Below, piece after piece: positions 1-64,000 of a stretch of DNA of 64,000 bases. Made by a program: the position numbers and the translations under genes. Source of the DNA: Bacillota bacterium. Lineage in GTDB: Bacteria; Bacillota_I; Bacilli_A; Erysipelotrichales; Erysipelotrichaceae. The notes beneath the pieces are model-generated. The model was not told where the DNA came from. It did not search any database and saw only the letters and a program-made list of their open reading frames with translations. The stretch covers positions 1 to 64,000 of the forward strand of contig JAHFCO010000003.1 of NCBI GenBank assembly GCA_023249475.1, written 5' to 3'. The first letter of the stretch is position 1; every line of letters starts with the position of its first letter.

Positions 1-662
1 AGGAAGAAGGGGAGATCCTCATCGACGGCGCACCGCTGACCTTGGAGAATCTCGCCGCGATCCGCAGTAAAGTCGGCATCGTCTTTCAAAATCCGGATAA
101 CCAATTCATCGGTGCGACCGTTCGCGACGATATCGCGTTCGGTTTGGAGAACCACAATGTCGATCCAAAGGAAATGGACGGCATCATCGAACGTTTCGCC
201 CAGGAAGTCAACATGACTTCCTATCTTAACCATGAACCGACCCGTCTATCGGGCGGTCAAAAACAACGCGTCGCGATCGCCGGCGTTTTGGCGATGAGTC
301 CGGAAATCCTGATTCTCGACGAAGCCACAAGCATGCTCGACCCGGAAGGGAAGGGCGATGTCAACGAATTGGTGGACCAACTCCACCATAGCCGCAACAT
401 GACGATCCTATCGATCACCCATGACATCGAAGAAGTGCGCAAGAGCGACCATGTCTTGGTCATGAACGAAGGGCAGATCGTCATGGACGGGGATCCGGAT
501 GTCATCCTGCACCGCTATGCGGATCTGGTGAAACTCCGCCTCGACGCTCCGTTCAGCGTCAAGCTCGCCTTGGAACTCAAGAAACTCGGGATCGTCTTGG
601 ATAACCCGATGGATGAAGAAGGGATGGTGGACCAACTGTGCCGATTGCATTCGAAAAAGTAA
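1..662 (+). CDS. ecfA1: ECF transporter ATPase EcfA1 (5' end outside window)
   Basis: This is one of the two ATPases of the energy-coupling factor (ECF) module, which powers uptake of vitamins and trace metals through interchangeable S components. The gene is cut by the window edge: the reading frame is open from base 3, before any start codon, so the Walker A loop lies upstream. Visible parts are the Q-loop (VFQNPDNQF), the signature LSGGQKQR, Walker B with ILILDEATSMLDP, and the switch His (ITHD). Its 3' end overlaps the next ATPase by 25 bases. The order ecfA1-ecfA2-ecfT-truA is the usual one in Bacillota. No substrate-specific S component is next to it. Confidence 0.93.
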   Translation, partial: EEGEILIDGAPLTLENLAAIRSKVGIVFQNPDNQFIGATVRDDIAFGLENHNVDPKEMDGIIERFAQEVNMTSYLNHEPTRLSGGQKQRVAIAGVLAMSPEILILDEATSMLDPEGKGDVNELVDQLHHSRNMTILSITHDIEEVRKSDHVLVMNEGQIVMDGDPDVILHRYADLVKLRLDAPFSVKLALELKKLGIVLDNPMDEEGMVDQLCRLHSKK

Positions 663-1492
663 GCTATACCTACGCACCGGGGACGCCGTTTTCCTATGCG
701 GCCCTTAAAGAAGTCGATCTAGCGATCGAAATGGGGAAGATCACCGCCATCATCGGTCCGACCGGCAGCGGGAAATCGACCCTGGTCCAGCATCTCAACG
801 CGCTGCTTCAACCCTCCGACGGTCAAGTCCTGGTGTTGGACCGCATCATCACCCATGCGGACAAACCCAAACAACTAAAGTCGCTGCGAAAGAACGTCGG
901 CTTGGTTTTCCAATTCCCCGAATACCAATTGTTTGAAGAGACGGTTTTGAAAGACGTGATGTTCGGGCCGTTGAACTTCGGCGTATCGGAAGAAGAGGCG
1001 AAGAAACGTGCGATGGAAACCTTGACGGTGGTCGGGATCGATCCGTCGATCGCCGAGAAATCGCCGCTCGATCTTTCCGGTGGGCAGAAGCGCAGGATCG
1101 CGATCGCCGGGATATTGGCCATCGACCCCAAAGTCCTTGTCCTGGATGAACCGACCGCGGGCCTGGACCCGCAGGGAAGCAAATCCATGATGCAGCTGTT
1201 CACCCAATTGAACCGCCAATATGAAAAAACCGTATTGATCGTCACCCACGACATGGAACACGTCTTGAATTATTGCGACAACGTCGTCGTCATGCAGGAT
1301 GGTAAATGTGTCACCCACCAAACCGTCAAGGAATTCTTCAACGACGGAAAACTCCTGCACGAATTGAACATCAAAGTCCCCAACGTCCTGCGTTTCAAAG
1401 AATCGCTGGCGAAGGGCGGAATGAGTCTGCCTGAAGGGATTTCCGACCTTCAAACCTTGGCGAAAGCCATCGCCGGGAGGATCAAACCATGA
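638..1492 (+). CDS. ecfA2: ECF transporter ATPase EcfA2
   Basis: Second ATPase of the ECF complex, 284 residues, pairing with EcfA1 and docking on EcfT at the cytoplasmic face. Walker A is GPTGSGKST near residue 47, the signature LSGGQKRR near 147 and Walker B VLVLDEPTAGLDP near 167, followed by a conserved switch His in VTHD. Translation starts at a GTG inside the end of ecfA1, which suggests translational coupling. The C-terminal region of about 50 residues after the ATPase core is typical of Ecf ATPases. Its stop overlaps the ecfT start as ATGA. Confidence 0.94.
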   Translation: MPIAFEKVSYTYAPGTPFSYAALKEVDLAIEMGKITAIIGPTGSGKSTLVQHLNALLQPSDGQVLVLDRIITHADKPKQLKSLRKNVGLVFQFPEYQLFEETVLKDVMFGPLNFGVSEEEAKKRAMETLTVVGIDPSIAEKSPLDLSGGQKRRIAIAGILAIDPKVLVLDEPTAGLDPQGSKSMMQLFTQLNRQYEKTVLIVTHDMEHVLNYCDNVVVMQDGKCVTHQTVKEFFNDGKLLHELNIKVPNVLRFKESLAKGGMSLPEGISDLQTLAKAIAGRIKP

Positions 1493-2289
1493 GTAACATC
1501 GCTCTGGGAAGATACATCCCGCTGGATAGTCTGATCCATAAACTCGATCCGCGCATGAAGATCATCGCGATGTTTTTCCTGTTGATCGCGGTGTTCGTCC
1601 CCGCGGGCTATCCCGGCTACGGGGTTCTCGGCGTCTTCATCGTCAGCGTGCTCTTGATCGCGAAACTCCGGCTCAACTTCATCTTCCGCGCCATGAAACC
1701 GATGGCGTTCATGTTGGTCTTCCTTTTGATGATCAACGTCCTTGTGCTGCGTACCGGCTATGTCCTGTTCTCGTTCTACGGGTTCACGGTCTATAGCGAC
1801 GCGATCTATCAAACCTTATACATCACCTTCCGTCTGGCGTTGATGATCATGATCACCACCGCTTTGACCGCCACCACCAAGCCCTTGGACTTGACCTTGG
1901 CGATCGAAGACTTGCTTGGACCGCTCAAACGTTTCGGCGTTCCCGCCCATGAAATCGCGATGATGATCTCGATCGCCTTGCGATTCATCCCGACGCTGAT
2001 CGAAGAAACCCAGCGCATCATGAAAGCGCAGGCCTCCCGTGGCGTCGACTTGAAAGAAGGGAAGTTCAAAGAGAAAATCATGGCGATCCTCTCGTTGATC
2101 GTTCCGCTCTTCGTTTCCAGTTTCCAACGCGCCGAGGATTTGGCCGATGCGATGGAAGCCAGGGGCTACGTCCCGTCCGCGACACGCACCCGCTACAAAC
2201 AATTGAAACGTACGCTTAAGGATTATATTATGCTGTTCATCGTCCTGCTTCTCTTGGGTGGATTGATCACCCTGGCCTTCGTGGTATGA
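1489..2289 (+). CDS. ecfT: ECF transporter transmembrane protein EcfT
   Basis: Membrane scaffold of the ECF transporter, 266 residues. It has the family's N-terminal hydrophobic helices, then long cytoplasmic coupling helices carrying two short Ala-Arg-Gly motifs: SRG in the stretch KAQASRGVD near residue 184 and ARG in MEARGY near residue 223. These motifs contact the two ATPases. A final hydrophobic helix closes the protein. The start overlaps ecfA2 as ATGA and the stop overlaps truA in the same way, so the four genes form one operon. Confidence 0.94.
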   Translation: MSNIALGRYIPLDSLIHKLDPRMKIIAMFFLLIAVFVPAGYPGYGVLGVFIVSVLLIAKLRLNFIFRAMKPMAFMLVFLLMINVLVLRTGYVLFSFYGFTVYSDAIYQTLYITFRLALMIMITTALTATTKPLDLTLAIEDLLGPLKRFGVPAHEIAMMISIALRFIPTLIEETQRIMKAQASRGVDLKEGKFKEKIMAILSLIVPLFVSSFQRAEDLADAMEARGYVPSATRTRYKQLKRTLKDYIMLFIVLLLLGGLITLAFVV

Positions 2290-3029
2290 GATTCGCGGTC
2301 GTCGTGAGCTATAACGGATCGAAGTACGCGGGCTGGCAAATCCAGCCCTCCTTTCTTTCCGTCCAACAGGTCATCCAAACCATCCTGAGCCGCATGCACA
2401 ACCGGCCGGTCCAGATCTTCGGGTCGGGTCGGACCGACGCGGGCGTCCATGCCTACGGGCAAGTGTTTCATTTCGACTCCGACATGAACCTTGACACGGC
2501 GCAATGGCGCAAAGCCCTCAACGCGCAGTTGCCGGAAGACATCCGCGTAATCCGGGTCCATGAAGTCCCCGACGACTTCCATGCCCGCTACAGCGCCCTG
2601 TCGAAGCGCTATGACTATCTGCTGAACACCGGGGAACACGACCCCTTCAGATATCCCTTCGAATATCAACTCAACCAGGAACTCGACGTACACGCCATGC
2701 GTGAAAGCGCGCGCCTTCTGGTCGGTACGCATGACTTCTCCTCCTTCTGCGTCAACAGCTTTGAAGAGACGCCGGACCAAGTCCGAACCCTGCAACTGCT
2801 TGAAATCACAGTCGAAGACAAGATCGTCCGCTTCCGATTGGAAGGGGACGGGTTCATGCGTTATATGGTCCGCATGTTGGTGGGGAATCTCATCGACGTC
2901 GGGCTACACAAGAAAAGCAAGCAGGATATCCAACGTATCCTTGAAGCGAAAGACAAACATGCCACCAACGTGGTCGCACCGCCGTGCGGACTGTATCTGG
3001 TGAGTGTCTCATACAAGGAGATTCCATGA
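2286..3029 (+). CDS. truA: tRNA pseudouridine synthase A
   Basis: Converts uridine 38-40 in the tRNA anticodon arm to pseudouridine. The 247-residue length is normal. The catalytic Asp is D51 in the motif GSGRTDAGVHA, and the later RFRLEGDGFMRYMVR motif, typical of TruA, is present. It overlaps ecfT by four bases, as it does in many Bacillota, and its TGA stop overlaps the start of the downstream PHP gene. Confidence 0.96.
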   Translation: MRFAVVVSYNGSKYAGWQIQPSFLSVQQVIQTILSRMHNRPVQIFGSGRTDAGVHAYGQVFHFDSDMNLDTAQWRKALNAQLPEDIRVIRVHEVPDDFHARYSALSKRYDYLLNTGEHDPFRYPFEYQLNQELDVHAMRESARLLVGTHDFSSFCVNSFEETPDQVRTLQLLEITVEDKIVRFRLEGDGFMRYMVRMLVGNLIDVGLHKKSKQDIQRILEAKDKHATNVVAPPCGLYLVSVSYKEIP

Positions 3030-3799
3030 TTACGACCAACTACCATGTCCATACCCATCGATGCAACCATGCGGAAGGACGCGACCGCGACTATGTGGAA
3101 GCGGCCATCGCCGCCGGATTCAGCGAAATCGCGTTCACCGACCACTCCCCTTGGCCGCTTCACCCCTATGAGCCCGGGATGATCCGGATGAAACTCGCCC
3201 TGTTACCCGACTATGTCAACAGTCTGCGTCAACTCAAGGAAGAGTACAAAGACCGGATCTCGATCAAGATCGGATTGGAATGCGAGTACTTCGCGGACCG
3301 CATGGAGTGGCTGAAGGAAACGATACGGAAGTACGACCTCGAGTTGATCATCTTGGGGAACCACTTCCACGAATACGAACATCACACACGCTACTTCGGA
3401 TCCTATAAAGACAAGAAGAACCTGCTTCGTGATTATACATCGGATACGCTCGCCGCGATCGAAAGCGGCGTCTACGGTTATTTCGCCCATCCCGACATCT
3501 TCGTACGGAGCTTGACGCAATGGACGCAGGAAGCCGAGAACGCCAGCCGCATGATCCTGGAATCCTGTAAGGAACATCGCATCCCCGTCGAATACAACCT
3601 CGGGGGCGTACGCAGCCGTTTCTTCGAATTCACCTATCCTTATCCCCGCTTTTGGGAAATCGCGGCGGAGGTCGGAAACGACGTCCGCATCGGCATCGAT
3701 GCGCACAGTCCGATGGATTTCCATGACAGAAAGTCCATCGACGACGCGATTTCGTTTCTGAACTTGTTGGGAATCATCGTCGACGATAAGTGCATATAA
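3026..3799 (+). CDS. PHP-domain phosphatase, histidinol-phosphatase (HisJ) family
   Basis: Probable metal-dependent phosphoesterase of the PHP superfamily, 257 residues. Metal ligands are visible: HVHTH at residues 7-11, the later FTDHSPW motif, a conserved Glu in GLECEYF, GNHFHEYEH, the FAHPD motif and a C-terminal IGIDAHSP. The start chosen here follows AAGGAG and overlaps truA as ATGA; an in-frame ATG 42 bases upstream lies inside truA and lacks a site. The sequence resembles HisJ/HisK histidinol phosphatases, but no other histidine gene is nearby, so the real substrate could be another phosphomonoester. Confidence 0.8.
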   Translation: MITTNYHVHTHRCNHAEGRDRDYVEAAIAAGFSEIAFTDHSPWPLHPYEPGMIRMKLALLPDYVNSLRQLKEEYKDRISIKIGLECEYFADRMEWLKETIRKYDLELIILGNHFHEYEHHTRYFGSYKDKKNLLRDYTSDTLAAIESGVYGYFAHPDIFVRSLTQWTQEAENASRMILESCKEHRIPVEYNLGGVRSRFFEFTYPYPRFWEIAAEVGNDVRIGIDAHSPMDFHDRKSIDDAISFLNLLGIIVDDKCI

Positions 3800-3811
3800 A
3801 AAACGATGCTT

Positions 3812-4165
3812 CTAGGAAAGTTCATTTCCCGGGAAACACCGTTTCACATCGATTCCGTAGATCCCTTCGATCACCCTGAAGGGATGATCCGGGACGAAAC
3901 GCGGGGGGACGATCGGAAGGTCGACCCGCAACGTACAAGGTTTAGTATAGAACTCCTGGATCCGCAACTCATCGCAAATCCCCGCGAACCACAAGGGATG
4001 ACCCACCGGACGGCGGATCAGCAAGACGGCTTCATCGTCAGGCAGCGGTTCAAACGACGAGGGGTCGGCGATCCACACCAAGGTATGAAACGGACCGTTC
4101 CCTTCCGGAGCGTAAAGTTCCGCCACCATCAATTCATCTTCGACAGGAATATAGACGCTTTCCAT
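3812..4165 (-). CDS. Hypothetical protein, 117 residues
   Basis: I do not recognise this protein. It is a soluble, acidic polypeptide without a signal peptide or membrane segment, rich in Pro and aromatic residues. Codon use matches the neighbouring genes (many GTC, ATC, GAA and CCG codons), which favours this strand over the 128-codon frame on the other strand, whose translation looks random and charged. It converges with the PHP gene with a 12-base gap, and its promoter region is shared back-to-back with that of rplM. The ribosome binding site is weak. Confidence 0.55.
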   Translation of the reverse strand: MESVYIPVEDELMVAELYAPEGNGPFHTLVWIADPSSFEPLPDDEAVLLIRRPVGHPLWFAGICDELRIQEFYTKPCTLRVDLPIVPPRFVPDHPFRVIEGIYGIDVKRCFPGNELS

Positions 4166-4214
4166 GGTATCACCGCTTCAAGTATAACATAATCCCCCTG
4201 TCAAGCGAAATCCC

Positions 4215-4243
4215 TTGACAAGAAGGCATAAGTTGCATATTAT
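4215..4243 (+). promoter_or_regulatory. Promoter of rplM-rpsI
   Basis: TTGACA at 4215-4220 and TATTAT at 4238-4243 with a 17-base spacer, a near-consensus sigma-A promoter. The predicted transcript starts near 4250, giving a leader of about 60 bases before rplM. Confidence 0.85.
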
Positions 4244-4250
4244 TGTATAT

Positions 4251-4298
4251 GGCACTTTATGCCAAATGTAGCCCCGGAAACTACTTTTGGTTAGGAGG
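4251..4298 (+). promoter_or_regulatory. Structured leader of rplM (L13-leader candidate)
   Basis: The leader can form a hairpin at 4262-4290: CCAAA pairs with TTTGG, then a T-T mismatch, then GTAG pairs with CTAC around a nine-base loop, directly ahead of the AGGAGG at 4293. A smaller alternative pairing, GGCA (4251-4254) with TGCC (4260-4263), would compete with it. Position and size fit the known L13 autoregulatory leader of Bacillota, but I could not compare it with the family model. Confidence 0.5.
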
Positions 4299-4309
4299 AA
4301 ATAACCAGT

Positions 4310-4747
4310 ATGCGCCAAACAACTATGGCAAAACCCAATGAAGTCGTACGTCAATGGTTCGTCGTTGACGCGACCGGACTCACCCTTGGACGCTTAGCGA
4401 GTGAAGTCGCAACGGTCTTGCGCGGCAAGCACCGTCCGACATTCACCCCCAACGTGGACACAGGTGATTTCGTAATCGTCGTAAACGCGGACAAAATCGT
4501 CGTCACAGGAAACAAAGACGAAACCAAGAATTATTACAACCATTCCCAGTGGAAGGACGGTCTTCGTGTTCGTTCTTTGAAAACGATGCGTGAACGTTAC
4601 ACCATCGAATGGGTCGAACGTGCGATTCACGGAATGTTGCCGCACACCCGTCTGGGTGATCGTCAACGTATGCATCTCTTCGTATACAAAGGCCCGGATC
4701 ATCCGCACGCCGCTCAACAACCCGTTGAGTTGAAGATCAAAGGATAG
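4310..4747 (+). CDS. rplM: 50S ribosomal protein L13
   Basis: Large-subunit ribosomal protein, 145 residues. Family signatures are clear: LGRLASEVATVLRGKH near residue 27, the VDTGDFVIVVNADKI block, and MLPHTRLGDRQ near residue 103, followed by the YKGPDHPHAAQQP segment. The ATG at 4310 sits 11 bases after AGGAGG; a second ATG at 4325 would remove residues that are also present in the B. subtilis protein. It is cotranscribed with rpsI as usual. Confidence 0.97.
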   Translation: MRQTTMAKPNEVVRQWFVVDATGLTLGRLASEVATVLRGKHRPTFTPNVDTGDFVIVVNADKIVVTGNKDETKNYYNHSQWKDGLRVRSLKTMRERYTIEWVERAIHGMLPHTRLGDRQRMHLFVYKGPDHPHAAQQPVELKIKG

Positions 4748-4759
4748 GAGGAACAAGAC

Positions 4760-5167
4760 ATGGTCACGAAAAAGAAAGCCGCAGTTGTTTATCTTGGAAC
4801 CGGACGTCGTAAAACCTCCGTCGCTCGCGTTTACCTTACCCCCGGTACCGGTGTCATCACCGTTAACGGCAAATCGTTGGAAGAATACCTGCCTTTGGAA
4901 ACATTGCGCATGGTCGTCCGTTCCCCGCTTGAATTGACGGGAACCCTCGCCGGCATGGATGCGAACATCAATGTCCAAGGCGGCGGTTATACCGGTCAAT
5001 CCGGTGCGATGCGTCACGGAATCACCCGTGCGTTGATGGAAGCTTCCGCGGATTACCGTCCGAAGCTGAAAGCAGCCGGATTCGTTACCCGCGACTCGCG
5101 TGGTAAAGAACGTAAGAAGTATGGATTGAAGGGTGCACGTCGCGCTCCGCAGTTCTCGAAACGTTAA
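4760..5167 (+). CDS. rpsI: 30S ribosomal protein S9
   Basis: Small-subunit ribosomal protein, 135 residues. It shows the S9 pattern: [14 protein letters not shown] at the N-terminus, the central [19 protein letters not shown] motif, and the basic C-terminal tail ending APQFSKR, which reaches into the P site. It starts 12 bases after rplM with AGGAGG at 4747 and is followed by a rho-independent terminator. Confidence 0.97.
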
Positions 5168-5190
5168 TCGGTTTTACATTCAATTGTGCA

Positions 5191-5218
5191 AAGAGCTCCG
5201 TTCATCGGGGCTTTTTTG
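5191..5218 (+). terminator. Terminator of rplM-rpsI
   Basis: AGCTCCG (5194-5200) pairs with CGGGGCT (5206-5212), with one G-T pair and a five-base loop, followed by a run of six T. Confidence 0.85.
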
Positions 5219-5418
5219 TGTCTTCGACGGTAGAAAGCATCCAATTATTCCGAAGAATATAGGGTTTCTTGACGACGACTTGAAGGACGGTCGATCCTTG
5301 AATTTCCACGTGTCGAATGGAAATCGGGAAGCGTCGGAATCCCCCTATACATTCGATAAAATAAGGCTTATCATAAGGATAACAGTATCGGTGGAGCATA
5401 AATAACACGGGGGTTAAC

Positions 5419-7314
5419 ATGGGGAAGATCGCAAAGTATATGTTTGTCGCATTATTGGGTTTATTTGTTTTCACATCCTGCGTCAAGCCGACGCCGGAAG
5501 TCGACCAAATCGGGAACACAAGCGGGAACCTAAATAACGGTTCCAAGTATGTGATGGTTGACGGCTGGGTCTATTATACCGAGCTAGAGGTCGGCATTTA
5601 CTATCTCGGCGCAGAAAGTAAATCGAATATCGGCGGATTTTGGAAAATGAGACCCGATTTTTCGCAACGCCAGCGAATATCGGTCGACTATGTCGAAGGT
5701 CTCTATGTCGTCGGCTCGAAAATCTACACCAAGAGCGGATTTGTCTACGACACGATCAAGAATACATACCAAGAAGCAGAGTGGGCTCAAGATGTCTACA
5801 CCGGTGGCGCATATTCGCTCCTTTTCTTGAACGGAACGGTCTATTTCGGTGAGAATGCCATCGATCTTGATGGAAAGAATCCGAGAGTGTTCGCGGAAGG
5901 TTCGACGGTCACACAACTCGATTATTCAAACGGATGGATCTACTTTAACGACCCGAATCTGGGGGATCGCTCGTTGTGTAAGATCAAACCGGACGGTACC
6001 GGGAAAACGGTCGTGGCCACGGGAGTCGTTAATGAATATGTCATCGTGGAAGACAAACTCTATTATTCCAATACTTCAGATAATGGAACGCTTTATGTCT
6101 TGGATCTAAAGACATATGCGACAGAGAAACTTTCAGATCGGCCTGTCCACCAACTGAACTATTACGAGGGGAAACTCTATTATCTCAATCGTGAGTATCT
6201 TGATGGCGTCTACATGTCTGAAATCGATCGAATCAATACGGATGGAACGGGTTACGAGCGGATTCTTACATCGAGTGCGGGTTTGGACCAGCTCTCGATC
6301 CTGGATGGGTGGCTTTATTATGGAGGATTGAGCCTCTCCTTGAACGATGGTCCCCATTATCGGATGTCGCTACGTACGGGTGAAATCCAAGAACAAAAGA
6401 TCGATGTCGCGGTTGTGACGCCGATTACAAGCGACCAGACCTATGTCAAAGGGGATGCTGAGCTAAACTTCTTCGCCGAGAAGGACGGTTGGCTTTACTT
6501 TTCCAAACTGACGGCGGATACCGATCGGGGAATCTATCGCATGAAGCCGGATGGTTCGGATGTCTCTAAGATATCGGATGAAGCCGCGCTTTCGATGCTT
6601 ATCGTCGAGGATTGGATTTATTTTTCAAACTTCGACTATCGTATGATGCTTTTTCGGATGCGACTTGACGGAAGCGATGTGGAACTGGTTTCAAGTAAAT
6701 CCACCGGACTGGGGATCCTGAAGGATGAATGGCTCTATGTGTCCTCCCAGAACGAACTCTTCAGGGTTCGAACCGACGGGACAGGTTACGTGAAATTAAG
6801 CAACGCGTACCGGTTCAGGATCGCGGGTGAAAAAATCATCGTGGGTTTTGAAGAAACTGCCGGAAGCGGTGTTCTTACCATGGATTTGGACGGGAATAAC
6901 AAAGTGGAAATCTATTCGGGAATCAACAGCATCCTTGATGTTTCCGAAGAATGGATCTATTTCGTTAAGCACGACGGGTTTGGAAACAACGATGGATTCA
7001 CGTATCGAATGAAACATGATGGATCCATGGAATCGATCATGGACGATTCGGGAGGGTTCTCTTGGATGACCCATCATAACGGTTGGTATTATGCATTGAG
7101 CGATGACTCGAAAACAATCACCCGCCTACGGGCCGACGGAACACAACGGTCTGTGATCATCAATCTGCCGATTCGGTTGGCAGACATAGACATCGTTCTT
7201 GACCGGATCATCATCTCGATACATGACGATGAATCACAGAAGTACAGCGTCGAATCGTATGACCTTGAAGGAAGAAACAAGATTGAACTAAGCGCCTTGA
7301 CCATCCAAAGGTAA
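5419..7314 (+). CDS. Lipoprotein with DUF5050-type beta-propeller repeats
   Basis: Predicted surface lipoprotein of 631 residues. The signal peptide ends in a lipobox FTSC with the acylated Cys at residue 21. The remainder consists of about a dozen repeats of some 45-50 residues built around motifs such as DGWLYY, EDWIYFSN and IYRMKPDGSDV, typical of DUF5050 / LRP1-like beta-propellers. Such domains usually bind ligands or other proteins outside the cell; no catalytic residues are evident. It has its own terminator and no operon partner. A weak purine-rich stretch (GGGGG) precedes the ATG. The function is not known. Confidence 0.8.
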   Translation: MGKIAKYMFVALLGLFVFTSCVKPTPEVDQIGNTSGNLNNGSKYVMVDGWVYYTELEVGIYYLGAESKSNIGGFWKMRPDFSQRQRISVDYVEGLYVVGSKIYTKSGFVYDTIKNTYQEAEWAQDVYTGGAYSLLFLNGTVYFGENAIDLDGKNPRVFAEGSTVTQLDYSNGWIYFNDPNLGDRSLCKIKPDGTGKTVVATGVVNEYVIVEDKLYYSNTSDNGTLYVLDLKTYATEKLSDRPVHQLNYYEGKLYYLNREYLDGVYMSEIDRINTDGTGYERILTSSAGLDQLSILDGWLYYGGLSLSLNDGPHYRMSLRTGEIQEQKIDVAVVTPITSDQTYVKGDAELNFFAEKDGWLYFSKLTADTDRGIYRMKPDGSDVSKISDEAALSMLIVEDWIYFSNFDYRMMLFRMRLDGSDVELVSSKSTGLGILKDEWLYVSSQNELFRVRTDGTGYVKLSNAYRFRIAGEKIIVGFEETAGSGVLTMDLDGNNKVEIYSGINSILDVSEEWIYFVKHDGFGNNDGFTYRMKHDGSMESIMDDSGGFSWMTHHNGWYYALSDDSKTITRLRADGTQRSVIINLPIRLADIDIVLDRIIISIHDDESQKYSVESYDLEGRNKIELSALTIQR

Positions 7315-7462
7315 GGATAGAGTCGAAGATTCAATTGAGGCGTTTTGCGTAGTGGAAGAACGTAAAGAGTCCTGTTTCTTAGGAAAGATCGACTTGTGAA
7401 GGGTACTGCGGACGCCTTCGTAGTTTTCATGGTTGCTGTAGGAATTCCATTGAGAAAAGTCA

Positions 7463-7488
7463 AAAACGGATCGAAAGAGCTCCGTTTT
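7463..7488 (+). terminator. Terminator-like hairpin after the DUF5050 lipoprotein
   Basis: AAAACGGA (7463-7470) pairs with TCCGTTTT (7481-7488). It lies 150 bases after the stop codon and ahead of the tRNA promoter. The T tract is only four bases and lies within the stem. Confidence 0.5.
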
Positions 7489-7526
7489 GAAACAACATCG
7501 GAAGGCTTACTTTCTGCACTTTTGTG

Positions 7527-7555
7527 TTGACACCCCAACTCAATCATGGTATATT
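7527..7555 (+). promoter_or_regulatory. Promoter of tRNA-Ile/tRNA-Ala
   Basis: TTGACA (7527-7532), 17-base spacer, TATATT (7550-7555). The transcript should start about 15 bases before tRNA-Ile. Confidence 0.88.
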
Positions 7556-7576
7556 TTATAGGCATTCGGTGAGGAT

Positions 7577-7653
7577 GGGCCTGTAGCTCAGGTGGTTAGA
7601 GCGCGCCCCTGATAAGGGCGAGGTCGTTGGTTCGAGTCCATTCAGGCCCACCA
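7577..7653 (+). tRNA. tRNA-Ile (GAT)
   Basis: Full cloverleaf: acceptor GGGCCTG pairs with CAGGCCC, the anticodon loop reads CTGATAA with anticodon GAT, the T-arm contains GGTTCGAGTCC, and CCA is encoded. It is followed 17 bases later by tRNA-Ala, a pairing often seen in rRNA operons but here free-standing. Confidence 0.97.
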
Positions 7654-7670
7654 TCGAATTAAATATACAT

Positions 7671-7746
7671 GGGGTTTTAGCTCAGCTGGGAGAGCACCTG
7701 CTTTGCAAGCAGGGGGTCATCGGTTCGATCCCGATAAGCTCCACCA
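7671..7746 (+). tRNA. tRNA-Ala (TGC)
   Basis: Acceptor GGGGTTT pairs with AAGCTCC, including G-T pairs; the anticodon loop TTTGCAA gives anticodon TGC; T-arm GGTTCGATCCC; CCA encoded. Confidence 0.97.
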
Positions 7747-7758
7747 ATTGAAAAATCC

Positions 7759-7783
7759 AATGTCCGGCAGGACGTTTTTTTTT
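7759..7783 (+). terminator. Terminator of the tRNA-Ile/Ala unit
   Basis: AATGTCC (7759-7765) pairs with GGACGTT (7770-7776) around a GGCA loop, followed by a long T run. It ends just before the next promoter. Confidence 0.8.
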
Positions 7784-7787
7784 ACTC

Positions 7788-7816
7788 TTGCATGGATTAG
7801 GTTTCTTCGATACAAT
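7788..7816 (+). promoter_or_regulatory. Promoter of the first MATE gene
   Basis: TTGCAT (7788-7793), 17-base spacer, TACAAT (7811-7816). The start point near 7823 rules out the in-frame ATG at 7815 and supports translation from 7839. Confidence 0.75.
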
Positions 7817-7838
7817 GCAGACGAACGGGGGTTTAGTT

Positions 7839-9239
7839 ATGTCTCTACGATTTGCCCGGTTTATCGGGAACAAGGCGTTCTATAAGAAAGTAATGGTGGT
7901 CGCCATTCCTTTGATGTTGCAGCAATTGATCACTTCATCCGTCAACCTGTTGGATAATCTCATGGTCGGTCAGTTGGGGGATGCTTCGCTCAGCGGGGTC
8001 GCCGTGACCAACCGGTTCTTCATGGTCGCGATTTTCGGGACGTTCGGAGTCCTGGGGGCGGCGTCGATCTACATCGCGCAGTTCTACGGTGCGAAGGACG
8101 AAGACCACATGAAGCAGTCGTTCCGTTATTCGATCCTAAGCGCCTACCTGGTCATGGCGCCCTTCGTCGTGCTGGGATTGCTGTTCCCTAAAGCCATCCT
8201 CGGATTCTTCACGCAGACGACGTCGATCCTGGACGAAGGCGTCATCTATATGCGGATCGCCGCGTTGACCTTCATCCCGATGGCGATGTCCATGGCCGTG
8301 GGCGGGGCGATGCGTTCGATCGGTCAGACCAAGATCCCGCTGTATGCCGGCGTCGCGTCCGTTTTGACGAACGCCGTCTTCAATTATATGTTGATCTTCG
8401 GGAAGTTCGGATTCCCTGCGCTCGGTGTCGCCGGTGCCGCGTGGGCGACCTTGATCGCCCGTCTGGTCGAAATGACGATCTTGTTGGTCGTCATGAACTA
8501 CAAGCATTTCCCGTTTTCCACCAGAATCGTCGATCTGTTCAAGGTTCAGAAGTATCTGATCAAGACCATCACCATCAAGGCGCTCCCGTTGACCACCAAT
8601 GAAATCTTCTGGTCAAGCGGGATGGCGACTTTATTCAAGTTCTACAGTACGCGCGGCGATGCCGTCCTGGTCGGTTTTCAGATCGCCGGGTCGACGGCGG
8701 ACCTCTTCTTCGTCCTTTTCGGCGGGATGGCGGCAGCCACCACCGTGATGATTTCCCAACCTTTGGGAGCCAACGAACTGGATGAGGCGCGAAGCAACGG
8801 ATACAAGATGCTGGGATTCAGTATCGTTCTGGCGATGTTCTTCGCGGTGTTGATGTTCGCGTCGAGTTTCTTCGTTCCTTATTTATATCGCGTCAGTGAA
8901 GAAAGCCGTTGGATCGCCTCCACGCAGCTTCGGATCATGTCGGTCATGTTTTGGATCTACATGGGGACGGCGGAGTGCTACTTCATACTGCGTGCCGGCG
9001 GGGATACCAAATCGACCCTCTTCATGGATTCCGTCTTCATGTGGACGGTGAACATCCCGGTTGTCGCGGCCGCGACGTATTTGACGAAGTGGCCGGTGTT
9101 CGCGGTCTACATCGCCGGACAGTCCACGGATTTCCTGAAACTGACCTTGGCCTATATCTTGATCCGTAAGGAAAAGTGGGTCAAAAACCTTACGATGGAG
9201 CGTCCGGACATCCTTGAAATCCACGAGGAAATCTCGTAA
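7839..9239 (+). CDS. MATE family multidrug/efflux transporter
   Basis: Integral membrane exporter of the MatE (multidrug and toxic compound extrusion) family, 466 residues with about 12 hydrophobic helices in two homologous halves. The N-terminal PLMLQQLITSSVNLLDNLMVGQLG block is characteristic, and the second half repeats the pattern near residues 245-330. MATE proteins exchange cationic drugs or metabolites for Na+ or H+. The start at 7839 follows GGGGG at 7827-7831 and agrees with the promoter. It shares its type, though not obvious close identity, with the minus-strand MATE gene at 23404. The substrate is unknown. Confidence 0.9.
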   Translation: MSLRFARFIGNKAFYKKVMVVAIPLMLQQLITSSVNLLDNLMVGQLGDASLSGVAVTNRFFMVAIFGTFGVLGAASIYIAQFYGAKDEDHMKQSFRYSILSAYLVMAPFVVLGLLFPKAILGFFTQTTSILDEGVIYMRIAALTFIPMAMSMAVGGAMRSIGQTKIPLYAGVASVLTNAVFNYMLIFGKFGFPALGVAGAAWATLIARLVEMTILLVVMNYKHFPFSTRIVDLFKVQKYLIKTITIKALPLTTNEIFWSSGMATLFKFYSTRGDAVLVGFQIAGSTADLFFVLFGGMAAATTVMISQPLGANELDEARSNGYKMLGFSIVLAMFFAVLMFASSFFVPYLYRVSEESRWIASTQLRIMSVMFWIYMGTAECYFILRAGGDTKSTLFMDSVFMWTVNIPVVAAATYLTKWPVFAVYIAGQSTDFLKLTLAYILIRKEKWVKNLTMERPDILEIHEEIS

Positions 9240-9257
9240 AAAAAGTGTATTCCGTAC

Positions 9258-9286
9258 TTGCCAAACGATAGGGTTTATGGTATATT
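9258..9286 (+). promoter_or_regulatory. Promoter of tRNA-Asn/tRNA-Glu
   Basis: TTGCCA (9258-9263), 17-base spacer, TATATT (9281-9286). The stretch around the -10 (ATGGTATATTTTAT) matches that of the tRNA-Ile promoter almost exactly. Confidence 0.85.
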
Positions 9287-9298
9287 TTATTAGCACTT

Positions 9299-9374
9299 GC
9301 CTGAATAGCTCAGTCGGTAGAGCAACCGGCTGTTAACCGGTTGGTCACAGGTTCGAGTCCTGTTTCAGGCGCCA
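9299..9374 (+). tRNA. tRNA-Asn (GTT)
   Basis: Acceptor GCCTGAA pairs with TTCAGGC; the anticodon loop CTGTTAA gives anticodon GTT; T-arm AGGTTCGAGTCCT; CCA encoded. Confidence 0.97.
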
Positions 9375-9375
9375 C

Positions 9376-9452
9376 GGCCCGTTGGAGAAACGGTTTAACT
9401 CACTTGCCTTTCACGCAAGCATCCACGGGTTCGAATCCCGTACGGGTCACCA
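9376..9452 (+). tRNA. tRNA-Glu (TTC)
   Basis: Acceptor GGCCCGT pairs with ACGGGTC (one G-T pair); the anticodon loop CTTTCAC gives anticodon TTC; T-arm GGGTTCGAATCCC; CCA encoded. It begins one base after the CCA of tRNA-Asn. Confidence 0.95.
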
Positions 9453-9465
9453 ATGTGCAATAAAG

Positions 9466-9486
9466 AGACGCTACGGCGTCTTTTTT
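9466..9486 (+). terminator. Terminator of the tRNA-Asn/Glu unit
   Basis: AGACGC (9466-9471) and GCGTCT (9476-9481) enclose a TACG loop and run into a series of T. Confidence 0.85.
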
Positions 9487-9522
9487 CATGTTTTGTCTGC
9501 TTTTCAAATGTACGATATAGGA

Positions 9523-9528
9523 TATAAT
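9523..9528 (+). promoter_or_regulatory. -10 element of the subtilisin gene, leaderless arrangement
   Basis: A perfect TATAAT ends six bases before the ATG at 9535, so the usual start point falls on or beside the A of that ATG. No good -35 lies 17 bases upstream (CTTTTC), and no ribosome binding site precedes the ATG. Confidence 0.55.
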
Positions 9529-9534
9529 GAGCAC

Positions 9535-12500
9535 ATGAGAACCTTCATCACCAGACTTCTTTCACTCCTCATCACCTTCGGCTTGTTGCTTGATCCGATG
9601 GGGGTTTTCGTCAACGCACAGGCGAAAGACAAGCCGATCGAGACCGTTTCGAATCCATCGGTAGTTCGCGAAGGCATGCAACGCTTGGTCGTTACACTGA
9701 CGGAGGATGCGAAGATCGGGGACTTCGCCGGTCAATTCAAAATACGGTCGCGGTATCCGCGTCAACATAAGTTGCTGATCGAAGTGGAAAACACGGAAGA
9801 AGCCATCGAGTCTTTGTCGTCGCGTCCGGACGTTGTTTCGGTGACCTATGACCACGACCTTGAACTTGCGTATATCCCGAGCGACACCTACTATGCTGGT
9901 TATCAATGGAACTTGAAGAACATGGGATTGGAATCCGTGTGGGGAATCACGGTCGGTGTTCCTTCGGTCGTCATCGCGGTCATCGATACCGGGGTGGGAC
10001 CCTATGGCGACTTCGGGACGATCGTCAACGGGGCCGATATGACGGGAACGACGGTTCTTGAGGATACCTATCCCGGCCAGTATTCATCCGATGGCGGGTA
10101 TCACGGGACGGCGGTCGCTTCGTTGATATCCTCCCAGATGAACGCCTATGGCATCGCAGGCATGGCACCGGGCGTCGCGATCATGCCGGTCAAGGTGTTT
10201 CCGACCGGCTCGGGTACGGCGTCGACGTTGACCGTGGCCGAGGGTGTCGTCTGGGCGGTCGACCATGGGGCGGATATCATCAATCTGAGTCTGGGCGGGG
10301 ATGATCCGCAAATCGAACTTGAAGAAGCGGTCGAGTATGCCAACGCCCACGGCGTCATGATGGTCGCGGCTTCCGGAAACGACGGATACACGGATCGGAT
10401 TTCCTATCCGGCACGCTATGACGGCGTCATTTCCGTCGGTTCATCCAACCAGGGGAATCAGGTTTCTTCGTTCTCGAACCGCGGTCCCGGATTGGACATC
10501 GTCGCTCCCGGGGAGGGCATCCTGCTTTATTATCGGGTGAACCAGCAGTTCAGTTGGTTTAACGGGACGTCCTTCGCGGCTCCCACCATCGCCGCCGCGC
10601 TCGGGCTTTTGGAGAGCGCGTATCCGACGTTGAGCGACGATGTGAAAGAACGTTTGCTTTACTCGAGCGCCGATGATTACGGTGCGATCGGGTATGATAT
10701 CGAATACGGATACGGTGTTCTGGATGTCGGGAGCTTGTTTCTACTTACGCAGACCCCGGGAGCCGTGGATGATAACGACTCCTTCGATGCGGCCGATCCA
10801 TTGGAACTGGATACATCCGTCCTGGGTCGTTTCGATCTGGTTCAAGACAAAGACATCTATACCCTCACGCTGGCAAGCGCACAACCGATCGACTTGGTTT
10901 TCGGGTCGGCCGGAAGCCTGGGGATGGATTGGCGACTCTATGGCTCGCAGTTGAATCTGATCTATGAGGAAAGCCTCGTTTTGGGTGACGGGGAAACCCA
11001 TCGTTCGCTTCAACTCGCCCAAGGGAAATACTATTTCGCGCTCACTGAAACAAATCGATCCCTGGTACCTTATCCTTATTCTTTCACGGTGCGATCCGCG
11101 GATTCGACCCCTCCGCTCATCACCATGCTTTCCAAAGGAAACGTGTTGGAAACCGGCATGACTAGCGATGAGGATGTCGTCGTGGAAATCACCGACGAAA
11201 CGGATGTCCGGATCCGGGTTACCCGGGATGATCTCGACATCGAATGGCCGGTCGACGGGCGGTTTATCCTCAATGGCGTCTATCGCATCGAGGTGTCGGA
11301 TCTGGTCGGGAATACATCGAGCGTTTCCTTCACCCTCTTGAAATCGGGGACCTACCCCGTGTCGTTCACCACGTTCACCGACCCGATGCCCTCGCTCGAC
11401 GTTGATTACGGCATGCCGATCGGCAGCCTGGCTGAACCGACCCGCATCGGGTATGTCTTCGAGGGATGGTTCACGGATTCATCCTACCTAACCCCGTGGT
11501 CGCTGGAAAGCGACCTGGTGGTCAACGCCATGACCTTGGTTGCGAAATGGTCGAAGATGCGTCTTACGGTAACGTTTGATTCACTGGGCGGGACGCTTGT
11601 GAGTCCGCAGACCGTGGATTACGGTTCATTGCCATATCGGCCTGCCAATCCGATCAAGACGGGCTATCTCTTTGAAAACTGGTATCATGATAATACCTAT
11701 ACGCGTTTGTTCGACTTTAACCAAGTGATCGAAAGCGGCACAACGATCGTGGCGAAATGGGTTCAGGCACCGACCTCCGTGTCCAATCTCAAGGTGACCT
11801 CGACCTCGGTCTCCACCTTGAGCCTGACCTGGACGCCGCAGAACGTCGTCGGGTACGAGATCTATCGGGCGACCGGTACAAGTACGAGTTATGCGAAAAT
11901 CGGCGAATCGACCCTTGCCTCGTACACGAGTACGGCATTGTCGGCCGGGGTTTCGTATTCTTATAAAGTCCGGGCGTTCACCCTTGTCAACACTCTTCGG
12001 GTCTATGGCGCGTTCAGTTTGATCGTAAACGGGAAACCGATTCCCTCGACCCCGGTCGTTTCCGGTGTTTCCGTGTCTTACAATTCCATAAAGATCAGCT
12101 GGCCGGCGGTGAGCGGTGCTTCCGCATATCAGATCTACCGTGCGACCAGTGCGACCGGTTCCTATGTTTATTGGACATCGACCACAAGCACGTCGTATAC
12201 CAATGCCTCCCTCACGACCAACGCGACCTATTACTATAAGGTCCGGGCATACCGCACGCTGACCGGCGGACGGCTTTACGGGAATTACTCGGCGGTCGTC
12301 GCGGTCAAGCCGATCCCGGCCACCCCGACGATGAGCACCTCGGTGCTATCCTATTCCAGTGTCAAAGCCACCTGGTCCGCGGTTTCAGGCGCATCGGGAT
12401 ATGAAGTCTATCGATCGTCATCGATGAGCGATCCCTTCGTGCTCGCGTACCGAACCACGGGGACGTCGTATACATTCGTCAACCAACCCTTCTACCAGGC

Positions 12501-13692
12501 GATCTTGCTGAAAGTCCGAGCCTATCGGACCATCAACAATGTCAAGATCTATGGCAACTTCACCAATGTGATGACCGTCACCCCCAATGTGACGGCGCCG
12601 ACCCTCAGCGCGACTTCGCTTGCATACGACACAATCAAACTCGGGTGGTCCAGCGTGGCCGGCGCCCAAGGGTATGCGCTCGAGACGCTCGACCCTTCGA
12701 CGAACCGGTTCGTAGAGATCGCGGATACCGCTTCGCCCGGCTTCACCCATCCCGATCGTCCGACCGGGATTACCCAAACCTACCGCATCCGTTCCTACCG
12801 TTGGTCGGGCGAGACGAAAGTCTATTCCGCGTACTCGTCAAACCTCCTTGCGAAAGCGATCCCCGCGACCGTAGGATCGACGAAGGCGACCTCGCAGAAC
12901 TATACCTCGATCACCATCCAGTTCGCACCGGTGGCGGGGGCCAGCGGCTACGAAATCTTCCGTTCCTCGTCATCGACCGGGACCTATCTCGGATTGACGA
13001 CGCTCACTGCGACCAGCTTCACGAATGTCTCCCTCAATTTCAACGTCTCCTATTATTATAAGGTGCGTGCGTTCACGACGACGCCCACGGGACGCGTCTA
13101 TGGGAATTTCTCCCCGGTCGTCTTTGCCAAGACCGCGTTGAACGTACCGGCGATGACTCTGAAATCCGAATCCGTTTCATCCATACGCATCGCTTGGCCA
13201 TCCGTCCCGGGAGCCACCGCCTATCAAATCTATCGCGCAAGTACGCTCAACGGAACCTACGCCTGGGTGACGACGATGACGTCTTCCTCCTATCTTAATA
13301 CAGGGCTAAGCACCGGGACGACCTACTACTATAAAGTACGGGCCTACCGCATCCAATCCGGCGTGACGTATTACGGTGGATATTCCACCGCGCAAGGGAT
13401 CAAGCCGATCCCGTCGACCCCCGTCCTCAATGCGAATGCGAACCTCGACCAAACGGTCAATGTCGCGTGGACCGCGGTAACAGGCGCAAGCGGTTATGAA
13501 CTCTCCGTCAGAATCGATGGGGAAAGCACGACGACCGTCAGTTCCTTCACCTCGACCCGGACGCAACTGAGCGGACTGCCCGTCAATGTGGGGATCGACA
13601 TCTCGATCCGATCCTACAAGATCGTCGATTCACTCAGGATTTACTCCGAACCCTCGGCTTGGGTCAACGTCATGATTCCCATGACATCCTAA
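9535..13692 (+). CDS. Secreted subtilisin-like (S8) protease with InlB-type and FN3 repeats
   Basis: Large secreted serine endopeptidase, 1385 residues. A signal peptide (about residues 1-30, cleavage near VNAQA) is followed by a prodomain-like region and an S8 catalytic domain with Asp151 (VIDTG), His190 (YHGTAVAS), oxyanion Asn282 (ASGND) and Ser346 (NGTSFAAP). After it come a PPC-like beta domain (about 410-510), a further beta domain, two InlB / Listeria-Bacteroides repeats (about 607-744, each ending in VAKW) and seven fibronectin III domains (about 745-1385) with the recurring YEIYRA and YYKVRAYR motifs. There is no LPXTG or membrane anchor, so it is probably released or bound non-covalently. 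An upstream in-frame extension would run into tRNA-Glu and is not used. Confidence 0.9.
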   Translation: MRTFITRLLSLLITFGLLLDPMGVFVNAQAKDKPIETVSNPSVVREGMQRLVVTLTEDAKIGDFAGQFKIRSRYPRQHKLLIEVENTEEAIESLSSRPDVVSVTYDHDLELAYIPSDTYYAGYQWNLKNMGLESVWGITVGVPSVVIAVIDTGVGPYGDFGTIVNGADMTGTTVLEDTYPGQYSSDGGYHGTAVASLISSQMNAYGIAGMAPGVAIMPVKVFPTGSGTASTLTVAEGVVWAVDHGADIINLSLGGDDPQIELEEAVEYANAHGVMMVAASGNDGYTDRISYPARYDGVISVGSSNQGNQVSSFSNRGPGLDIVAPGEGILLYYRVNQQFSWFNGTSFAAPTIAAALGLLESAYPTLSDDVKERLLYSSADDYGAIGYDIEYGYGVLDVGSLFLLTQTPGAVDDNDSFDAADPLELDTSVLGRFDLVQDKDIYTLTLASAQPIDLVFGSAGSLGMDWRLYGSQLNLIYEESLVLGDGETHRSLQLAQGKYYFALTETNRSLVPYPYSFTVRSADSTPPLITMLSKGNVLETGMTSDEDVVVEITDETDVRIRVTRDDLDIEWPVDGRFILNGVYRIEVSDLVGNTSSVSFTLLKSGTYPVSFTTFTDPMPSLDVDYGMPIGSLAEPTRIGYVFEGWFTDSSYLTPWSLESDLVVNAMTLVAKWSKMRLTVTFDSLGGTLVSPQTVDYGSLPYRPANPIKTGYLFENWYHDNTYTRLFDFNQVIESGTTIVAKWVQAPTSVSNLKVTSTSVSTLSLTWTPQNVVGYEIYRATGTSTSYAKIGESTLASYTSTALSAGVSYSYKVRAFTLVNTLRVYGAFSLIVNGKPIPSTPVVSGVSVSYNSIKISWPAVSGASAYQIYRATSATGSYVYWTSTTSTSYTNASLTTNATYYYKVRAYRTLTGGRLYGNYSAVVAVKPIPATPTMSTSVLSYSSVKATWSAVSGASGYEVYRSSSMSDPFVLAYRTTGTSYTFVNQPFYQAILLKVRAYRTINNVKIYGNFTNVMTVTPNVTAPTLSATSLAYDTIKLGWSSVAGAQGYALETLDPSTNRFVEIADTASPGFTHPDRPTGITQTYRIRSYRWSGETKVYSAYSSNLLAKAIPATVGSTKATSQNYTSITIQFAPVAGASGYEIFRSSSSTGTYLGLTTLTATSFTNVSLNFNVSYYYKVRAFTTTPTGRVYGNFSPVVFAKTALNVPAMTLKSESVSSIRIAWPSVPGATAYQIYRASTLNGTYAWVTTMTSSSYLNTGLSTGTTYYYKVRAYRIQSGVTYYGGYSTAQGIKPIPSTPVLNANANLDQTVNVAWTAVTGASGYELSVRIDGESTTTVSSFTSTRTQLSGLPVNVGIDISIRSYKIVDSLRIYSEPSAWVNVMIPMTS

Positions 13693-13726
13693 GCCTTTTC
13701 TTTCGCGATAAAACCATGAGGATGAC

Positions 13727-13755
13727 TTGCATTTGTGGGAAACGTACGATATAAT
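13727..13755 (+). promoter_or_regulatory. Promoter of tRNA-Lys
   Basis: TTGCAT (13727-13732), 17-base spacer, perfect TATAAT (13750-13755). Confidence 0.88.
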
Positions 13756-13771
13756 CATTAAGCATCGTATT

Positions 13772-13847
13772 GACCTGTTAGCTCAGTTGGTAGAGCAACT
13801 GACTCTTAATCAGTGGGTCTAGGGTTCGAGTCCCTAACGGGTCACCA
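13772..13847 (+). tRNA. tRNA-Lys (CTT)
   Basis: Acceptor GACCTGT pairs with ACGGGTC (with a G-T pair); the anticodon loop CTCTTAA gives anticodon CTT; T-arm AGGGTTCGAGTCCCT; CCA encoded. Confidence 0.96.
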
Positions 13848-13857
13848 TTGAAAATCA

Positions 13858-13884
13858 AACCTGTCCGAAAGGCGGGTTTTTTTT
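13858..13884 (+). terminator. Terminator of tRNA-Lys
   Basis: AACCTGTC (13858-13865) pairs with GGCGGGTT (13871-13878) through a CGAAA loop, followed by a T run. Confidence 0.85.
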
Positions 13885-13971
13885 CGTTTCATCGGATCAT
13901 GTCGGTCATCACGGAGCGAATCGCAGCGGATGAAGTGAATGCGTTTGCATTTATGAAAACAAATGATAATT

Positions 13972-13986
13972 TATTTTCAGAAATAA
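13972..13986 (+). promoter_or_regulatory. CodY-box-like site upstream of the liv promoter
   Basis: TATTTTCAGAAATAA matches the published CodY motif AATTTTCWGAAAATT at 11 of 15 positions, with the core TTTTCAGAAA intact. It lies just upstream of the -35. CodY repression of branched-chain amino acid uptake is well known in Bacillota, but whether this organism has CodY is not visible here. Confidence 0.35.
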
Positions 13987-13999
13987 TGAAAGAATATGA

Positions 14000-14028
14000 T
14001 TGCATTTCACCATTCTTTCATATATAAT
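14000..14028 (+). promoter_or_regulatory. Promoter of the liv operon
   Basis: TTGCAT (14000-14005), 17-base spacer, TATAAT (14023-14028), with AT-rich DNA upstream that could act as an UP element. Confidence 0.88.
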
Positions 14029-14058
14029 CGAGACATATTACCGAGAGGAGGGTATTCT

Positions 14059-15213
14059 ATGAAGAGAATTCTTGTGTTAGTGGCTACGGCCTTATTGGTT
14101 CTATCCGGACTTACCGCATGTACGTCCACGGACAAAGGTACCATTAAGATCGGGGTCAACGTTGAGCTTACCGGGGAAGCCGCCGTCTACGGTCAACCCG
14201 AGAAGAAAGCGATTGAATTGGCAGTGAAGGAAATCAACGATGCCGGAGGGATTTTAGGCAAACAGGTCGAGGCGATCTATTACGATACCAAGACCGACGG
14301 CGCGGAATCCACCAGCAACGTCACCAAGCTTGCCACCGAAGATAAAGTCGTCGCCATCATCGGCGCCGCGATCTCCGGAACCACCATGGCCGCCGCTCCG
14401 GTCGCCAACCAGTATCAAGTACCGATGATCACCCCGTCCGGCTCCAATGCGAAGGTCACCAACGACGGAACCACGGTCTACCCGTTTGTCTACAGAGCGT
14501 GCTTCATCGACCCGTTCCAAGGCGTCGTCATCGCGAACTTCTCCTCCACCGAATTGGGAGCCACGAAAGCGGCTGTCATCGGATCCAGTTCTTCCGATTA
14601 CGCTAAAGACTTGGCGACGATTTTCGCGGACCAATTCGAAAAGAATGGCGGTACCGTCGTCGCTGAAGAATACTACACCGATACCGATACCGACTTCAAC
14701 GCGATTTTGACGAAACTTCAAAACGCCGGTGAATTCGATGTCCTGTTTATCGCCGACTACGCCGTACGCGCCGGTTTGATCATCGGTCAAGCCCGTACCG
14801 CGGGCATCACGGTTCCGATCGTCGGTCCCGACGGCTTTGAATCCCCCGACTTGGTCGCATTGGCCGGCGGAGCGGACAAAGTCAACGATGTCTATTTCTC
14901 CACCCACTTCTCCGCGTTGAGCGAAGACCAAGCCGTTAAAGATTTCATCGCTGCCTACACCGCATCCGCCGGCGAAGCGCCGAGCGCCTTGAGCGCCCTT
15001 GCGTACGACACCGTCTACATGCTGAAACAAGCGATCGAAGATGCCGATTCCACCGACCCCGTCAAAGTCAACACCGCGCTTGAAGCGATCAAAGACTTCA
15101 AAGGGATCACCGGAACCATCAACTTCGACGAATGGCATAATCCGATCAAATCGGCGATCATCGTCGAATTGGTCAATGGCGAACAAGCCAGCGCGACTGT
15201 AGTTAATCCTTAA
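14059..15213 (+). CDS. livJ: Branched-chain amino acid ABC transporter, substrate-binding lipoprotein
   Basis: Extracellular ligand-binding component for leucine/isoleucine/valine-type substrates, 384 residues. The lipobox LTAC places the lipidated Cys at residue 21. The mature protein starts with the family pattern IKIGVNVELTGEAAVYG and continues with a Peripla_BP_6 fold. The ATG at 14059 follows GAGGAGGG; longer in-frame extensions have no site. It is the first gene of livJHMGF, separated from livH by a 13-base-pair hairpin. Binding specificity could extend to other amino acids, amides or urea. Confidence 0.92.
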   Translation: MKRILVLVATALLVLSGLTACTSTDKGTIKIGVNVELTGEAAVYGQPEKKAIELAVKEINDAGGILGKQVEAIYYDTKTDGAESTSNVTKLATEDKVVAIIGAAISGTTMAAAPVANQYQVPMITPSGSNAKVTNDGTTVYPFVYRACFIDPFQGVVIANFSSTELGATKAAVIGSSSSDYAKDLATIFADQFEKNGGTVVAEEYYTDTDTDFNAILTKLQNAGEFDVLFIADYAVRAGLIIGQARTAGITVPIVGPDGFESPDLVALAGGADKVNDVYFSTHFSALSEDQAVKDFIAAYTASAGEAPSALSALAYDTVYMLKQAIEDADSTDPVKVNTALEAIKDFKGITGTINFDEWHNPIKSAIIVELVNGEQASATVVNP

Positions 15214-15236
15214 TACGTAGGGAAGGCTGTAACGCA

Positions 15237-15266
15237 AAACAGGTGAAAGGCGACTTTCACCTGTTT
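15237..15266 (+). other. Intercistronic hairpin between livJ and livH
   Basis: AAACAGGTGAAAG (15237-15249) and CTTTCACCTGTTT (15254-15266) form a perfect 13-base-pair stem with a GCGA tetraloop. The T tract after it is short and interrupted, so it could act as a leaky terminator or as a 3' stabiliser that keeps the binding protein in excess over the permease. Confidence 0.75.
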
Positions 15267-15289
15267 ACGTTCACTAGGAGGAGGACCGA

Positions 15290-16168
15290 ATGCTAGAGTT
15301 TCTACAACAAATGATTAACGGTTTATCCATCGGCAGTATCTATGCATTGATCGCCCTGGGATACACCATGGTTTACGGGATCATCAAATTGATCAACTTC
15401 GCCCACGGGGATATGTATATGATCGGGGCCTATGTCGGAATGATCTCGGTGACTACGTTCAAACTACCTTTCGTACTGGCGCTTCCGGCGACGATGATCG
15501 TCACGGGGGTCCTGGGCGTCGTGATCGAACGTATCGCTTATCGTCCACTGAGAAAATCCACGCGCGTCGCGGCGCTGATTACGGCGATCGGGGTGTCCTT
15601 CTTCCTGCAGAACGCGGTAAGTCGGATCATGGGTGCCAAGATCTACACGTTCCCGCCCGTCCTTGACAACCGTACGTTCATGTTTTATGGTTTACGCTTC
15701 AATACCCAGCAAATCGCGATTTTCGTAACCGCGATCTTACTGATGATATTGTTGCAGGTCATCGTCAAAAAGACGAAAGTCGGTCGTGCCATGCGTTCGG
15801 TTGCGGTAGATCAGGACGCGGCGAAACTGATGGGGGTCAATGTCGATCGTACCATTTCGCTTACCTTCGCCATCGGGAGTTCACTGGCCGCCGCGGCCGG
15901 CATCCTGGTCGGCATCTATTACAACACCATCAACCCGTTGATGGGTTTCGCGCCTGGGTTGAAAGCGTTCGTCGCCGCGGTATTCGGGGGGATCGGAATC
16001 ATCCCCGGAGCCATGATCGGTGGGTTTGCGATCGGTCTGATCGAAACCATGGTCAGCGGATACGGCAGCACCCTGTATAAGGATGCGGTCGTCTATGTCA
16101 TCTTGATCCTTGTCCTCATCATCAAACCCAGCGGTTTGTTGGGTAAGAACAGAAAGGAAAAGGTCTAG
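15290..16168 (+). CDS. livH: Branched-chain amino acid ABC transporter permease LivH
   Basis: Membrane permease, 292 residues, with about eight hydrophobic helices. The N-terminal pattern NGLSIGSIYALIALGYTMVYG and the following LINFAHGD are typical of LivH, as is the cytoplasmic loop near VDRTISLTFAIGSSLAAAAG that contacts the ATPase. It starts after AGGAGGAGG and is followed after two bases by livM. Confidence 0.95.
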   Translation: MLEFLQQMINGLSIGSIYALIALGYTMVYGIIKLINFAHGDMYMIGAYVGMISVTTFKLPFVLALPATMIVTGVLGVVIERIAYRPLRKSTRVAALITAIGVSFFLQNAVSRIMGAKIYTFPPVLDNRTFMFYGLRFNTQQIAIFVTAILLMILLQVIVKKTKVGRAMRSVAVDQDAAKLMGVNVDRTISLTFAIGSSLAAAAGILVGIYYNTINPLMGFAPGLKAFVAAVFGGIGIIPGAMIGGFAIGLIETMVSGYGSTLYKDAVVYVILILVLIIKPSGLLGKNRKEKV

Positions 16169-16170
16169 CC

Positions 16171-17205
16171 ATGAAAAACACGTTCCTGAACAAAAAGAAT
16201 CTGACATGGTTGATCCTTGGCGTCGCGTTCTTCTTTTTGATTCAATTGTTGATCCAAGTCGGAGTCATCACACCGTACTATCGTGTCACGATGTATTGGA
16301 TCTGCTTGTTTGCGATCCTGGGCGTCAGCTTGAATGTCATCATCGGGGTGACCGGACAGTTCTCCCTCGGCCACGCGGGGTTCATGTCGATCGGTGCCTA
16401 TAGCGCCGCCGTCGTCCTTCGTTCGATGCCCAACCTCACGGGATTGTTCATCGGTATGGCAATCGGGGCGCTGATCAGTCTTTTCGTCTCGATGGTCGTC
16501 GCCATCCCTACTTTGCGTCTGAAAGGCGACTATCTTGCGATCGCGACCCTGGGGGTCGGTGAAATCATCCGTATCGTCATCCTCAATATGAAAATCACCA
16601 ACGGAGCCTCCGGGATCAGCAATATCCCGTATTTGATCAGTTGGCCCCTGATGTTCTTCTTCGTCTTCGTTTCCATCATGTTTTCAGCCAACTTCAAGAA
16701 CAGCGCGATCGGTCGCGCCTGCATCAGCATCAAGGAAGACGAAATCGCCTCGGAGGCGATGGGGATCAATACGACCAAGTACAAGGTCATGGCCTTCATG
16801 TTCGGGGCGCTGATCGCTTCGCTGGCCGGTGCGTTGTATGCGACGACCTATTACGTCATCAAACCCGAAACCTTCGGCATCAACAACTCCATCAACATCC
16901 TGGTCATCGTCGTCTTCGGCGGGATGGGGAGTCTGACCGGAAGCGCCGTCGCCGCGATCGTCCTGGGCATCATCAACAACGTGTTCCAGCCTTTGGCGGA
17001 ATGGCGCATGATCATCTATGCCTTGGCGCTGATCGTCATCATGATCTTCCGCCCGCAAGGGTTGCTTGGCACAAGCGAAGCCTCGCTTAAAACCATTTTC
17101 TCGCTTGATACCTATAAGAACGCACTCAAAGGGTTGATCGACCTGGTGACGCTGAAGAAATTCAGGGTCGCGGCCGCGTCGACCGGAAAGGGGAAACAGC
17201 GATGA
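16171..17205 (+). CDS. livM: Branched-chain amino acid ABC transporter permease LivM
   Basis: Second permease subunit, 344 residues, with the family motifs GVSLNVIIGVTGQFSLGHAGFM near residue 50 and RPQGLLG close to the C-terminus. It forms a heterodimeric channel with LivH. A basic tail of about 30 residues follows the last membrane helix. Its stop overlaps the livG start as ATGA. Confidence 0.95.
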   Translation: MKNTFLNKKNLTWLILGVAFFFLIQLLIQVGVITPYYRVTMYWICLFAILGVSLNVIIGVTGQFSLGHAGFMSIGAYSAAVVLRSMPNLTGLFIGMAIGALISLFVSMVVAIPTLRLKGDYLAIATLGVGEIIRIVILNMKITNGASGISNIPYLISWPLMFFFVFVSIMFSANFKNSAIGRACISIKEDEIASEAMGINTTKYKVMAFMFGALIASLAGALYATTYYVIKPETFGINNSINILVIVVFGGMGSLTGSAVAAIVLGIINNVFQPLAEWRMIIYALALIVIMIFRPQGLLGTSEASLKTIFSLDTYKNALKGLIDLVTLKKFRVAAASTGKGKQR

Positions 17206-17978
17206 GTCTATTGAAAGTCGAACATCTGACGAAGAACTTCGGCGGATTAAGCGCGGTTTCCAATGTGTCCATCTCGGTGGAAGAAGGGGAACTGGTCGGG
17301 TTGATCGGTCCCAATGGCGCCGGGAAGACCACCCTTTTCAACGTGCTGACCGGCGTCTATACGCCCACGGAAGGCAAAGTGTTGTTGACGAAAGACGGGA
17401 AGACCGTCGAGTTGAATAAGATGCCCCCCTACAAGATCACGCATCAGGGGGTGGCGCGTACCTTCCAGAACATCCGTCTCTTCAAAGAGTTGTCGGTCCT
17501 CGACAACGTGAAGATCGCCATGAACAACGAGGCGAGATACGGGATCCTGGGCGCCTTGTTTCGTTCGGTCAACTTCTACAAGTCCGAAGCGGCCATCGAT
17601 GTGAAGGCGCGGCAGTTCCTCGCCAAAGTCCATCTGGATGAACTGGCCGATGTGAAGGCGAAGAATCTGCCCTACGGAAAACAAAGGCAACTTGAAATCG
17701 CCCGAGCGATGGCCACCGGAGCCAAGCTGTTGTTTCTCGACGAACCGGCGGCGGGGATGAACCCGCAGGAAACCCATGCCCTGACGGATTTCATCGCCAA
17801 AATCCGCAATGAAATGAATCTGACCATCGTTTTGATCGAACACGACATGTCGTTGGTCATGTCGATCTGCGAGCGCATCTTCGTGTTGGACTACGGGAAA
17901 CTGATCGCCCAAGGATCGGCCCAGGAAGTCAAAAACAACCCGCGCGTCATCGAAGCGTATCTGGGCGAGGAGGAATAG
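17202..17978 (+). CDS. livG: Branched-chain amino acid ABC transporter ATPase LivG
   Basis: ATPase of the importer, 258 residues. Walker A is GPNGAGKTT near residue 36, Walker B FLDEPAAGMNPQE near residue 178. The signature region reads LPYGKQRQLEIARAM, the LivG variant of LSGGQ. The C-terminal RVIEAYLGEEE is characteristic of LivG. It pairs with LivF, whose ATG follows five bases after the stop. Confidence 0.96.
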   Translation: MSLLKVEHLTKNFGGLSAVSNVSISVEEGELVGLIGPNGAGKTTLFNVLTGVYTPTEGKVLLTKDGKTVELNKMPPYKITHQGVARTFQNIRLFKELSVLDNVKIAMNNEARYGILGALFRSVNFYKSEAAIDVKARQFLAKVHLDELADVKAKNLPYGKQRQLEIARAMATGAKLLFLDEPAAGMNPQETHALTDFIAKIRNEMNLTIVLIEHDMSLVMSICERIFVLDYGKLIAQGSAQEVKNNPRVIEAYLGEEE

Positions 17979-17982
17979 GAAG

Positions 17983-18687
17983 ATGCTGAACATCGAAAAA
18001 CTGAATGTGCATTACGGCGTGATACATGCGCTGAAAGATGTTAAAATAGAAGTCAAGGAAGGGCAGATCGTCTCGTTGATCGGGTCCAACGGAGCCGGCA
18101 AGACGACCTTGCTTAAAACCATCAGCGGACTCTTGAAACCGACCAGCGGGTCGATCGTCTACCTCGACAAGGACATCCTCAGCGTATCGGCGCAATTGTT
18201 GCCGACGATGGGCTTGGTCCAAGTCCCGGAAGGACGTCGTATCTTCTCCGGGTTGACGGTCTATGAGAACTTACTGATGGGTGCCTACCTGCGTAAGGAT
18301 AAAGAGGGGATCAAAGAAGACCTCGAAAAAATCTACAAGCGCTTCGAGATTCTGTATAACCGCAGAAACCAGGACGCCGCGACCTTGTCGGGCGGGGAAC
18401 AGCAGATGTTGGCGATTTCCAGGGCGTTGATGGCCCGTCCGAAACTGTTGCTGCTGGATGAACCGTCGATGGGCTTGGCCCCGCTGTTGGTCCGTGAAAT
18501 CTTCAACATCATCAAGGAAATCAACGCCAGCGGGACGACCATCCTCTTGGTCGAACAAAACGCCATGCAAGCCCTCAAGATCGCCGACCAGGCCTATGTG
18601 TTGGAAACCGGAACGATCGTGCTGGGCGGGACGGGTGCCGAATTGCTGAGCAGCCCTGAAGTACAGAAAGTATACTTGGGAGGATAA
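17983..18687 (+). CDS. livF: Branched-chain amino acid ABC transporter ATPase LivF
   Basis: Second ATPase, 234 residues. Walker A GSNGAGKTT near residue 36, signature LSGGEQQ near 132, Walker B LLLDEPSMGLAP near 154, and the LivF-type ending VQKVYLGG. It completes the heteromeric LivJHMGF importer and sits three bases before the CBS-ACT gene. Confidence 0.96.
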   Translation: MLNIEKLNVHYGVIHALKDVKIEVKEGQIVSLIGSNGAGKTTLLKTISGLLKPTSGSIVYLDKDILSVSAQLLPTMGLVQVPEGRRIFSGLTVYENLLMGAYLRKDKEGIKEDLEKIYKRFEILYNRRNQDAATLSGGEQQMLAISRALMARPKLLLLDEPSMGLAPLLVREIFNIIKEINASGTTILLVEQNAMQALKIADQAYVLETGTIVLGGTGAELLSSPEVQKVYLGG

Positions 18688-18690
18688 ACC

Positions 18691-19323
18691 ATGTATGTAA
18701 AAAACAAGATGACCGTGAATCCGATTTGTGTCACGCCGGATCAAACCATCTCCGAAGTCTTGGATCTGATGCATGAGCATAAGATCCATCGTCTCCCCGT
18801 CGTGGAGAAAGGGAAGTTGGTGGGCTTGGTGACGCAAGGCGTCGTCCAGGAGAATTCCCCTTCGAACATGTCGACCTTCAGTATCCACGAGATGAACTAT
18901 CTGTTGTCCAAGACGAAGGTCAAGGACATCATGATCCGCAAGGTCGTGACGATTTCCGCCGATGCGGTGATCGAAGAAGCCGCGGATACGATGGAGAAGA
19001 AAGACATCGGCTGTCTGCCCGTCGTGAGCGAAGACAACACGTTGTTGGGGATCATCACGACCAGCGACATCCTGAAGGCGTTCGTCGACCTGTTCGGCTA
19101 CCACCAAAAAGGGACACGGATCGTCGTCGACGTCCCCGAAGACAAAGTCGGTGTGATCACGGAACTTTCCAGCGTCTTCACCGACAACGACATCTCGATT
19201 TCGCACATCGCCGCCTACCGCAACCGGGCCAACGAGTTCGTCATGCGGGTCGAAGAGACCGACAAGGCGAAAGTCCGTTCTTTGTTGGAAGCGAAAGGTT
19301 TCATCGTCGTTTCCGTATCCTAA
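18691..19323 (+). CDS. CBS-pair and ACT domain protein (AcuB-like)
   Basis: Cytoplasmic regulatory protein of 210 residues: a tandem CBS pair (about residues 5-130) that normally binds an adenine nucleotide, followed by an ACT domain (about 140-210; TRIVVDVPEDKVGVITELSSVF) that normally binds an amino acid. It is the last gene of the liv operon, just before a strong terminator, so it plausibly senses energy state and amino acid supply. AcuB family members resemble it, but acetoin genes are absent here, so a role in regulating the transporter or amino acid metabolism is only inferred. Confidence 0.8.
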   Translation: MYVKNKMTVNPICVTPDQTISEVLDLMHEHKIHRLPVVEKGKLVGLVTQGVVQENSPSNMSTFSIHEMNYLLSKTKVKDIMIRKVVTISADAVIEEAADTMEKKDIGCLPVVSEDNTLLGIITTSDILKAFVDLFGYHQKGTRIVVDVPEDKVGVITELSSVFTDNDISISHIAAYRNRANEFVMRVEETDKAKVRSLLEAKGFIVVSVS

Positions 19324-19348
19324 ACAGATGGTTCTTCCATCTGTTTTT
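19322..19348 (+). terminator. Terminator of the liv operon
   Basis: AAACAGATGG (19322-19331) pairs with CCATCTGTTT (19337-19346) and is followed by further T. The stem begins at the stop codon. Confidence 0.88.
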
Positions 19349-19380
19349 GTTTTGGTGTAAAATAAGGCGAGGTGACTGCC

Positions 19381-19794
19381 ATGAAAGAAGCTGTACTCTA
19401 TTATTCCATCGGAGGCCATTGTGCCAAAATCGCCGCGTCGATCGCCGAAAAGACCGGTGCCGAGTTGATCGAAATCCGTCCGGTACGGAAATGGACGGGA
19501 TGGATGGCCTATCCGATCTGCGGCTACCAGGCATCGTTGGGGAGACGCGTCAGATTACGCAAGATCAACGCCGATCTGAAATCCTTCGACCGCTTGACCG
19601 TCGTATCGCCGATCCATGCCGGCAAGGTCGCGGCGGCCGTACGCAGTTTTTTGTTTGAGAACCGTAGCCATTACTCAAACGTGAAGCTCGTATTGTGTCA
19701 TGGAGACCAAACGAACACATATGAAAGCGCGAAGATCCGCTTGGAGAAAGAACTGATGTTTACGTTCTCGGAGTTCGAATCGTTCGCAGACTAG
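19381..19794 (+). CDS. Flavodoxin-like protein
   Basis: Small protein of 137 residues with a flavodoxin-type start: a first beta strand, then YYSIGGHCAKIA, which fits the FMN phosphate-binding loop. A later VVSPIHAGKVAAAVRSFL segment resembles the second flavin loop and helix. The GAGGTG site supports ATG 19381 rather than the GTG nine bases upstream. It is followed nine bases later by a thioredoxin-reductase-like gene, which suggests that it may pass electrons to that protein. It could also be an NADPH-FMN-type reductase domain. Confidence 0.7.
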   Translation: MKEAVLYYSIGGHCAKIAASIAEKTGAELIEIRPVRKWTGWMAYPICGYQASLGRRVRLRKINADLKSFDRLTVVSPIHAGKVAAAVRSFLFENRSHYSNVKLVLCHGDQTNTYESAKIRLEKELMFTFSEFESFAD

Positions 19795-19803
19795 GAGGGT
19801 ATC

Positions 19804-20667
19804 ATGTTCGATGTGATTGTATTCGGTAAAGGTCCGGCCGGAATCCAGGCCGCCCTTTACGTTAAGCGTGCGAATCTGAACGTGCTGATCATCGCGAAAG
19901 ACGGCGGTGCCTTGGCAAAGACGGAGAAAATCGCGAATTACTACGGCGTGGGGACCATTTCCGGACCCACCCTTTTAGAAGCCGGGGTGACGCAGGCGAA
20001 AGAACTCGGCATCGAAATCATCGACGGGCAAGTGACGGGGATTTCGATGGATGCCGACGAGAATTTCATCGTCGACACCGACCATGCGCGCTACCATGCC
20101 AAGGCGGTCGTCATCGCCACCGGCTCCCCCAGGACGACCGTGAAGATCCCCGGCGTCAAGGAACTCGAAGGCAGAGGCGTTTCCTATTGCGCCGTGTGCG
20201 ATGCGTTCTTCTATCGAAATAAACACGTGGGGGTCATCGGACACGGTGCCTATGCCCTTCATGAAGCGCAGGAACTGCTTCCCGTCGTCGGAAAACTGAC
20301 CTTGTTTACCCATGGACTTCCGCCGGAAGTCGTTTTCCCGCCTGAAATCACCGTCAATACGCAGAAAATCGAACAGATCACCGGGACGGACGGCGTCGAA
20401 GGCGTGCGTCTGGCGGATGGCTCGACGATCGCGGTCGACGGTTTGTTCATCGCCCTGGGAAGTGCTTCCTCCAGCGATCTCGCACTGAAAATCGGCGCGA
20501 TGGTCGATGGAAGCAAGATCGTGACGGACGAGAAGCGCCATACCAACGTCCCCGGTCTTTTCGCGGCGGGGGATTGCACCGTCGGAACGATGCAGATCGC
20601 CAAAGCGGTCAGCGACGGGATGACGGCGGGCATGGAAGCCATCATCTATGCGAGGGCGAAGAAATGA
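19804..20667 (+). CDS. Thioredoxin-reductase-like flavoprotein with degenerate NADPH site
   Basis: FAD protein of 287 residues, the length of the thioredoxin reductase family. The FAD motif GKGPAG is at residues 8-13, the redox-active CAVC at 129-132, and the C-terminal FAAGDC motif near 253-258 binds FAD. The second nucleotide site is atypical: GHGAYA (147-152) replaces the usual GGGxSA, and the basic HRR motif that binds the NADPH phosphate is replaced by FTHG. This recalls the ferredoxin-dependent flavin thioredoxin reductases known from clostridia. With a flavodoxin-like gene directly upstream, an electron donor other than NADPH is plausible but unproven. The stop overlaps the HAD gene as ATGA. 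Confidence 0.8.
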   Translation: MFDVIVFGKGPAGIQAALYVKRANLNVLIIAKDGGALAKTEKIANYYGVGTISGPTLLEAGVTQAKELGIEIIDGQVTGISMDADENFIVDTDHARYHAKAVVIATGSPRTTVKIPGVKELEGRGVSYCAVCDAFFYRNKHVGVIGHGAYALHEAQELLPVVGKLTLFTHGLPPEVVFPPEITVNTQKIEQITGTDGVEGVRLADGSTIAVDGLFIALGSASSSDLALKIGAMVDGSKIVTDEKRHTNVPGLFAAGDCTVGTMQIAKAVSDGMTAGMEAIIYARAKK

Positions 20668-21422
20668 TCCTGTTCGCCAGCGATTATGACGGAACCCTGA
20701 ATCGAAACGGCGTCAGCCAAGAAGACATCCAAGCCATCCATGACTTGCGATCCCAAGGCCATCTCTTCGGGATGGCGACCGGAAGATCGCTCTTAAGCAT
20801 GCGTGATGAAATCGCCAAATTCGATTTCCCGGTCGATTTCGTCGTCGGAAACAACGGCGGGGCGATCCAGAACCATCGGGAAGAAACACTGCTTTTAAAG
20901 ATGATCCCCAATGCGATCATCCCTTCGATCCTTTCGCATCTGCTCACCTATGACCTCTATCTCTACGGAGCCAACGACGGATTCAAGGTCGGACGCAACA
21001 GTTTCAAACCCAAGCCGAACTTCAAACCGACCCTGACCGGGATCACTGCGGATGAAATCATCCAAACCCAACGGGTCGCCGTCATGTTCGCGAGTTTCGT
21101 GAACCCGTCGGATGCGGACAAGTGCGTCCGTGAACTCAACGAAATGTTTCATGGACTGGTGAGTTGCTACTCCAACAACGAAAACATCGACATCGGACCC
21201 TTCGGGACAAGCAAAAAGACCGGGATCGATTTCATCGTCGACCACCTGGACATCGATCCGGAAATCCATGTGATCGGGGATGCGTTCAACGACGTCCTGA
21301 TGATCGAAGGGTTTGGCGGTTATACAGTCGATAACGGTAGCGATGAAGTCAAGCGGATCGCCAGTAAGATCTTTCCCAGCGTGGCGGATGCGATCCATCA
21401 TGCGTTGGACCAAGAAAAATAG
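20664..21422 (+). CDS. HAD-superfamily (Cof-type) phosphatase
   Basis: Hydrolase of 252 residues in the HAD IIB / Cof group. Motif I is FASDYDGTL (nucleophile Asp near residue 7), motif II is the Thr/Ser region MATGRS, and motif IV appears as GDAFNDVLMI near residue 200. The cap lies between motifs II and III. Such enzymes dephosphorylate sugar phosphates, FMN or PLP. The start overlaps the preceding stop codon as ATGA, so it is cotranscribed with the flavoprotein; longer in-frame starts lie within that gene. Confidence 0.85.
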   Translation: MILFASDYDGTLNRNGVSQEDIQAIHDLRSQGHLFGMATGRSLLSMRDEIAKFDFPVDFVVGNNGGAIQNHREETLLLKMIPNAIIPSILSHLLTYDLYLYGANDGFKVGRNSFKPKPNFKPTLTGITADEIIQTQRVAVMFASFVNPSDADKCVRELNEMFHGLVSCYSNNENIDIGPFGTSKKTGIDFIVDHLDIDPEIHVIGDAFNDVLMIEGFGGYTVDNGSDEVKRIASKIFPSVADAIHHALDQEK

Positions 21423-21440
21423 AGAGCTTCGGCTCTCTTT
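21421..21440 (+). terminator. Short terminator-like hairpin after the HAD gene
   Basis: GAGAGC (21422-21427) and GCTCTC (21432-21437) enclose a TTCG tetraloop; only three T follow at once. Confidence 0.55.
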
Positions 21441-21557
21441 CGTTTGGATCGGAATGTCTGTGGATTTTACCGTAATCATCCGATTGAGTCCATCGACTTT
21501 CAATCCGGCATGATATGTACGACGCGGATTTTCTCGTGGGATTCATCGCTTGTTTTC

Positions 21558-21586
21558 TTGATTACGATGCTTTTCCATGATAGAAT
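21558..21586 (+). promoter_or_regulatory. Promoter of tRNA-Leu
   Basis: TTGATT (21558-21563), 17-base spacer, TAGAAT (21581-21586), 14 bases before the tRNA. Confidence 0.78.
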
Positions 21587-21600
21587 AGGAATGCTTTCAC

Positions 21601-21683
21601 GCGCGTGTGGCGAAACTGGCAGACGCACTAGACTTAGGATCTAGCGGGCAACCATGCAGGTTCAAGTCCTGTCACGCGCACCA
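21601..21683 (+). tRNA. tRNA-Leu (TAG)
   Basis: Class II tRNA with a variable arm. Acceptor GCGCGTG pairs with CACGCGC; the anticodon stem CTAGA/TCTAG holds the loop CTTAGGA with anticodon TAG; T-arm AGGTTCAAGTCCT; CCA encoded. Confidence 0.96.
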
Positions 21684-21691
21684 AACCTAAC

Positions 21692-21715
21692 AAAAAAACC
21701 CGGAAGGGTTTTTTT
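21692..21715. terminator. Bidirectional terminator between tRNA-Leu and the YkvA-like gene
   Basis: AAAAAAACCC (21692-21701) and GGGTTTTTTT (21706-21715) around a GGAA loop. The A and T tracts make it work in both directions. Confidence 0.82.
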
Positions 21716-21742
21716 CTATTTATAAAGAAACGGACGAATCCG

Positions 21743-22156
21743 TCAAACGGATTCGTCATCGATCTTGCGGTCGATCTCATCCAGTTTCGTTTCATCGTAG
21801 GATCCAAACCAAACCTTCATTCTCGCCCGTGCCTTCGCTTTCGTATCCTCATTGACATACAGGGCGACGGCGACAAGGACGGACAACAAAGCCGTGATAT
21901 CATCCGAGAACCCGGCGATCGGGATGAAGTCGGGGATGAAATCCAAGGGGAGGATGAAATAGCCCAACGCCCCGACGATCACCGACTTCGCCCATTTGGG
22001 GGTCGTGGCTTGCTGGAGGGTGTAAAACAACAGTAATACAAGGTAGACCGCCTTGGTTCCGGCAGTCTTCGCGAACTTCAAGATCTTATTGAAAAGCTTG
22101 GTTTCCGAATAGGCTTTACGATACTTCGGGTTTTTCATTTCTTCATTGATGTCCAT
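21743..22156 (-). CDS. YkvA-like DUF1232 membrane protein
   Basis: Small membrane protein of 137 residues with the DUF1232 / YkvA core GYFILPLDFIPDFIPIAGFSDD, which the family carries next to its hydrophobic helices. The N-terminal 40 residues are basic and soluble. The start at 22156 is preceded by GAGG. A longer in-frame ATG at 22189 overlaps a TATAGT -10 element (22190-22195), so it would not be on the transcript. The function of the family is unknown. Confidence 0.78.
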   Translation of the reverse strand: MDINEEMKNPKYRKAYSETKLFNKILKFAKTAGTKAVYLVLLLFYTLQQATTPKWAKSVIVGALGYFILPLDFIPDFIPIAGFSDDITALLSVLVAVALYVNEDTKAKARARMKVWFGSYDETKLDEIDRKIDDESV

Positions 22157-22305
22157 GAAAAGGAACCTCGACTTTCGATCATCCTCCATACTATAGCACA
22201 ATGTCACCCAATCATTGTGTCCGTACCTTGAAATCGACGACGGGATCCTTCCGATATGAAAAACGTTCCCCAAAAATCAGGGAACGTCGTCGTATGGAAG
22301 GTCGA

Positions 22306-23304
22306 TCAACGGTTGAATTCGAACGGGATCAACCCAACCAGCGAATGCGGGGTATAGGGTTCTTCAAGATACAAACAGTCTTCCAAGGTCAGTTTCACGC
22401 TCAACGCCGCGACCGCGTCTTCGAGGTGTTGGAGTTTCGTCGCCCCGACGATGGGGGAAGCGACTCCCGGTCGGCTCCACAACCACGCCATTGAAATGTG
22501 TGCGCGGGGGACGCCGTACTTTTCCGCGAGTTCTCCGACACGGTCGATGATCGGGCGATCGACTTCGCTCGAAGATCCATACTTACGGATCGCCGTTTTA
22601 TCGACTTCAAGTCGTAAAGAGGTCTCTTCCGGGTTTTTCGCCAAGCGTCCGGAAGCCAAAGGGCTGTACGGCGTCAGTGCGATTTTGCTTTCGACGCAGA
22701 AGGGGATCATCTCGCGTTCGTCTTCGCGATAGATCAGGTTGTAGTGGTTCTGCATGCTGACGAATTTCGTCCATCCGTTCTTTTCCGCGACATATTGCGC
22801 CTTCTGGAACTGCCAGGCATACATGGCCGATGCGCCGATGTAGCGGACTTTCCCCTGCTTCACCAAATCATGGAGCGCTTCCATCGTTTCTTCGATCGGC
22901 GTGTTGTAGTCCCACCGATGGATGATGTAGAGGTCGATGTAGTCGGTTTGCAGACGTTTCAGACTCTTCTCCACTTCGCTGAAGATCGCCTTGCGGGACA
23001 GCCCGCTTCCGTTGGGACCGTCATGCATCTTGAAATAGACTTTCGTCGCGATGACCACTTTGTCCCGGTCGGCATATTTCTTGAGTGCACGACCCAGGAC
23101 TTCTTCGCTTGTCCCTGCGGAGTAGACGTTGGCGGTGTCGAAGAAGTTCACCCCCAACTCCAATGCGCGTTTGATGATCGCTTCGCTTTGGTCGTCGCTG
23201 ATCGCCCATTGGTTGAATCCCGAATTGATGTCGCCGAAACTCATGCACCCCAAGCAAATACGGGAGACATCGAGACCGGTATTGCCTAGTTTAATGTATT
23301 CCAT
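22306..23304 (-). CDS. Aldo/keto reductase
   Basis: NAD(P)H-dependent oxidoreductase with the AKR barrel, 332 residues. The catalytic tetrad is visible: Asp and Tyr in FFDTANVYSAGTSE near residue 55, Lys in VVIATKVYF near 86, and His in YIIHRWD near 128. The C-terminal cofactor region SPIVGATKLQHLEDA is also present. The start follows AAGGAGGAA. The gene lies behind a promoter with a MerR-type operator, which suggests induction by a toxic carbonyl or electrophile. The closest known types are the YhdN-like reductases of Bacilli. Confidence 0.92.
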   Translation of the reverse strand: MEYIKLGNTGLDVSRICLGCMSFGDINSGFNQWAISDDQSEAIIKRALELGVNFFDTANVYSAGTSEEVLGRALKKYADRDKVVIATKVYFKMHDGPNGSGLSRKAIFSEVEKSLKRLQTDYIDLYIIHRWDYNTPIEETMEALHDLVKQGKVRYIGASAMYAWQFQKAQYVAEKNGWTKFVSMQNHYNLIYREDEREMIPFCVESKIALTPYSPLASGRLAKNPEETSLRLEVDKTAIRKYGSSSEVDRPIIDRVGELAEKYGVPRAHISMAWLWSRPGVASPIVGATKLQHLEDAVAALSVKLTLEDCLYLEEPYTPHSLVGLIPFEFNR

Positions 23305-23327
23305 GTGTATTCCTCCTTGATAGGTGC

Positions 23328-23358
23328 ATTGTACTCCCTGGAGTTCACTCCAAGTCAA
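23328..23358 (-). promoter_or_regulatory. MerR-type promoter/operator of the aldo/keto reductase gene
   Basis: Read on the minus strand, the -35 is TTGACT and the -10 is TACAAT with a 19-base spacer, the long spacing that MerR-family activators correct. The spacer holds a near-perfect dyad: CCTGGAGT-TC-ACTCCAAG on the plus strand at 23337-23354, one mismatch. This resembles the operators of the NmlR/AdhR group. No merR gene is in the window. Confidence 0.75.
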
Positions 23359-23403
23359 GAGGTAGAATCCATCATTTTTGTCGATTTTTCATGATATCGT
23401 CGG

Positions 23404-24729
23404 CTAGATCACGTTGAACTTCGTCCACTTCTCGCTTTGATAACGCCAGAGGTAGGCGGCCGATCGGAAGACCCAGTCGATGCACATCGCCGACCAGACC
23501 CCGACGACGCCGAGTTTGAAGACGACGCCCAGGATGTAGGCGAAGAAGATACGGATGATGAACATCCCGCCGATGGAGCTATACATCGTGAATTTCGCAT
23601 CCCCCGCGGCGCGCAAGGCATTGGGAAGGGTGAACGCGGTCGGCCAGAAGAAGATGGCGGAGAGGTTGTGGATGATGATCAAGGTCGTGGCGATCTTGCG
23701 GGCTTCGTCGGAAAGGGAATAAAGGTTCAATAACCATGGCAAGGCGATGATTTCACCCACACTGATGACCAGCGTCACGATATAGGTGATTTTCATCAGC
23801 TTTTCGATGTATTTCTTGGCTTCGTCGAAGTTGCCCGCCCCGACGCATTGGCCGACGACCGGGACGATCGCAAGGTTCATCGCCATCGCGAAACTGAGGG
23901 CGATCGAACCCAGACTATTGGTGACCCCGTTGGCACTGATCTGGGTCGTACCGAAGAGGGCGATGATACTGACAAGCAGGACACGACCCAGTTGGGTGGA
24001 TCCGTTCTCGATGCCGTTGGGCACGGCGATTTTCAGGATCCGTTTGATCATGGGCGGATTCCAACTCAGGATCGCGGACCATCGGATATGGATCGGGTTT
24101 TCTTGATTCGCCGAGAGATACAGCATCACGCATCCCCCGAGAATGCGGGACAGCAAGGTCGCGATGGCGACCCCGGCGACGCCGGTATGGAGGGTGAAAA
24201 TGGCGATGGCGTTACCGGCCACGTTCAACACGTTCATCACCAGGGAGACCGTCATCGGGACTTTCGAATTGCCCATGCAACGGAACAACGCCGCCCCCGA
24301 ATTATAGAGAGCCAAGAAAGGGTACGACAAGCTGGAAACGATGAAGTATAAGGTTGCGGATGCCATGACGGAAGCATCCACGTTGCCAAACAACAGGCGA
24401 AGGATCGGGGCGTAGAACAAGACGACGATCAAGGTCACGACGACCGAAAGCGCGGCGGTGGCGGTGATCAGCTGGCTGGCGGCGACCAAGGTGTTCTTTT
24501 GGTCTTTCATCCCGACATATTGGGAAACGACGACGGCGCCGCCGGTCGCCAACGAGGCCAACATCGTCACCATCAGCATATTGATCATGTCGACCAACGA
24601 AACGCCTGAAAACGCGGCTTCGCCGGCATAGGAAAGCAACATGGTCGCGGTGATCGTGACCGTGAAGAGCAGGATTTGGTCCAGAAAGAGGGGAAAGACC
24701 AATTTTTTCAAAGATTGATTTGAGAACAT
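23404..24729 (-). CDS. MATE family efflux transporter (second copy)
   Basis: Membrane exporter of 441 residues with 12 hydrophobic helices in two MatE halves (N-terminal FPLFLDQILLFTVTITATMLLSYAGEAA, second half beginning near residue 235). GAAAGG precedes the ATG. The sequence differs clearly from the MATE protein at 7839, so the two are old paralogs rather than a recent duplication. Upstream of the start lies the inverted repeat AAGTAG-N7-CTACTT (24750-24768), a possible operator. The substrate is unknown. Confidence 0.9.
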   Translation of the reverse strand: MFSNQSLKKLVFPLFLDQILLFTVTITATMLLSYAGEAAFSGVSLVDMINMLMVTMLASLATGGAVVVSQYVGMKDQKNTLVAASQLITATAALSVVVTLIVVLFYAPILRLLFGNVDASVMASATLYFIVSSLSYPFLALYNSGAALFRCMGNSKVPMTVSLVMNVLNVAGNAIAIFTLHTGVAGVAIATLLSRILGGCVMLYLSANQENPIHIRWSAILSWNPPMIKRILKIAVPNGIENGSTQLGRVLLVSIIALFGTTQISANGVTNSLGSIALSFAMAMNLAIVPVVGQCVGAGNFDEAKKYIEKLMKITYIVTLVISVGEIIALPWLLNLYSLSDEARKIATTLIIIHNLSAIFFWPTAFTLPNALRAAGDAKFTMYSSIGGMFIIRIFFAYILGVVFKLGVVGVWSAMCIDWVFRSAAYLWRYQSEKWTKFNVI

Positions 24730-25511
24730 TGTATGAACCTTTCATCGTAAAGTAGCGAATATCTACTTCATTTAGTAGCATAATCCGATTTGAACAAGAA
24801 TAGAAGACGTAAACCAAGGATTGGCATGGAGTTTCGTTAAAAAGATGCGATTGGTCGTTTCCATGAAAAGAAGAAGTGGATAAACTGAAGTCTTGGTCAT
24901 TAAAACGTCAAATAAAAACGACAGTTGTCGTTTTAGTTTCCATCGGCAAGTTACTCGGTGCAACGTCATAGACTAATTGGGGATTATGCTGAAATACAAT
25001 GTAAGTTTAGGACCTAGCGAAGTACAAATAAGCTTTGATAGACGACTGGTAAAATAGACTAGACATTGGTGTCGGTGAATCATCATAAGATGAGTATAAA
25101 GGGGCAGTAACCAGTCTTTAATCATCTCTAACAATAATATATAATATCTATATACAAACTTTATATTCTGTTATCGAAATCAAGCTATTACTAATGAATT
25201 CCTAAAGAAAATTGTTCTAGCATAAGCAGTCTTCTCTATTATTGAAAAAGCAATTGAGTATTTGGACTTACAAAAACTATCCTTGAATTTCTCATCGTAA
25301 TATTGGAATGATGCCTCGAATTTGTCTTTCTGACAGATTTATCGATCAGATAAGTTAAAAATACTATATTGAAATAGCATTTAGTCGCATTTGATTATAA
25401 TTCAATATTGTTTTTGGAAATTTCACTTCAAATTATATAAAGTCGACCTTAAGTCGATTGCAAATCAAAAAAGTCAGCGTAATAATTCAATTGTAAAAAG
25501 GGGATCTTATC
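24730..25511. other. AT-rich intergenic region without a recognisable gene
   Basis: About 780 bases of clearly AT-rich sequence. I see no convincing reading frame. Notable elements are the inverted repeat AAGTAG-N7-CTACTT at 24750-24768 ahead of the MATE gene, a hairpin AAAACGAC-AGTT-GTCGTTTT at 24915-24934 that could terminate in either direction, and a direct repeat AGTCGA at 25441 and 25452 about 60 bases before the XRE gene. It may hold decayed genes. Confidence 0.6.
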
Positions 25512-26693
25512 ATGACGATTGAAAAAGTGGGGAAGTTTATTGCGCAGGAAAGGAAGAATAAAGGGCTTACCCAGAATGATTTGGGGCAGCAACTTGGAGT
25601 CTCAGGAAAAGCTGTCTCAAAATGGGAGAGAGGGTTAAATTACCCAGATATCTCACTTCTTCAGAAATTAGCGAATGTGCTAGATCTATCTGTTGTAGAG
25701 TTGATGAATGGGGTACGAAATGCGGGAAGTACTCTTTTGTATGAAGACCAGATTAATCAAGCGGTATTTCAAACTCTCGATTTCTCGAAGAAGGTCGTAT
25801 ATCACCAAAAAAAGAATTATCTGATTTTACTTACTCTAACTATAGTGATCTTTTTATTCGTATTCTTATTAAGTAGAATCGATAATGAAGATCCTATTAT
25901 CCATTCTGCGACGTTGATTGATGGGATAATCAATGTTTATGCGACGGATAATCAAGAAATCGATGGATACATGTTAACTCAAACATCTGAAAAGCCTTTG
26001 ATCTATGATAAGGCTTGGCAACCAGAAAATGTTTTTAAGCTAACACAAAGTGGTAGATATTATCTTTGGGTCAAGGATAAGGCTAGGAATATAACCGGTA
26101 AACCAGAATATTTTACATATAGAACGACAGCTGATCAAGAACAAATGTTACTGGATATCTATGAGCATGTCACTTGGCTGACTCCCGCACAAGGCATAGT
26201 GACGATTCACGGAAGAGATTATAATCGCGCCACAATGAAAGTGGAGTATGGAGATCTCTATCGATTTGTAGAACCACTCACGCACGAAGAAATTGAGTTA
26301 AGGTTTCGATATTTAGCTTGGTGGTCAGTAAACTTTGATGGCAATTCGAACTTTGATCCAAATAGCGGGTTACAGAAAAATATATATGTTGATTCTTTAC
26401 TTCAATCCAGAATCAACCAAGTCTATAAAGACATATCAACATCAAATGATCCCAAACTTTCAAGATTTAACGAGTACATTCACCATATACCAGAATCAGG
26501 ATCTTATACAACTTCACTACCAGAATATTTCGATTGTCGAGTTGGTGTTTTATGTATCATCCCATATCACTCATGGCAAGTTACGCATGAGGATAAAGAA
26601 TATTTCGTGAGGAATTTTACTTGGAAGTTTGAAACAATAGTCGCAGCGAATCGCGAACTTGGAATTGATTTATGGTATTTCTGGTATGAGTAA
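25512..26693 (+). CDS. Membrane-anchored XRE-family regulator with extracytoplasmic sensor region
   Basis: A 393-residue protein with three visible parts. Residues 4-60 form a helix-turn-helix of the XRE (Cro/CI) type (GLTQNDLGQQLGVSGKAVSKWERG). Residues 103-122 are one hydrophobic membrane segment. The remaining 270 residues would lie outside; the first 80 resemble a bacterial Ig-like domain (DGYMLTQTSEKP... YYLWVKDKARN) and the rest is unknown, with two Cys (DCRVGVLC). The architecture suggests a one-component system in which an external signal changes DNA binding at the membrane. It precedes a lipoprotein gene that may be its partner. Base composition is much more AT-rich than the flanks, which suggests recent acquisition. 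Confidence 0.75.
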   Translation: MTIEKVGKFIAQERKNKGLTQNDLGQQLGVSGKAVSKWERGLNYPDISLLQKLANVLDLSVVELMNGVRNAGSTLLYEDQINQAVFQTLDFSKKVVYHQKKNYLILLTLTIVIFLFVFLLSRIDNEDPIIHSATLIDGIINVYATDNQEIDGYMLTQTSEKPLIYDKAWQPENVFKLTQSGRYYLWVKDKARNITGKPEYFTYRTTADQEQMLLDIYEHVTWLTPAQGIVTIHGRDYNRATMKVEYGDLYRFVEPLTHEEIELRFRYLAWWSVNFDGNSNFDPNSGLQKNIYVDSLLQSRINQVYKDISTSNDPKLSRFNEYIHHIPESGSYTTSLPEYFDCRVGVLCIIPYHSWQVTHEDKEYFVRNFTWKFETIVAANRELGIDLWYFWYE

Positions 26694-26721
26694 CAAAAGC
26701 GCAAATAATGGGGAAATCAAT

Positions 26722-28344
26722 ATGGGCCAAAACAAAACGATAAATCTGAGAAATGCAAAAGTAGCGTGTAAAGCCAAACAAATCAGGAAATCTGGAAAAA
26801 ATATTGGTATGCTAAACATGATTCGGTATCTTGCTATCTCGATGATAATTGTGTCATTTACTGGTTGCGCTAAAAAGACCGAACCGATCACCATTGATGG
26901 TTTAAAGTTTTATCCTGGTTACATTGAACAAACAATCGAATACAGTTCGCCGGATTTAGTATCGATAAAAACATCGATGTTGGAGGAGTTCGGCACAATC
27001 ATTCAATATGGTAAGTGGAAACCAATCGAAAACTATCCGGTTGAAATCAGCAAATATAACTATATAATCTTCACGTCGAACGAAGTATCGTATCGTTTCT
27101 CTGAATATTCAGGTCAAACACTTATTGTTCAAGATTATCATGGACTTCCTCTTAAGCGAAAAGGATACTTTGCGCCTAAAGAAGTATTTACGAACGGACA
27201 AGAGTTTCTAGAAAATTTGGTAGATACGTGGATATACCCATCACCGAGTGATATCCAAAAATCTGTGTTCACGATGGTTCGAAAGAGTTTGCCTGGACAG
27301 TTGAGGATTTATGATGAATCAGCATTATCGATACAACAAAACATAGAACTCCATAATATCTTGAATATGGACTCATGGGTGAAGCTAGAGGAAACCAATA
27401 CGAAAGAGTGGGAAGTATTCGATTTTGCGTTGGAGACAAGAGATAATCATGTTTTTTGGTTTAGTAAGAATGATGAAAATATCGCTGTTCTAGTTTCTGA
27501 TTATGGTGATTATAATCAACTCTCTGAACTGTTCACAATGCCGCTTGTTGACCATGAAGCATTAAGTACATTTATTTCAGACGCTATTTCAAAACCCGGA
27601 CCTTCGGAATCACTTCTTAGTGTTTCATTCACACAAGCATTTATTGGACGGGAAGTAGGTTTTTATTCAGATCAATATCAACTCTGGAAAGAGGATTATC
27701 TATTTGATTTGAGCACTGAACAGCAAAGCAATATCAAATCATTACTCAGTGTTGATAGCTGGAAGAAATTAAATTATGCATATGATGCCTACTTCTATTT
27801 TGCATTGAAGGATAACCAGGGGAATACATACAGTATCGGAGAATCTAGAATTAGAGTTGAGACGGAGAAGGGATTTGAGTATTACCAAGTTGAATCTGAT
27901 AAAAGTAATAAGTCACTTGATTATCTTCTCAGTATTTTCATTCCCAAATCACCTAGTGCAAAGATTCTCGCATTAACATTCGATAAGGTAACAGCTACGG
28001 GAAGAGGTGGGGATGGACCAGAAAAGCCGGATGACACATTTACTTTAAGCACAACCCAAGCATCAATTCTTAAATCTAAACTTAACATGGGATCATGGAA
28101 GCAAGGATTTTATTTGGAGACTAGATTCGGATGGGGAATCTATCACGTTATCTATCTTCCCGATGGAGGCTACATCTATCTTATGAAGTATTATTTTGAT
28201 CACTCAAATGATTTGAAAAACAAAACTTGGATTTATATAAAGCTTGATCCGACGAGTGACTATTCAAATGCCTATATGTATTTAGCACCACTCTCCGTGT
28301 TGGAGAATGCATCAGATTACATCAAATCCATTGCTCCAAAATGA
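26722..28344 (+). CDS. Repeat-containing lipoprotein of unknown function
   Basis: Predicted lipoprotein with lipobox FTGC. With the start chosen here, supported by GGGGAAA five bases before the ATG, it has 540 residues and Cys49; ATGs at 26809 or 26818 would give a more normal signal peptide but lack a clear site. The exported part contains at least three related units of about 110 residues, each with an IxxxLnxxSWkk segment followed by a beta-rich stretch of aromatic residues. I do not recognise the family. It follows the membrane XRE gene by 28 bases, shares its AT-rich composition, and ends at a strong bidirectional terminator. Confidence 0.65.
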   Translation: MGQNKTINLRNAKVACKAKQIRKSGKNIGMLNMIRYLAISMIIVSFTGCAKKTEPITIDGLKFYPGYIEQTIEYSSPDLVSIKTSMLEEFGTIIQYGKWKPIENYPVEISKYNYIIFTSNEVSYRFSEYSGQTLIVQDYHGLPLKRKGYFAPKEVFTNGQEFLENLVDTWIYPSPSDIQKSVFTMVRKSLPGQLRIYDESALSIQQNIELHNILNMDSWVKLEETNTKEWEVFDFALETRDNHVFWFSKNDENIAVLVSDYGDYNQLSELFTMPLVDHEALSTFISDAISKPGPSESLLSVSFTQAFIGREVGFYSDQYQLWKEDYLFDLSTEQQSNIKSLLSVDSWKKLNYAYDAYFYFALKDNQGNTYSIGESRIRVETEKGFEYYQVESDKSNKSLDYLLSIFIPKSPSAKILALTFDKVTATGRGGDGPEKPDDTFTLSTTQASILKSKLNMGSWKQGFYLETRFGWGIYHVIYLPDGGYIYLMKYYFDHSNDLKNKTWIYIKLDPTSDYSNAYMYLAPLSVLENASDYIKSIAPK

Positions 28345-28449
28345 AATTTTATCTATTCATTAACTAGTCCTTAAGATCCATAAAACGAGATTCGTCAAAC
28401 CGACAAGTTGATGTAGTTGATTAGATTTCTAGATGTATGCACTCAATTG

Positions 28450-28482
28450 AAAACACATCCAGTTTTTTGGATGTGTTTTAAT
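28450..28482. terminator. Bidirectional terminator between the lipoprotein and TetR genes
   Basis: AAAACACATCCA (28450-28461) and TGGATGTGTTTT (28468-28479) form a perfect 12-base-pair stem with a T-rich loop. It overlaps the last codon and stop of the tetR-type gene. Confidence 0.88.
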
Positions 28483-29086
28483 TTTCATGCCTATGAATGA
28501 ACATCGGGATGCTCTCCGCAAAGAAAGTGATGAATGTATCCCTAAACTTCAAATCATCGAATTTCAAGACACCTAAGGAATATTGAATCGCCAATCCATC
28601 CAGGGCAGCGACCAATATCGCCGCTAAGTTTTTCTGATAGTCAGCGTTTTCTACTCCAAAGGCATAGAAATACATATCAGCTACTTTTCGTATGATTTCT
28701 TCGTAATCCAATTTATACTTCTCCTTAATTTTCCCGCCCTTGGAAATCGCATACGCGGCAAGCAGGATCATCAACCGCTGTTCGACTTCTTTCGACATTC
28801 TCTCCTGGACTTTCCGACTGATTTCCTCCAACATCTCACGATTGGATTTCAGTTGAAGATTCTCATCCCGTTCCGAAAGTTTATGCACGAAATACGCGGC
28901 TTCCTTGACCGCGTCATAAAACAGATCGTCCTTGTTTTTATAGTGGTGATAGATCGCCCCGGTCGTTAGGCCGGCTTGGGTGGCGATCTCACGCATGCTT
29001 GCATCATCGAATCCCTTGACGGCGAAGACATTCAACGCCGCGTCGAGGATGTGTTGTTTTCGTTTATTGATCGGTTCGTTGGTCAT
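28478..29086 (-). CDS. TetR/AcrR family transcriptional regulator
   Basis: Repressor-type protein of 202 residues. The N-terminal DNA-binding domain has the full TetR pattern: ILDAALNVFAVKGFDDASMREIA followed by GLTTGAIYHHYKNKDDLF. The C-terminal ligand domain is helical and not conserved. The start is at 29086, after GAGGGAGGAA; a longer in-frame start would read into the promoter region. It is divergent from hypB, and a palindrome lies in the hypB promoter, so it is the likely repressor of the hypB-hypA cluster. The ligand is unknown. Confidence 0.9.
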   Translation of the reverse strand: MTNEPINKRKQHILDAALNVFAVKGFDDASMREIATQAGLTTGAIYHHYKNKDDLFYDAVKEAAYFVHKLSERDENLQLKSNREMLEEISRKVQERMSKEVEQRLMILLAAYAISKGGKIKEKYKLDYEEIIRKVADMYFYAFGVENADYQKNLAAILVAALDGLAIQYSLGVLKFDDLKFRDTFITFFAESIPMFIHRHEN

Positions 29087-29176
29087 TGAGTTTCCTCCCT
29101 CTTTTAGTTTAGCATCACTTTTCGAAAATACTTGCTTTTTTTGTTTAAATTCTTGATACATTCTTCACGAACAACC

Positions 29177-29205
29177 TTGAAACATAACAATCGTTATGTT
29201 AAACT
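29177..29205 (+). promoter_or_regulatory. hypB promoter with embedded TetR-type operator
   Basis: TTGAAA (29177-29182), 17-base spacer, TAAACT (29200-29205). The palindrome AACATAAC-AATC-GTTATGTT at 29181-29200 fills the spacer almost exactly, so a bound repressor would block RNA polymerase. Confidence 0.75.
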
Positions 29206-29246
29206 ATTCACATTGGTGCACAAGTACAACACGGAAAGAGGTAACG

Positions 29247-29918
29247 ATGTCGGAATTTCGGATTCTCGAGATCAAGGAAAGCATCTTCGGGAACAACAAC
29301 AAACAAGCGGATCTTTTACGCAAAGAATTGAAGGGGAAAGGCATTTTTCTATTGAATCTCATGGCGTCGCCGGGGGCGGGGAAAACGACGACGTTGACGC
29401 AGACCATCAACCGGCTCAAGGAAGAACTGAAGGTCGGCGTGATGGAAGCGGACATCGATTCCGATGTCGACGCGGTCACGATCGCCAAGACCGGGGTCAA
29501 GGTCATCCAACTCCATACCGGGGGGATGTGTCATCTCGATGCGGACATGACCCGACAGGGCATGGACGGACTGGGCGTGGAGGAGTTGGATCTGGTGGTT
29601 TTGGAGAATGTGGGGAATCTGGTTTGTCCGGCGGAGTTCGATACCGGTTCCAGCAAGAACGCGATGATCCTGAGCGTTCCCGAAGGGGACGACAAGCCGT
29701 TGAAGTATCCTCTGATGTTCTCGATCTGCGACGTCCTCTTGATTAACAAGATCGATGTGATGAGCGTCTTCGACTTCGATCTGGAAGTTTGTAAGGAAAG
29801 AGCGTTGAAATTGAATCCGAACATCAAAATCATCCCGATCTCGGCACGTACCGGCGAAGGGGTCGATGAATTCGCACAGTGGCTCAAGGATGAAGTCAAG
29901 AAATGGAAGGAACAATGA
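29247..29918 (+). CDS. hypB: Nickel incorporation GTPase HypB
   Basis: GTPase of 223 residues that delivers nickel to metalloenzymes together with HypA. P-loop SPGAGKTT at 41-48, the Mg-contact motif EADIDSDVDA at 68-77, the nickel/zinc ligands Cys95 and His96 in GGMCHLDADM, and NKID for guanine recognition. The N-terminal His-rich or CxxCGC extension found in some HypB proteins is missing. The ATG at 29247 follows AAGAGGT. It is the first gene of the cluster controlled by the divergent TetR, with the next start one base after its stop. Confidence 0.93.
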   Translation: MSEFRILEIKESIFGNNNKQADLLRKELKGKGIFLLNLMASPGAGKTTTLTQTINRLKEELKVGVMEADIDSDVDAVTIAKTGVKVIQLHTGGMCHLDADMTRQGMDGLGVEELDLVVLENVGNLVCPAEFDTGSSKNAMILSVPEGDDKPLKYPLMFSICDVLLINKIDVMSVFDFDLEVCKERALKLNPNIKIIPISARTGEGVDEFAQWLKDEVKKWKEQ

Positions 29919-29919
29919 A

Positions 29920-32613
29920 ATGACTAACCAAAACGTCAAACTCAAGGTATTGGAATTCGCGAATAAAGTCAGCAATAAAAAGATGGGGTCAAAGGGTGCG
30001 ATCACCGCGGCCGATCCCCGCTATTACATCATGGAGCCGGTGGTGACGGACGAAATGGCCGAAGTCGCCTTGGTGATGGAGTTCAGAAAGCCCAAGAGCG
30101 CCGAGGAATTGGCGAAACTGTGCGGCAAGCCGACCGAACTCGTCGAGAAACTGGCATGGGAGTTGTCCATGGCCGGGGTTTGTTTCGTCAACAAGAAAGA
30201 CGGCGTCGATAAATATTGGTATGACACCTGGGTGCCGGGCATCATGGAAATGATGGTCAACAATAAGGAAAACGTCGCGAAATACCCGCAGATCGCGCGT
30301 GCCTTTGAAGAATACGGACGTGTCGTCGGTCCGATGAGCGTCGGGAAGTTCCCGATCGGGGTCGGCGTCATGCGTGTCATTCCGATCGAAACCGCGATCG
30401 CCGGGGAAACCCGTCGGGCCTCCTACGAAGAAATCTCCAAATATCTCAACGACGCCCATCTCTTCTCGGTGTCGGATTGTTCCTGCCGGACTTCGCGCGA
30501 AGCGATGGGGGAAGGGTGCGGCCACTTGAAAGAAGACATGTGCATCCAGATGGACCATGCGGCGGAATACTATATCCGGACCGGCAGAGGGCGCGAAATC
30601 ACGCGTGAAGAAGCCTTCGAAATCATCACCCGCGCGGAAGAAAACGGCTTGATGCATCAGATCCCCAACCTTGACGGAACCGGGAAGACGCATGCCATCT
30701 GCAACTGTTGCGGATGTTCGTGCTATGCCATGCGGATCGCACAGATGTTCCAGAACTCGGACATGGTCCGCTCGAACTACGTCGCCCATGTGGATGCGGA
30801 AAAATGCGTCGCATGCGGCGAATGCGTCGAGAATTGCCCGACCAACGCGGCGAAACTCGGCACCAAGCTCTATCAAATCAACCCGGTCGTCGTCAAACCG
30901 GCGGATACCCCCCGCGATACGAAGTGGGGACCGGAAAAGTTCAACGTCGACTACCGTACCAACCGGAAGAACGTCGTCGACGGCGGGACCAGTCCCTGTA
31001 AGACCGAATGCCCGGCCCACATCGCGATCCAGGGCTACATCAAACTGGCGTCGCAGGGGAAATACACCGAAGCCTTGGAACTGATCAAACATGAGAACCC
31101 TTTCCCGGCGATCTGCGGACGGATCTGTCCGCATAAATGCGAATCCGCCTGTTCGCGCTGTGAGATCGACAAGGCCGTGGCCATCGATGAAATCAAGAAG
31201 TTCATCGCCGACCAGGATTTGAACCTCAAAAACCGTTATGTCCCGAAACTACGCCACAACTACGGCAAGAAGATCGCCGTCGTCGGCGCCGGTCCGGCCG
31301 GCTTGTCCTGTGCCTATTACCTTGCGATCGACGGATACAACGTCACCGTCTTTGAGAAACAAGAAGCGCTCGGAGGGATGATGACCCTGGGCATTCCCAA
31401 CTATCGTCTTGAGAAAGACGTGGTCAATGCGGAAATCGACATCCTGAAAGAACTCGGCGTCGAGTTCAAGACCGGGATCGAAGTCGGCAAGGATGTAACC
31501 TTGGATGAATTGAGAAACCAGGACTACAAGGCGTTCTACCTCGCGATCGGTGCACAGAAGGGCCGTAAGCTGGGGATCGAAGGGGAAGACCACCGCGATG
31601 TGATGAGCGGGGTCGACTTCCTGCGCGACGTCAACCTGAACAAGGCGAACAAACTCTCGGGGAATGTCGTGGTCATCGGGGGAGGCAACGTCGCGATCGA
31701 CGTCGCCCGCACCGCGGTGCGCATGGAAGCGAAGCATGTCGGCATGTATTGCCTGGAAAGCCGTACCCAAATGCCGGCCTTGGAAGAAGAGATCGAAGAA
31801 GCCTTGGATGAAGCCATCCAGATTCATAATTCATGGGGTCCCAAGCGCATCGTCGTCGAAAACAACCAGGTCGTCGGCGTCGAATTCAAGAAGTGCGTTT
31901 CCGTCTTCGATGAAAACAAGCGCTTCAATCCGGTGTTCGATGAGAACGACATCCTGTTCGTCGAAGCGAGCACGGTCCTTGTCTCCGTCGGTCAAGCCAT
32001 CGAGTGGGGGAACTTGCTTGAAAACAGCGACGCGAAATTCAACCCCAACAAGACGCTGATCGCCGATGCCTTCACCTATCAGACCAACCAGTCCGACGTC
32101 TTCACCGGCGGGGACTGCTATACCGGTCCGCGTTTCGCCATCGATGCGATCGCGGCGGGGAAACAAGGCGCCATCTCGATCCACCGCTATGTCCAACCCG
32201 GACAAAGTCTGGTCAACGGACGCGACCGCAGGGAATACGTGGCGATCGACAAAGAGAACTTCGATTTCCAAGGCTATGACCGTATTCCCCGGGAAAGTGT
32301 GAAGACACATTACAAGACTTCCGGAAAAGAAGCGTTCAGCGACGCCCGTCCGACGTTCAGCGAAGCGCAGATGAAGAAAGAGACGTCCAGATGTCTCGGA
32401 TGCGGTGCGACGGTGGTCGACGAATACATGTGCGTCGGGTGCGGACAATGTACGACCAAGTGCAAGTTCGATGCGATCTCCCTGGTCCGGACCTACAATT
32501 CCGGCGGGGCTTCCTACGAAGAGTTGAAACCCTTGGTCGTGAAGAACATCATCAAACGTCAAGGACGGATCCTGGTGAAGAACGTGAAGAACGCGTTCGC
32601 CCGAGAAGAGTAA
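29920..32613 (+). CDS. Multi-cluster iron-sulfur flavoprotein oxidoreductase (GltD-like core)
   Basis: An 897-residue redox protein. Residues 50-100 resemble a winged helix. A Cys-rich module follows: C187-x-C189, C200, C208 and C261-x-C-C-x-C-x-C268. A ferredoxin motif CVACGECVENC covers 296-306. From about 360 begins a GltD/DPYD-type N-terminal iron-sulfur domain (CKTECPAH, CGRICPHKCESAC), then a GltD-like FAD domain (VGAGPAG near 456) and a second dinucleotide site (IGGGNVAIDVA near 587). A C-terminal ferredoxin-like domain has CLGCG and CVGCGQCTTKC at 825-853. It should shuttle electrons between NAD(P)H and an unknown partner. Its position between hypB and hypA ties it to nickel handling, a combination I do not recognise. 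AGGAGG is not obvious; translation is probably coupled to hypB. Confidence 0.85.
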   Translation: MTNQNVKLKVLEFANKVSNKKMGSKGAITAADPRYYIMEPVVTDEMAEVALVMEFRKPKSAEELAKLCGKPTELVEKLAWELSMAGVCFVNKKDGVDKYWYDTWVPGIMEMMVNNKENVAKYPQIARAFEEYGRVVGPMSVGKFPIGVGVMRVIPIETAIAGETRRASYEEISKYLNDAHLFSVSDCSCRTSREAMGEGCGHLKEDMCIQMDHAAEYYIRTGRGREITREEAFEIITRAEENGLMHQIPNLDGTGKTHAICNCCGCSCYAMRIAQMFQNSDMVRSNYVAHVDAEKCVACGECVENCPTNAAKLGTKLYQINPVVVKPADTPRDTKWGPEKFNVDYRTNRKNVVDGGTSPCKTECPAHIAIQGYIKLASQGKYTEALELIKHENPFPAICGRICPHKCESACSRCEIDKAVAIDEIKKFIADQDLNLKNRYVPKLRHNYGKKIAVVGAGPAGLSCAYYLAIDGYNVTVFEKQEALGGMMTLGIPNYRLEKDVVNAEIDILKELGVEFKTGIEVGKDVTLDELRNQDYKAFYLAIGAQKGRKLGIEGEDHRDVMSGVDFLRDVNLNKANKLSGNVVVIGGGNVAIDVARTAVRMEAKHVGMYCLESRTQMPALEEEIEEALDEAIQIHNSWGPKRIVVENNQVVGVEFKKCVSVFDENKRFNPVFDENDILFVEASTVLVSVGQAIEWGNLLENSDAKFNPNKTLIADAFTYQTNQSDVFTGGDCYTGPRFAIDAIAAGKQGAISIHRYVQPGQSLVNGRDRREYVAIDKENFDFQGYDRIPRESVKTHYKTSGKEAFSDARPTFSEAQMKKETSRCLGCGATVVDEYMCVGCGQCTTKCKFDAISLVRTYNSGGASYEELKPLVVKNIIKRQGRILVKNVKNAFAREE

Positions 32614-32623
32614 GGAAAAACGA

Positions 32624-32965
32624 ATGCATGAGTTAAGTGTCGTGTTCGAGGTCATCAAGACCGTCGAACGTGTCGTGCTTGAGAACCGATTGAGCGAAGT
32701 GGAAACCATCGTCCTGCAGGTCGGGGAAATCTCCACGATGATCCCCAAATATCTTGAAGAATGTTTCCCGGCGGCGATCGACGGGACGCGCTTTGAGAAG
32801 ACCAAGCTTGAAATCGAGATCGTCACGGCCATCGGGCATTGCCGGGACTGCGGTCTGACGTTCAAGATCGTCGAGAACCAAGGGAATTGCCCATCCTGTG
32901 TCAAAAAGAATTGGGATCTGGTGAGCGGTAAAGAATTTCTGATCAAAGAAATCGTCGCGTATTGA
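32624..32965 (+). CDS. hypA: Nickel metallochaperone HypA
   Basis: Small nickel and zinc protein of 113 residues. The N-terminal MHE supplies the nickel ligand His2, and the zinc site consists of Cys73, Cys76, Cys89 and Cys92 (CRDC and CPSC). Overall length and the LQVGEISTM segment fit HypA/HybF. HypA docks to HypB for nickel transfer. It lies ten bases after the flavoprotein gene and ahead of a metal transporter. None of hypC, hypD, hypE, hypF or hydrogenase genes occurs in the window. Confidence 0.93.
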   Translation: MHELSVVFEVIKTVERVVLENRLSEVETIVLQVGEISTMIPKYLEECFPAAIDGTRFEKTKLEIEIVTAIGHCRDCGLTFKIVENQGNCPSCVKKNWDLVSGKEFLIKEIVAY

Positions 32966-32981
32966 AAGTCGAGGGGGATCC

Positions 32982-33683
32982 ATGAACGATGTCTATTATC
33001 TATTAACGACCGCCGTGTTCATCGGTACGGTCCATACCGTGATCGGGGTCGACCACTACCTGCCGTTTGTCGCCTTGTCGAAAGCCAACCGGTGGACGAT
33101 GAAGAGAACGATGGTCGTCGTCTTCGTATGCGGGATCGGACATGTCCTGAGCTCCGTCCTGCTCGGATTCGCCGGCATCGCATTGAGTGCGAGTCTGTCT
33201 TCCTTGGTCGACGTGGAAAGCATCCGCGCCTCCATGGCGACCTACTTCCTCATCGGATTCGGACTTCTTTACACCCTATGGGCGCTACGCAACCTGTATA
33301 AAAACAAGAAACACACCCATGAGATCGATGGTCACGCCCTCGTGCATGACCATAACGAAACCGCCAGCGTCGAAGATCATCTGAAGGCGCAGAAGAAGTC
33401 CCAAACGACGATCTGGGGATTGTTCATCCTCTTCGTCCTGGGACCCTGCGAACCCTTGATTCCGATCCTGATGTACCCCGCGGCGACGCACAACGTGGCC
33501 GCCCTGATCCTGGTGACCACAGCCTTCGCCCTCTGTACGATTTCCACGATGTTGGCGATGACCTATGTCTTATTGAAAGGCATGGATGTCGTGAAGTTGT
33601 CCGGGCTCCATAAATACTCGCACGCGCTGGCCGGATCCGCCGTCGCCTTGTGCGGAATCCTCATGCTTACCTTAGGGATTTAA
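32982..33683 (+). CDS. UreH/NicO-like nickel transporter
   Basis: Membrane protein of 233 residues with about six helices. The first helix carries HTVIGVDHYLPF, which fits the HxxxxDH metal motif of nickel-cobalt and UreH-type permeases. A central cytoplasmic loop is His-rich (HTHEIDGHALVHDHN, residues about 109-123), suited to metal binding. The motif GPCEPLIPIL in the second half is typical of the UreH/SfsA-like group. It directly follows hypA, so nickel uptake or export for HypA/HypB is the simplest reading. A cytochrome-maturation DsbD-like role is a less likely alternative. Confidence 0.82.
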   Translation: MNDVYYLLTTAVFIGTVHTVIGVDHYLPFVALSKANRWTMKRTMVVVFVCGIGHVLSSVLLGFAGIALSASLSSLVDVESIRASMATYFLIGFGLLYTLWALRNLYKNKKHTHEIDGHALVHDHNETASVEDHLKAQKKSQTTIWGLFILFVLGPCEPLIPILMYPAATHNVAALILVTTAFALCTISTMLAMTYVLLKGMDVVKLSGLHKYSHALAGSAVALCGILMLTLGI

Positions 33684-33721
33684 ATTCGTTTGATCGAAAA
33701 GATCACAAAAGGGGAAAGAAA

Positions 33722-34714
33722 ATGTTTACATTCAACACCGCCGAAGGGGCGACTTTACTCTCAGCGTTATCGATGTGGTTCGTGGTCTTCATTTCTTTGT
33801 TTATTTTCAATGAATTCGCCCGTCGCTGGAAACTTGCGGGGTTCTTCAGCTTCGTCATCCTTCCGGTCTTCCTGACCGTCCTCTGGATGACCGCGCTTAA
33901 GGAAACGACCTACACCGACTGGTTCCACTTGGCGAAAGTGTACTCCGCGACCGCCGGTTGCATCGGGTTCTGGTGCATCCGCCATGTCGTCAAGAAGGAT
34001 AAGAAAACCGGGGAAGTGCTTTGGCGTTTGGCGAACAATAAAATCGCCTTGTGCTTCCCTCCTCTGATCCTCGCCGTCAACATCCTGGAAGCCGTCATCC
34101 GCGATTTCGAAGTCGGGTCGATGTATTGGTTGGTGAATTCCGGGGCGATCGAAGGCGAAGTCGTCGGCGTGCTGGGCGGACCATGGAACTACATGAATGC
34201 CATCGCGGGGATTTTGAACATCATCACGATCACCGGCTGGTTCGGCATCGTCTTGCGTAAACAAACCAAGGGCGACGCAAGCAAAGACATGCTTTGGCCG
34301 GACATGCTGTGGTTTTGGATCCTGGCCTACGATGTCTGGAATTTCGTCTACACCTACAACTGCATCCCGACGCATTCCTGGTATGCCGGTCTGGCCCTTC
34401 TGATCGCGCCGACCCTCTGCGCCTTCACCCTCGGCAAAGGCGCTTGGCTACAACACCGTGCCCAGACCCTTGCGATCTGGTGCATGTTCGCCCAAACATT
34501 CCCGGCTTTTCAGGACCAGGGAAGATTCATGGTCAGTTCGACCTACAATCCGACGATCTATACGGCCTTGGGCGCTTTGTCCCTTGGCATCAACGTCGCC
34601 GTGTTCGGATTCATGATGTACCGTGTCGTGAAGACGAAACGCAATCCGTATCTTGGGGAATTGTATAGCGACATGAAGGAATATCGCGAAATCAAATCGC
34701 TTGCTGAAAACTAA
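33722..34714 (+). CDS. Polytopic membrane protein of unknown function (DUF5692-like)
   Basis: Integral membrane protein of 330 residues with eight or nine hydrophobic helices and unusually many Trp and Tyr residues (for example MLWPDMLWFWILAYDVWNF and TYNCIPTHSW). Conserved-looking His, Cys and Asp within helices could bind a metal or cofactor, but no known motif is evident. I believe it belongs to the family called DUF5692, with limited certainty. GGGGAAAG precedes the ATG at 33722. It is the last gene of the hypB cluster before a strong terminator. Confidence 0.65.
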   Translation: MFTFNTAEGATLLSALSMWFVVFISLFIFNEFARRWKLAGFFSFVILPVFLTVLWMTALKETTYTDWFHLAKVYSATAGCIGFWCIRHVVKKDKKTGEVLWRLANNKIALCFPPLILAVNILEAVIRDFEVGSMYWLVNSGAIEGEVVGVLGGPWNYMNAIAGILNIITITGWFGIVLRKQTKGDASKDMLWPDMLWFWILAYDVWNFVYTYNCIPTHSWYAGLALLIAPTLCAFTLGKGAWLQHRAQTLAIWCMFAQTFPAFQDQGRFMVSSTYNPTIYTALGALSLGINVAVFGFMMYRVVKTKRNPYLGELYSDMKEYREIKSLAEN

Positions 34715-34717
34715 GCG

Positions 34718-34744
34718 AAAAGGAATCCGTTGCGGATTCCTTTT
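34718..34744 (+). terminator. Terminator of the hypB cluster
   Basis: AAAAGGAATCCG (34718-34729) and CGGATTCCTTTT (34733-34744), 12 base pairs with a three-base loop. Confidence 0.88.
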
Positions 34745-34813
34745 CTTATGAAAACCCGTTTGTCCCGGATATGATACAATAGGGACGAACATTCAAATGA
34801 CCAAGGAGAACCG

Positions 34814-35839
34814 ATGAAGATAGAACGAACGCCCGAGATCGAAGCGTTCTTCAAACGATGCATGAACCGGCTTCGCAATGAAGAAAGCAACGATTTCCTG
34901 GGGATGCATGTGACACCGAGGAACGAGAAGAAGATTCAGAAGAAGATGAAACAAGCGGGGATCCCCGAGTTTTCAGGCGACGAAGCGACCTGGCCATCCT
35001 TGTTCATCAGCACCCAGGAATACCTTCAACGCCCCTACAACACCCAGATCCGACTCGATGCGATCCAAAGCGCCGGGTTCAAGTTCACACGTGAAACGCT
35101 GAGCGCCAACGAACTGTTCAACGTTTGCGCCATCCACCCCGATCCGCAACGGGAACTCAACGATTGGATGACCTTACGCGCCCTGGATCAACCCTACGAC
35201 GCGGTGTTCCTCTGGCAAGACGACGAAGTCTGGATGATGGATTCCCCCGCCGAAGCGAACACGAACGACCCCTATGCCAAGAAAGCCCACGGGAAAGTCG
35301 TCACCTTCGGTTTGGGGATCGGATACTTCGTCTACATGGCGATGCTGAATCCGGAGGTGACATCGATCACGGTCGTCGAAAAATCACAAGCCGTCATCGA
35401 ACTGTTCCAAACCTTCATCCAGCCGCAGTTCCCGACCACGATCCCATTGACGATCGTGGAAGGCGATGCCTTGGATTACTTCAACGAATCCTTTCTCAAC
35501 GGGTTCGATTCTGTCTATGTGGATATCTGGAAGTCCAACGACGACGGCTTGATCTGGGTCGAGAAGCTCTTGGAGCGATATCTTCCCCCTCTGGAAAAAG
35601 TGGATTTCTGGATCGAGTCCTCCATTTTCGAAGCCATGCACGCCCTTGTCTTCATGTATTTCCATGAACTGGCCCAGGGTCGCAAAGCCCATCACAACCA
35701 TCCGGTCTATCGGCGGATAATGAAGAAAATCGCGAAACATTTCGATTCGATCGACATCACGGTGAAGGATGTCGATACGATAAAAGATGCGATGTATGAC
35801 CCGCAGACGCTTCGCACGATCCTTTCCACGCGTATTTAA
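34814..35839 (+). CDS. SAM-dependent methyltransferase-like protein (spermidine-synthase-type fold)
   Basis: Cytoplasmic protein of 341 residues. The first 150 residues form an uncharacterised N-terminal region. A Rossmann-type methyltransferase domain follows, with motif I VVTFGLGIGYFVYMA near 165, the acidic residue of motif II in ITVVEKS near 190, and FDSVYVDIWKSNDDG near 233 at the motif IV position, as in polyamine synthases. The domain may therefore bind SAM or decarboxylated SAM. AAGGAGAA precedes the ATG, and an extended -10 TGATACAAT lies at 34772-34780. It stands alone between two terminated units. The substrate is unknown. Confidence 0.65.
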   Translation: MKIERTPEIEAFFKRCMNRLRNEESNDFLGMHVTPRNEKKIQKKMKQAGIPEFSGDEATWPSLFISTQEYLQRPYNTQIRLDAIQSAGFKFTRETLSANELFNVCAIHPDPQRELNDWMTLRALDQPYDAVFLWQDDEVWMMDSPAEANTNDPYAKKAHGKVVTFGLGIGYFVYMAMLNPEVTSITVVEKSQAVIELFQTFIQPQFPTTIPLTIVEGDALDYFNESFLNGFDSVYVDIWKSNDDGLIWVEKLLERYLPPLEKVDFWIESSIFEAMHALVFMYFHELAQGRKAHHNHPVYRRIMKKIAKHFDSIDITVKDVDTIKDAMYDPQTLRTILSTRI

Positions 35840-35882
35840 TTCGAAAATTCGACATTATAATCATTTTCAATAAAAAATCAAC

Positions 35883-35931
35883 AAAATCTTGCGATTTTCC
35901 ACTATGATTTTCATAAAATCTGTGCTACGAT
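35883..35931 (+). promoter_or_regulatory. Promoter of the riboswitch operon with two inverted repeats
   Basis: An extended -10 TGCTACGAT ends at 35931. Upstream lie two perfect dyads built from the same half site: AAAATC-TTGC-GATTTT (35883-35898) and GATTTT-CAT-AAAATC (35906-35920), the second over the -35 position. They look like binding sites for a dimeric regulator. Confidence 0.6.
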
Positions 35932-35949
35932 TCGCATGTAGAGAACAAT

Positions 35950-36038
35950 GAATGAAAAAGGCAAACTTATCGAAAGGTAAGGACGCAAAGCTAGAGGACC
36001 TCCGTCAGGTGGTAGCCAGTTACCAAAGTATTTGTTCT
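35950..36038 (+). promoter_or_regulatory. Cyclic-di-GMP-I (GEMM) riboswitch
   Basis: The conserved GEMM-I landmarks occur in order: GGCAAAC (35960-35966), GAAAGGTAAGGACGCAAAGC (35972-35991), then GGACCT...AGGT and GGTAGCCAGTTACC ending at 36024. The leader also offers an outer helix AGAACAA (35942-35948) with TTGTTCT (36032-36038), followed directly by T residues, and a competing AT-rich hairpin TCTTTTTTCT (36036-36045) with AGAAAAAAGA (36055-36064). This would allow ligand-dependent termination, though the sign of control cannot be told from sequence. Confidence 0.9.
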
Positions 36039-36127
36039 TTTTTCTATTTAAAAAAGAAAAAAGATCAACGGAGTCGAAGATTCGTTTGAAAATGATCATC
36101 GATCAACAGAGAAAGCGAGGATTCCAC

Positions 36128-37111
36128 ATGATCAAAAAACTATTCGCAGTCAGCATTTCCTTGGCCTTGGTGATGACATTGTTGGTGTATGCCTTTGTTT
36201 CCAGGGCGAGGGAGTCGGTCGCATCGGCGAGATCCGTCTATGCCATGGTGAGCGTCGACATCAACCCGAGTTTCGAATTCTATACGGATGTTTATGATAT
36301 CGTCGTCGAAATCAAAGCGCTCAACGACGACGCGCTGACTTTGGATGTGACGGGCTTGGTCGGTCTGCCGATCGAAGAAGCGATCGAGAAACTGATCATC
36401 ATCGCCACCGACGCCGGCTTCATCGTCAGTTCGGACACCTCCGACGACTATGTCATCGTGACGACCGTGATTCTGGATGAAGAGGAAGAGGACGACGAAG
36501 CGGAAGAAGAAGTGAAACAAGATTCGCTGGGACAGCGAATCCAGGCTGCGATCGCTGCGAGCGCAGACATCGAAGACACGACCGTCGTCGCCGTCATCAA
36601 GGCGACCTTACGCGAGAAATTCGAAGCGGAAGGAAAGAACGTCCCGTTAGGGCTCTATGTCATCAACGGGATGGTCGAAGTCGAAGGGGAATGGTTGAGC
36701 GTTTCCGAATTCGTCGCAAGCCAGAAGAACGTCGACCAGCTTGAAAAGAAAGCCGAACAAGTCTTGCGCAAACAAGACCGCTTCACCAGCCTGTGCGAGA
36801 AATTCATTTCGGCGCTTGAAGGTGTCGGGGTCGACACCACCCAGTACGTTACGCGATTAGCGACGGAAGGTGAAGACCTGGAAGCGCTGAAGGATGAATT
36901 GGAAGCATTGTGGGAGACGTATGATGTCGAAGAAGAGGAAGCGAAAGAAGAGAACGTCAAACCCGAAAAAGAGAAGACCAACAACGGGAAAGGCGATTCG
37001 AAGAAGAATAATGAAGACGAAGACGAAGACGAAGATGAAGATGATGATGATGCAGATGTAGATGCAGATGTAGATGCAGATGCAGATGAATCTGATACCG
37101 AGTCGGCATAG
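36128..37111 (+). CDS. RsgI-like ectodomain membrane protein with acidic C-terminal tail
   Basis: A 327-residue protein with an N-terminal membrane segment (about residues 5-25) and an exported remainder. Residues 35-120 match the middle domain of RsgI-type anti-sigma factors (MVSVDINPSFEFY... IEEAIEKLIIIATDAGF). The cytoplasmic anti-sigma domain that normally precedes the membrane helix is missing, and no sigI gene is near. A helical region follows, then a tail rich in Glu, Lys and finally Asp, with the repeat DADVDADVDADAD, which could bind calcium or cations. The start at 36128 follows GCGAGGAT; an upstream in-frame start would run into the riboswitch leader. Expression should depend on cyclic di-GMP. 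Confidence 0.75.
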   Translation: MIKKLFAVSISLALVMTLLVYAFVSRARESVASARSVYAMVSVDINPSFEFYTDVYDIVVEIKALNDDALTLDVTGLVGLPIEEAIEKLIIIATDAGFIVSSDTSDDYVIVTTVILDEEEEDDEAEEEVKQDSLGQRIQAAIAASADIEDTTVVAVIKATLREKFEAEGKNVPLGLYVINGMVEVEGEWLSVSEFVASQKNVDQLEKKAEQVLRKQDRFTSLCEKFISALEGVGVDTTQYVTRLATEGEDLEALKDELEALWETYDVEEEEAKEENVKPEKEKTNNGKGDSKKNNEDEDEDEDEDDDDADVDADVDADADESDTESA

Positions 37112-37152
37112 TCAAGCGAACGCTTGATGGATCCATGGATGAGGTGAACCGA

Positions 37153-38562
37153 ATGTCGAAACTGCTCAAAAAGAAAGTCATCGTTTTGACCGTCATACCG
37201 CTGATGATTCTCGCCGTTGTCTTTAGTCCGATTTTCGTCAAAGCCGTCAACGGAGAAGTCGATGTGTTCGAAATGGTGACGAATCTCTTTGGGAAAGTGG
37301 AGAAACAAGAAGAGAAGATCCGCAACCTTGAAGCGACCATCGAGGAATTGAAAGCGCAAATCAAAATCCAGGATCCCAAGACGCAAGAAACCGTGACGGT
37401 TCCCAAAGAACCCGAAGAAACGGAAAAGGAAGAAGAGAAGCCGGTCGTGGAAGAGAAAGAACCGGAAGAGAAGCCCGATCCCAAACCGGATCCGGCGCCG
37501 ACTTCGGAGTTGAAACTGCAAGTGAGCGTCAACGAAGGCTATTTGAAACTGAGCTGGACCAAGGAAAGCTCGTCCGACCTGCAGGGATACAAAGTCGTCA
37601 TTTCGAAGTCCAACCCTTCGCCATCCTATCCCAACGACGGCTATCTGAAGTGGATCACCGATCGTTCCATGAACTACCTCAAAGTCGACAACTCCGTGAA
37701 GTACAACGGAGGGGACTTCGGGGGATACCTCAAGCCGAACACCGCCTACTATTTTAGCATTACCTATGTTTACAACGATAAGAAAGTCACGACGGATCCC
37801 GTCAAAGTGACGACCCCGGCGAATCTCTCCGTACCGGAAACAAGCACGGATCTGAACCCGGATTCACTGCAGCTACAGGTGGTCGTCCGCGAAGGGGATG
37901 TGAAACTCCTTTGGACCAAGGAACCGAGTTCGAACCTGCAAGGTTATAAAGTCGTCATTTCACAGTCCAACAGCGAACCGAGCTATCCCGACGACGGGTA
38001 CTTGGCATGGATCACGGATCGTTCCATGAACTACTTTAAAGTCGACAACACGTCCGAATATCATGGCGGGGATATCGGGGGATATCTGAAAGCCAACACG
38101 GAATACTACTTCAGTATCACCTATGTCTACAACGACAAGAAGGTCACGACGGATGCGGTGAGAGTCACGACGCCCGCCGGCTTGTTGACGCATGAAGAAG
38201 AAACGACGTTATCGCAAGACGCCATCGCCTTGTCGATCGAGAGCGCGGATACCTATTTGAGACTGACCTGGACGGAAGAAACTTGTTCCTGTCTTCAAGG
38301 GTATAAGGTCGTCATCTCGAAATCGAATCCTTCGCCATCCTATCCCGACGACGGGTATTTGGCCTTCATCTCGGATTCATCCACCCATAGCTATGTCGTC
38401 GATAATTCCAATTACTATAACGGCGGGGATATCCTTGGCTATCTACAAGCCGATACCGCCTATTACTTCAGCATCACGTACATCTATGACGGAAAGAAGG
38501 TGACCAGCCCGACCCTCCAGTTCACAACCCCCCTGAATCTTGTCGTTCCAGTCACGTATTAA
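37153..38562 (+). CDS. Surface protein with coiled coil and three FN3-like repeats
   Basis: A 469-residue exported protein. A basic N-terminus and membrane helix (about residues 6-28) are followed by a coiled coil (about 45-75), a Pro/Glu/Lys-rich spacer (about 80-115) and three FN3-like repeats of about 120 residues each (about 118, 237 and 357 onwards). Every repeat contains LQGYKVVIS, SYP-DGYL, GGD-GGYL and YYFSITYxY, and the first two are very alike. The pattern suggests a stalked adhesin or ligand-binding protein. The ATG at 37153 follows GAGGTG; another ATG lies 18 bases upstream. It shares the riboswitch-controlled transcript with the RsgI-like gene. Confidence 0.75.
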   Translation: MSKLLKKKVIVLTVIPLMILAVVFSPIFVKAVNGEVDVFEMVTNLFGKVEKQEEKIRNLEATIEELKAQIKIQDPKTQETVTVPKEPEETEKEEEKPVVEEKEPEEKPDPKPDPAPTSELKLQVSVNEGYLKLSWTKESSSDLQGYKVVISKSNPSPSYPNDGYLKWITDRSMNYLKVDNSVKYNGGDFGGYLKPNTAYYFSITYVYNDKKVTTDPVKVTTPANLSVPETSTDLNPDSLQLQVVVREGDVKLLWTKEPSSNLQGYKVVISQSNSEPSYPDDGYLAWITDRSMNYFKVDNTSEYHGGDIGGYLKANTEYYFSITYVYNDKKVTTDAVRVTTPAGLLTHEEETTLSQDAIALSIESADTYLRLTWTEETCSCLQGYKVVISKSNPSPSYPDDGYLAFISDSSTHSYVVDNSNYYNGGDILGYLQADTAYYFSITYIYDGKKVTSPTLQFTTPLNLVVPVTY

Positions 38563-38577
38563 CCCTTTCTTTCATCT

Positions 38578-38614
38578 AAAAACCGCCCTTGCTCAACTCT
38601 CAAGGGCGGTTTTT
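38578..38614. terminator. Bidirectional terminator after the FN3-repeat gene
   Basis: AAAAACCGCCCTTG (38578-38591) and CAAGGGCGGTTTTT (38601-38614) form a 14-base-pair stem between convergent genes. Confidence 0.9.
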
Positions 38615-38628
38615 ATCAGGAATTTAAG

Positions 38629-39012
38629 TTATACCTTTTCGATGACGCGGATGAGCGTTTGCTCGATGTCCAACGCGAATTCGTCAAGCGACTTATTTTG
38701 AAGTTCGGCGATCATGCCGGAAGGTCGGATCATTTCGATCACGCCGACGCTGTCTTTCTCCCGTACGATCAGCTTGCAGGGAAGGAAGTAAACGACTCTG
38801 GGATCGAACCCGACCGCCTTGAAGGCTTCAAACGGGTTGCAAACCTCCAAGATCGTAAACTTCTCCGTCGCTTCCAACCCTTTTTCTTTGAATTTCTGCG
38901 GGAGGTCGATGGCGATCAACACGCCGAATTTCTCTTCCATCAGTCGATCTTTCAACATCGAGATCGTTTCCTCATAAGGTAGGTTTGTGGTACGTGCATA
39001 TTCTTGGATCAT
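38629..39012 (-). CDS. DUF302 family protein
   Basis: Small soluble protein of 127 residues that matches the DUF302 family: an N-terminal two-layer fold (YEETISMLKDRLMEEKFGVLIAIDLP) and the typical core LEVCNPFEAFKAVGFDPRVVYFLPCKLIVRE with conserved Cys and Pro residues. AAAGGAGAA precedes the ATG. Members occur in many bacteria and archaea without an agreed function. It is a single gene here. Confidence 0.85.
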   Translation of the reverse strand: MIQEYARTTNLPYEETISMLKDRLMEEKFGVLIAIDLPQKFKEKGLEATEKFTILEVCNPFEAFKAVGFDPRVVYFLPCKLIVREKDSVGVIEMIRPSGMIAELQNKSLDEFALDIEQTLIRVIEKV

Positions 39013-39104
39013 TGGATTCTCCTTTCGCTTCGTTTTTCTGACTCCATCATACCACGTTTACATCAAACATCGACTCGGATGACCAAGCGCCTGTTCAATG
39101 AGGA

Positions 39105-39133
39105 TTGACGCACGGTTAGCCGGATGATACGAT
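39105..39133 (+). promoter_or_regulatory. Promoter of the zinc-ribbon gene
   Basis: TTGACG (39105-39110), 17-base spacer, TACGAT (39128-39133) with a TGA extension just before it. Confidence 0.75.
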
Positions 39134-39169
39134 ATCCAAAAGTGGTCGAAAAAGAAAGGTGGAAAGAGG

Positions 39170-39547
39170 ATGAAAGCAAATCGTGTGATTGGGACGATTC
39201 TTGGGATACTATTGATCGTATTTGCGGTCGGGGCGTATTTATCGGATGAACCCTCATCCAAGACGGATACGGGAAGGATCGCGATTCTCGGTGCGTTCCT
39301 GTTTGGATTGTTTACGGTCGGAGGGAACCTGGGTTCATCCAAGGCGAAGCCACAAGTGAAACTACCCGAAACGAAGCCGGTGGTTGAAACCAAAAATTGC
39401 CCTTCGTGTTCAAAACCGGTTTCCGCCGACTTCACGGTCTGCCCGTATTGCGCAACTCCGTTGAAGCCGAAATGCCCGTCCTGCGGGAAAGAAGTGTCGA
39501 GCGATTTCAAACTCTGCCCGTATTGCGGGACGGATCTCAAGAAATAA
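39170..39547 (+). CDS. Membrane protein with two zinc ribbons
   Basis: A 125-residue protein: two N-terminal membrane helices (about residues 5-22 and 37-52) and a soluble C-terminus with two zinc-ribbon units, CPSC...CPYC and CPSC...CPYC (about residues 78-120). Such double zinc ribbons often act as protein interaction modules; the function here is unknown. GAAAGGTGG and AGAGG precede the ATG. Its TAA directly abuts the stop codon of the opposing lysR gene, with no space for a terminator between them. Confidence 0.75.
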   Translation: MKANRVIGTILGILLIVFAVGAYLSDEPSSKTDTGRIAILGAFLFGLFTVGGNLGSSKAKPQVKLPETKPVVETKNCPSCSKPVSADFTVCPYCATPLKPKCPSCGKEVSSDFKLCPYCGTDLKK

Positions 39548-40453
39548 TCATTCAAGCATCGAACGATTCAAGAGGTCGGCGTAGGACTTGACATAGTTCC
39601 AAAACAATCGGCCGGTCGGCGAGAGTTTGTGGTCTTTCATCTTGGTCAGACAGATGCTGCTCTCGATCGCCGGAGAGATCAAGACGCTGACGACTTCGGG
39701 ATGATTGAAATACTTGGCTTGATGTTTCATCAATAAAGAAACCCCGGCTCCCTGCGCGGTCAGGTCGAGGATGTTTTCCGGTCGATGCCCCGTATAGGTC
39801 ACATTCGGCGTGAACCCGGCATCGACACAGGCGTTGTAGCAATAACCATAGATCAGTGTTTTTTTGTCCAAGAAAAGGAAGTTTTCGTTTTTTAGTTGCG
39901 CTAAGGAGAGGGTTTCGTTCTTCGCCAACGGATGCGACTTCGGTAGGATCGCGCATAGCATGTCCGAACGATAGGTCAGGTATTCGAAACGGGAGGGTTC
40001 CTTGGGGAATTTCCGGGTGAACGCGATCTCGCAACTCCCGTCTTCCAGCATTTTCGGGATGTCCGTCCCCTCGTTTTCCGAGACGATCAGTTTGATGGCG
40101 GGGTGGTCCTTTTGAAACTTCGCGATGATCCCCGTGATATCGTATTGAGCCATGACCGGAATCGAAGCAATCAACAGTTGCTTCTTTTCTTTGTTGATGA
40201 AGTCATAGACGCTCGCCTGGATGTCATCGTTGATCTCGCATAATTGTTCGGCATAAGGCAAGAGGATCTTCCCGAACTCGCTGACGACGACGTTGCGGGT
40301 CGAACGGTCGAACAAGGCGACCCCGAGTTCTTTCTCCACGGCTTGGATGTGTTTGGAGAGGGAGGATTGGGAAATGCACAATTCTTCCGCCGCCAATGAG
40401 AAACTCCGGTGTCTGGCAATCGATGCGAATTCGATCAGGTAGTTGATTTCCAT
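39548..40453 (-). CDS. LysR family transcriptional regulator
   Basis: Regulator of 301 residues. The N-terminal winged helix has the LysR pattern (YLIEFASIARHRSFSLAAEELCISQSSLSKHIQAVEKELG), and the C-terminal part is a LysR-type ligand-binding domain. Start at 40453 (MEINYLIEF) after AAGGAC; a longer in-frame start lies in the operator region. It is divergent from a ribose-type ABC importer operon and probably controls it through the T-N11-A site at 40473. The inducer is unknown. Confidence 0.9.
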   Translation of the reverse strand: MEINYLIEFASIARHRSFSLAAEELCISQSSLSKHIQAVEKELGVALFDRSTRNVVVSEFGKILLPYAEQLCEINDDIQASVYDFINKEKKQLLIASIPVMAQYDITGIIAKFQKDHPAIKLIVSENEGTDIPKMLEDGSCEIAFTRKFPKEPSRFEYLTYRSDMLCAILPKSHPLAKNETLSLAQLKNENFLFLDKKTLIYGYCYNACVDAGFTPNVTYTGHRPENILDLTAQGAGVSLLMKHQAKYFNHPEVVSVLISPAIESSICLTKMKDHKLSPTGRLFWNYVKSYADLLNRSMLE

Positions 40454-40472
40454 GGAGAGGTCCTTTTTATAT

Positions 40473-40487
40473 ATTCCGTTATCGAAT
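40473..40487. promoter_or_regulatory. LysR-type T-N11-A operator
   Basis: ATTC-CGTTATC-GAAT, an inverted repeat that contains the T-N11-A pattern of LysR sites, between the lysR start and the divergent ABC promoter. Confidence 0.55.
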
Positions 40488-40507
40488 AAATAGTACCACA
40501 ATCGGAA

Positions 40508-40536
40508 TTGATAGTAAAGGTTTCGTCCCCTATAAT
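40508..40536 (+). promoter_or_regulatory. Promoter of the ribose-type ABC operon
   Basis: TTGATA (40508-40513), 17-base spacer, TATAAT (40531-40536). Confidence 0.85.
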
Positions 40537-40580
40537 CAAGGCATGAATACGCTTACAATTTCACCAATGAAGGAGGAGAA

Positions 40581-41555
40581 ATGATGAAAAAGATTCTAAG
40601 CCTGCTTGTCGTAGTGATGCTTTGCCTCTCCCTGGCTGCCTGCCAAAGTAAACCGCGCGTGGATATCGGGTATAGCGTACCGGATACGACCAATCCGTTT
40701 GTCGGTTGGTTGACCGGGGAAGTCAACACCCGTGCCGAAAAAGACGGATTGACCGTACAGATCGCCGATGCGGCGGGAAGCGCCACGAAACAACTCGAAC
40801 AAATCGAAAACTTCATCGCGATGAAGGTCAAAGTCATCGCCTTGATGCCGGTCGATCCCAACAACGTCCAAGCTGCGATCGAAAAAGCGCAGAAAGCCGG
40901 GATCAAAGTCTTGGTCGCCGGAACGGATACGGGTGTCTACGATGTCATGATGAACATGAACCAATACAATGCAGGTGAACAAATCGCCGAAATGGGCATC
41001 GATTGGTTGATCAAGACGTTCTCCGCCGACGGGACCGAAGCCGGATTGACCGTTCGCCCGAAAGTACTCGTCATCAAGCAAACCGGGACGATCGACTCGA
41101 CCAACCGCAGTAACGGGATCATCGACAAGATCAAAGCCTGGGGCAAGGCGGATGTCGTCGTCGCCCAAGGCGAATCCATTACTTCAGCGGAAGCGACCGC
41201 GGTCATGGAAAACATGTGGCAACAGAATTCGGACGCTTCCTTGATCTTGACCTACAACGCGGATTCGGCGTTGGGCGTCAACGAATACATCATGGGACAA
41301 AGCAGCGTCGACAAAGCGAAAATCGCCGTCTTCAGCGGAGACAACTCCGATCCGATCATGGAAGTCATCAATAAATCGCCAAGCAACGAATCGATCTTCC
41401 GCGGAACGATGTCGATCGTCGGTCCGACCATCGACGGGGTCCAGGTACCGCTACCCGATGCCACCTATCAGATCCTCAAGGGATTGGCCGATGGGACATG
41501 GGACAAAGGCGCCGTCATCACGGATGCGATCGCCAAGACCTTGCCGAGTAACTAA
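40581..41555 (+). CDS. Ribose-type ABC transporter substrate-binding lipoprotein
   Basis: Binding protein of 324 residues with lipobox LAAC (Cys21) and a Peripla_BP_4 fold, as in RbsB-like sugar-binding proteins. It shows the family start VDIGYSVPDTTNPFVGWL and the linker motif VIALMPVDPNN. The ligand is likely a sugar or related polyol, but the downstream genes contain no sugar kinase or isomerase, so specificity remains open. AGGAGGAG precedes the ATG. A hairpin separates it from the ATPase gene. Confidence 0.85.
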   Translation: MMKKILSLLVVVMLCLSLAACQSKPRVDIGYSVPDTTNPFVGWLTGEVNTRAEKDGLTVQIADAAGSATKQLEQIENFIAMKVKVIALMPVDPNNVQAAIEKAQKAGIKVLVAGTDTGVYDVMMNMNQYNAGEQIAEMGIDWLIKTFSADGTEAGLTVRPKVLVIKQTGTIDSTNRSNGIIDKIKAWGKADVVVAQGESITSAEATAVMENMWQQNSDASLILTYNADSALGVNEYIMGQSSVDKAKIAVFSGDNSDPIMEVINKSPSNESIFRGTMSIVGPTIDGVQVPLPDATYQILKGLADGTWDKGAVITDAIAKTLPSN

Positions 41556-41567
41556 GGGTTGAAGAAC

Positions 41568-41598
41568 ACCGAAGTGGTTACAACCGTACCACTTCGGT
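41568..41598 (+). other. Intercistronic hairpin after the binding-protein gene
   Basis: ACCGAAGTGGT (41568-41578) and ACCACTTCGGT (41588-41598) form an 11-base-pair perfect stem, with a short T-rich tail. The placement repeats that after livJ. Confidence 0.75.
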
Positions 41599-41623
41599 TT
41601 CATTTTACAGAGGGGAGAACCAA

Positions 41624-43102
41624 ATGAAAGAAACCGTCCTTTCGACGAAAAACATTACGAAAAGGTATCCGGGCGTCGTGGCGTTGAACCGGTTTTCCAT
41701 CGATTTCCACAAGGGGGAAGTGCATGCCCTCCTGGGTGAGAACGGTGCGGGGAAATCGACGCTGATCAAGATCATCGCGGGAGCCGTGCAAGCGGATGAT
41801 GGAACGATCGAAATCAACGGGAAGAGCTTTCGTAAACTGGATCCGTTGCATGCGAAGAAAAACGGAATCGAAGTCATTTATCAAGAATTCAACTTGGTGG
41901 ATTCGCTGTCCGTCGCGGAGAACATCTGCCTGGGCGAGCGACATGGAAAATTCGTCGATCATGCTTGGATGGCGAAAAAAGCATCCGAGGTCTTTGCGCG
42001 CATGGGGGTCGACATCGATCCCGAAGCCTTGGTCAGCGAACTTCCGACGTCGCGCCAACAACTCGTGGAAATCGCGAAAGCCGTCAGTAAAGATGCGAAA
42101 ATCCTGATCATGGATGAACCCAGCGCGCCGCTTTCGGTTTCCGAAGTCGAGAAACTATTCCAAATCATCAGAACGCTCAAGGAAAGCGGCGTCACCGTCA
42201 TCTATATTTCCCACCGCATGGATGAAATCTTCGAGATTTCCGACCGGGTCACGGTCATGCGCGACGGGCTGTATGTGGAGACGCTTGAAACGGCGAAGAC
42301 CGATCGGAAGCGTTTGATCCAACTGATGGTCGGAAGGGAAATCAGCGATACCTATCCAAGCAAGCGATGTGAAATCGGGGAAGTCGTCCTTGAAATCAAC
42401 GGGTTGACCGGCAGCGGCGACACGGAGGTTTCGTTTCGCTTGCATAAAGGCGAAATCCTTGGCTTGGCCGGGTTGATCGGTGCCGGACGAACCGAACTGG
42501 CGCGCATGATCTACGGGGCGGACAAGTCGGAATCCGGCGAAATCATCGTCAAGGGACAACGGGTCAAGATCCATTTACCATCGGACGCGATCCGTCATGG
42601 CATCGGATTGATCCCCGAAGACCGCAAGCAACAAGGATGTTTCCTTGAGAAGCCGATCGCGTGGAACGCGACGATCGCGAACCTACGGAAAATCTCACGG
42701 GGGATCCTGTTGGATCGCAAACGCGAAAAAGAACAGGCGGAGCATTATGTCGGTCTCTTCTCCATCAAAACCCCAAGCATCCAGCAATTGGTGAAGAACC
42801 TATCCGGCGGGAACCAACAGAAAGTGGTGTTGGCGAAGACGTTGGCGACCAACTCCGACATTTTGATTTTCGATGAACCGACCCGCGGCATCGATGTCGG
42901 TGCGAAACAGGAAATCTACGAACTGATGGCGAAGTTGTCCGGCGAGGGGAAAGCCATCCTCATGATCACCTCGGACATGGCCGAGTTGTTGGGGATGTCG
43001 GACCGCATCATCGTCCTGTCGGGAGGCCGGTTGACCGGCGAACTGACGAAGGAAGAATTCAGCCAGGTGCGGGTCTTGGAACTCGCTTCCAACATTCACT
43101 AG
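41624..43102 (+). CDS. Ribose-type (RbsA-like) sugar ABC transporter ATPase, two domains
   Basis: Fused double ATPase of 492 residues. The first domain has a canonical Walker A (GENGAGKST near residue 38) and Walker B (LIMDEPSAPLS near 160). The second has the degenerate P-loop GLIGAGRTEL typical of RbsA/MglA and a canonical signature LSGGNQQK near 395 with Walker B ILIFDEPTRGIDVG. It energizes the permease encoded next. AGGGGAGA precedes the ATG. Confidence 0.92.
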   Translation: MKETVLSTKNITKRYPGVVALNRFSIDFHKGEVHALLGENGAGKSTLIKIIAGAVQADDGTIEINGKSFRKLDPLHAKKNGIEVIYQEFNLVDSLSVAENICLGERHGKFVDHAWMAKKASEVFARMGVDIDPEALVSELPTSRQQLVEIAKAVSKDAKILIMDEPSAPLSVSEVEKLFQIIRTLKESGVTVIYISHRMDEIFEISDRVTVMRDGLYVETLETAKTDRKRLIQLMVGREISDTYPSKRCEIGEVVLEINGLTGSGDTEVSFRLHKGEILGLAGLIGAGRTELARMIYGADKSESGEIIVKGQRVKIHLPSDAIRHGIGLIPEDRKQQGCFLEKPIAWNATIANLRKISRGILLDRKREKEQAEHYVGLFSIKTPSIQQLVKNLSGGNQQKVVLAKTLATNSDILIFDEPTRGIDVGAKQEIYELMAKLSGEGKAILMITSDMAELLGMSDRIIVLSGGRLTGELTKEEFSQVRVLELASNIH

Positions 43103-43115
43103 AAACGGAGACCCT

Positions 43116-44093
43116 ATGAAAACAATCAATAAAGATCGAATCCTGCCTCTCTTGAAGAAATATGTGATCTTCTTCGTCTTGATTGGATTGATGATCCTCT
43201 TCTCGATCCTGACCCCCTATTTCCTGACGGTCCAAAACATCACCAACATCTTCGTCCAACAGTCCTATGTCATCATCGCGGCGGTCGGTTTGGCCTTCGT
43301 CATGATCGGCGGAGGGATGGACTTGTCGATTGGTTGGCAGATGTCCTTGGTCGGAGTCGTCACGGCGACCCTGATGAAGAACGTCGGACTCCCCGTACCG
43401 GTCGCGGTGTTGATCGGATGCATGCTGGGGATCGTCCTGGGTCTGTTCAACGGTTTCATGGCGATCACCTTGAAGGTCCATCCGTTGATCGTAACCCTGG
43501 GTACGCTGACGGCGTATCAAGGATTATCGTATATCGCCGCGAATCAAAGCGTCATCCTCAACCTACCCCCGAGCTTCAAATATCTGGGTCAGGGCTATGT
43601 CTTCGGTTTCATCCCGGTCGGCGTCATCTTGATGCTGATCGTCGTGGGGACCGGTAGTTTCATCCTCAATAAAACCTACTTCGGAAGATATGTCTATGCC
43701 AACGGAAGCAACGAAGAAGCGGCGCATTTGGCCGGGATCGACGTTCGCAAGACGCGGTTGATGATTTTCGCCCTCTGCGGGTTCTTCGTCGCCCTCGCCT
43801 CCATGGTCCTCTTCGCACGTACCGGTTCGGCGGCGCCAAGCACCGGTCCCGGGACGGAATTCACCTGCATGACCGCGGCCGTCCTGGGCGGGGTCTCGTT
43901 TAAAGGCGGTGAAGGGAAGATGTGGGGCGTCGTCACCGGCGTCCTGATCCTGGGTATCCTAAGCAACGGGATGCAGCTGATCGGCATGGGAACCTATGCC
44001 CAATTCATCGTACGCGGCGGCGTGCTTTTGGCGGCGGTCGGGTTCGACACCTATCAGAAAGCCTCGGCGGCGAAAGTGAAGAAGATGGTTTAG
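43116..44093 (+). CDS. Ribose-type (RbsC-like) sugar ABC transporter permease
   Basis: Permease of 325 residues with about ten hydrophobic helices. The BPD_transp_2 signature is present: IGGGMDLSIGWQM near residue 65, and the conserved ATPase-contact loop GSNEEAAHLAGIDVRKTRLMIFALCGF near 195. It forms a homodimer in this transporter class. GGAGACC precedes the ATG, and the next gene starts two bases after its stop. Confidence 0.92.
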   Translation: MKTINKDRILPLLKKYVIFFVLIGLMILFSILTPYFLTVQNITNIFVQQSYVIIAAVGLAFVMIGGGMDLSIGWQMSLVGVVTATLMKNVGLPVPVAVLIGCMLGIVLGLFNGFMAITLKVHPLIVTLGTLTAYQGLSYIAANQSVILNLPPSFKYLGQGYVFGFIPVGVILMLIVVGTGSFILNKTYFGRYVYANGSNEEAAHLAGIDVRKTRLMIFALCGFFVALASMVLFARTGSAAPSTGPGTEFTCMTAAVLGGVSFKGGEGKMWGVVTGVLILGILSNGMQLIGMGTYAQFIVRGGVLLAAVGFDTYQKASAAKVKKMV

Positions 44094-44094
44094 T

Positions 44095-45003
44095 ATGGAA
44101 AACCCCGAATTCAAAATCCCGCTGCTATCGCAGGAAATCCTCGATGGCATCGTCAACAAGCATCTCGACATCCCGTATTGCGACCAATCCCCTTTTCAAA
44201 TCCTGGACATCTATCTACCCGATGATTGTGACGGTCCGTATCCCGTGATCGTCCACTTCCACGGCGGCGCCTTCCTTTTCGGAACGCAACGCGACGTCAA
44301 CTTCGAATCGATGTTGCGCGGACTGAAGCGTGGCTATGCGATCATCAGCGTCCAATACCGCATGAGTCAAGAAGCACGGTTCCCGGCGCTGATCTACGAT
44401 GCGAAGGCGGCGATCCGATGGATCCGTGCCAACGCGAAAAGCTACTCCCTTGATCCGACCAAAATCGCGGTCTGGGGTCCGTCCGCGGGCGGATACATCG
44501 TATCCATGCTCGGAGTCACCGAGAACAACCCTGCGTTTGAAGACCGAAGCATGGGGAACGCCGAGTTCAGCAGCGCCGTGGATGCGGTCGTGGATTGGTG
44601 CGGACCCTGCGGCGGGTTCCTCGAGATGGATCTTGCGATTCGTGAGAACAACATCGGAGTCGCGGATCACAATGATCCGCTTTCACCCGAATCGAGGTTG
44701 ATGGGTGCGCCGATCGCAACGATCGCGCACTTGGTCGATCTGGCTTCACCCTGGAAATATGCACACAAGGACGTTCCTCCCTTTCTCATCCACCATGGTG
44801 AAGCCGATCCGATCGTCCCCGTCCAGCAATCCGCCAAACTCGCGGAAGCGATCGCCAAAGCGGCCGGTGAAGACCGCGTACGATTCCAGCGGTTCCCCGG
44901 CCAAGGCCATCACGGCGAACCTTGGTACGACACGGAAACCATGAGCGACCTTGTTCTTGATTTCATCGATTCGGTGTTACGGCCGGGCGAGAAGACATGC
45001 TGA
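44095..45003 (+). CDS. Alpha/beta hydrolase, carboxylesterase-like
   Basis: Cytoplasmic esterase of 302 residues in the hormone-sensitive-lipase-like group. The oxyanion motif HFHGGAF is near residue 55, the nucleophile elbow GPSAGG near 123, the acid Asp in HGEADPIVP near 240, and the catalytic His in GQGHHGEPW near 270. It sits in the ABC importer operon, so it may remove an acyl or aryl group from the imported compound. No strong ribosome binding site is visible, which suggests coupling to the permease gene. Confidence 0.88.
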   Translation: MENPEFKIPLLSQEILDGIVNKHLDIPYCDQSPFQILDIYLPDDCDGPYPVIVHFHGGAFLFGTQRDVNFESMLRGLKRGYAIISVQYRMSQEARFPALIYDAKAAIRWIRANAKSYSLDPTKIAVWGPSAGGYIVSMLGVTENNPAFEDRSMGNAEFSSAVDAVVDWCGPCGGFLEMDLAIRENNIGVADHNDPLSPESRLMGAPIATIAHLVDLASPWKYAHKDVPPFLIHHGEADPIVPVQQSAKLAEAIAKAAGEDRVRFQRFPGQGHHGEPWYDTETMSDLVLDFIDSVLRPGEKTC

Positions 45004-45785
45004 AGTTCACGCATCAAACGTTTAACGGAGGAATCATCGCGATTACCGCCGTCATGGGGGAACAGATCTACGTGGTGGTCGGCTCGAAGAAAGCGATGGT
45101 GATCGATACCGGGATGGGGATCGGGTCACTGAAAAGCTACCTCGATCAACTCCTGGATCTCCCGTACTTCGTGGTCAACACGCATGGCCATCCCGATCAC
45201 GGGGGAGGGAACGGTGAATTCGCCGAAGTCTATCTCCATCCTGCGGATCATGAACTCTATACCACGATGGTGACGGTCGAGTTCAGAAGATTCGATCTAA
45301 AACGCATCTTAAAGAAGAGCACTCCGGAGTACGATGAAGCCATGGTTCCCTTTATGGATGCATTGCTGCCTCTGGCGGACGGGATGACGTTCGATCTCGG
45401 GGATCGCATCATCACGACGATCCATCTCCCCGGCCATACGCCCGGGAGCGTAGCGTTCTATGATGAAGCGACGAAGTCTCTGTTTTGCGGAGACACGATC
45501 ACGAAAACCGACACCTGGCTCTATCAGCCTCATTGCGAAAGCCTGACGCGCTACGGTGATTCACTTGAGAAATTGTTGAACGTTTATCCTGAGATGAAAG
45601 CGATGTATCCTGGACATCCACCTACTCCGATCTCAATGGACACGGTGCGAAGTAAACTGGAATGTGTCCGACGTGTCATGAGCAAAGAAGAGATCGGCGT
45701 CCGGGCTGAAACTTTCGCCGGGGAAGGACTTCGGGTCGAAGTCGACGGAGTCGGAATCATCTATGATCCCGATCATCTAATATAA
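44997..45785 (+). CDS. Metallo-beta-lactamase fold hydrolase
   Basis: Hydrolase of 262 residues with the binuclear metal motif THGHPDH (about residues 61-67), a further His in LPGHTPGSV near 145 and Asp in FCGDTI near 163, then a C-terminal GHPP. This layout fits the glyoxalase II / lactonase branch. It overlaps the esterase gene by seven bases, so both act in the same pathway, perhaps opening a lactone or thioester from the transported compound. The exact reaction cannot be told from sequence. Confidence 0.85.
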   Translation: MLKFTHQTFNGGIIAITAVMGEQIYVVVGSKKAMVIDTGMGIGSLKSYLDQLLDLPYFVVNTHGHPDHGGGNGEFAEVYLHPADHELYTTMVTVEFRRFDLKRILKKSTPEYDEAMVPFMDALLPLADGMTFDLGDRIITTIHLPGHTPGSVAFYDEATKSLFCGDTITKTDTWLYQPHCESLTRYGDSLEKLLNVYPEMKAMYPGHPPTPISMDTVRSKLECVRRVMSKEEIGVRAETFAGEGLRVEVDGVGIIYDPDHLI

Positions 45786-45810
45786 AAGCAGATAGAAAGA
45801 AGGTACAGCT

Positions 45811-46500
45811 ATGCCCTATGGTGTCATCGTCGACAGTATGGCGGTTTTAATGGGTGGGTTTATCGGAGGATTCGCCGGTGAAAGGATTTCAAAATCCTTG
45901 AAAGTCGAACTCCCGGTCGTTTTCGGTTTCGCGGCGATTTCGATGGGGGTATTGAAAATCACGGAAACCAACAACCTTACCCTGGTGATCCTTTCGTTGA
46001 TCCTCGGATCGATTTTAGGCAGTCTGATGCAGATCGAACGCTCCCTTGAAAAAGGCGCAAGATTCATCCTGGGGAAAGTCAAAGGGTTCGACGACGACGA
46101 GGATCGCTATCAAGAGTTGTTCGTACTGGGCTTGATCGCTTTTTGCGTAAGCGGAACGGGGATCTTCGGCGCCTTACGCGAAGGGTTCATCGCCGACTCC
46201 TCGATCTTGTTGTCGAAATCCGTCCTTGATTTCTTCACCGCGATGATTTTCGCCTCGATCGTCGGCTATTCGATCTCCCTGATCAGCATCCCCCAATTCT
46301 TCATCCTCTCCCTCTTCTTCTTCGCGGCCCATTTGATCGCCCCTTATCTCTCGACCACGGTCTTGGGGAATTTCTCGGCGGTCGGCGGCATCATCACCTT
46401 GATGATGGGGTTCAAAATGGCGAACATCGCCAAATCGAAGGCCGCCAACGCGATTCCAGCCCTCTTGATCGTCGTCGTCCTATCGCTCATCGCACTGTAA
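45811..46500 (+). CDS. DUF554 membrane protein (YdfK-like)
   Basis: Membrane protein of 229 residues with about seven helices and the family start VIVDSMAVLMGGFIGGFAGERI. DUF554 proteins such as YdfK and YqgA have no settled role. AGAAGG precedes the ATG. It lies 25 bases after the metallo-beta-lactamase gene without a terminator, so it is probably read in the same operon. Confidence 0.88.
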   Translation: MPYGVIVDSMAVLMGGFIGGFAGERISKSLKVELPVVFGFAAISMGVLKITETNNLTLVILSLILGSILGSLMQIERSLEKGARFILGKVKGFDDDEDRYQELFVLGLIAFCVSGTGIFGALREGFIADSSILLSKSVLDFFTAMIFASIVGYSISLISIPQFFILSLFFFAAHLIAPYLSTTVLGNFSAVGGIITLMMGFKMANIAKSKAANAIPALLIVVVLSLIAL

Positions 46501-46534
46501 AAAATCCATCCCTGATCAAGCGGGATGGATTTTT
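46500..46534. terminator. Bidirectional terminator between the DUF554 and ABC-F genes
   Basis: AAAAATCCATCCC (46500-46512) and GGGATGGATTTTT (46522-46534), 13 base pairs, between convergent genes. Confidence 0.9.
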
Positions 46535-46535
46535 C

Positions 46536-48092
46536 TTATAAGATTTTAGTCGTCCAGGCTTCGCAATTCCAAACATCGCTCACCACGTCCTGATAAAACT
46601 CGGGTTCATGGCATACCAGGAGAATGGAACCTTTGTATTCCTGCAATGCCCGTTTCAATTCTTCCTTGGCATCCACATCCAGATGGTTGGTCGGTTCGTC
46701 CAAGACCAGGACGTTGGTCGGCGTATGCAGGATTTTGCATAACCGTACCTTGGCCTGTTCACCGCCGCTGAGCACGCTGACTTTGGACTCGAGTTGTTGG
46801 CGGGTTAGACCGACTTTCGCCAACGCATTGCGAATTTCCAATTGACTCATCGAAGGGAACGTTTGCCAGACCTCGTCGATGCAGGTGTTCGTGTTGTCAC
46901 GCCGTGTTTCTTGCTCGAAGTAACCGATGCTTAGGAATTCCCCGGTATGGACTTTCCCGTCCAGCGGTTCGATCATCCCCAGCAGACTCTTCAGCAAGGT
47001 CGATTTCCCCAAACCGTTGGCGCCGGTCAAGGCGATCTTCTGACCCCGTTCGATCGTGAACTTCAAGGGTTTGGATAGCGGTGAATCGTAACCGATCACC
47101 AAGTCCTCGGCTTCGATGACGACCCGTCCCGATGTACGCGACATCTTGAAATTGAAGACCGGCTGGGGCTTTTCGCCGACCAGTTCGATCCGCTCCATTT
47201 TATCCAGTTTCTTCTGACGCGACCTGGCCATGCCGGTCGTGGCGACGCGGGCTTTATTGCGCGCCACGAAGTCTTCCAACTTCGCGATCTCCGACTGTTG
47301 GCGATCATAGGCGGATTCCAACAAGCGTTTGTTTTGTTCGTAGATGCGTAGGAATTCATCGTAATCCCCGACATACCGCGTCAACTTGCAGTTCTCCACA
47401 TGATAGATCAGGTTGACGACTTCGTTGAGGAAGGGCATGTCGTGGGAAATCAAGATGAAGGCGTTTTCGTATTCCTGTAGATATCTCTTCAACCAGACGA
47501 TATGCTCTTCGTCGAGATAGTTGGTGGGTTCGTCGAGTAATAGAATGTCCGGCTCTTCAAGCAACAGCTTCGTCAACAGGACTTTCGTCCGTTGACCTCC
47601 GCTCAAGTCGTCCACATCGCGATCCAATCCCAGACTGGAGAGTCCGAGCGCCGAAGCGACTTCATCGATGCGGATATCGATCATATAGAAATCATGGTGG
47701 TCCAACATGTCCTGGAGAACCCCGATTTTTTCCAGTGCGCCATCCATGTCCAAATCCGGGTCACTCGACATCGCTTCATACAACTGCATGATTTCCGCTT
47801 CGATGTCGAAAAGGTACTGGAAGGCTTTCTGCAGGTTCTGACGGATCGTCGACCCTTTCTCCAAGACCGAGTGCTGGTCGAGATAACCGACGCGTACTTT
47901 GGACGACCAGGTGATCTTCCCTTCATCCGGAATCAGTTTATTCGTGAGAACACTTAAAAAGGTCGATTTCCCTTCGCCGTTGGCGCCGATCAAACCGACA
48001 TGTTCTCCTTTTAATAAACGGAACGATACGTCTTCGAAGATCGCCCGGTCGCCGAAGCCATGGCTTAAATGTTCTACGGTACAGATGCTCAT
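46536..48092 (-). CDS. ABC-F family ATPase
   Basis: Soluble double ATPase of 518 residues without membrane helices. Domain 1: Walker A GANGEGKST near 36, LSGGQRTK near 165. Domain 2: GANGLGKST near 350, LSGGEQAK near 435, both with the EPTNYLD/EPTNHLD Walker B of ABC-F proteins. The linker of about 80 residues is charged, as in ribosome-acting members that protect or regulate translation. Length and linker fit the YbiT/YkpA group rather than the known antibiotic-resistance types. GAGGG precedes the ATG. Confidence 0.9.
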   Translation of the reverse strand: MSICTVEHLSHGFGDRAIFEDVSFRLLKGEHVGLIGANGEGKSTFLSVLTNKLIPDEGKITWSSKVRVGYLDQHSVLEKGSTIRQNLQKAFQYLFDIEAEIMQLYEAMSSDPDLDMDGALEKIGVLQDMLDHHDFYMIDIRIDEVASALGLSSLGLDRDVDDLSGGQRTKVLLTKLLLEEPDILLLDEPTNYLDEEHIVWLKRYLQEYENAFILISHDMPFLNEVVNLIYHVENCKLTRYVGDYDEFLRIYEQNKRLLESAYDRQQSEIAKLEDFVARNKARVATTGMARSRQKKLDKMERIELVGEKPQPVFNFKMSRTSGRVVIEAEDLVIGYDSPLSKPLKFTIERGQKIALTGANGLGKSTLLKSLLGMIEPLDGKVHTGEFLSIGYFEQETRRDNTNTCIDEVWQTFPSMSQLEIRNALAKVGLTRQQLESKVSVLSGGEQAKVRLCKILHTPTNVLVLDEPTNHLDVDAKEELKRALQEYKGSILLVCHEPEFYQDVVSDVWNCEAWTTKIL

Positions 48093-48122
48093 GCTTGATT
48101 GCCCTCAAAACTTCCAGAAAGT

Positions 48123-48151
48123 ATCATACATGAGTTTGTGAAGATATGCAA
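48123..48151 (-). promoter_or_regulatory. Promoter of the ABC-F gene
   Basis: On the minus strand, TTGCAT (48151-48146), 17-base spacer, TATGAT (48128-48123). Confidence 0.78.
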
Positions 48152-48202
48152 TCGCGGGCGCAAGATTTAGGTCCGAAATCAAAGGTGTTCGTCGTAACGA
48201 GT

Positions 48203-48739
48203 TTACTCATCATGGCTCCTGACGAAATCGTCTTTGGTCATCGAGTAGAGACAATCGTCGTAGATGATTCCGCGATACCCTTGAATCGCATGCCTCAACG
48301 TTCCTTCATGGATGAACCCAAGACGCGTTAGGAGCCGGTTGGAGGCATCGTTGGGTAAAAACGCACGGGCGCTGACCACATCGAGTCGAAGGGTTTGAAA
48401 CGCATGCTCGATCACTTTACGCAACGCTTCGCTCATGAATCCTTGCGAAGTGTAGTTCGTATTGAGATAGAAAGACAGGGTGAGGCTCTTGACTCCATAA
48501 CGTAGGGAATCCGGACTCAGATCGATGAAACCGATGACTTTCCGATCGTCTTTATGATAAAGCACGATGTTCTGATCCTCCGTTTGAAGGGTAAGGAGGC
48601 TTTCCCTCATTTCATCGTGGTTCATCGGTTTCATACAGTTGTATTTCAGCACGACTTCATCGTTCTGCATTTCGACCATATCGTCCACATCGTCGATCGA
48701 TACCGTGCGGAGGATGAGTCGTCGGGTTTCAAGGTGCAT
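48203..48739 (-). CDS. GNAT family N-acetyltransferase (RimJ/RimL-like)
   Basis: Acetyltransferase of 178 residues with the RimJ/RimL pattern: start LETRRLILRTVSIDDVDDM, a strand IGFIDLSP, the acetyl-CoA loop region around NTNYTSQGFMSEALRKVIEHAF, and the closing N-D-ASNRLLTRLGFIHEG. The Q/RxxGxG/A loop is imperfect here (TSQGFMSE). AAAGGAAC precedes the ATG. It is the second gene of a two-gene minus-strand unit. The substrate is unknown. Confidence 0.87.
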   Translation of the reverse strand: MHLETRRLILRTVSIDDVDDMVEMQNDEVVLKYNCMKPMNHDEMRESLLTLQTEDQNIVLYHKDDRKVIGFIDLSPDSLRYGVKSLTLSFYLNTNYTSQGFMSEALRKVIEHAFQTLRLDVVSARAFLPNDASNRLLTRLGFIHEGTLRHAIQGYRGIIYDDCLYSMTKDDFVRSHDE

Positions 48740-48742
48740 ACG

Positions 48743-49462
48743 TTAGTTCCTTTCGAAGCGTCGGAGGGTTTTGTGGCTTCGGGTTACGATGATCGATACG
48801 AGTCCCATATAGACATACAAGATCGGCAGGGCGACCCAGAGATAGAAGTAGTCGTAGGGAAGCCAGGATGCGAAGAGAGTGAACGCCGCATTGGTGCCGG
48901 CGGAGAGGTCTTTGATCGTGAAGAAGTAATTGGCGGGGATCGCATGGAAATGGTTGAGGTAGAGGTTGAAGAGATGAAGCGTACCCGACACCGCAAGGAC
49001 CATCAGGGTTAAGCGGATCGCACTTTTGACGGTGGGTCGCAAGGGATGGAACCCCCAGATCGAATTGAAGACCGGGATGATGAAGATCGAGAAGTGAAAG
49101 ACGTAGAAGGAGATCGTCATCATGGAATAGGTGTCTTGATAATCCGTGCTGACGATCAAAATCGCGGCCAGGGCCCCCAACCCGCACACATAGAAGACGA
49201 AGTCCATCAAGAGTGCGCTTTTGCGGATCAAGGCGGTCGGGATCAAGAAAACGGCGATGTTGCATAACTGCAGGGGGAGAAGGGTGAAGATCGAATCGCG
49301 GCGGAGGTAGAAATACCACCAGTTGACGACATAGGCGATGGCATTGACGAGGGTGAGGAAAAGAAGGAAGCGATAACGCGAGGACTGGGATCGGGTGCGA
49401 TAAAAAAACAAGGTCAGGAACACAAAGATCAGTGAAACGACGTAATACCCTTGGAGTTGCAT
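48743..49462 (-). CDS. TIGR02206-type integral membrane protein
   Basis: Membrane protein of 239 residues with seven or eight hydrophobic helices, rich in Tyr, Phe and Trp. It resembles the YwaF / TIGR02206 family, which has an unknown role; the helices WWYFYLRRD and LPLQLCNIAVFLIP fit that pattern. The start at 49462 follows GAGG. A GTG 18 bases upstream coincides with the predicted transcription start and is less likely. The acetyltransferase gene follows after three bases. Confidence 0.75.
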   Translation of the reverse strand: MQLQGYYVVSLIFVFLTLFFYRTRSQSSRYRFLLFLTLVNAIAYVVNWWYFYLRRDSIFTLLPLQLCNIAVFLIPTALIRKSALLMDFVFYVCGLGALAAILIVSTDYQDTYSMMTISFYVFHFSIFIIPVFNSIWGFHPLRPTVKSAIRLTLMVLAVSGTLHLFNLYLNHFHAIPANYFFTIKDLSAGTNAAFTLFASWLPYDYFYLWVALPILYVYMGLVSIIVTRSHKTLRRFERN

Positions 49463-49480
49463 CGGACGAACCTCGACCAC

Positions 49481-49509
49481 AGTTTATCATGAACGACCCA
49501 AAGTGACAA
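49481..49509 (-). promoter_or_regulatory. Promoter of the TIGR02206/GNAT unit
   Basis: On the minus strand, TTGTCA (49509-49504), 17-base spacer, TAAACT (49486-49481) with a TGA extension. Confidence 0.72.
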
Positions 49510-49525
49510 TTTCCACGATAGCCTC

Positions 49526-49554
49526 TTGCCTCGAACGAAGTGCTTCTGTAAAAC
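49526..49554 (+). promoter_or_regulatory. Possible promoter of the GH3 gene
   Basis: TTGCCT (49526-49531), 17-base spacer, TAAAAC (49549-49554). The -10 is weak. Confidence 0.4.
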
Positions 49555-49602
49555 GATGCGGAAATGGAGTATCATGAAAGAAAGAATCAACAGGAGAATC
49601 GG

Positions 49603-51987
49603 ATGGACATTCAAGCAATCCTCGATCACATGACGTTGGAAGAGAAGATCCGGCTTTGTTCAGGCAAGGATGTTTGGCATTTGGAAGGGAATCCCGCGTT
49701 GGACCTCCCTTCGATCCGTGTCAGCGACGGTCCCCACGGATTACGCAAGCAGACCGGCAAAGAAGATCATCTCGGGCTGTCGGGCAGTCAACCGGCGACC
49801 GCTTTTCCAACCGCCAGCCTCAGCGCGTGCAGTTGGGATAAGGAACTGCTTTTCGAACTGGGGCAAACCCTTGGGGATGAATGCCGGTCCGAAGAAGTCG
49901 CGGTGCTTCTAGGTCCGGGCGTCAACATGAAACGCAGTCCCTTATGCGGACGCAATTTCGAGTATTTCAGCGAAGACCCCGTGTTGTCGGGCGAGTTGGC
50001 CGCGGCGTTCATCGACGGTGTCCAATCCAAAGGGGTCGGGACGTCGCTGAAACATTTCGCGGCGAACAACCAGGAACACGACCGGATGACCTCTTCAAGT
50101 AACGTGGATGACCGAGCGTTGAGGGAATATTATCTCCTTCCCTTTGAAATCGCCGTTAGAAAAAGCCGACCGTGGACACTCATGTGTTCCTACAATAAAA
50201 TCAACGGGGTGTACAGCTCCGCCAACGCTTGGCTTTTGGATGACGTGTTGCGGAAGGAATGGGGGTTTGAAGGGGTGGTCGTCAGCGATTGGGGGGCCGG
50301 CCACGAACATTGGGAAGACCTGAAAGCCGGGATGGACCTCGAGATGCCGGGGAATGGCCAACATTATCTTCAACGCGTGGTCGAGGCCGTGGCCGAGGGG
50401 AAAATCACGACGGAAGAGATCGATCGAAACGCTTCAAGGATCCTATCGTTGATCGAAAAGGCGAAGCCGGTTCTTAGGGATCGTTGGACCTACGACCTTC
50501 AAAAACACCATCAGATCGCACGTAAGGTCGCGAACCAAAGCATCGTCCTGCTGAAGAACGAGGGGAAGTTCCTTCCCCTGAAGAAAGAGAAAGAAGTGTT
50601 GGTGTTGGGTGAATTGGCGAAACAGGCCAGGATCCAAGGCGGCGGGAGTTCGCACATCAATCCGCATCGCGTCGACTCGCTTTGCGATGCTTTCGACCAG
50701 GCGGACATCGCCTATGCGTATCGCCAAGGTTACGACCTCGCCAATGCGAAGAGTACGTTCCATATCCCCGAGGCGATCCATGCGATACAGGAGAACCAAA
50801 ACGTCATCGTCGTGGTCGGATTGCGTGACGAGGATGAGAACGAAGGGTTCGACCGGAAGTCGCTCGCACTGCCGTACTCGCACGATAAACTGGTGGCGGA
50901 AGTCGCCAAGAAAACCAAGAACCTGGTCGTCGTGCTGGCCGGTGGATCACCGGTCGAGATGCCGTGGGTCGACCAGGTCGCGTCGATCGTCAACGGATAC
51001 CTCCCCGGGGAAGCCGGCGGTCTCGCCTTGCGCGACCTCCTTTTCGGGGATGTGAATCCCAGCGGGAAATTGGCGGAGAGTTATCCAAGGACGCTCAGCC
51101 AGGTCCCCTGTAGCGATACCTATGGGAAAGAGCGCAAGCAGGTCCATTATCGCGAAAGTGTTTTTGTTGGATATCGTTACTATGATTCCGCCAAGGTCGA
51201 CGTTCTCTTTCCGTTCGGCCATGGGTTGAGCTATACGACTTTCGAGTATTCCGCCCTTGAAATCGAAGGGAATACGTTGCGTTTCAACGTGAGGAACAGC
51301 GGGACGCGAATAGGATCGGAAATCATCCAAGTCTACGTAAGCAATCTGACCAAGGCGCACTACTTCGCTGCGAAAGAACTGAAGGCGTTTGAGAAAATCC
51401 ACCTTGGTCCGCGTCAGGAAAAGACCGTTGAAATCGCGTTGAACGAACGGGATTTCATGTTCTATCATCCTAAACTACAACGGTTCGTCGTCGCGTCGGG
51501 TGAATACGAGATATTGATCGGAGCCTCGAGTCAAGACATCCGGTTATCGGCTAGAATCAGTAAAGAAGGGGAAGCGGATCTACCGAAGGATTCCTCGTGG
51601 GAATCGAGCTGGTATGCGCATCTTACAGGCAAACCAAGCGATGAAGATTTCAACATGATCTACGATCGTGGCATCCAAAGCGAAGAAAGCGCCGTGAAGG
51701 GAACGTTCACCATCGACAGTACGCTGGAAGACATGGGGCATACCCTGATCGGGAGGATCATGAAGAAAGTCTCCCGGGGGATGCTGATGAAGGCGGGCGG
51801 ATTCAAGAAAGAAGACCGCCGTTCCAATGAATTCAAGATGATGTTCCAGTTCGTGATGACGACGCCGTTGCGCACCACGATGTTGTTGAGCCAAGGGCAA
51901 CTCTCCCAATCCATGGCGGACGGGATCGTCGATCTGGCGAACGGGAAGTACCTGAAAGGACTTCGCAAATTCCTGAGACGAGGATAA
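49603..51987 (+). CDS. Glycoside hydrolase family 3 beta-glucosidase-like enzyme
   Basis: Cytoplasmic glycosidase of 794 residues without a signal peptide. The GH3 N-terminal barrel has SDGPHGLR near residue 39, the SLKHFAANNQE and REYYLLPFE motifs, and the nucleophile Asp229 in VVVSDWGA. The C-terminal sandwich domain (VVVLAGGSPVEMPW) and a fibronectin-like domain (FPFGHGLSYTTFEYS) follow. About 110 residues beyond the usual end are helical and of unknown role. It probably cleaves beta-linked glucosides or xylosides taken up as oligosaccharides. AGGAGAA precedes the ATG at 49603. Confidence 0.93.
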   Translation: MDIQAILDHMTLEEKIRLCSGKDVWHLEGNPALDLPSIRVSDGPHGLRKQTGKEDHLGLSGSQPATAFPTASLSACSWDKELLFELGQTLGDECRSEEVAVLLGPGVNMKRSPLCGRNFEYFSEDPVLSGELAAAFIDGVQSKGVGTSLKHFAANNQEHDRMTSSSNVDDRALREYYLLPFEIAVRKSRPWTLMCSYNKINGVYSSANAWLLDDVLRKEWGFEGVVVSDWGAGHEHWEDLKAGMDLEMPGNGQHYLQRVVEAVAEGKITTEEIDRNASRILSLIEKAKPVLRDRWTYDLQKHHQIARKVANQSIVLLKNEGKFLPLKKEKEVLVLGELAKQARIQGGGSSHINPHRVDSLCDAFDQADIAYAYRQGYDLANAKSTFHIPEAIHAIQENQNVIVVVGLRDEDENEGFDRKSLALPYSHDKLVAEVAKKTKNLVVVLAGGSPVEMPWVDQVASIVNGYLPGEAGGLALRDLLFGDVNPSGKLAESYPRTLSQVPCSDTYGKERKQVHYRESVFVGYRYYDSAKVDVLFPFGHGLSYTTFEYSALEIEGNTLRFNVRNSGTRIGSEIIQVYVSNLTKAHYFAAKELKAFEKIHLGPRQEKTVEIALNERDFMFYHPKLQRFVVASGEYEILIGASSQDIRLSARISKEGEADLPKDSSWESSWYAHLTGKPSDEDFNMIYDRGIQSEESAVKGTFTIDSTLEDMGHTLIGRIMKKVSRGMLMKAGGFKKEDRRSNEFKMMFQFVMTTPLRTTMLLSQGQLSQSMADGIVDLANGKYLKGLRKFLRRG

Positions 51988-52008
51988 GGGTTGAACCCTT
52001 CAAATTCA

Positions 52009-52039
52009 TTGGCAAACCCTCGAATCCGTGTGGTACACT
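52009..52039 (+). promoter_or_regulatory. Extended -10 promoter of the small HTH membrane protein
   Basis: TGGTACACT (52031-52039) is an extended -10; TTGGCA at 52009-52014 lies 19 bases upstream. Confidence 0.55.
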
Positions 52040-52059
52040 TGATCCAAGGGGGAGTCACC

Positions 52060-52395
52060 ATGCAGAATTCAAAATTGTTTCCCATGTCGTTGTTTTTCTT
52101 AGGGATGTGCATCTTATGCGGTTCACTTTATATCGGGATCCAGCTTGAAAGCCTTCGTCAGGAAATCCGTGCGCCCCAGGGCGGACTGATGACGATGAAG
52201 GAAACCGCCGAGTATCTCTCCATCACGCTGGACGAGTTGGACGATATCCTTCGCGATGACCGGATCGAGAAAGGAAAGACGTCGATGTACGACACCTATC
52301 GTTTCCTTCCCTATCTGGAAATCGACGGCGAACTTCGTTTCAGTAAGGATCAACTCGATTTGTATATCGCGTATCGGACCCTGAATCACTACTAG
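52060..52395 (+). CDS. Small membrane-anchored protein with excisionase-type helix-turn-helix
   Basis: A 111-residue protein. Residues about 6-27 form one membrane helix. Residues 45-108 resemble an excisionase / HTH_17 domain (MTMKETAEYLSITLDELDDILRDDRI, then YLEIDGELRFSKDQLDLYI), the winged helix also found in MerR-type proteins. Whether it still binds DNA from the membrane or acts through protein contacts is unknown. GGGGGAG precedes the ATG at 52060, and it has its own promoter and terminator. An earlier in-frame ATG at 51991 lies upstream of the promoter. Confidence 0.65.
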   Translation: MQNSKLFPMSLFFLGMCILCGSLYIGIQLESLRQEIRAPQGGLMTMKETAEYLSITLDELDDILRDDRIEKGKTSMYDTYRFLPYLEIDGELRFSKDQLDLYIAYRTLNHY

Positions 52396-52417
52396 ACCAT
52401 CCCGGGATGGTCTTTTT
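52394..52417 (+). terminator. Terminator after the small HTH membrane protein
   Basis: AGACCATCCC and GGGATGGTCT (52394-52413) are adjacent perfect arms, with four loop bases expected from the centre, followed by T residues. Confidence 0.8.
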
Positions 52418-52426
52418 CATGTTTTT

Positions 52427-52455
52427 CCGACAAGTCGGCGAATATCCGTTATAAT
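52427..52455 (+). promoter_or_regulatory. Promoter of the FUSC-like/GNAT unit
   Basis: CCGACA (52427-52432), 17-base spacer, TATAAT (52450-52455). Confidence 0.7.
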
Positions 52456-52479
52456 AAAACCACAGAGGAGACGTTACTT

Positions 52480-53508
52480 ATGGATCCATTCATGCGGGTT
52501 TTCGGTTTGAAACGTGAAGCGGTTTTGCTTGATTCCTGGCTCTATATCTTGAAATCGATGTGCGCGATCGGCGTCGGTTTCCTTCTTGGAAACGCGTTTT
52601 CCATCACCCGGCTCGACATGATTTCCGTCTTGTTGGGTGTGATGTACAACCTTGAGGCGGTGAACGTCTCGGGGGTGAAGGGGGCGCTCAACCAGATGAC
52701 CGCATCGACCCTTGGCGCCCTTTCCACGGGCTTTTTGGTCTTTCTCATGGGATATCACGTCTCGTTTGTCACCGTCGCCTTGGGTATGGGCCTGACCCTC
52801 TACATCGCGCTGAAAATCGATTACCGCATGGTGTCGCCGGTCGCGATCTTCACCAGCGTCTACATGACGCAGCTGCTTCAAAGCGATGCCATGGGGAATC
52901 CCAGCGTCCTATTGACGTTTCGACTCCGCATTTCCGCCCTCGGCTTGGGTGTCCTGATCGCGCTGACCTTCAACTATGTTTTCTCGCTTTTCTATTATCG
53001 GAAAATCGGGAAGAAACGGATGGAGTTCGCCCGACTCCAAGGGGTCTCCGGATTGAAGAAGACCTATGAGATCTTATCGAGCCCAAGCGGTTCCCCGGTT
53101 TCTTCCTCGGTGTTGGCCGGTGTGTTCAACGACATCGAAATGGTGAAGGCGAACATCCAGACGATGATGAAGGAGAATTCTCTCCCCTTCAACCGACGCG
53201 AGAAGGCGAACTTGACGGTGCTCGACGACATGGTGAATGCGATGAAAAGCATGATCCACCTTGCCTACGACTGCATTTTCATGGTTCAGGAGCAACACGT
53301 CGAGGTCACGCCGATGGATCTCAAAAAGTTGGACGAGATCGTCGACCGACTCAGAAAACTCGATTTCACGCATCCTTCATCGACGGATGCGAGCCAAGTC
53401 TTGCGTCTGGATGGAGAGGTTCGAAGCGAGAGTCGAATCAAATCGAATCTGACGATGATGGAACAACAGTTCAACCGCATGGTTGAACTCAGTACGACAC
53501 TGAAATAG
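52480..53508 (+). CDS. FUSC/aromatic-acid-exporter-like membrane protein
   Basis: Protein of 342 residues. The N-terminal half has about five membrane helices with the pattern of the ArAE_1 / FUSC family (KSMCAIGVGFLLGNAFSI, IDYRMVSPVAIFTSVYM). The C-terminal half from about residue 175 is a soluble helical domain with heptad-like character. Related proteins such as B. subtilis YgaE-type members are poorly understood; export of aromatic acids is known only for distant homologs. AGAGGAG precedes the ATG. A tandem GNAT gene follows after eight bases. Confidence 0.7.
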   Translation: MDPFMRVFGLKREAVLLDSWLYILKSMCAIGVGFLLGNAFSITRLDMISVLLGVMYNLEAVNVSGVKGALNQMTASTLGALSTGFLVFLMGYHVSFVTVALGMGLTLYIALKIDYRMVSPVAIFTSVYMTQLLQSDAMGNPSVLLTFRLRISALGLGVLIALTFNYVFSLFYYRKIGKKRMEFARLQGVSGLKKTYEILSSPSGSPVSSSVLAGVFNDIEMVKANIQTMMKENSLPFNRREKANLTVLDDMVNAMKSMIHLAYDCIFMVQEQHVEVTPMDLKKLDEIVDRLRKLDFTHPSSTDASQVLRLDGEVRSESRIKSNLTMMEQQFNRMVELSTTLK

Positions 53509-53516
53509 GAGACGCC

Positions 53517-54455
53517 ATGGAATGTATTCAATTGAGGGAAATCCATCTTGACCAAGCCTACGCAATCATGCGTTTGAGTTATGAAGCGGAAAGAGCGAAG
53601 ACGAAGGAGCTGCCTGAAATCAACCACACTCCGGATCTGGGGTATTTTGTGAAAAACGCCTATGCGGTCGGTATGGTCGAAGGGGACACGTTGATCGGTT
53701 ATCTCTGTGCCTACCCTCCCATCGAAGATGCATTCGGGACGACCGGTGTCAGAGGGACGTTCATTCCGGTCCATGCGCACGGGGTCGTCGGTAACCGACG
53801 CAAGAAAGTCTACGACCTGCTTTATCAGGGGTTGGCGAAATGTCTGGTGGAAGACGGTATCTTCAGCCATGCGATTGCGCTCTACGTCCATGATCACGAT
53901 GCGATCGACTGTTTCTTCACCAACGGGTTCGGGATGCGATGCATGGACTCGATCCGTGCGATCGATGCCGACCGACCGATTCATCCGACCGCGGTCGAAG
54001 TCATGGAACTTGACCGCAACGAAAGCCCATCGATCCTGGCCCTTCGCAACGGGCTGATCCGTCATCTTTCACTCTCCCCGACCTTTCTGAAGTACCCGAT
54101 GATGAGCGATCAACAGCTCATAGACTCAATACAACGCCGGGATTCACGGATCTTCATCGCGCGGCATTCGAGTGAAATCGTCGCCTACGTCGAAGTCATG
54201 GCCGACGGGGAGAATTTCATCACGGAAGAAAAAGGAATGATGAACATTTGCGGTGCGTTCTGTTTACCCGAATATCGGAAATCCGGCATCGTGGATGAAC
54301 TGCTCGCTTATCTAGAACGGACGTTGCACCAAGAAGGATTCTCCTTGCTTGGGGTCGATTTCGAGAGTTTCAACCCGACCGCCCGTGAATTCTGGGGAAA
54401 GCATTTCACACCGTATACCGTCTCGTTGGTACGCCGAATCGATGAGAAAAGATGA
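53517..54455 (+). CDS. Tandem GNAT-fold acetyltransferase
   Basis: Protein of 312 residues that appears to contain two GNAT folds. The N-terminal half (about 1-150) begins with LREIHLDQAYAIMRLSYE and includes HAHGVVGNRRKKVYDLLYQGLA, corresponding to the acetyl-CoA loop region, then DCFFTNGFGMRCMD. The C-terminal half (about 155-312) includes ICGAFCLPEYRKSGIVDELLAYLE, a second imperfect loop, and VDFESFNPTAREFWGKHF. TAGGAGA precedes the ATG. Substrate unknown; one half may have lost activity. Confidence 0.78.
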   Translation: MECIQLREIHLDQAYAIMRLSYEAERAKTKELPEINHTPDLGYFVKNAYAVGMVEGDTLIGYLCAYPPIEDAFGTTGVRGTFIPVHAHGVVGNRRKKVYDLLYQGLAKCLVEDGIFSHAIALYVHDHDAIDCFFTNGFGMRCMDSIRAIDADRPIHPTAVEVMELDRNESPSILALRNGLIRHLSLSPTFLKYPMMSDQQLIDSIQRRDSRIFIARHSSEIVAYVEVMADGENFITEEKGMMNICGAFCLPEYRKSGIVDELLAYLERTLHQEGFSLLGVDFESFNPTAREFWGKHFTPYTVSLVRRIDEKR

Positions 54456-54545
54456 ATCCCTTCGGTAAAGAAACCAACGGGTCTTTCATGGTCCTGATTT
54501 GCATGTCGATGGATGAAAACAATGAAGGGTAAATCGAAGTTATGA

Positions 54546-54574
54546 TTTACTCTTTTTCATTATGGGAGTAAAAT
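54546..54574 (+). promoter_or_regulatory. Promoter of the CBS/NRAMP operon
   Basis: TTTACT (54546-54551), 17-base spacer, TAAAAT (54569-54574). The start near 54581 gives a leader of about 143 bases. Confidence 0.65.
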
Positions 54575-54580
54575 TATCAT

Positions 54581-54723
54581 GCAAGGTGGTGAGAAAAAAT
54601 GGACATAGACCCGGGTAGTCGACGATACGTTTTATCAAATCTTTCGATTCTACATCATACCGCGCGGGGCGTCCTTTTTTTCATCTAGCCAAGGTCACCC
54701 CGCCGACGTAAAGGAGGGGTGCC
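54581..54723 (+). promoter_or_regulatory. Long structured leader of the CBS/NRAMP operon
   Basis: The leader contains a terminator-like arrangement: GGAC (54601-54604) with GTCC (54671-54674), helped by CCCG near 54610 with CGGGG near 54665, ending in seven T (54675-54681). Further on, ACCCC (54697-54701) can pair with GGGGT (54716-54720), which hides part of the ribosome binding site. I could not fit it to the M-box, yybP-ykoY or NiCo riboswitch patterns. Confidence 0.45.
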
Positions 54724-55983
54724 ATGTTAACCTCAAAAGACTTCTTTTTTAGTAAGATACTCAACAAGAACATACATAACCTCGATGAGTCGATCATCGG
54801 GAAACTCAATGATCTCGTCGTCGATTTCAAATCCACCATCCCCAACGTACGCGCCATCGTCGTGAAAAACGGAAGTCGTGTTTTTTTCGTTGCGGCGGAT
54901 TCCTTGGAGATCTATCGGGACGACCATAGCCGGTATCATGTGAGGTTAGGTTCGCCGAACCTATCCTTCACCCCCGTACCGGATAGCGACATCCTGTTGG
55001 CGCGTGATTTCCTGGACAAGCAGATCATCGACGTGGAAGGGAAGAAAGTCGAACGGGTCAACGATGTCCGAATCGCGGAATGGGCGGGGAAATGGTCGTT
55101 GGTGGCGGTCGACATCGGGCTGCGCGGATTGATGAGACGGCTTGGCGTCGAATGGCCGGCGATCCGGATCTCATCGCTTTTGAAGCGGGAGTTCCACAAC
55201 TCGCTTGTCGCCTGGGACGATGTCCAGGCACTGACCCATGGTACGGATCGATTGCGGCTGAATTGCTCCCTTCATCGCTTAAATACGTTGCATGCGGCCG
55301 ACTTGGCCGACATTCTTGAAGATCTCGACAAACAAACCCAAGTCTCGTTGTTTCAGAGTTTGAACCCCGAAGTCGCGGCGGATGTCCTCGAGGAGATCGA
55401 ATCCGATGTCCAGGTCAGCTTGATGGAGAACGTCTCCCTGGAGAATGCGTCGGATGTGCTGGAAAGAATGCCGCTCGACGAAGTCGCGGACATTCTTGAA
55501 GAAATGGAAGAAGAGGCCGTCGAGCGGTTGTTGAGCGACATGGAATCCGAAATCTCTTCGGAAATCCGTGAACTGATGGAATATGACGAAAAGACGATCG
55601 GCAGTTTGATGATGAACGATTTCCTTTCTTTCCAGTCCACCGATCTTGTGGGACAAGTGCTTGGCGAACTTCGCCGTGTCAAACCGGAAGAAGACATTTC
55701 GCATTACCTTTACATCGTGGATGCCGAATTCCATCTCAAAGGCGTGGTTTCTTTATTGGATCTGATCCTGGCGGATCCCCAGGTCGATATCGCCCATCTG
55801 ATTCCCGAGGAACAAAACCTCGTGGTGGTCCATGATGAAGATCCCTTCGATCGGGCGACCCAGTTGATGCTGAAGTACAATCTCATGGTGCTTCCGGTCG
55901 TCGACCCAAACAACATCCTTGTCGGCATTACTTCATTGAACGATTTGGCGTATGAATATGGCATCGCCAAGCGGGTGTCCTGA
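54724..55983 (+). CDS. Soluble PRC-barrel / MgtE-N / CBS-pair protein
   Basis: Cytoplasmic protein of 419 residues with no membrane helices. Residues 1-170 look like two PRC-barrel-type beta domains. Residues about 190-290 match the MgtE N-terminal superhelix (ADLADILEDLDKQTQVSLFQSL, then repeated DVLEEIESD-type helices). Residues about 300-415 form a CBS pair. These are the magnesium-sensing parts of MgtE channels, but the channel domain is missing. The next gene overlaps by one base and encodes an NRAMP-like transporter, so this protein is probably its regulatory subunit. AAAGGAGGGG precedes the ATG. Confidence 0.85.
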   Translation: MLTSKDFFFSKILNKNIHNLDESIIGKLNDLVVDFKSTIPNVRAIVVKNGSRVFFVAADSLEIYRDDHSRYHVRLGSPNLSFTPVPDSDILLARDFLDKQIIDVEGKKVERVNDVRIAEWAGKWSLVAVDIGLRGLMRRLGVEWPAIRISSLLKREFHNSLVAWDDVQALTHGTDRLRLNCSLHRLNTLHAADLADILEDLDKQTQVSLFQSLNPEVAADVLEEIESDVQVSLMENVSLENASDVLERMPLDEVADILEEMEEEAVERLLSDMESEISSEIRELMEYDEKTIGSLMMNDFLSFQSTDLVGQVLGELRRVKPEEDISHYLYIVDAEFHLKGVVSLLDLILADPQVDIAHLIPEEQNLVVVHDEDPFDRATQLMLKYNLMVLPVVDPNNILVGITSLNDLAYEYGIAKRVS

Positions 55984-57227
55984 TGGAAATGATCAAAAAA
56001 CGGTGGACGAAGTTCACCTACATCATGGCGATCGTCGGGCCGGGCTTGATTACGGTCAATGCCGGAAACGATGCCGGCGGGATCTCGACCTTTGCCTATG
56101 TCGGAGCGAAATACGGGTATACGATGCTTTGGGGTCTTTTATTGCTGACGTTCGCATTGGCCATCGTGCAGGAAATGAATGCAAGGATGGCGGTTGTCAC
56201 GGGGAAAGGGTTGTCCGATCTGATTCGGGAGCGATTCGGTGTGCGATGGACGTTCTTTGCGATGATCGTCCTCTTCCTGGCCAACTTCGGCGTGACGCTT
56301 GGCGATTTCGCGGGTGTCGCCGCTAGTTTGGAACTTTTCGGGGTCAGTAAGTATCTGAGCGTGCCGGTGGTTGCGGTCGCGATCGCGTTTCTCATCACGA
56401 AGGGGTCATACCGTAAAATCGAAAAGGTGTTCCTCCTCTTCACGTTGGCGTTTTTCGGATACATCCTCTCCGCCTTGATCATCCAACCGGATTGGCCGGT
56501 GGTGATCCGATCGGTGGTCACGCCGCATCTGCGCTTTGACTCGGGATATCTCCTTGCCTTCATCGGGTTGATCGGTACGACGATTTCCCCTTACATGCAG
56601 TTCTATCTTCAGGCCGCCATCGTCGACAAGAAAATCAGTCTGCGTGACTATAAATATGAGAAACTCGATGTCTATCTCGGCTCGTTGTGGGGGGCGACCA
56701 TTTCGTTCTTCGTCATCGTCTGCACGGCCGCGACCTTGCATGAAGCGGGCATCGAAGCCGATAGCGTTTCCGCCATCGCCCTTGCCCTAAAACCGTTGGC
56801 CGGGGAATACGCATTCATCTTGTTCGGCGCCGGTTTGTTCGGAGCCTCGGTCTTGGCCTGCGCCATCATCCCGCTCTCGACTTCCTATGCGATCTGCGAA
56901 GCGTTCGGGTGGGAAAGCGGGGTCGATAACCAAATGCAGGATGCGAAGGCGTTCTTCTCGATCATGATCGGGATCCTGTTCTTCGCAGGTTTGTTGGTGT
57001 TGATTCCGGGCATCGATTTGATCCCGTTGATTCTCGCGACCCAGCAAATCGCCGGGATCCTTGTCCCGGTCATCCTGATCTTCATGATTTTGCTTGTCAA
57101 CGATCGAAGGATCATGGGGAAACATACGAACTCGAAGCTTCAGAATCTCATCTCGAGCGTCACCGTCCTCTTCATCATTTCGCTGACGACGATCTTGTTC
57201 GTCTCACAGATCCTTACGATGTTCTAA
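55983..57227 (+). CDS. Atypical NRAMP-family metal transporter
   Basis: Membrane transporter of 414 residues with 11 helices in the NRAMP (SLC11) fold. In helix 1 the canonical DPGN metal motif is replaced by NAGN followed by Asp30 (GPGLITVNAGNDAGG). In helix 6 the Met that binds transition metals appears to be replaced by Ser (GTTISPYMQFYLQA, residues 198-211). Loss of the soft Met ligand recalls the NRAMP-related magnesium transporters. The coupled gene for an MgtE-type sensor protein supports magnesium as substrate. Manganese or iron transport cannot be excluded. Followed by a terminator. Confidence 0.85.
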   Translation: MEMIKKRWTKFTYIMAIVGPGLITVNAGNDAGGISTFAYVGAKYGYTMLWGLLLLTFALAIVQEMNARMAVVTGKGLSDLIRERFGVRWTFFAMIVLFLANFGVTLGDFAGVAASLELFGVSKYLSVPVVAVAIAFLITKGSYRKIEKVFLLFTLAFFGYILSALIIQPDWPVVIRSVVTPHLRFDSGYLLAFIGLIGTTISPYMQFYLQAAIVDKKISLRDYKYEKLDVYLGSLWGATISFFVIVCTAATLHEAGIEADSVSAIALALKPLAGEYAFILFGAGLFGASVLACAIIPLSTSYAICEAFGWESGVDNQMQDAKAFFSIMIGILFFAGLLVLIPGIDLIPLILATQQIAGILVPVILIFMILLVNDRRIMGKHTNSKLQNLISSVTVLFIISLTTILFVSQILTMF

Positions 57228-57260
57228 AAAGGCATCCCGGTTCAGTTTGGGATGCCTTTT
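57227..57260. terminator. Bidirectional terminator between the NRAMP and GH30 genes
   Basis: AAAAGGCATCCC (57227-57238) and GGGATGCCTTTT (57249-57260), 12 base pairs, between convergent genes. Confidence 0.9.
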
Positions 57261-57301
57261 CTAATCATGAATCGATTGAAGATTTTCGGCTTGCTCTTTC
57301 G

Positions 57302-58777
57302 CTACTCGACGACTTCGATTTTGAAGGTCATCGTCGCGACGCTCTTCGCAGGCATCGGGTAGACGATCGTCTGGTCATTCAGATGGATCAAAGCGTTACG
57401 CGCCGTGTTCTGGATATTGTAAACCACGAGGTTGACGGAGAGGTCCGGGTTCAGGAACGCGACGCTGGTGAAGTTGCCCTCGGCTTTCGTCGAATCGATG
57501 CGTAGCGCATCTTTCTTCATGAACTTACTGAAGTGGGCTAACGAGTAGTAGTCGAGGTTGTACGTCAATTCCTTCGTCTCTTGGTTGACGGTGACGATGC
57601 CGCGACAGGTGCTTCGACCGAAGCCCGGGACCGTCGGTCCGTTGTTTTCGTCAAGCGCCATGTTCCAGAGCACATAGGTACGCGAATGGTTGCGGAAGAC
57701 ATCGATGCCGTTCTTGATTTGATCATGGAAAGCCGCTTCAAACGGAGGCACCCATTCACCCCCGGAGGCTTCGGTGAAGTAGACGTCGTGGTCGGGGAAT
57801 TCGTTGAACACTTCGCTTTGCGCGATGACTTTCCCCCCGTAGACATGCCAGGCGACCCCGTCGACCAGTTCGGGGATGGCTTTCAGGACGTCCAGCGGAA
57901 AGTCTTTGCGATCCCAATTGTGGTCATAAGCCAGGATCTTCGTCGTCAGACCGGCTTCCTGGAAGGCGGGATAGAGTCCCTTCTGAATGAACTGGACCTG
58001 CTGGTAGGCGCTCATGCCCAAGCCCGGATAATGTTTGGGGATGTATAAGGGTTCGTTTTGCGGGGTGACTGCGAAAATCTCAATCCCTTCTTGTTGGTAG
58101 GCTTGGATGAACTTCACGAAGTACTGTGCATATTCTTCATAGTATTCAGGTTTCAATGATCCACCGACCGTATTGTCGCTGGTTTTCATCCATCCCGGCG
58201 CACTCCAGGGACTCGCCATGACCTTCAGGTCGGGATTGAGTCGAAGGGCTTGTTTCAGTAAAGGCAGGACATCCGTCTTATCATGGTCGATGGAGAAATC
58301 GCTGAGATCTTCATCCGTCTGACCTTTCGCTTGGTCGTCGTAGGTGTAGAAGTCGCGGGCGAAGTCCGACGCCCCCATCGGCTGGCGTATGAACGACAGT
58401 CCGATCCCTTCTTCCTTATCGAACAACTTGACCATCAGTTCATCGCGTTGTTGCGGACTCAGAATGGAGTTGATGAGGTAGGCGGCGGAATCGGTGAACG
58501 ACGCACCGGCACCCAGGATGTTCTGATAGGTTTCATTCGGATCGATCGTCACATCGAACCCGGTTTTCGGTGCCGCTTGCTTATCATACACGATGGCATC
58601 TTCCGACATATGGTTGAAAAGATTCGACGCATCCATCGTCGACAAATACACCTCGACGCTTGAACCGATGCGATACACCTTCGGGTCTTCAGGTGGATCG
58701 ACGGGGTCTTTGATCGGGGCGCAGGAGGAGAGCAGGGCGCAGGTCAAACCGGCTGTAATGAGTTTCGTCATGTTCAT
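57302..58777 (-). CDS. Glycoside hydrolase family 30 lipoprotein
   Basis: Surface-anchored glycosidase of 491 residues. Lipobox LSSC puts the lipidated Cys at residue 19. The GH30 barrel has the start ILGAGASFTDSAAYLI, SPWSAPGWMKTSDN near 189, the acid/base Glu242 in TPQNEP, and the nucleophile Glu336 in FTEASGGEW; a C-terminal beta domain follows. GH30 enzymes cleave glucosylceramide, beta-1,6-glucans or xylans; the sequence resembles the glucosylceramidase / beta-1,6-glucanase branch. AAAGGA precedes the ATG. A cre-like site overlaps the promoter, which suggests carbon catabolite control. Confidence 0.92.
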   Translation of the reverse strand: MNMTKLITAGLTCALLSSCAPIKDPVDPPEDPKVYRIGSSVEVYLSTMDASNLFNHMSEDAIVYDKQAAPKTGFDVTIDPNETYQNILGAGASFTDSAAYLINSILSPQQRDELMVKLFDKEEGIGLSFIRQPMGASDFARDFYTYDDQAKGQTDEDLSDFSIDHDKTDVLPLLKQALRLNPDLKVMASPWSAPGWMKTSDNTVGGSLKPEYYEEYAQYFVKFIQAYQQEGIEIFAVTPQNEPLYIPKHYPGLGMSAYQQVQFIQKGLYPAFQEAGLTTKILAYDHNWDRKDFPLDVLKAIPELVDGVAWHVYGGKVIAQSEVFNEFPDHDVYFTEASGGEWVPPFEAAFHDQIKNGIDVFRNHSRTYVLWNMALDENNGPTVPGFGRSTCRGIVTVNQETKELTYNLDYYSLAHFSKFMKKDALRIDSTKAEGNFTSVAFLNPDLSVNLVVYNIQNTARNALIHLNDQTIVYPMPAKSVATMTFKIEVVE

Positions 58778-58804
58778 GGGAATCCTTTTTTCGTTTATAT
58801 TCGT

Positions 58805-58842
58805 ATTGTATCACAGGTCGAATCTTTTTAGAAAGCGTTTTC
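58805..58842 (-). promoter_or_regulatory. GH30 promoter with cre-like site
   Basis: On the minus strand, TACAAT is the -10 and TTCTAA the likely -35. The palindrome GAAAGCGTTTTC at 58831-58842 matches the core of the CcpA site (cre), with mismatches only in the outermost bases. It touches the -35. Confidence 0.6.
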
Positions 58843-58854
58843 GTAATCAAATCG

Positions 58855-58883
58855 CATGCAGTTTCGAAATCCTTTTGTATAAT
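58855..58883 (+). promoter_or_regulatory. Possible promoter of the YdeI/OmdA gene
   Basis: A perfect TATAAT at 58878-58883; the hexamer 17 bases upstream (CATGCA) is a poor -35. Confidence 0.45.
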
Positions 58884-58909
58884 GGAGGTATTGAATCGGG
58901 AGGTTCCCC

Positions 58910-59572
58910 ATGTCTGATATCATCGATAAACTGAATCTGACCAAACCGTCACAGATCGCGTTGGTCCGATGCCCCGACACCGTGATGCCTGTTTTCGCAT
59001 CCTTGAATACGACGCAAGAACTGAGCAGGCATGACTGCATTTTCGCCTTCTCCACCAACAAAGCGGAATTCCTCGCAACGATCAAAGACGTCATGGATGA
59101 GAAGCGTCTCAACGAAGAAGGGATCCTGTACATCGCCTATCCGAAGAAGGGCAACCCGCTCTACCCCGACTATGTCCATCGCGACGAAATCTTCGGTTTA
59201 CTGAAGGTGGACGTCGCCGACGGGTCGATCGACCATACCCCGTTCCGTTTCAACCGCATGGTCGCGTTCGACGATGTGTTCACCGTCCTTGGCATCAAGT
59301 ACTCGCAGAAGGGCAGATCACAGACCGCGCCGAGCCAATCGACCGGCGACTACATCGGATACATCGACGAAGTACGTTCGTCCATACAATCCGACCCTGA
59401 GGTGTTGGCGAAATTCGATGCCTTGACGCCGGGGTATCAACGGGATTGGGCGCGCTATCTCTACAGTACGTCCAGCGAAGCGACACGGAAGAAACGGGTT
59501 GAAGAAATGTCGACCGTACTGAAGGCGGGGTTTAAAACCGCCGCCCTCTACAAACAATCGCTTAAGAAATAA
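58910..59572 (+). CDS. YdeI/OmdA-domain protein
   Basis: Soluble protein of 220 residues with two parts. The first 120 residues contain a small alpha/beta domain (IALVRCPDTVMPVFASL... LYIAYPKKGNPLYPDYVHRDEIF) seen in related conserved proteins. Residues about 145-215 match the bacteriocin-protection YdeI / OmpD-associated domain (YIDEVRSSIQSDPEVLAKFD, then RARYLYSTSS-type and KRVEEMSTVLKAG). The biochemical function is unknown. GGGAGGT precedes the ATG. Confidence 0.75.
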   Translation: MSDIIDKLNLTKPSQIALVRCPDTVMPVFASLNTTQELSRHDCIFAFSTNKAEFLATIKDVMDEKRLNEEGILYIAYPKKGNPLYPDYVHRDEIFGLLKVDVADGSIDHTPFRFNRMVAFDDVFTVLGIKYSQKGRSQTAPSQSTGDYIGYIDEVRSSIQSDPEVLAKFDALTPGYQRDWARYLYSTSSEATRKKRVEEMSTVLKAGFKTAALYKQSLKK

Positions 59573-59613
59573 GAAAAGCGATCAACCGATGGAAATCGGG
59601 TCGATCGCTTTTC
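59573..59613. terminator. Bidirectional terminator between the YdeI and LysR genes
   Basis: GAAAAGCGATC (59573-59583) and GATCGCTTTTC (59603-59613), with an inner CCGAT/ATCGG pairing. It overlaps the last codons of the minus-strand lysR gene. Confidence 0.8.
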
Positions 59614-60505
59614 CTTTGAGGAAGTAATCCAGAATGCTTTCACGCGTATACGTTTCAATCCGGTTATAATGGGACTTCAACGGATAGGCGAGAATGACGT
59701 GCCAGGAAATCGGATGGTCGAAGGGGACTTCGACGACATCGTTGAAGTACATGTGATGGCGTATGGGAGAAGGCAAGATCGTGATGAAATCGGAAGGGCG
59801 TGTGGATTCAAGCAGGAAATCCCAGGAAGAAGAAGTCAGGGCGACTTGGGGGACGAGGTTGATGCTGGAGAACTTACGTAAAAGTTGGTGGTGGATCATG
59901 AAGGACTCGCTGAAGATCGCGAGGTTGCGATGTTTCAGGTCGGACCATGAAATCACCTTTTTTTGTGCCAAGGGGTTGTGGATGGACATGAAGGCGGTCA
60001 ATTCATCTTGATGGATGACGTCTTCTTTGAAGGTTTGCGGATTCAGGTCGGAGGGTTGTAGCAGGATCGCGAAGTCGATTTCGTGCAGGATCAGTTTCTT
60101 GCGCAGGTCGAACGCGCCTTCCTCCAACACGTCGAAGCGAATCTCGGGGTTGCGCGTGATGAGTTGGGCGAGGACTTCGGTGAACAGGACGGTCAAGATC
60201 AACGGGGGGATCCCGATCCGGATCGACCCTTTGACCGAGGTCGTGTTCTCCCGTAATTCCTTCAGCATCCTTTCGTGTTGCGCAAGGACGATCTTTGCGT
60301 TGGTGTAGAAGTTCTCCCCGACGTTGGTCAGACCGACCAAGCGTCCGTTGGAACGGATGAACAGTTCCGTTTTCTCTTCGTCTTCGAACTTACGGATGTA
60401 TTGTGTGAGGGCGGGTTGGGAAAGATGAAGTTTCTTCGATGTCATCGACAAGTTAAAGCGATTTTCCACGATTGCGACGAAATAGGTGAGCTGGGTGATG
60501 TCCAT
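59582..60505 (-). CDS. LysR family regulator of the ketone-body operon
   Basis: Regulator of 307 residues with the LysR winged helix at the N-terminus (MDITQLTYFVAIVENRFNLSMTSKKLHLSQPALTQYI) and a LysR-type effector domain. The start at 60505 follows AAGGAAA; the longer in-frame start lacks a site. It resembles CynR/CitR-type members. It diverges from atoB-atoD-atoA-bdh, and the palindrome at 60552 between them is a likely binding site, so it probably responds to a short-chain acyl compound. Confidence 0.9.
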   Translation of the reverse strand: MDITQLTYFVAIVENRFNLSMTSKKLHLSQPALTQYIRKFEDEEKTELFIRSNGRLVGLTNVGENFYTNAKIVLAQHERMLKELRENTTSVKGSIRIGIPPLILTVLFTEVLAQLITRNPEIRFDVLEEGAFDLRKKLILHEIDFAILLQPSDLNPQTFKEDVIHQDELTAFMSIHNPLAQKKVISWSDLKHRNLAIFSESFMIHHQLLRKFSSINLVPQVALTSSSWDFLLESTRPSDFITILPSPIRHHMYFNDVVEVPFDHPISWHVILAYPLKSHYNRIETYTRESILDYFLKGKAIDPISIG

Positions 60506-60551
60506 GGGGGTTTCCTTGTCCAAGCGGACGTGATGTATCCCCATTCTATCC

Positions 60552-60568
60552 TATAACTTAAAGTTATA
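60552..60568. promoter_or_regulatory. LysR-type operator upstream of atoB
   Basis: TATAACTTAAAGTTATA is a perfect dyad around one central base and contains the T-N11-A pattern. It lies 33 bases upstream of the atoB -35. Confidence 0.7.
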
Positions 60569-60600
60569 CAATCTATAAAATTCTTGTATTAGTAAAAACG

Positions 60601-60637
60601 TTGACACTCGATTATCATGTGAATGTAAGCGCTTAAT
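60601..60637 (+). promoter_or_regulatory. atoB promoter with overlapping cre-like site
   Basis: TTGACA (60601-60606) with a weak -10 TGTAAG (60624-60629) after 17 bases, as expected for an activator-dependent promoter. TGTAAGCGCTTAAT at 60624-60637 fits the cre consensus TGWAANCGNTNWCA except at the last two bases, and would place CcpA over the -10 and start point. Confidence 0.6.
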
Positions 60638-60686
60638 GTATGGGATTCGGAAAAAGTAATAAATAATTCACATGAAGGAGAACATT

Positions 60687-61865
60687 ATGAAAGATGTTGT
60701 GATCGTTTCTGCCGTCAGAACCGCCATCGGAAGTTTCGGGGGAAGCCTTAAGTCGGTTTCCGCCGTCGAGCTCGGGACCGCCGTCGTTAAAGAAGCTATA
60801 AGCCGTGCGAATATTTCCGCCGATCTGGTCGATGAATTGATTTTCGGCAACGTGCTGCAAGCCGGCTTGGGACAAAACGTCGCGCGTCAGGTCAGCGTCC
60901 ATTCCGGGTTGCCGATCGAGGTTCCGTCCTTCACCGTCAATAAAGTCTGCGGATCGGGACTCAAAGCCGTCCAATTGGCGATGCAGTCGATTCTGGCAGG
61001 TGACGCGGAAATCGTCGTCGCCGGCGGGACCGAAAACATGAGCCAATCCGCCTACATCCTGCCGGGTGCCCGCTGGGGTCAGCGCATGGGGGATGGACAG
61101 TTGGTCGATACGATGGTTCATGACGGATTGACGGATGCCTTCAGCGATGTCCATATGGGGATCACCGCGGAAAACATCGCCGAGAAGTACGGGTTCACTC
61201 GCGAGCAACTGGATCGTTTCGCCGTCCAGAGCCAACACCGTGCGATCCAAGCGATCGCCGACGGGAAGTTCGTCGATGAAATCGTTCCGATCCTGATCCC
61301 GCAGAAAAAAGGCGATCCGATCGTGGTCGCGACGGATGAATACCCCAAACCGAACACGACCTTGGAAGGGTTGGCGAAACTTCGCCCGGCCTTCAAGAAA
61401 GACGGCGTCGTGACCGCCGCCAACGCGTCGGGCATCAACGACGGCGCCGCCGCATTCGTCATCATGAGTAAAGAAAAAGCGGATGAACTCGGATTAAAAG
61501 CCTTGGTCACCATCGCCTCCTATGCCTCGGCCGGCGTCGATCCCCAACTGATGGGGACCGGACCGATCCCCGCGACACGCAAAGCCTTGGAAAAAGCGAA
61601 CTTGACGGTGGAGGATCTCGATTTGATCGAAGCCAACGAAGCCTTCGCCGCCCAAGCCCTCAGCGTCATGCAAGAATTGAAGTTGAATCCTGACATCGTG
61701 AACGTCAACGGCGGAGCCATCGCCCTTGGCCATCCGATCGGTGCCAGCGGTGCGCGTATCCTCGTCAGCCTGATCCATGAAATGGTGAAGCGCGATGCGA
61801 AACGCGGACTTGCGACCTTGTGCATCGGCGGAGGACAGGGCATCTCCATGATCGTTGAGAGATAG
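60687..61865 (+). CDS. atoB: Acetyl-CoA C-acetyltransferase (thiolase)
   Basis: Degradative/biosynthetic thiolase of 392 residues that interconverts two acetyl-CoA and acetoacetyl-CoA. Active-site Cys88 ([10 protein letters not shown]), His349 (GHPIGASG) and Cys379 (CIGGGQG) are present, with the NEAFAAQ motif in between. AAGGAGAA precedes ATG 60687; an ATG 15 bases earlier overlaps that site. First gene of a four-gene operon for acetoacetate and 3-hydroxybutyrate metabolism. Confidence 0.95.
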
Positions 61866-61872
61866 AGGAACC

Positions 61873-62526
61873 ATGAACAAACAAATCAGCATCATCGAAG
61901 CGGTCGACAAAATCAAAGACGGCGACGTCGTGATGGTCGGAGGATTCCTGGGCGTCGGTACGCCGGAACGTCTGATCGACGCGTTGGTCGCCAAAGGGAC
62001 GAAGAACCTGACCCTCATCTGCAACGACAGCGGATTCGTCGACAAGGGTGTCGGGAAACTGGTCGTCAGTAAACAATTCAGTAAAATCATCGCTTCGCAC
62101 GTCGGCACCAACAAAGAAACCGGTCGACAGATGATGGAAGGCGAAACGGAAGTCGTCTTGGTTCCGCAGGGGACCTTGGTCGAACAAATCCGGTGTGCAG
62201 GCTACGGCCTGGGCGGGTTTCTGACCGCGACGGGATTGGGGACGAAAGTCGAAGAAGGCAAGCAGAAAGTGGTGGTCGGCGGGAAGGAATTCCTGCTTGA
62301 AGAACCGCTGCACGCCGATGTCGCGCTGATCTTCGCCAATACCGCCGACAAGTACGGGAATTTGAACTACCATGGTTCGACCCGCAATTTCAACCCGATC
62401 ATGGCCGCGGCGGCCAAGATCACGATCGTCGAAGCCCTGAAGATCGTCGATGTGCTGGATCCGGATACGGTCCATTGCCCGGGCGTCTTCGTCAATTACA
62501 TCGTGGAGGGCACCAACCATGGATAA
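61873..62526 (+). CDS. atoD: Acetoacetate/butyrate CoA-transferase alpha subunit
   Basis: Alpha subunit of a family I CoA-transferase, 217 residues, very like E. coli AtoD: VMVGGFLGVGTPERLIDAL near residue 20, IASHVGTNKETGRQM near 75, LVPQGTLVEQIRCAGYGLGG near 100 and STRNFNP near 175. It moves CoA between acetoacetate and a short-chain acyl-CoA. AGAGG precedes the ATG at 61873. The beta-subunit gene overlaps by eight bases. Confidence 0.94.
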   Translation: MNKQISIIEAVDKIKDGDVVMVGGFLGVGTPERLIDALVAKGTKNLTLICNDSGFVDKGVGKLVVSKQFSKIIASHVGTNKETGRQMMEGETEVVLVPQGTLVEQIRCAGYGLGGFLTATGLGTKVEEGKQKVVVGGKEFLLEEPLHADVALIFANTADKYGNLNYHGSTRNFNPIMAAAAKITIVEALKIVDVLDPDTVHCPGVFVNYIVEGTNHG

Positions 62527-63175
62527 GCAACTCATCCAAGAATACATCGCACGCCGGGTCGCGAAAGAGCTTCGCGACGGGGATGTCTGCAACCTGGGGA
62601 TCGGGCTTCCGACCCTGGTCGCCAACTTCGTCAACGGCGGGAAGAGCGTCTGGTTTCAATCCGAGAACGGATTCGTCGGTTTAGGTCCGACCCCGGATGA
62701 ATCCAATTTCGATGAATTCATCACCAACGCGGGCGGGAAACCCGTCACCATCCTGCCGGGCGGCATGTTCTTCGATAGCGCCACGTCCTTCGGGATCATC
62801 CGCGGAGGGCATGTGGACCTCACCGTGCTGGGCGCGCTTCAAGTCGACGCCCACGGCAACATCGCCAACTATATGATTCCGGGCAAACTGGTCCCGGGCA
62901 TGGGCGGGGCGATGGATCTTCTCTCCGGGGCGCGTAAAGTCATCGTCGCGATGGAACATACGGCCAAAGGGGAAGCCAAAATCCTCAACGAATGCAACCT
63001 GCCGTTGACCGCACGGGGCGAAGTCGACCTCATCGTCACGGAAATGGGCGTCATCGAAGTGACCAAGGAAGGATTGGTCCTCAAAGAAATCAATCCGGAA
63101 TTCACGGTCGAACAAGTCCAGGCGGTCACCCAACCCACATTGATCATCGCCGCCGACTTGAAATCCATGGAGTAA
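62519..63175 (+). CDS. atoA: Acetoacetate/butyrate CoA-transferase beta subunit
   Basis: Beta subunit of the CoA-transferase, 218 residues, close to E. coli AtoA. The catalytic Glu49, which forms the glutamyl-CoA thioester, sits in SENGFVGLGP. The conserved LGALQVDAHGNIANYMIPG and GMGGAMDLLSGARKVIVAMEH stretches follow. Translation begins inside the alpha gene, so the subunits are coupled and can be made in equal amounts. Confidence 0.95.
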   Translation: MDKQLIQEYIARRVAKELRDGDVCNLGIGLPTLVANFVNGGKSVWFQSENGFVGLGPTPDESNFDEFITNAGGKPVTILPGGMFFDSATSFGIIRGGHVDLTVLGALQVDAHGNIANYMIPGKLVPGMGGAMDLLSGARKVIVAMEHTAKGEAKILNECNLPLTARGEVDLIVTEMGVIEVTKEGLVLKEINPEFTVEQVQAVTQPTLIIAADLKSME

Positions 63176-63235
63176 ACGGGAAATCACATCGATTGACCGA
63201 AAATACTGCTTTTAACGAAAAAACAGGAGGAACAC

Positions 63236-63997
63236 ATGTTAAAAGAAAAAGTCTGTATCGTTACCGGTGCCGCCAGCGGAATCGGGTTGGCGATCGCCGA
63301 AATGTTCGCCCAGGAACAATGCAAAGTTGTCATGGTCGACATCAACGAAGAGCAGTTAAAGGCGCATTGCGAACGGTTGAACGCGACCTACGTCGTCGCC
63401 GACCTCAGTAAGCGTGCCGATTGCAAGAACGTCGTCGACCAAACCGTCCTACGCCACAACACCGTCGATGTGCTCGTCAACGTCGCCGGCATCCAAACCG
63501 TTTCCCCGATCGAAGATTTCCCGGAAGACAAATGGGACTTCATGCAGGCATTGATGCTGACGGCCCCGTTCCTTCTTACCAAATATTCCTGGCCGTTCAT
63601 GAAGAACCAGAAGTGGGGACGCGTCATCAACTTGAACTCGATCCACGGATTGGTCGCTTCCGAATTCAAATCCGCCTATGTCTCCGCGAAACACGGCTTG
63701 GCCGGGTTGACGAAGACGGCCGCCTTGGAAGGCGGACCGTTCGGCATCACCGTCAACTCGATTTGCCCGTCCTATGTCCGTACCCCCTTGGTCGACAAAC
63801 AGATCACGGCGCAAGCGGCGACCCACGGCATCCCCGAAGAAGAAGTCATCACGAAGATCATGTTGGCGAAAGCCGCCGTCAAGAAAATGCTTGAACCTTC
63901 GGAAGTCGCCAACGTCGTGAAGTTCCTCTGCGCAGACGAAGCCGCCATGATCACGGGATCGACGATGACCATCGATGGCGGATGGACTGCCGCATAA
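63236..63997 (+). CDS. 3-Hydroxybutyrate dehydrogenase (SDR family)
   Basis: Short-chain dehydrogenase of 253 residues. Cofactor motif TGAASGIG near residue 10, catalytic Ser in NLNSIHG and Tyr-Lys in YVSAK near 150. The C-terminal segment KQITAQAATHGIPEEEVI followed by KKMLEPSEVA is typical of bacterial 3-hydroxybutyrate dehydrogenases. It oxidises 3-hydroxybutyrate to acetoacetate with NAD+, feeding the CoA-transferase and thiolase. CAGGAGG precedes the ATG. The gene ends three bases before the window edge. Confidence 0.92.
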   Translation: MLKEKVCIVTGAASGIGLAIAEMFAQEQCKVVMVDINEEQLKAHCERLNATYVVADLSKRADCKNVVDQTVLRHNTVDVLVNVAGIQTVSPIEDFPEDKWDFMQALMLTAPFLLTKYSWPFMKNQKWGRVINLNSIHGLVASEFKSAYVSAKHGLAGLTKTAALEGGPFGITVNSICPSYVRTPLVDKQITAQAATHGIPEEEVITKIMLAKAAVKKMLEPSEVANVVKFLCADEAAMITGSTMTIDGGWTAA

Positions 63998-64000
63998 GCT

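Follow-up and report, generated by a model that had tools for sequence, protein, structure and literature searches.

Which enzyme do the nickel chaperones HypA and HypB serve in a genome that encodes neither a NiFe hydrogenase nor a urease? The question is raised by a six-gene locus in a 64,000-nucleotide stretch of DNA (the window) from a gut-type anaerobe of the Erysipelotrichaceae, in which hypB and hypA flank the gene for a large iron-sulfur flavoprotein (Table 1). The operon is known but uncharacterised; judging from sequence, it probably hydrogenates double bonds using nickel. On balance we favor reading the unit as a putative conjugated-diene reductase, fed by NAD(P)H and dependent on HypA and HypB, with unsaturated fatty acids as likely substrates in many lineages.

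Table 1. Genes and signals of the hypB-flavoprotein-hypA locus, in window coordinates
Feature	Position	Strand	Basis or remark
tetR regulator gene, 202 aa	28478..29086	-	PF00440; divergent from operon; listed ORF extends to 29161
hypB nickel GTPase/metallochaperone, 223 aa	29247..29918	+	TIGR00073 above cut-off
IsrA-type multi-[4Fe-4S] FAD/NAD(P)H oxidoreductase, 897 aa	29920..32613	+	Domains and invariant Cys/His
hypA nickel chaperone, 113 aa	32624..32965	+	PF01155; the genome's sole HypA
UreH/DsbD_2-type membrane protein, putative nickel permease	32982..33683	+	PF13386; HX5DH motif; His-rich loop
DUF5692 membrane protein, about 8-9 transmembrane helices	33722..34714	+	PF18948, E=6.5e-115
13-pair terminator-like hairpin 3' of operon	34717..34745	+	
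13-pair terminator-like hairpin at tetR end	28450..28479	-	
Probable operator palindrome	29181..29200	.	Arms conserved in G001 and G073

The operon and its regulator

Profile matches bear out the six genes that an earlier sequence-only reading had placed here, with tetR on the reverse strand facing hypB, the flavoprotein gene, hypA, the UreH-like gene and DUF5692, and the flavoprotein has the 897 residues claimed for it when read from the ATG at 29920. The likely starts of tetR (29086), hypB (29247) and DUF5692 (33722) were picked from relatives and ribosome-binding sites, that of tetR being supported by its relatives and a GGAGG site. The description of genes tightly packed between terminators held in part: the operon genes are densely packed, a single base separates hypB from the flavoprotein gene, and hairpins of 13 pairs lie at both ends, but the hairpin total is not clearly above chance.

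A palindrome, AACATAAC-AATC-GTTATGTT, lies between the -35 (TTGAAA) and -10 (TAAACT) elements of hypB. Its arms are identical in the window genome and two relatives, G001 and G073, in both of which a TetR orthologue occupies the same position, and in none of these three genomes does a second site match it within two mismatches. A divergent tetR and one unique palindrome over the hypB promoter agree with the earlier proposal of a self-contained, separately regulated unit. We suggest that TetR would repress the operon at this one dedicated operator until an unsaturated substrate, its putative ligand, arrives; solved relatives of TetR gave no specific clue to the ligand, most matches being centred on the DNA-binding domain.

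The flavoprotein and its published relatives

The gene combination, which the sequence-only reading did not recognise, had been described for 988 homologues of IsrA in its clade 9, whose neighbours include hypA (73%), hypB (56%), DUF5692 (40%) and tetR (21%) (Kronen 2023, PMC10134865); the window unit has all four. IsrA itself, from Acetobacterium wieringae ISORED-2, is a putative isoprene reductase and the most isoprene-induced protein, encoded in an operon with hypA and hypB in a genome that lacks NiFe hydrogenase (PMC10134865). The two systems share a protein of about 900 residues with the same chain of domains, canonical [4Fe-4S] clusters and the same cluster V motifs, a six-cysteine site with two CxC. 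They differ in that the isr operon has two hypA genes, one hypB and an isr-type 4Fe-4S protein, whereas the window unit has one hypA, no such 4Fe-4S protein, and in addition tetR, the UreH-like permease and DUF5692; by strict definition it is thus not an isr operon. Because G001 and G073 share the full gene order, and several phyla the hypB-flavoprotein-hypA core, the unit is more than a chance grouping of genes. Among 74 flavoprotein loci with intact flanks, HypA is encoded near 68, HypB near 55 and DUF5692 near 33, as recounted with tblastn, the ORF-based listing missing hypA genes that lie under opposite-strand ORFs, the window's own included.

The flavoprotein comprises Fer4, DPD domain II and Pyr_redox_2 domains with C-terminal cysteine cluster motifs, and aligns nearly end to end with full-length homologues. 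It agrees with clade-9 IsrA proteins in length, in the six cysteines and paired CxC motifs of site V, and in having DPD domain II, an FAD/NAD(P)H domain and ferredoxin-type clusters; our flavoprotein tree covers the homologues, with the IsrA sequence itself outside it, and the likeness to IsrA is one of domains and motifs. The N- and C-terminal cysteines are invariant, and within the N-terminal domain of about 270-285 residues C187xC189, C208, C261xC263, C268 and His246 are invariant in alignments of 32 and 68 homologues. A model of this domain of fair quality (pLDDT 81.4) had no solved match at E<=0.001 in a structure search, showing a weak winged-helix likeness only, and by sequence its ferredoxin part alone matches solved structures.

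Our hypothesis is that the operon encodes an IsrA-type enzyme, along with the factors that mature it, for the reduction of unfunctionalised (conjugated) C=C bonds. NAD(P)H would donate electrons to the FAD of the GltD-like core, and these would pass through the [4Fe-4S] clusters to the N-terminal domain, whose six-cysteine metal site would reduce the substrate's double bond; nickel, supplied by the UreH-like permease, would be delivered to that site by the GTPase HypB together with HypA. Several points count against this proposal. A second flavoprotein copy in the window genome (on C10, 62% identical) has no hypA or hypB beside it, though a single HypA/HypB pair could serve both copies, and we found in the literature no metal or activity measurement for clade-9 proteins.

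Isomerases, membrane partners and candidate substrates

Homologues of PAI, the linoleate isomerase of Cutibacterium acnes (PDB 2b9w), are encoded in or adjoining the operon at 11 relatives' loci that fall into about four distinct regions of the tree, and their three subtypes have 2b9w as best solved match (E=3.9e-114, 2.8e-62 and 3.6e-15). Operons that join isomerase and reductase genes include those of Alkaliphilus transvaalensis (L069) and G003 (L057). Among the relatives, all eight isomerase-bearing genomes carry the flavoprotein (Fisher p=5e-7, a value that overstates independence because the compared genomes are related). As far as our literature searches go, the linkage of PAI to the unit is new. 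In these operons the isomerase would convert linoleate to a conjugated diene for the reductase, so that what the enzyme most often reduces in nature is probably unsaturated fatty acids, as in biohydrogenation, with isoprene perhaps a specialised case in Acetobacterium. Against this stand the 64 of 74 intact-flank loci that lack PAI, and the window genome, where neither PAI nor oleate hydratase gave a match. Oleate hydratase adjoins the unit in two of our genomes, G100 and G107, as it does in A. woodii and A. fimetarium (PMC10134865); over all relatives, its co-occurrence with the flavoprotein falls short of significance (9 of 27 genomes with the flavoprotein versus 22 of 120 others, p=0.12).

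The alternative that survives best, which we consider doubtful yet worth weighing, keeps the diene reductase and gives it another substrate (isoprene, butadiene, a terpene, or some carotenoid-like or other small unsaturated molecule), the isomerases being lineage-specific additions. The isoprene response of IsrA and the reduction of isoprene and butadiene by A. wieringae Y and N speak for it, as do the lack of PAI and hydratase in the window genome and the genes that follow hypA in G021 (L035), which encode a 2Fe-2S reductase and a CrtI/carotenoid-isomerase-like protein (174 bits to TIGR02730, under its cut-off). The repeated association with PAI-type isomerases in phylogenetically separate lineages, and in some with oleate hydratase too, argues against it. 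G021 is the nearest relative beyond the window's two closest clusters.

DUF5692 matches PF18948 at 383.9 bits (gathering cut-off 27), and its good model (pLDDT 88.7) resembled no solved structure in a structure search. Its genome set and that of PAI are disjoint among the 146 relatives; DUF5692 was rejected as a simple stand-in isomerase because at seven loci beyond those relatives (L069, L071, L090, L092, L093, L095 and L099) one operon holds both genes. The UreH-like protein matches PF13386 only, and no solved relative was found; the His-rich loop noted earlier is present, but the claimed HxxxxDH motif is in fact HTVIGVDH, an H-X5-D-H, and the protein falls outside the NiCoT family as defined by the HX4DH signature and PF03824. 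A difference from other clade-9 homologues is this permease beside the unit, observed solely in the window genome and its close relatives G001 and G073.

More tentatively, and with less confidence than we place in a diene reductase as such, the unit may be the missing nickel-dependent reductase of conjugated linoleate, or unsaturated fatty acids, in anaerobes of gut and rumen; it would then represent a new class of nickel enzyme, fed in some lineages by PAI-type isomerases, with DUF5692 as a membrane partner giving lipid access or membrane coupling.

Nickel delivery and its client

HypB scores 243.9 bits against TIGR00073 (cut-off 121.2) and keeps the P-loop ASPGAGKTT and the CH...C nickel site. 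The single-copy HypA, with an MHE start and two CxxC, scores 103.5 bits against PF01155 (cut-off 28.9) and 72.2 bits against the TIGR00100 equivalog, under its cut-off of 88.1, which marks it as divergent. That divergence, and the likeness to double-cubane clusters that the IsrA authors drew alongside one to the Ni-containing A-cluster of acetyl-CoA synthase (PMC10134865), would fit a scheme in which HypA and HypB load a metal other than nickel or assist cluster assembly, the six-cysteine site being a pure, double-cubane-like Fe-S cluster. We think this unlikely: the nickel site of HypB and the MHE start of HypA are kept, and in some lineages the unit is accompanied by a UreH-like permease or by CbiM-CbiQ-CbiO, nickel/cobalt-type importer genes found 3' of it in C. 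nigeriense (L066).

That the flavoprotein has no organic substrate and works, like Nfn, in electron bifurcation or NAD(P)H:ferredoxin exchange is a reading we judge improbable. Its core (residues ~357-760), the FAD/NAD(P)H module common to NfnB/GltD-type flavoproteins, does match NfnA/NfnI alpha and formate dehydrogenase-associated GltD-like subunits, but the likeness stops there, the N-terminal six-cysteine domain with its conserved metal site being extra; moreover, the operon lacks a partner flavoprotein gene, and isoprene induces IsrA.

Whole-genome searches leave few other clients. The window genome (2.09 Mb, 96% complete) has no match to the NiFe large subunit (PF00374), HypD, urease alpha or CODH/prismane, so that the absence of hydrogenase genes noted for the window extends to the entire genome; a NiFe hydrogenase maturation system as judged by PF00374 and HypD is lacking (HypC, HypE and HypF lay outside the search), and both a hydrogenase or urease remnant and CODH as client are ruled out. 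As the sequence-only reading had anticipated, the unit also occurs in relatives without NiFe hydrogenase and urease: six unit-bearing genomes (G021, G008, G072, G024, G019 and G100) show no match to NiFe hydrogenase, HypD, urease, CODH or LarA, and the unit does not always sit beside hypCDEF and hydrogenase genes, 26 flavoprotein genomes yielding a single NiFe hydrogenase match, 69 positions long and located in G051, while four of them matched HypD. Across the 146 relatives HypA is found in 26 of 27 flavoprotein genomes versus 10 of 119 others (Fisher p=1.4e-19, a significance inflated by kinship). The flavoprotein is thus, on these sequence comparisons, the likeliest client of HypA and HypB in the window genome, as had been proposed. 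That HypA and HypB instead mature another nickel enzyme, with the flavoprotein merely linked, is the least probable reading of all: a LarA-family gene at C33 of the window genome, another possible nickel protein, counts in its favor and against ours, but LarA is matured by its own proteins, LarB, LarC and LarE, and is missing from seven of 12 unit-bearing genomes, an eighth (G073) has a sub-cut-off match only, and HypA tracks the flavoprotein across phyla.

Anaerobic hydrogenation of linoleic and vaccenic acids shapes milk, meat and gut fats, and in our partial coverage of the literature we found no paper that names a gene for the reduction of conjugated linoleate. The linoleic-acid isomerase gene in relatives' operons hints at enzymes of unsaturated-fat hydrogenation that have long been sought, and its repeated linkage to an IsrA-type reductase and nickel chaperones supplies a concrete candidate for that reductase. 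If nickel is confirmed, the family would add a class of nickel enzymes and would account for many of the HypA and HypB genes found where hydrogenase and urease are both lacking.

Operon layout and putative operator

The cluster is confirmed, and it is conserved. As the sequence-only reading had described, a TetR gene diverges from a five-gene operon. In order, the operon encodes HypB, a Fe-S flavoprotein of 897 residues, HypA and two membrane proteins, the first UreH/DsbD_2-type and the second DUF5692. The perfect palindrome listed with these genes has identical arms across the window genome and two close relatives with the same gene order, G001 and G073, occurs once per genome in all three at up to two mismatches, and by inference would be a dedicated TetR switch. 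A GntR-type regulator adjoins the unit in approximately 24 loci; the window has TetR there.

Coordinates of features in the window and in compared loci (L) of the window genome (G000), relatives (other G) and named genomes
Feature	Position	Basis or remark
TetR gene and operon	28478-34714	
tetR start	29086	relatives and ribosome sites
Palindrome AACATAAC-N4-GTTATGTT	29181-29200	between TTGAAA and TAAACT
hypB start	29247	relatives and ribosome sites
Flavoprotein start	29920	relatives and ribosome sites
DUF5692 start	33722	relatives and ribosome sites
341-aa protein	34814-35839	downstream of operon, also in G001, G073; no Pfam match
Second flavoprotein copy	L032 (G000:C10:30000-49900), 9067-11775	62% identical
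Interrupted flavoprotein gene	L059 (G101:C1:1847000-1866900), 8578-15208	~4 kb insert
Its N-terminal piece	L059, 14837-15208	
CrtI-like and reductase genes	L035:12408-15103	G021
GntR-type regulators	L066:7266-7970, L045:12893-13615	examples
330-355 aa protein	L069:5520-6587, L071:5620-6684	also L090, L092, L093, L095, L099

HypA, HypB and the IsrA-type flavoprotein

A scan of named genomes yielded 80 flavoprotein loci from Bacillota, Spirochaetes, Chloroflexi, Proteobacteria and others; among the 74 loci counted (scan loci and relatives' loci with at least 2.5 kb on each side), HypA lies within 6 kb of the flavoprotein in 68, HypB in 55 and DUF5692 in 33. Across 146 relatives, HypA above the family cut-off occurs in 26 of 27 flavoprotein genomes versus 10 of 119 others (p=1.4e-19), and DUF5692 genomes carry the flavoprotein in 8/8 cases (p=5e-7), values that overstate the association because related genomes are not independent.

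At its core (residues ~357-760) the flavoprotein has a FAD/NAD(P)H unit of the GltD/NfnB type; for the N-terminal ~285 residues, sequence and fold comparison found no solved relative. Six Cys and one His in this N-terminal domain are invariant across 32 and across 68 homologues. They correspond to 'cluster V' in IsrA, a protein of Acetobacterium wieringae that is a putative isoprene reductase (PMC10134865). The gene combination had at first gone unrecognised, a view that the literature overturns: hypA, hypB, DUF5692 and tetR are among the neighbours of 988 IsrA homologues, HypA and HypB were proposed to serve IsrA (PMC10134865), and in a 2025 announcement the cluster of A. wieringae goes by the name 'putative diene reductase cluster' (PMC12509576). 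The combination, the flavoprotein family and its HypAB link are thus already published, though the family is uncharacterised; our additions are the fatty-acid isomerase linkage, the putative dedicated operator and the finding that other known HypAB clients are missing genome-wide.

Flanking the second flavoprotein copy in the window genome are two DUF5692-like genes and a divergent regulator of the AraC type; we found no hypA or hypB beside this copy. The predicted DUF5692 structure is a confident model of 8-9 helices that matched no solved structure. Tandem pairs of different hypB genes adjoin the flavoprotein in L039, L045, L046, L047, L048, L053, L054 and L055, where one of the two may have a special role. 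Within the L059 insert lies a pair of long ORFs, related to each other and of 646 and 437 aa, that resemble mobile-element genes.

Candidate nickel clients and putative nickel supply

Searches of the window genome (2.09 Mb, 60 contigs, 96% complete) returned no match to the NiFe large subunit, HypD, urease alpha or CODH/prismane, upholding the initial claim that hydrogenase genes are missing. The unit likewise occurs elsewhere without NiFe hydrogenase and urease: among 26 flavoprotein genomes, the NiFe large subunit appears in one (a 69-position match in G051), urease in one and HypD in four. The window genome does carry a LarA-family gene, but of 12 unit-bearing genomes 7 lack LarA. The UreH-like protein carries HX5DH, not the NiCoT HX4DH motif first assigned to it. 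This permease, together with CbiM-CbiQ-CbiO immediately after the unit in C. nigeriense, supports nickel, although the sequences are also compatible with cobalt.

Fatty-acid isomerase neighbours and candidate substrate

In three relatives (L040, L043, L057), the operon includes a protein whose sole strong solved match (E=3.9e-114) is 2b9w, the structure of PAI, a linoleate isomerase from C. acnes. PAI relatives at a greater distance (E=2.8e-62 and 3.6e-15) adjoin the unit in Alkaliphilus, Anaeromonas, Anaerosalibacter, Proteiniclasticum, Fusibacter and others, giving 11 loci over about four separate parts of a fast tree. The isomerase occurs in 8 of 146 relatives, 8/8 with the flavoprotein (p=5e-7, a value whose strength kinship overstates). 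PAI converts linoleate to a conjugated diene. IsrA is the putative reductase of such a diene, and PAI and then an IsrA-type reductase would fit as successive biohydrogenation steps.

Oleate hydratase adjoins the unit in G100 and G107 and, according to published work, in A. woodii and A. fimetarium (PMC10134865). Searches of the window genome found neither PAI nor oleate hydratase. Linoleate goes unmentioned in the paper on IsrA (PMC10134865), and the literature searched yielded no paper linking PAI-type isomerases with an IsrA-type reductase. In G021, a CrtI/carotenoid-isomerase-like flavoprotein and a 2Fe-2S flavin reductase lie after hypA and before two DUF5692-like genes, which suggests a different unsaturated substrate there. 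At seven loci, the 330-355 aa protein adjoining a PAI-like gene has transposase-like helix-turn-helix domains (PF13518, PF13565) and is perhaps a domesticated transposase serving as a regulator. Through this cluster, the identity of the enzyme with which anaerobes hydrogenate conjugated linoleate becomes a question that can be tested directly.
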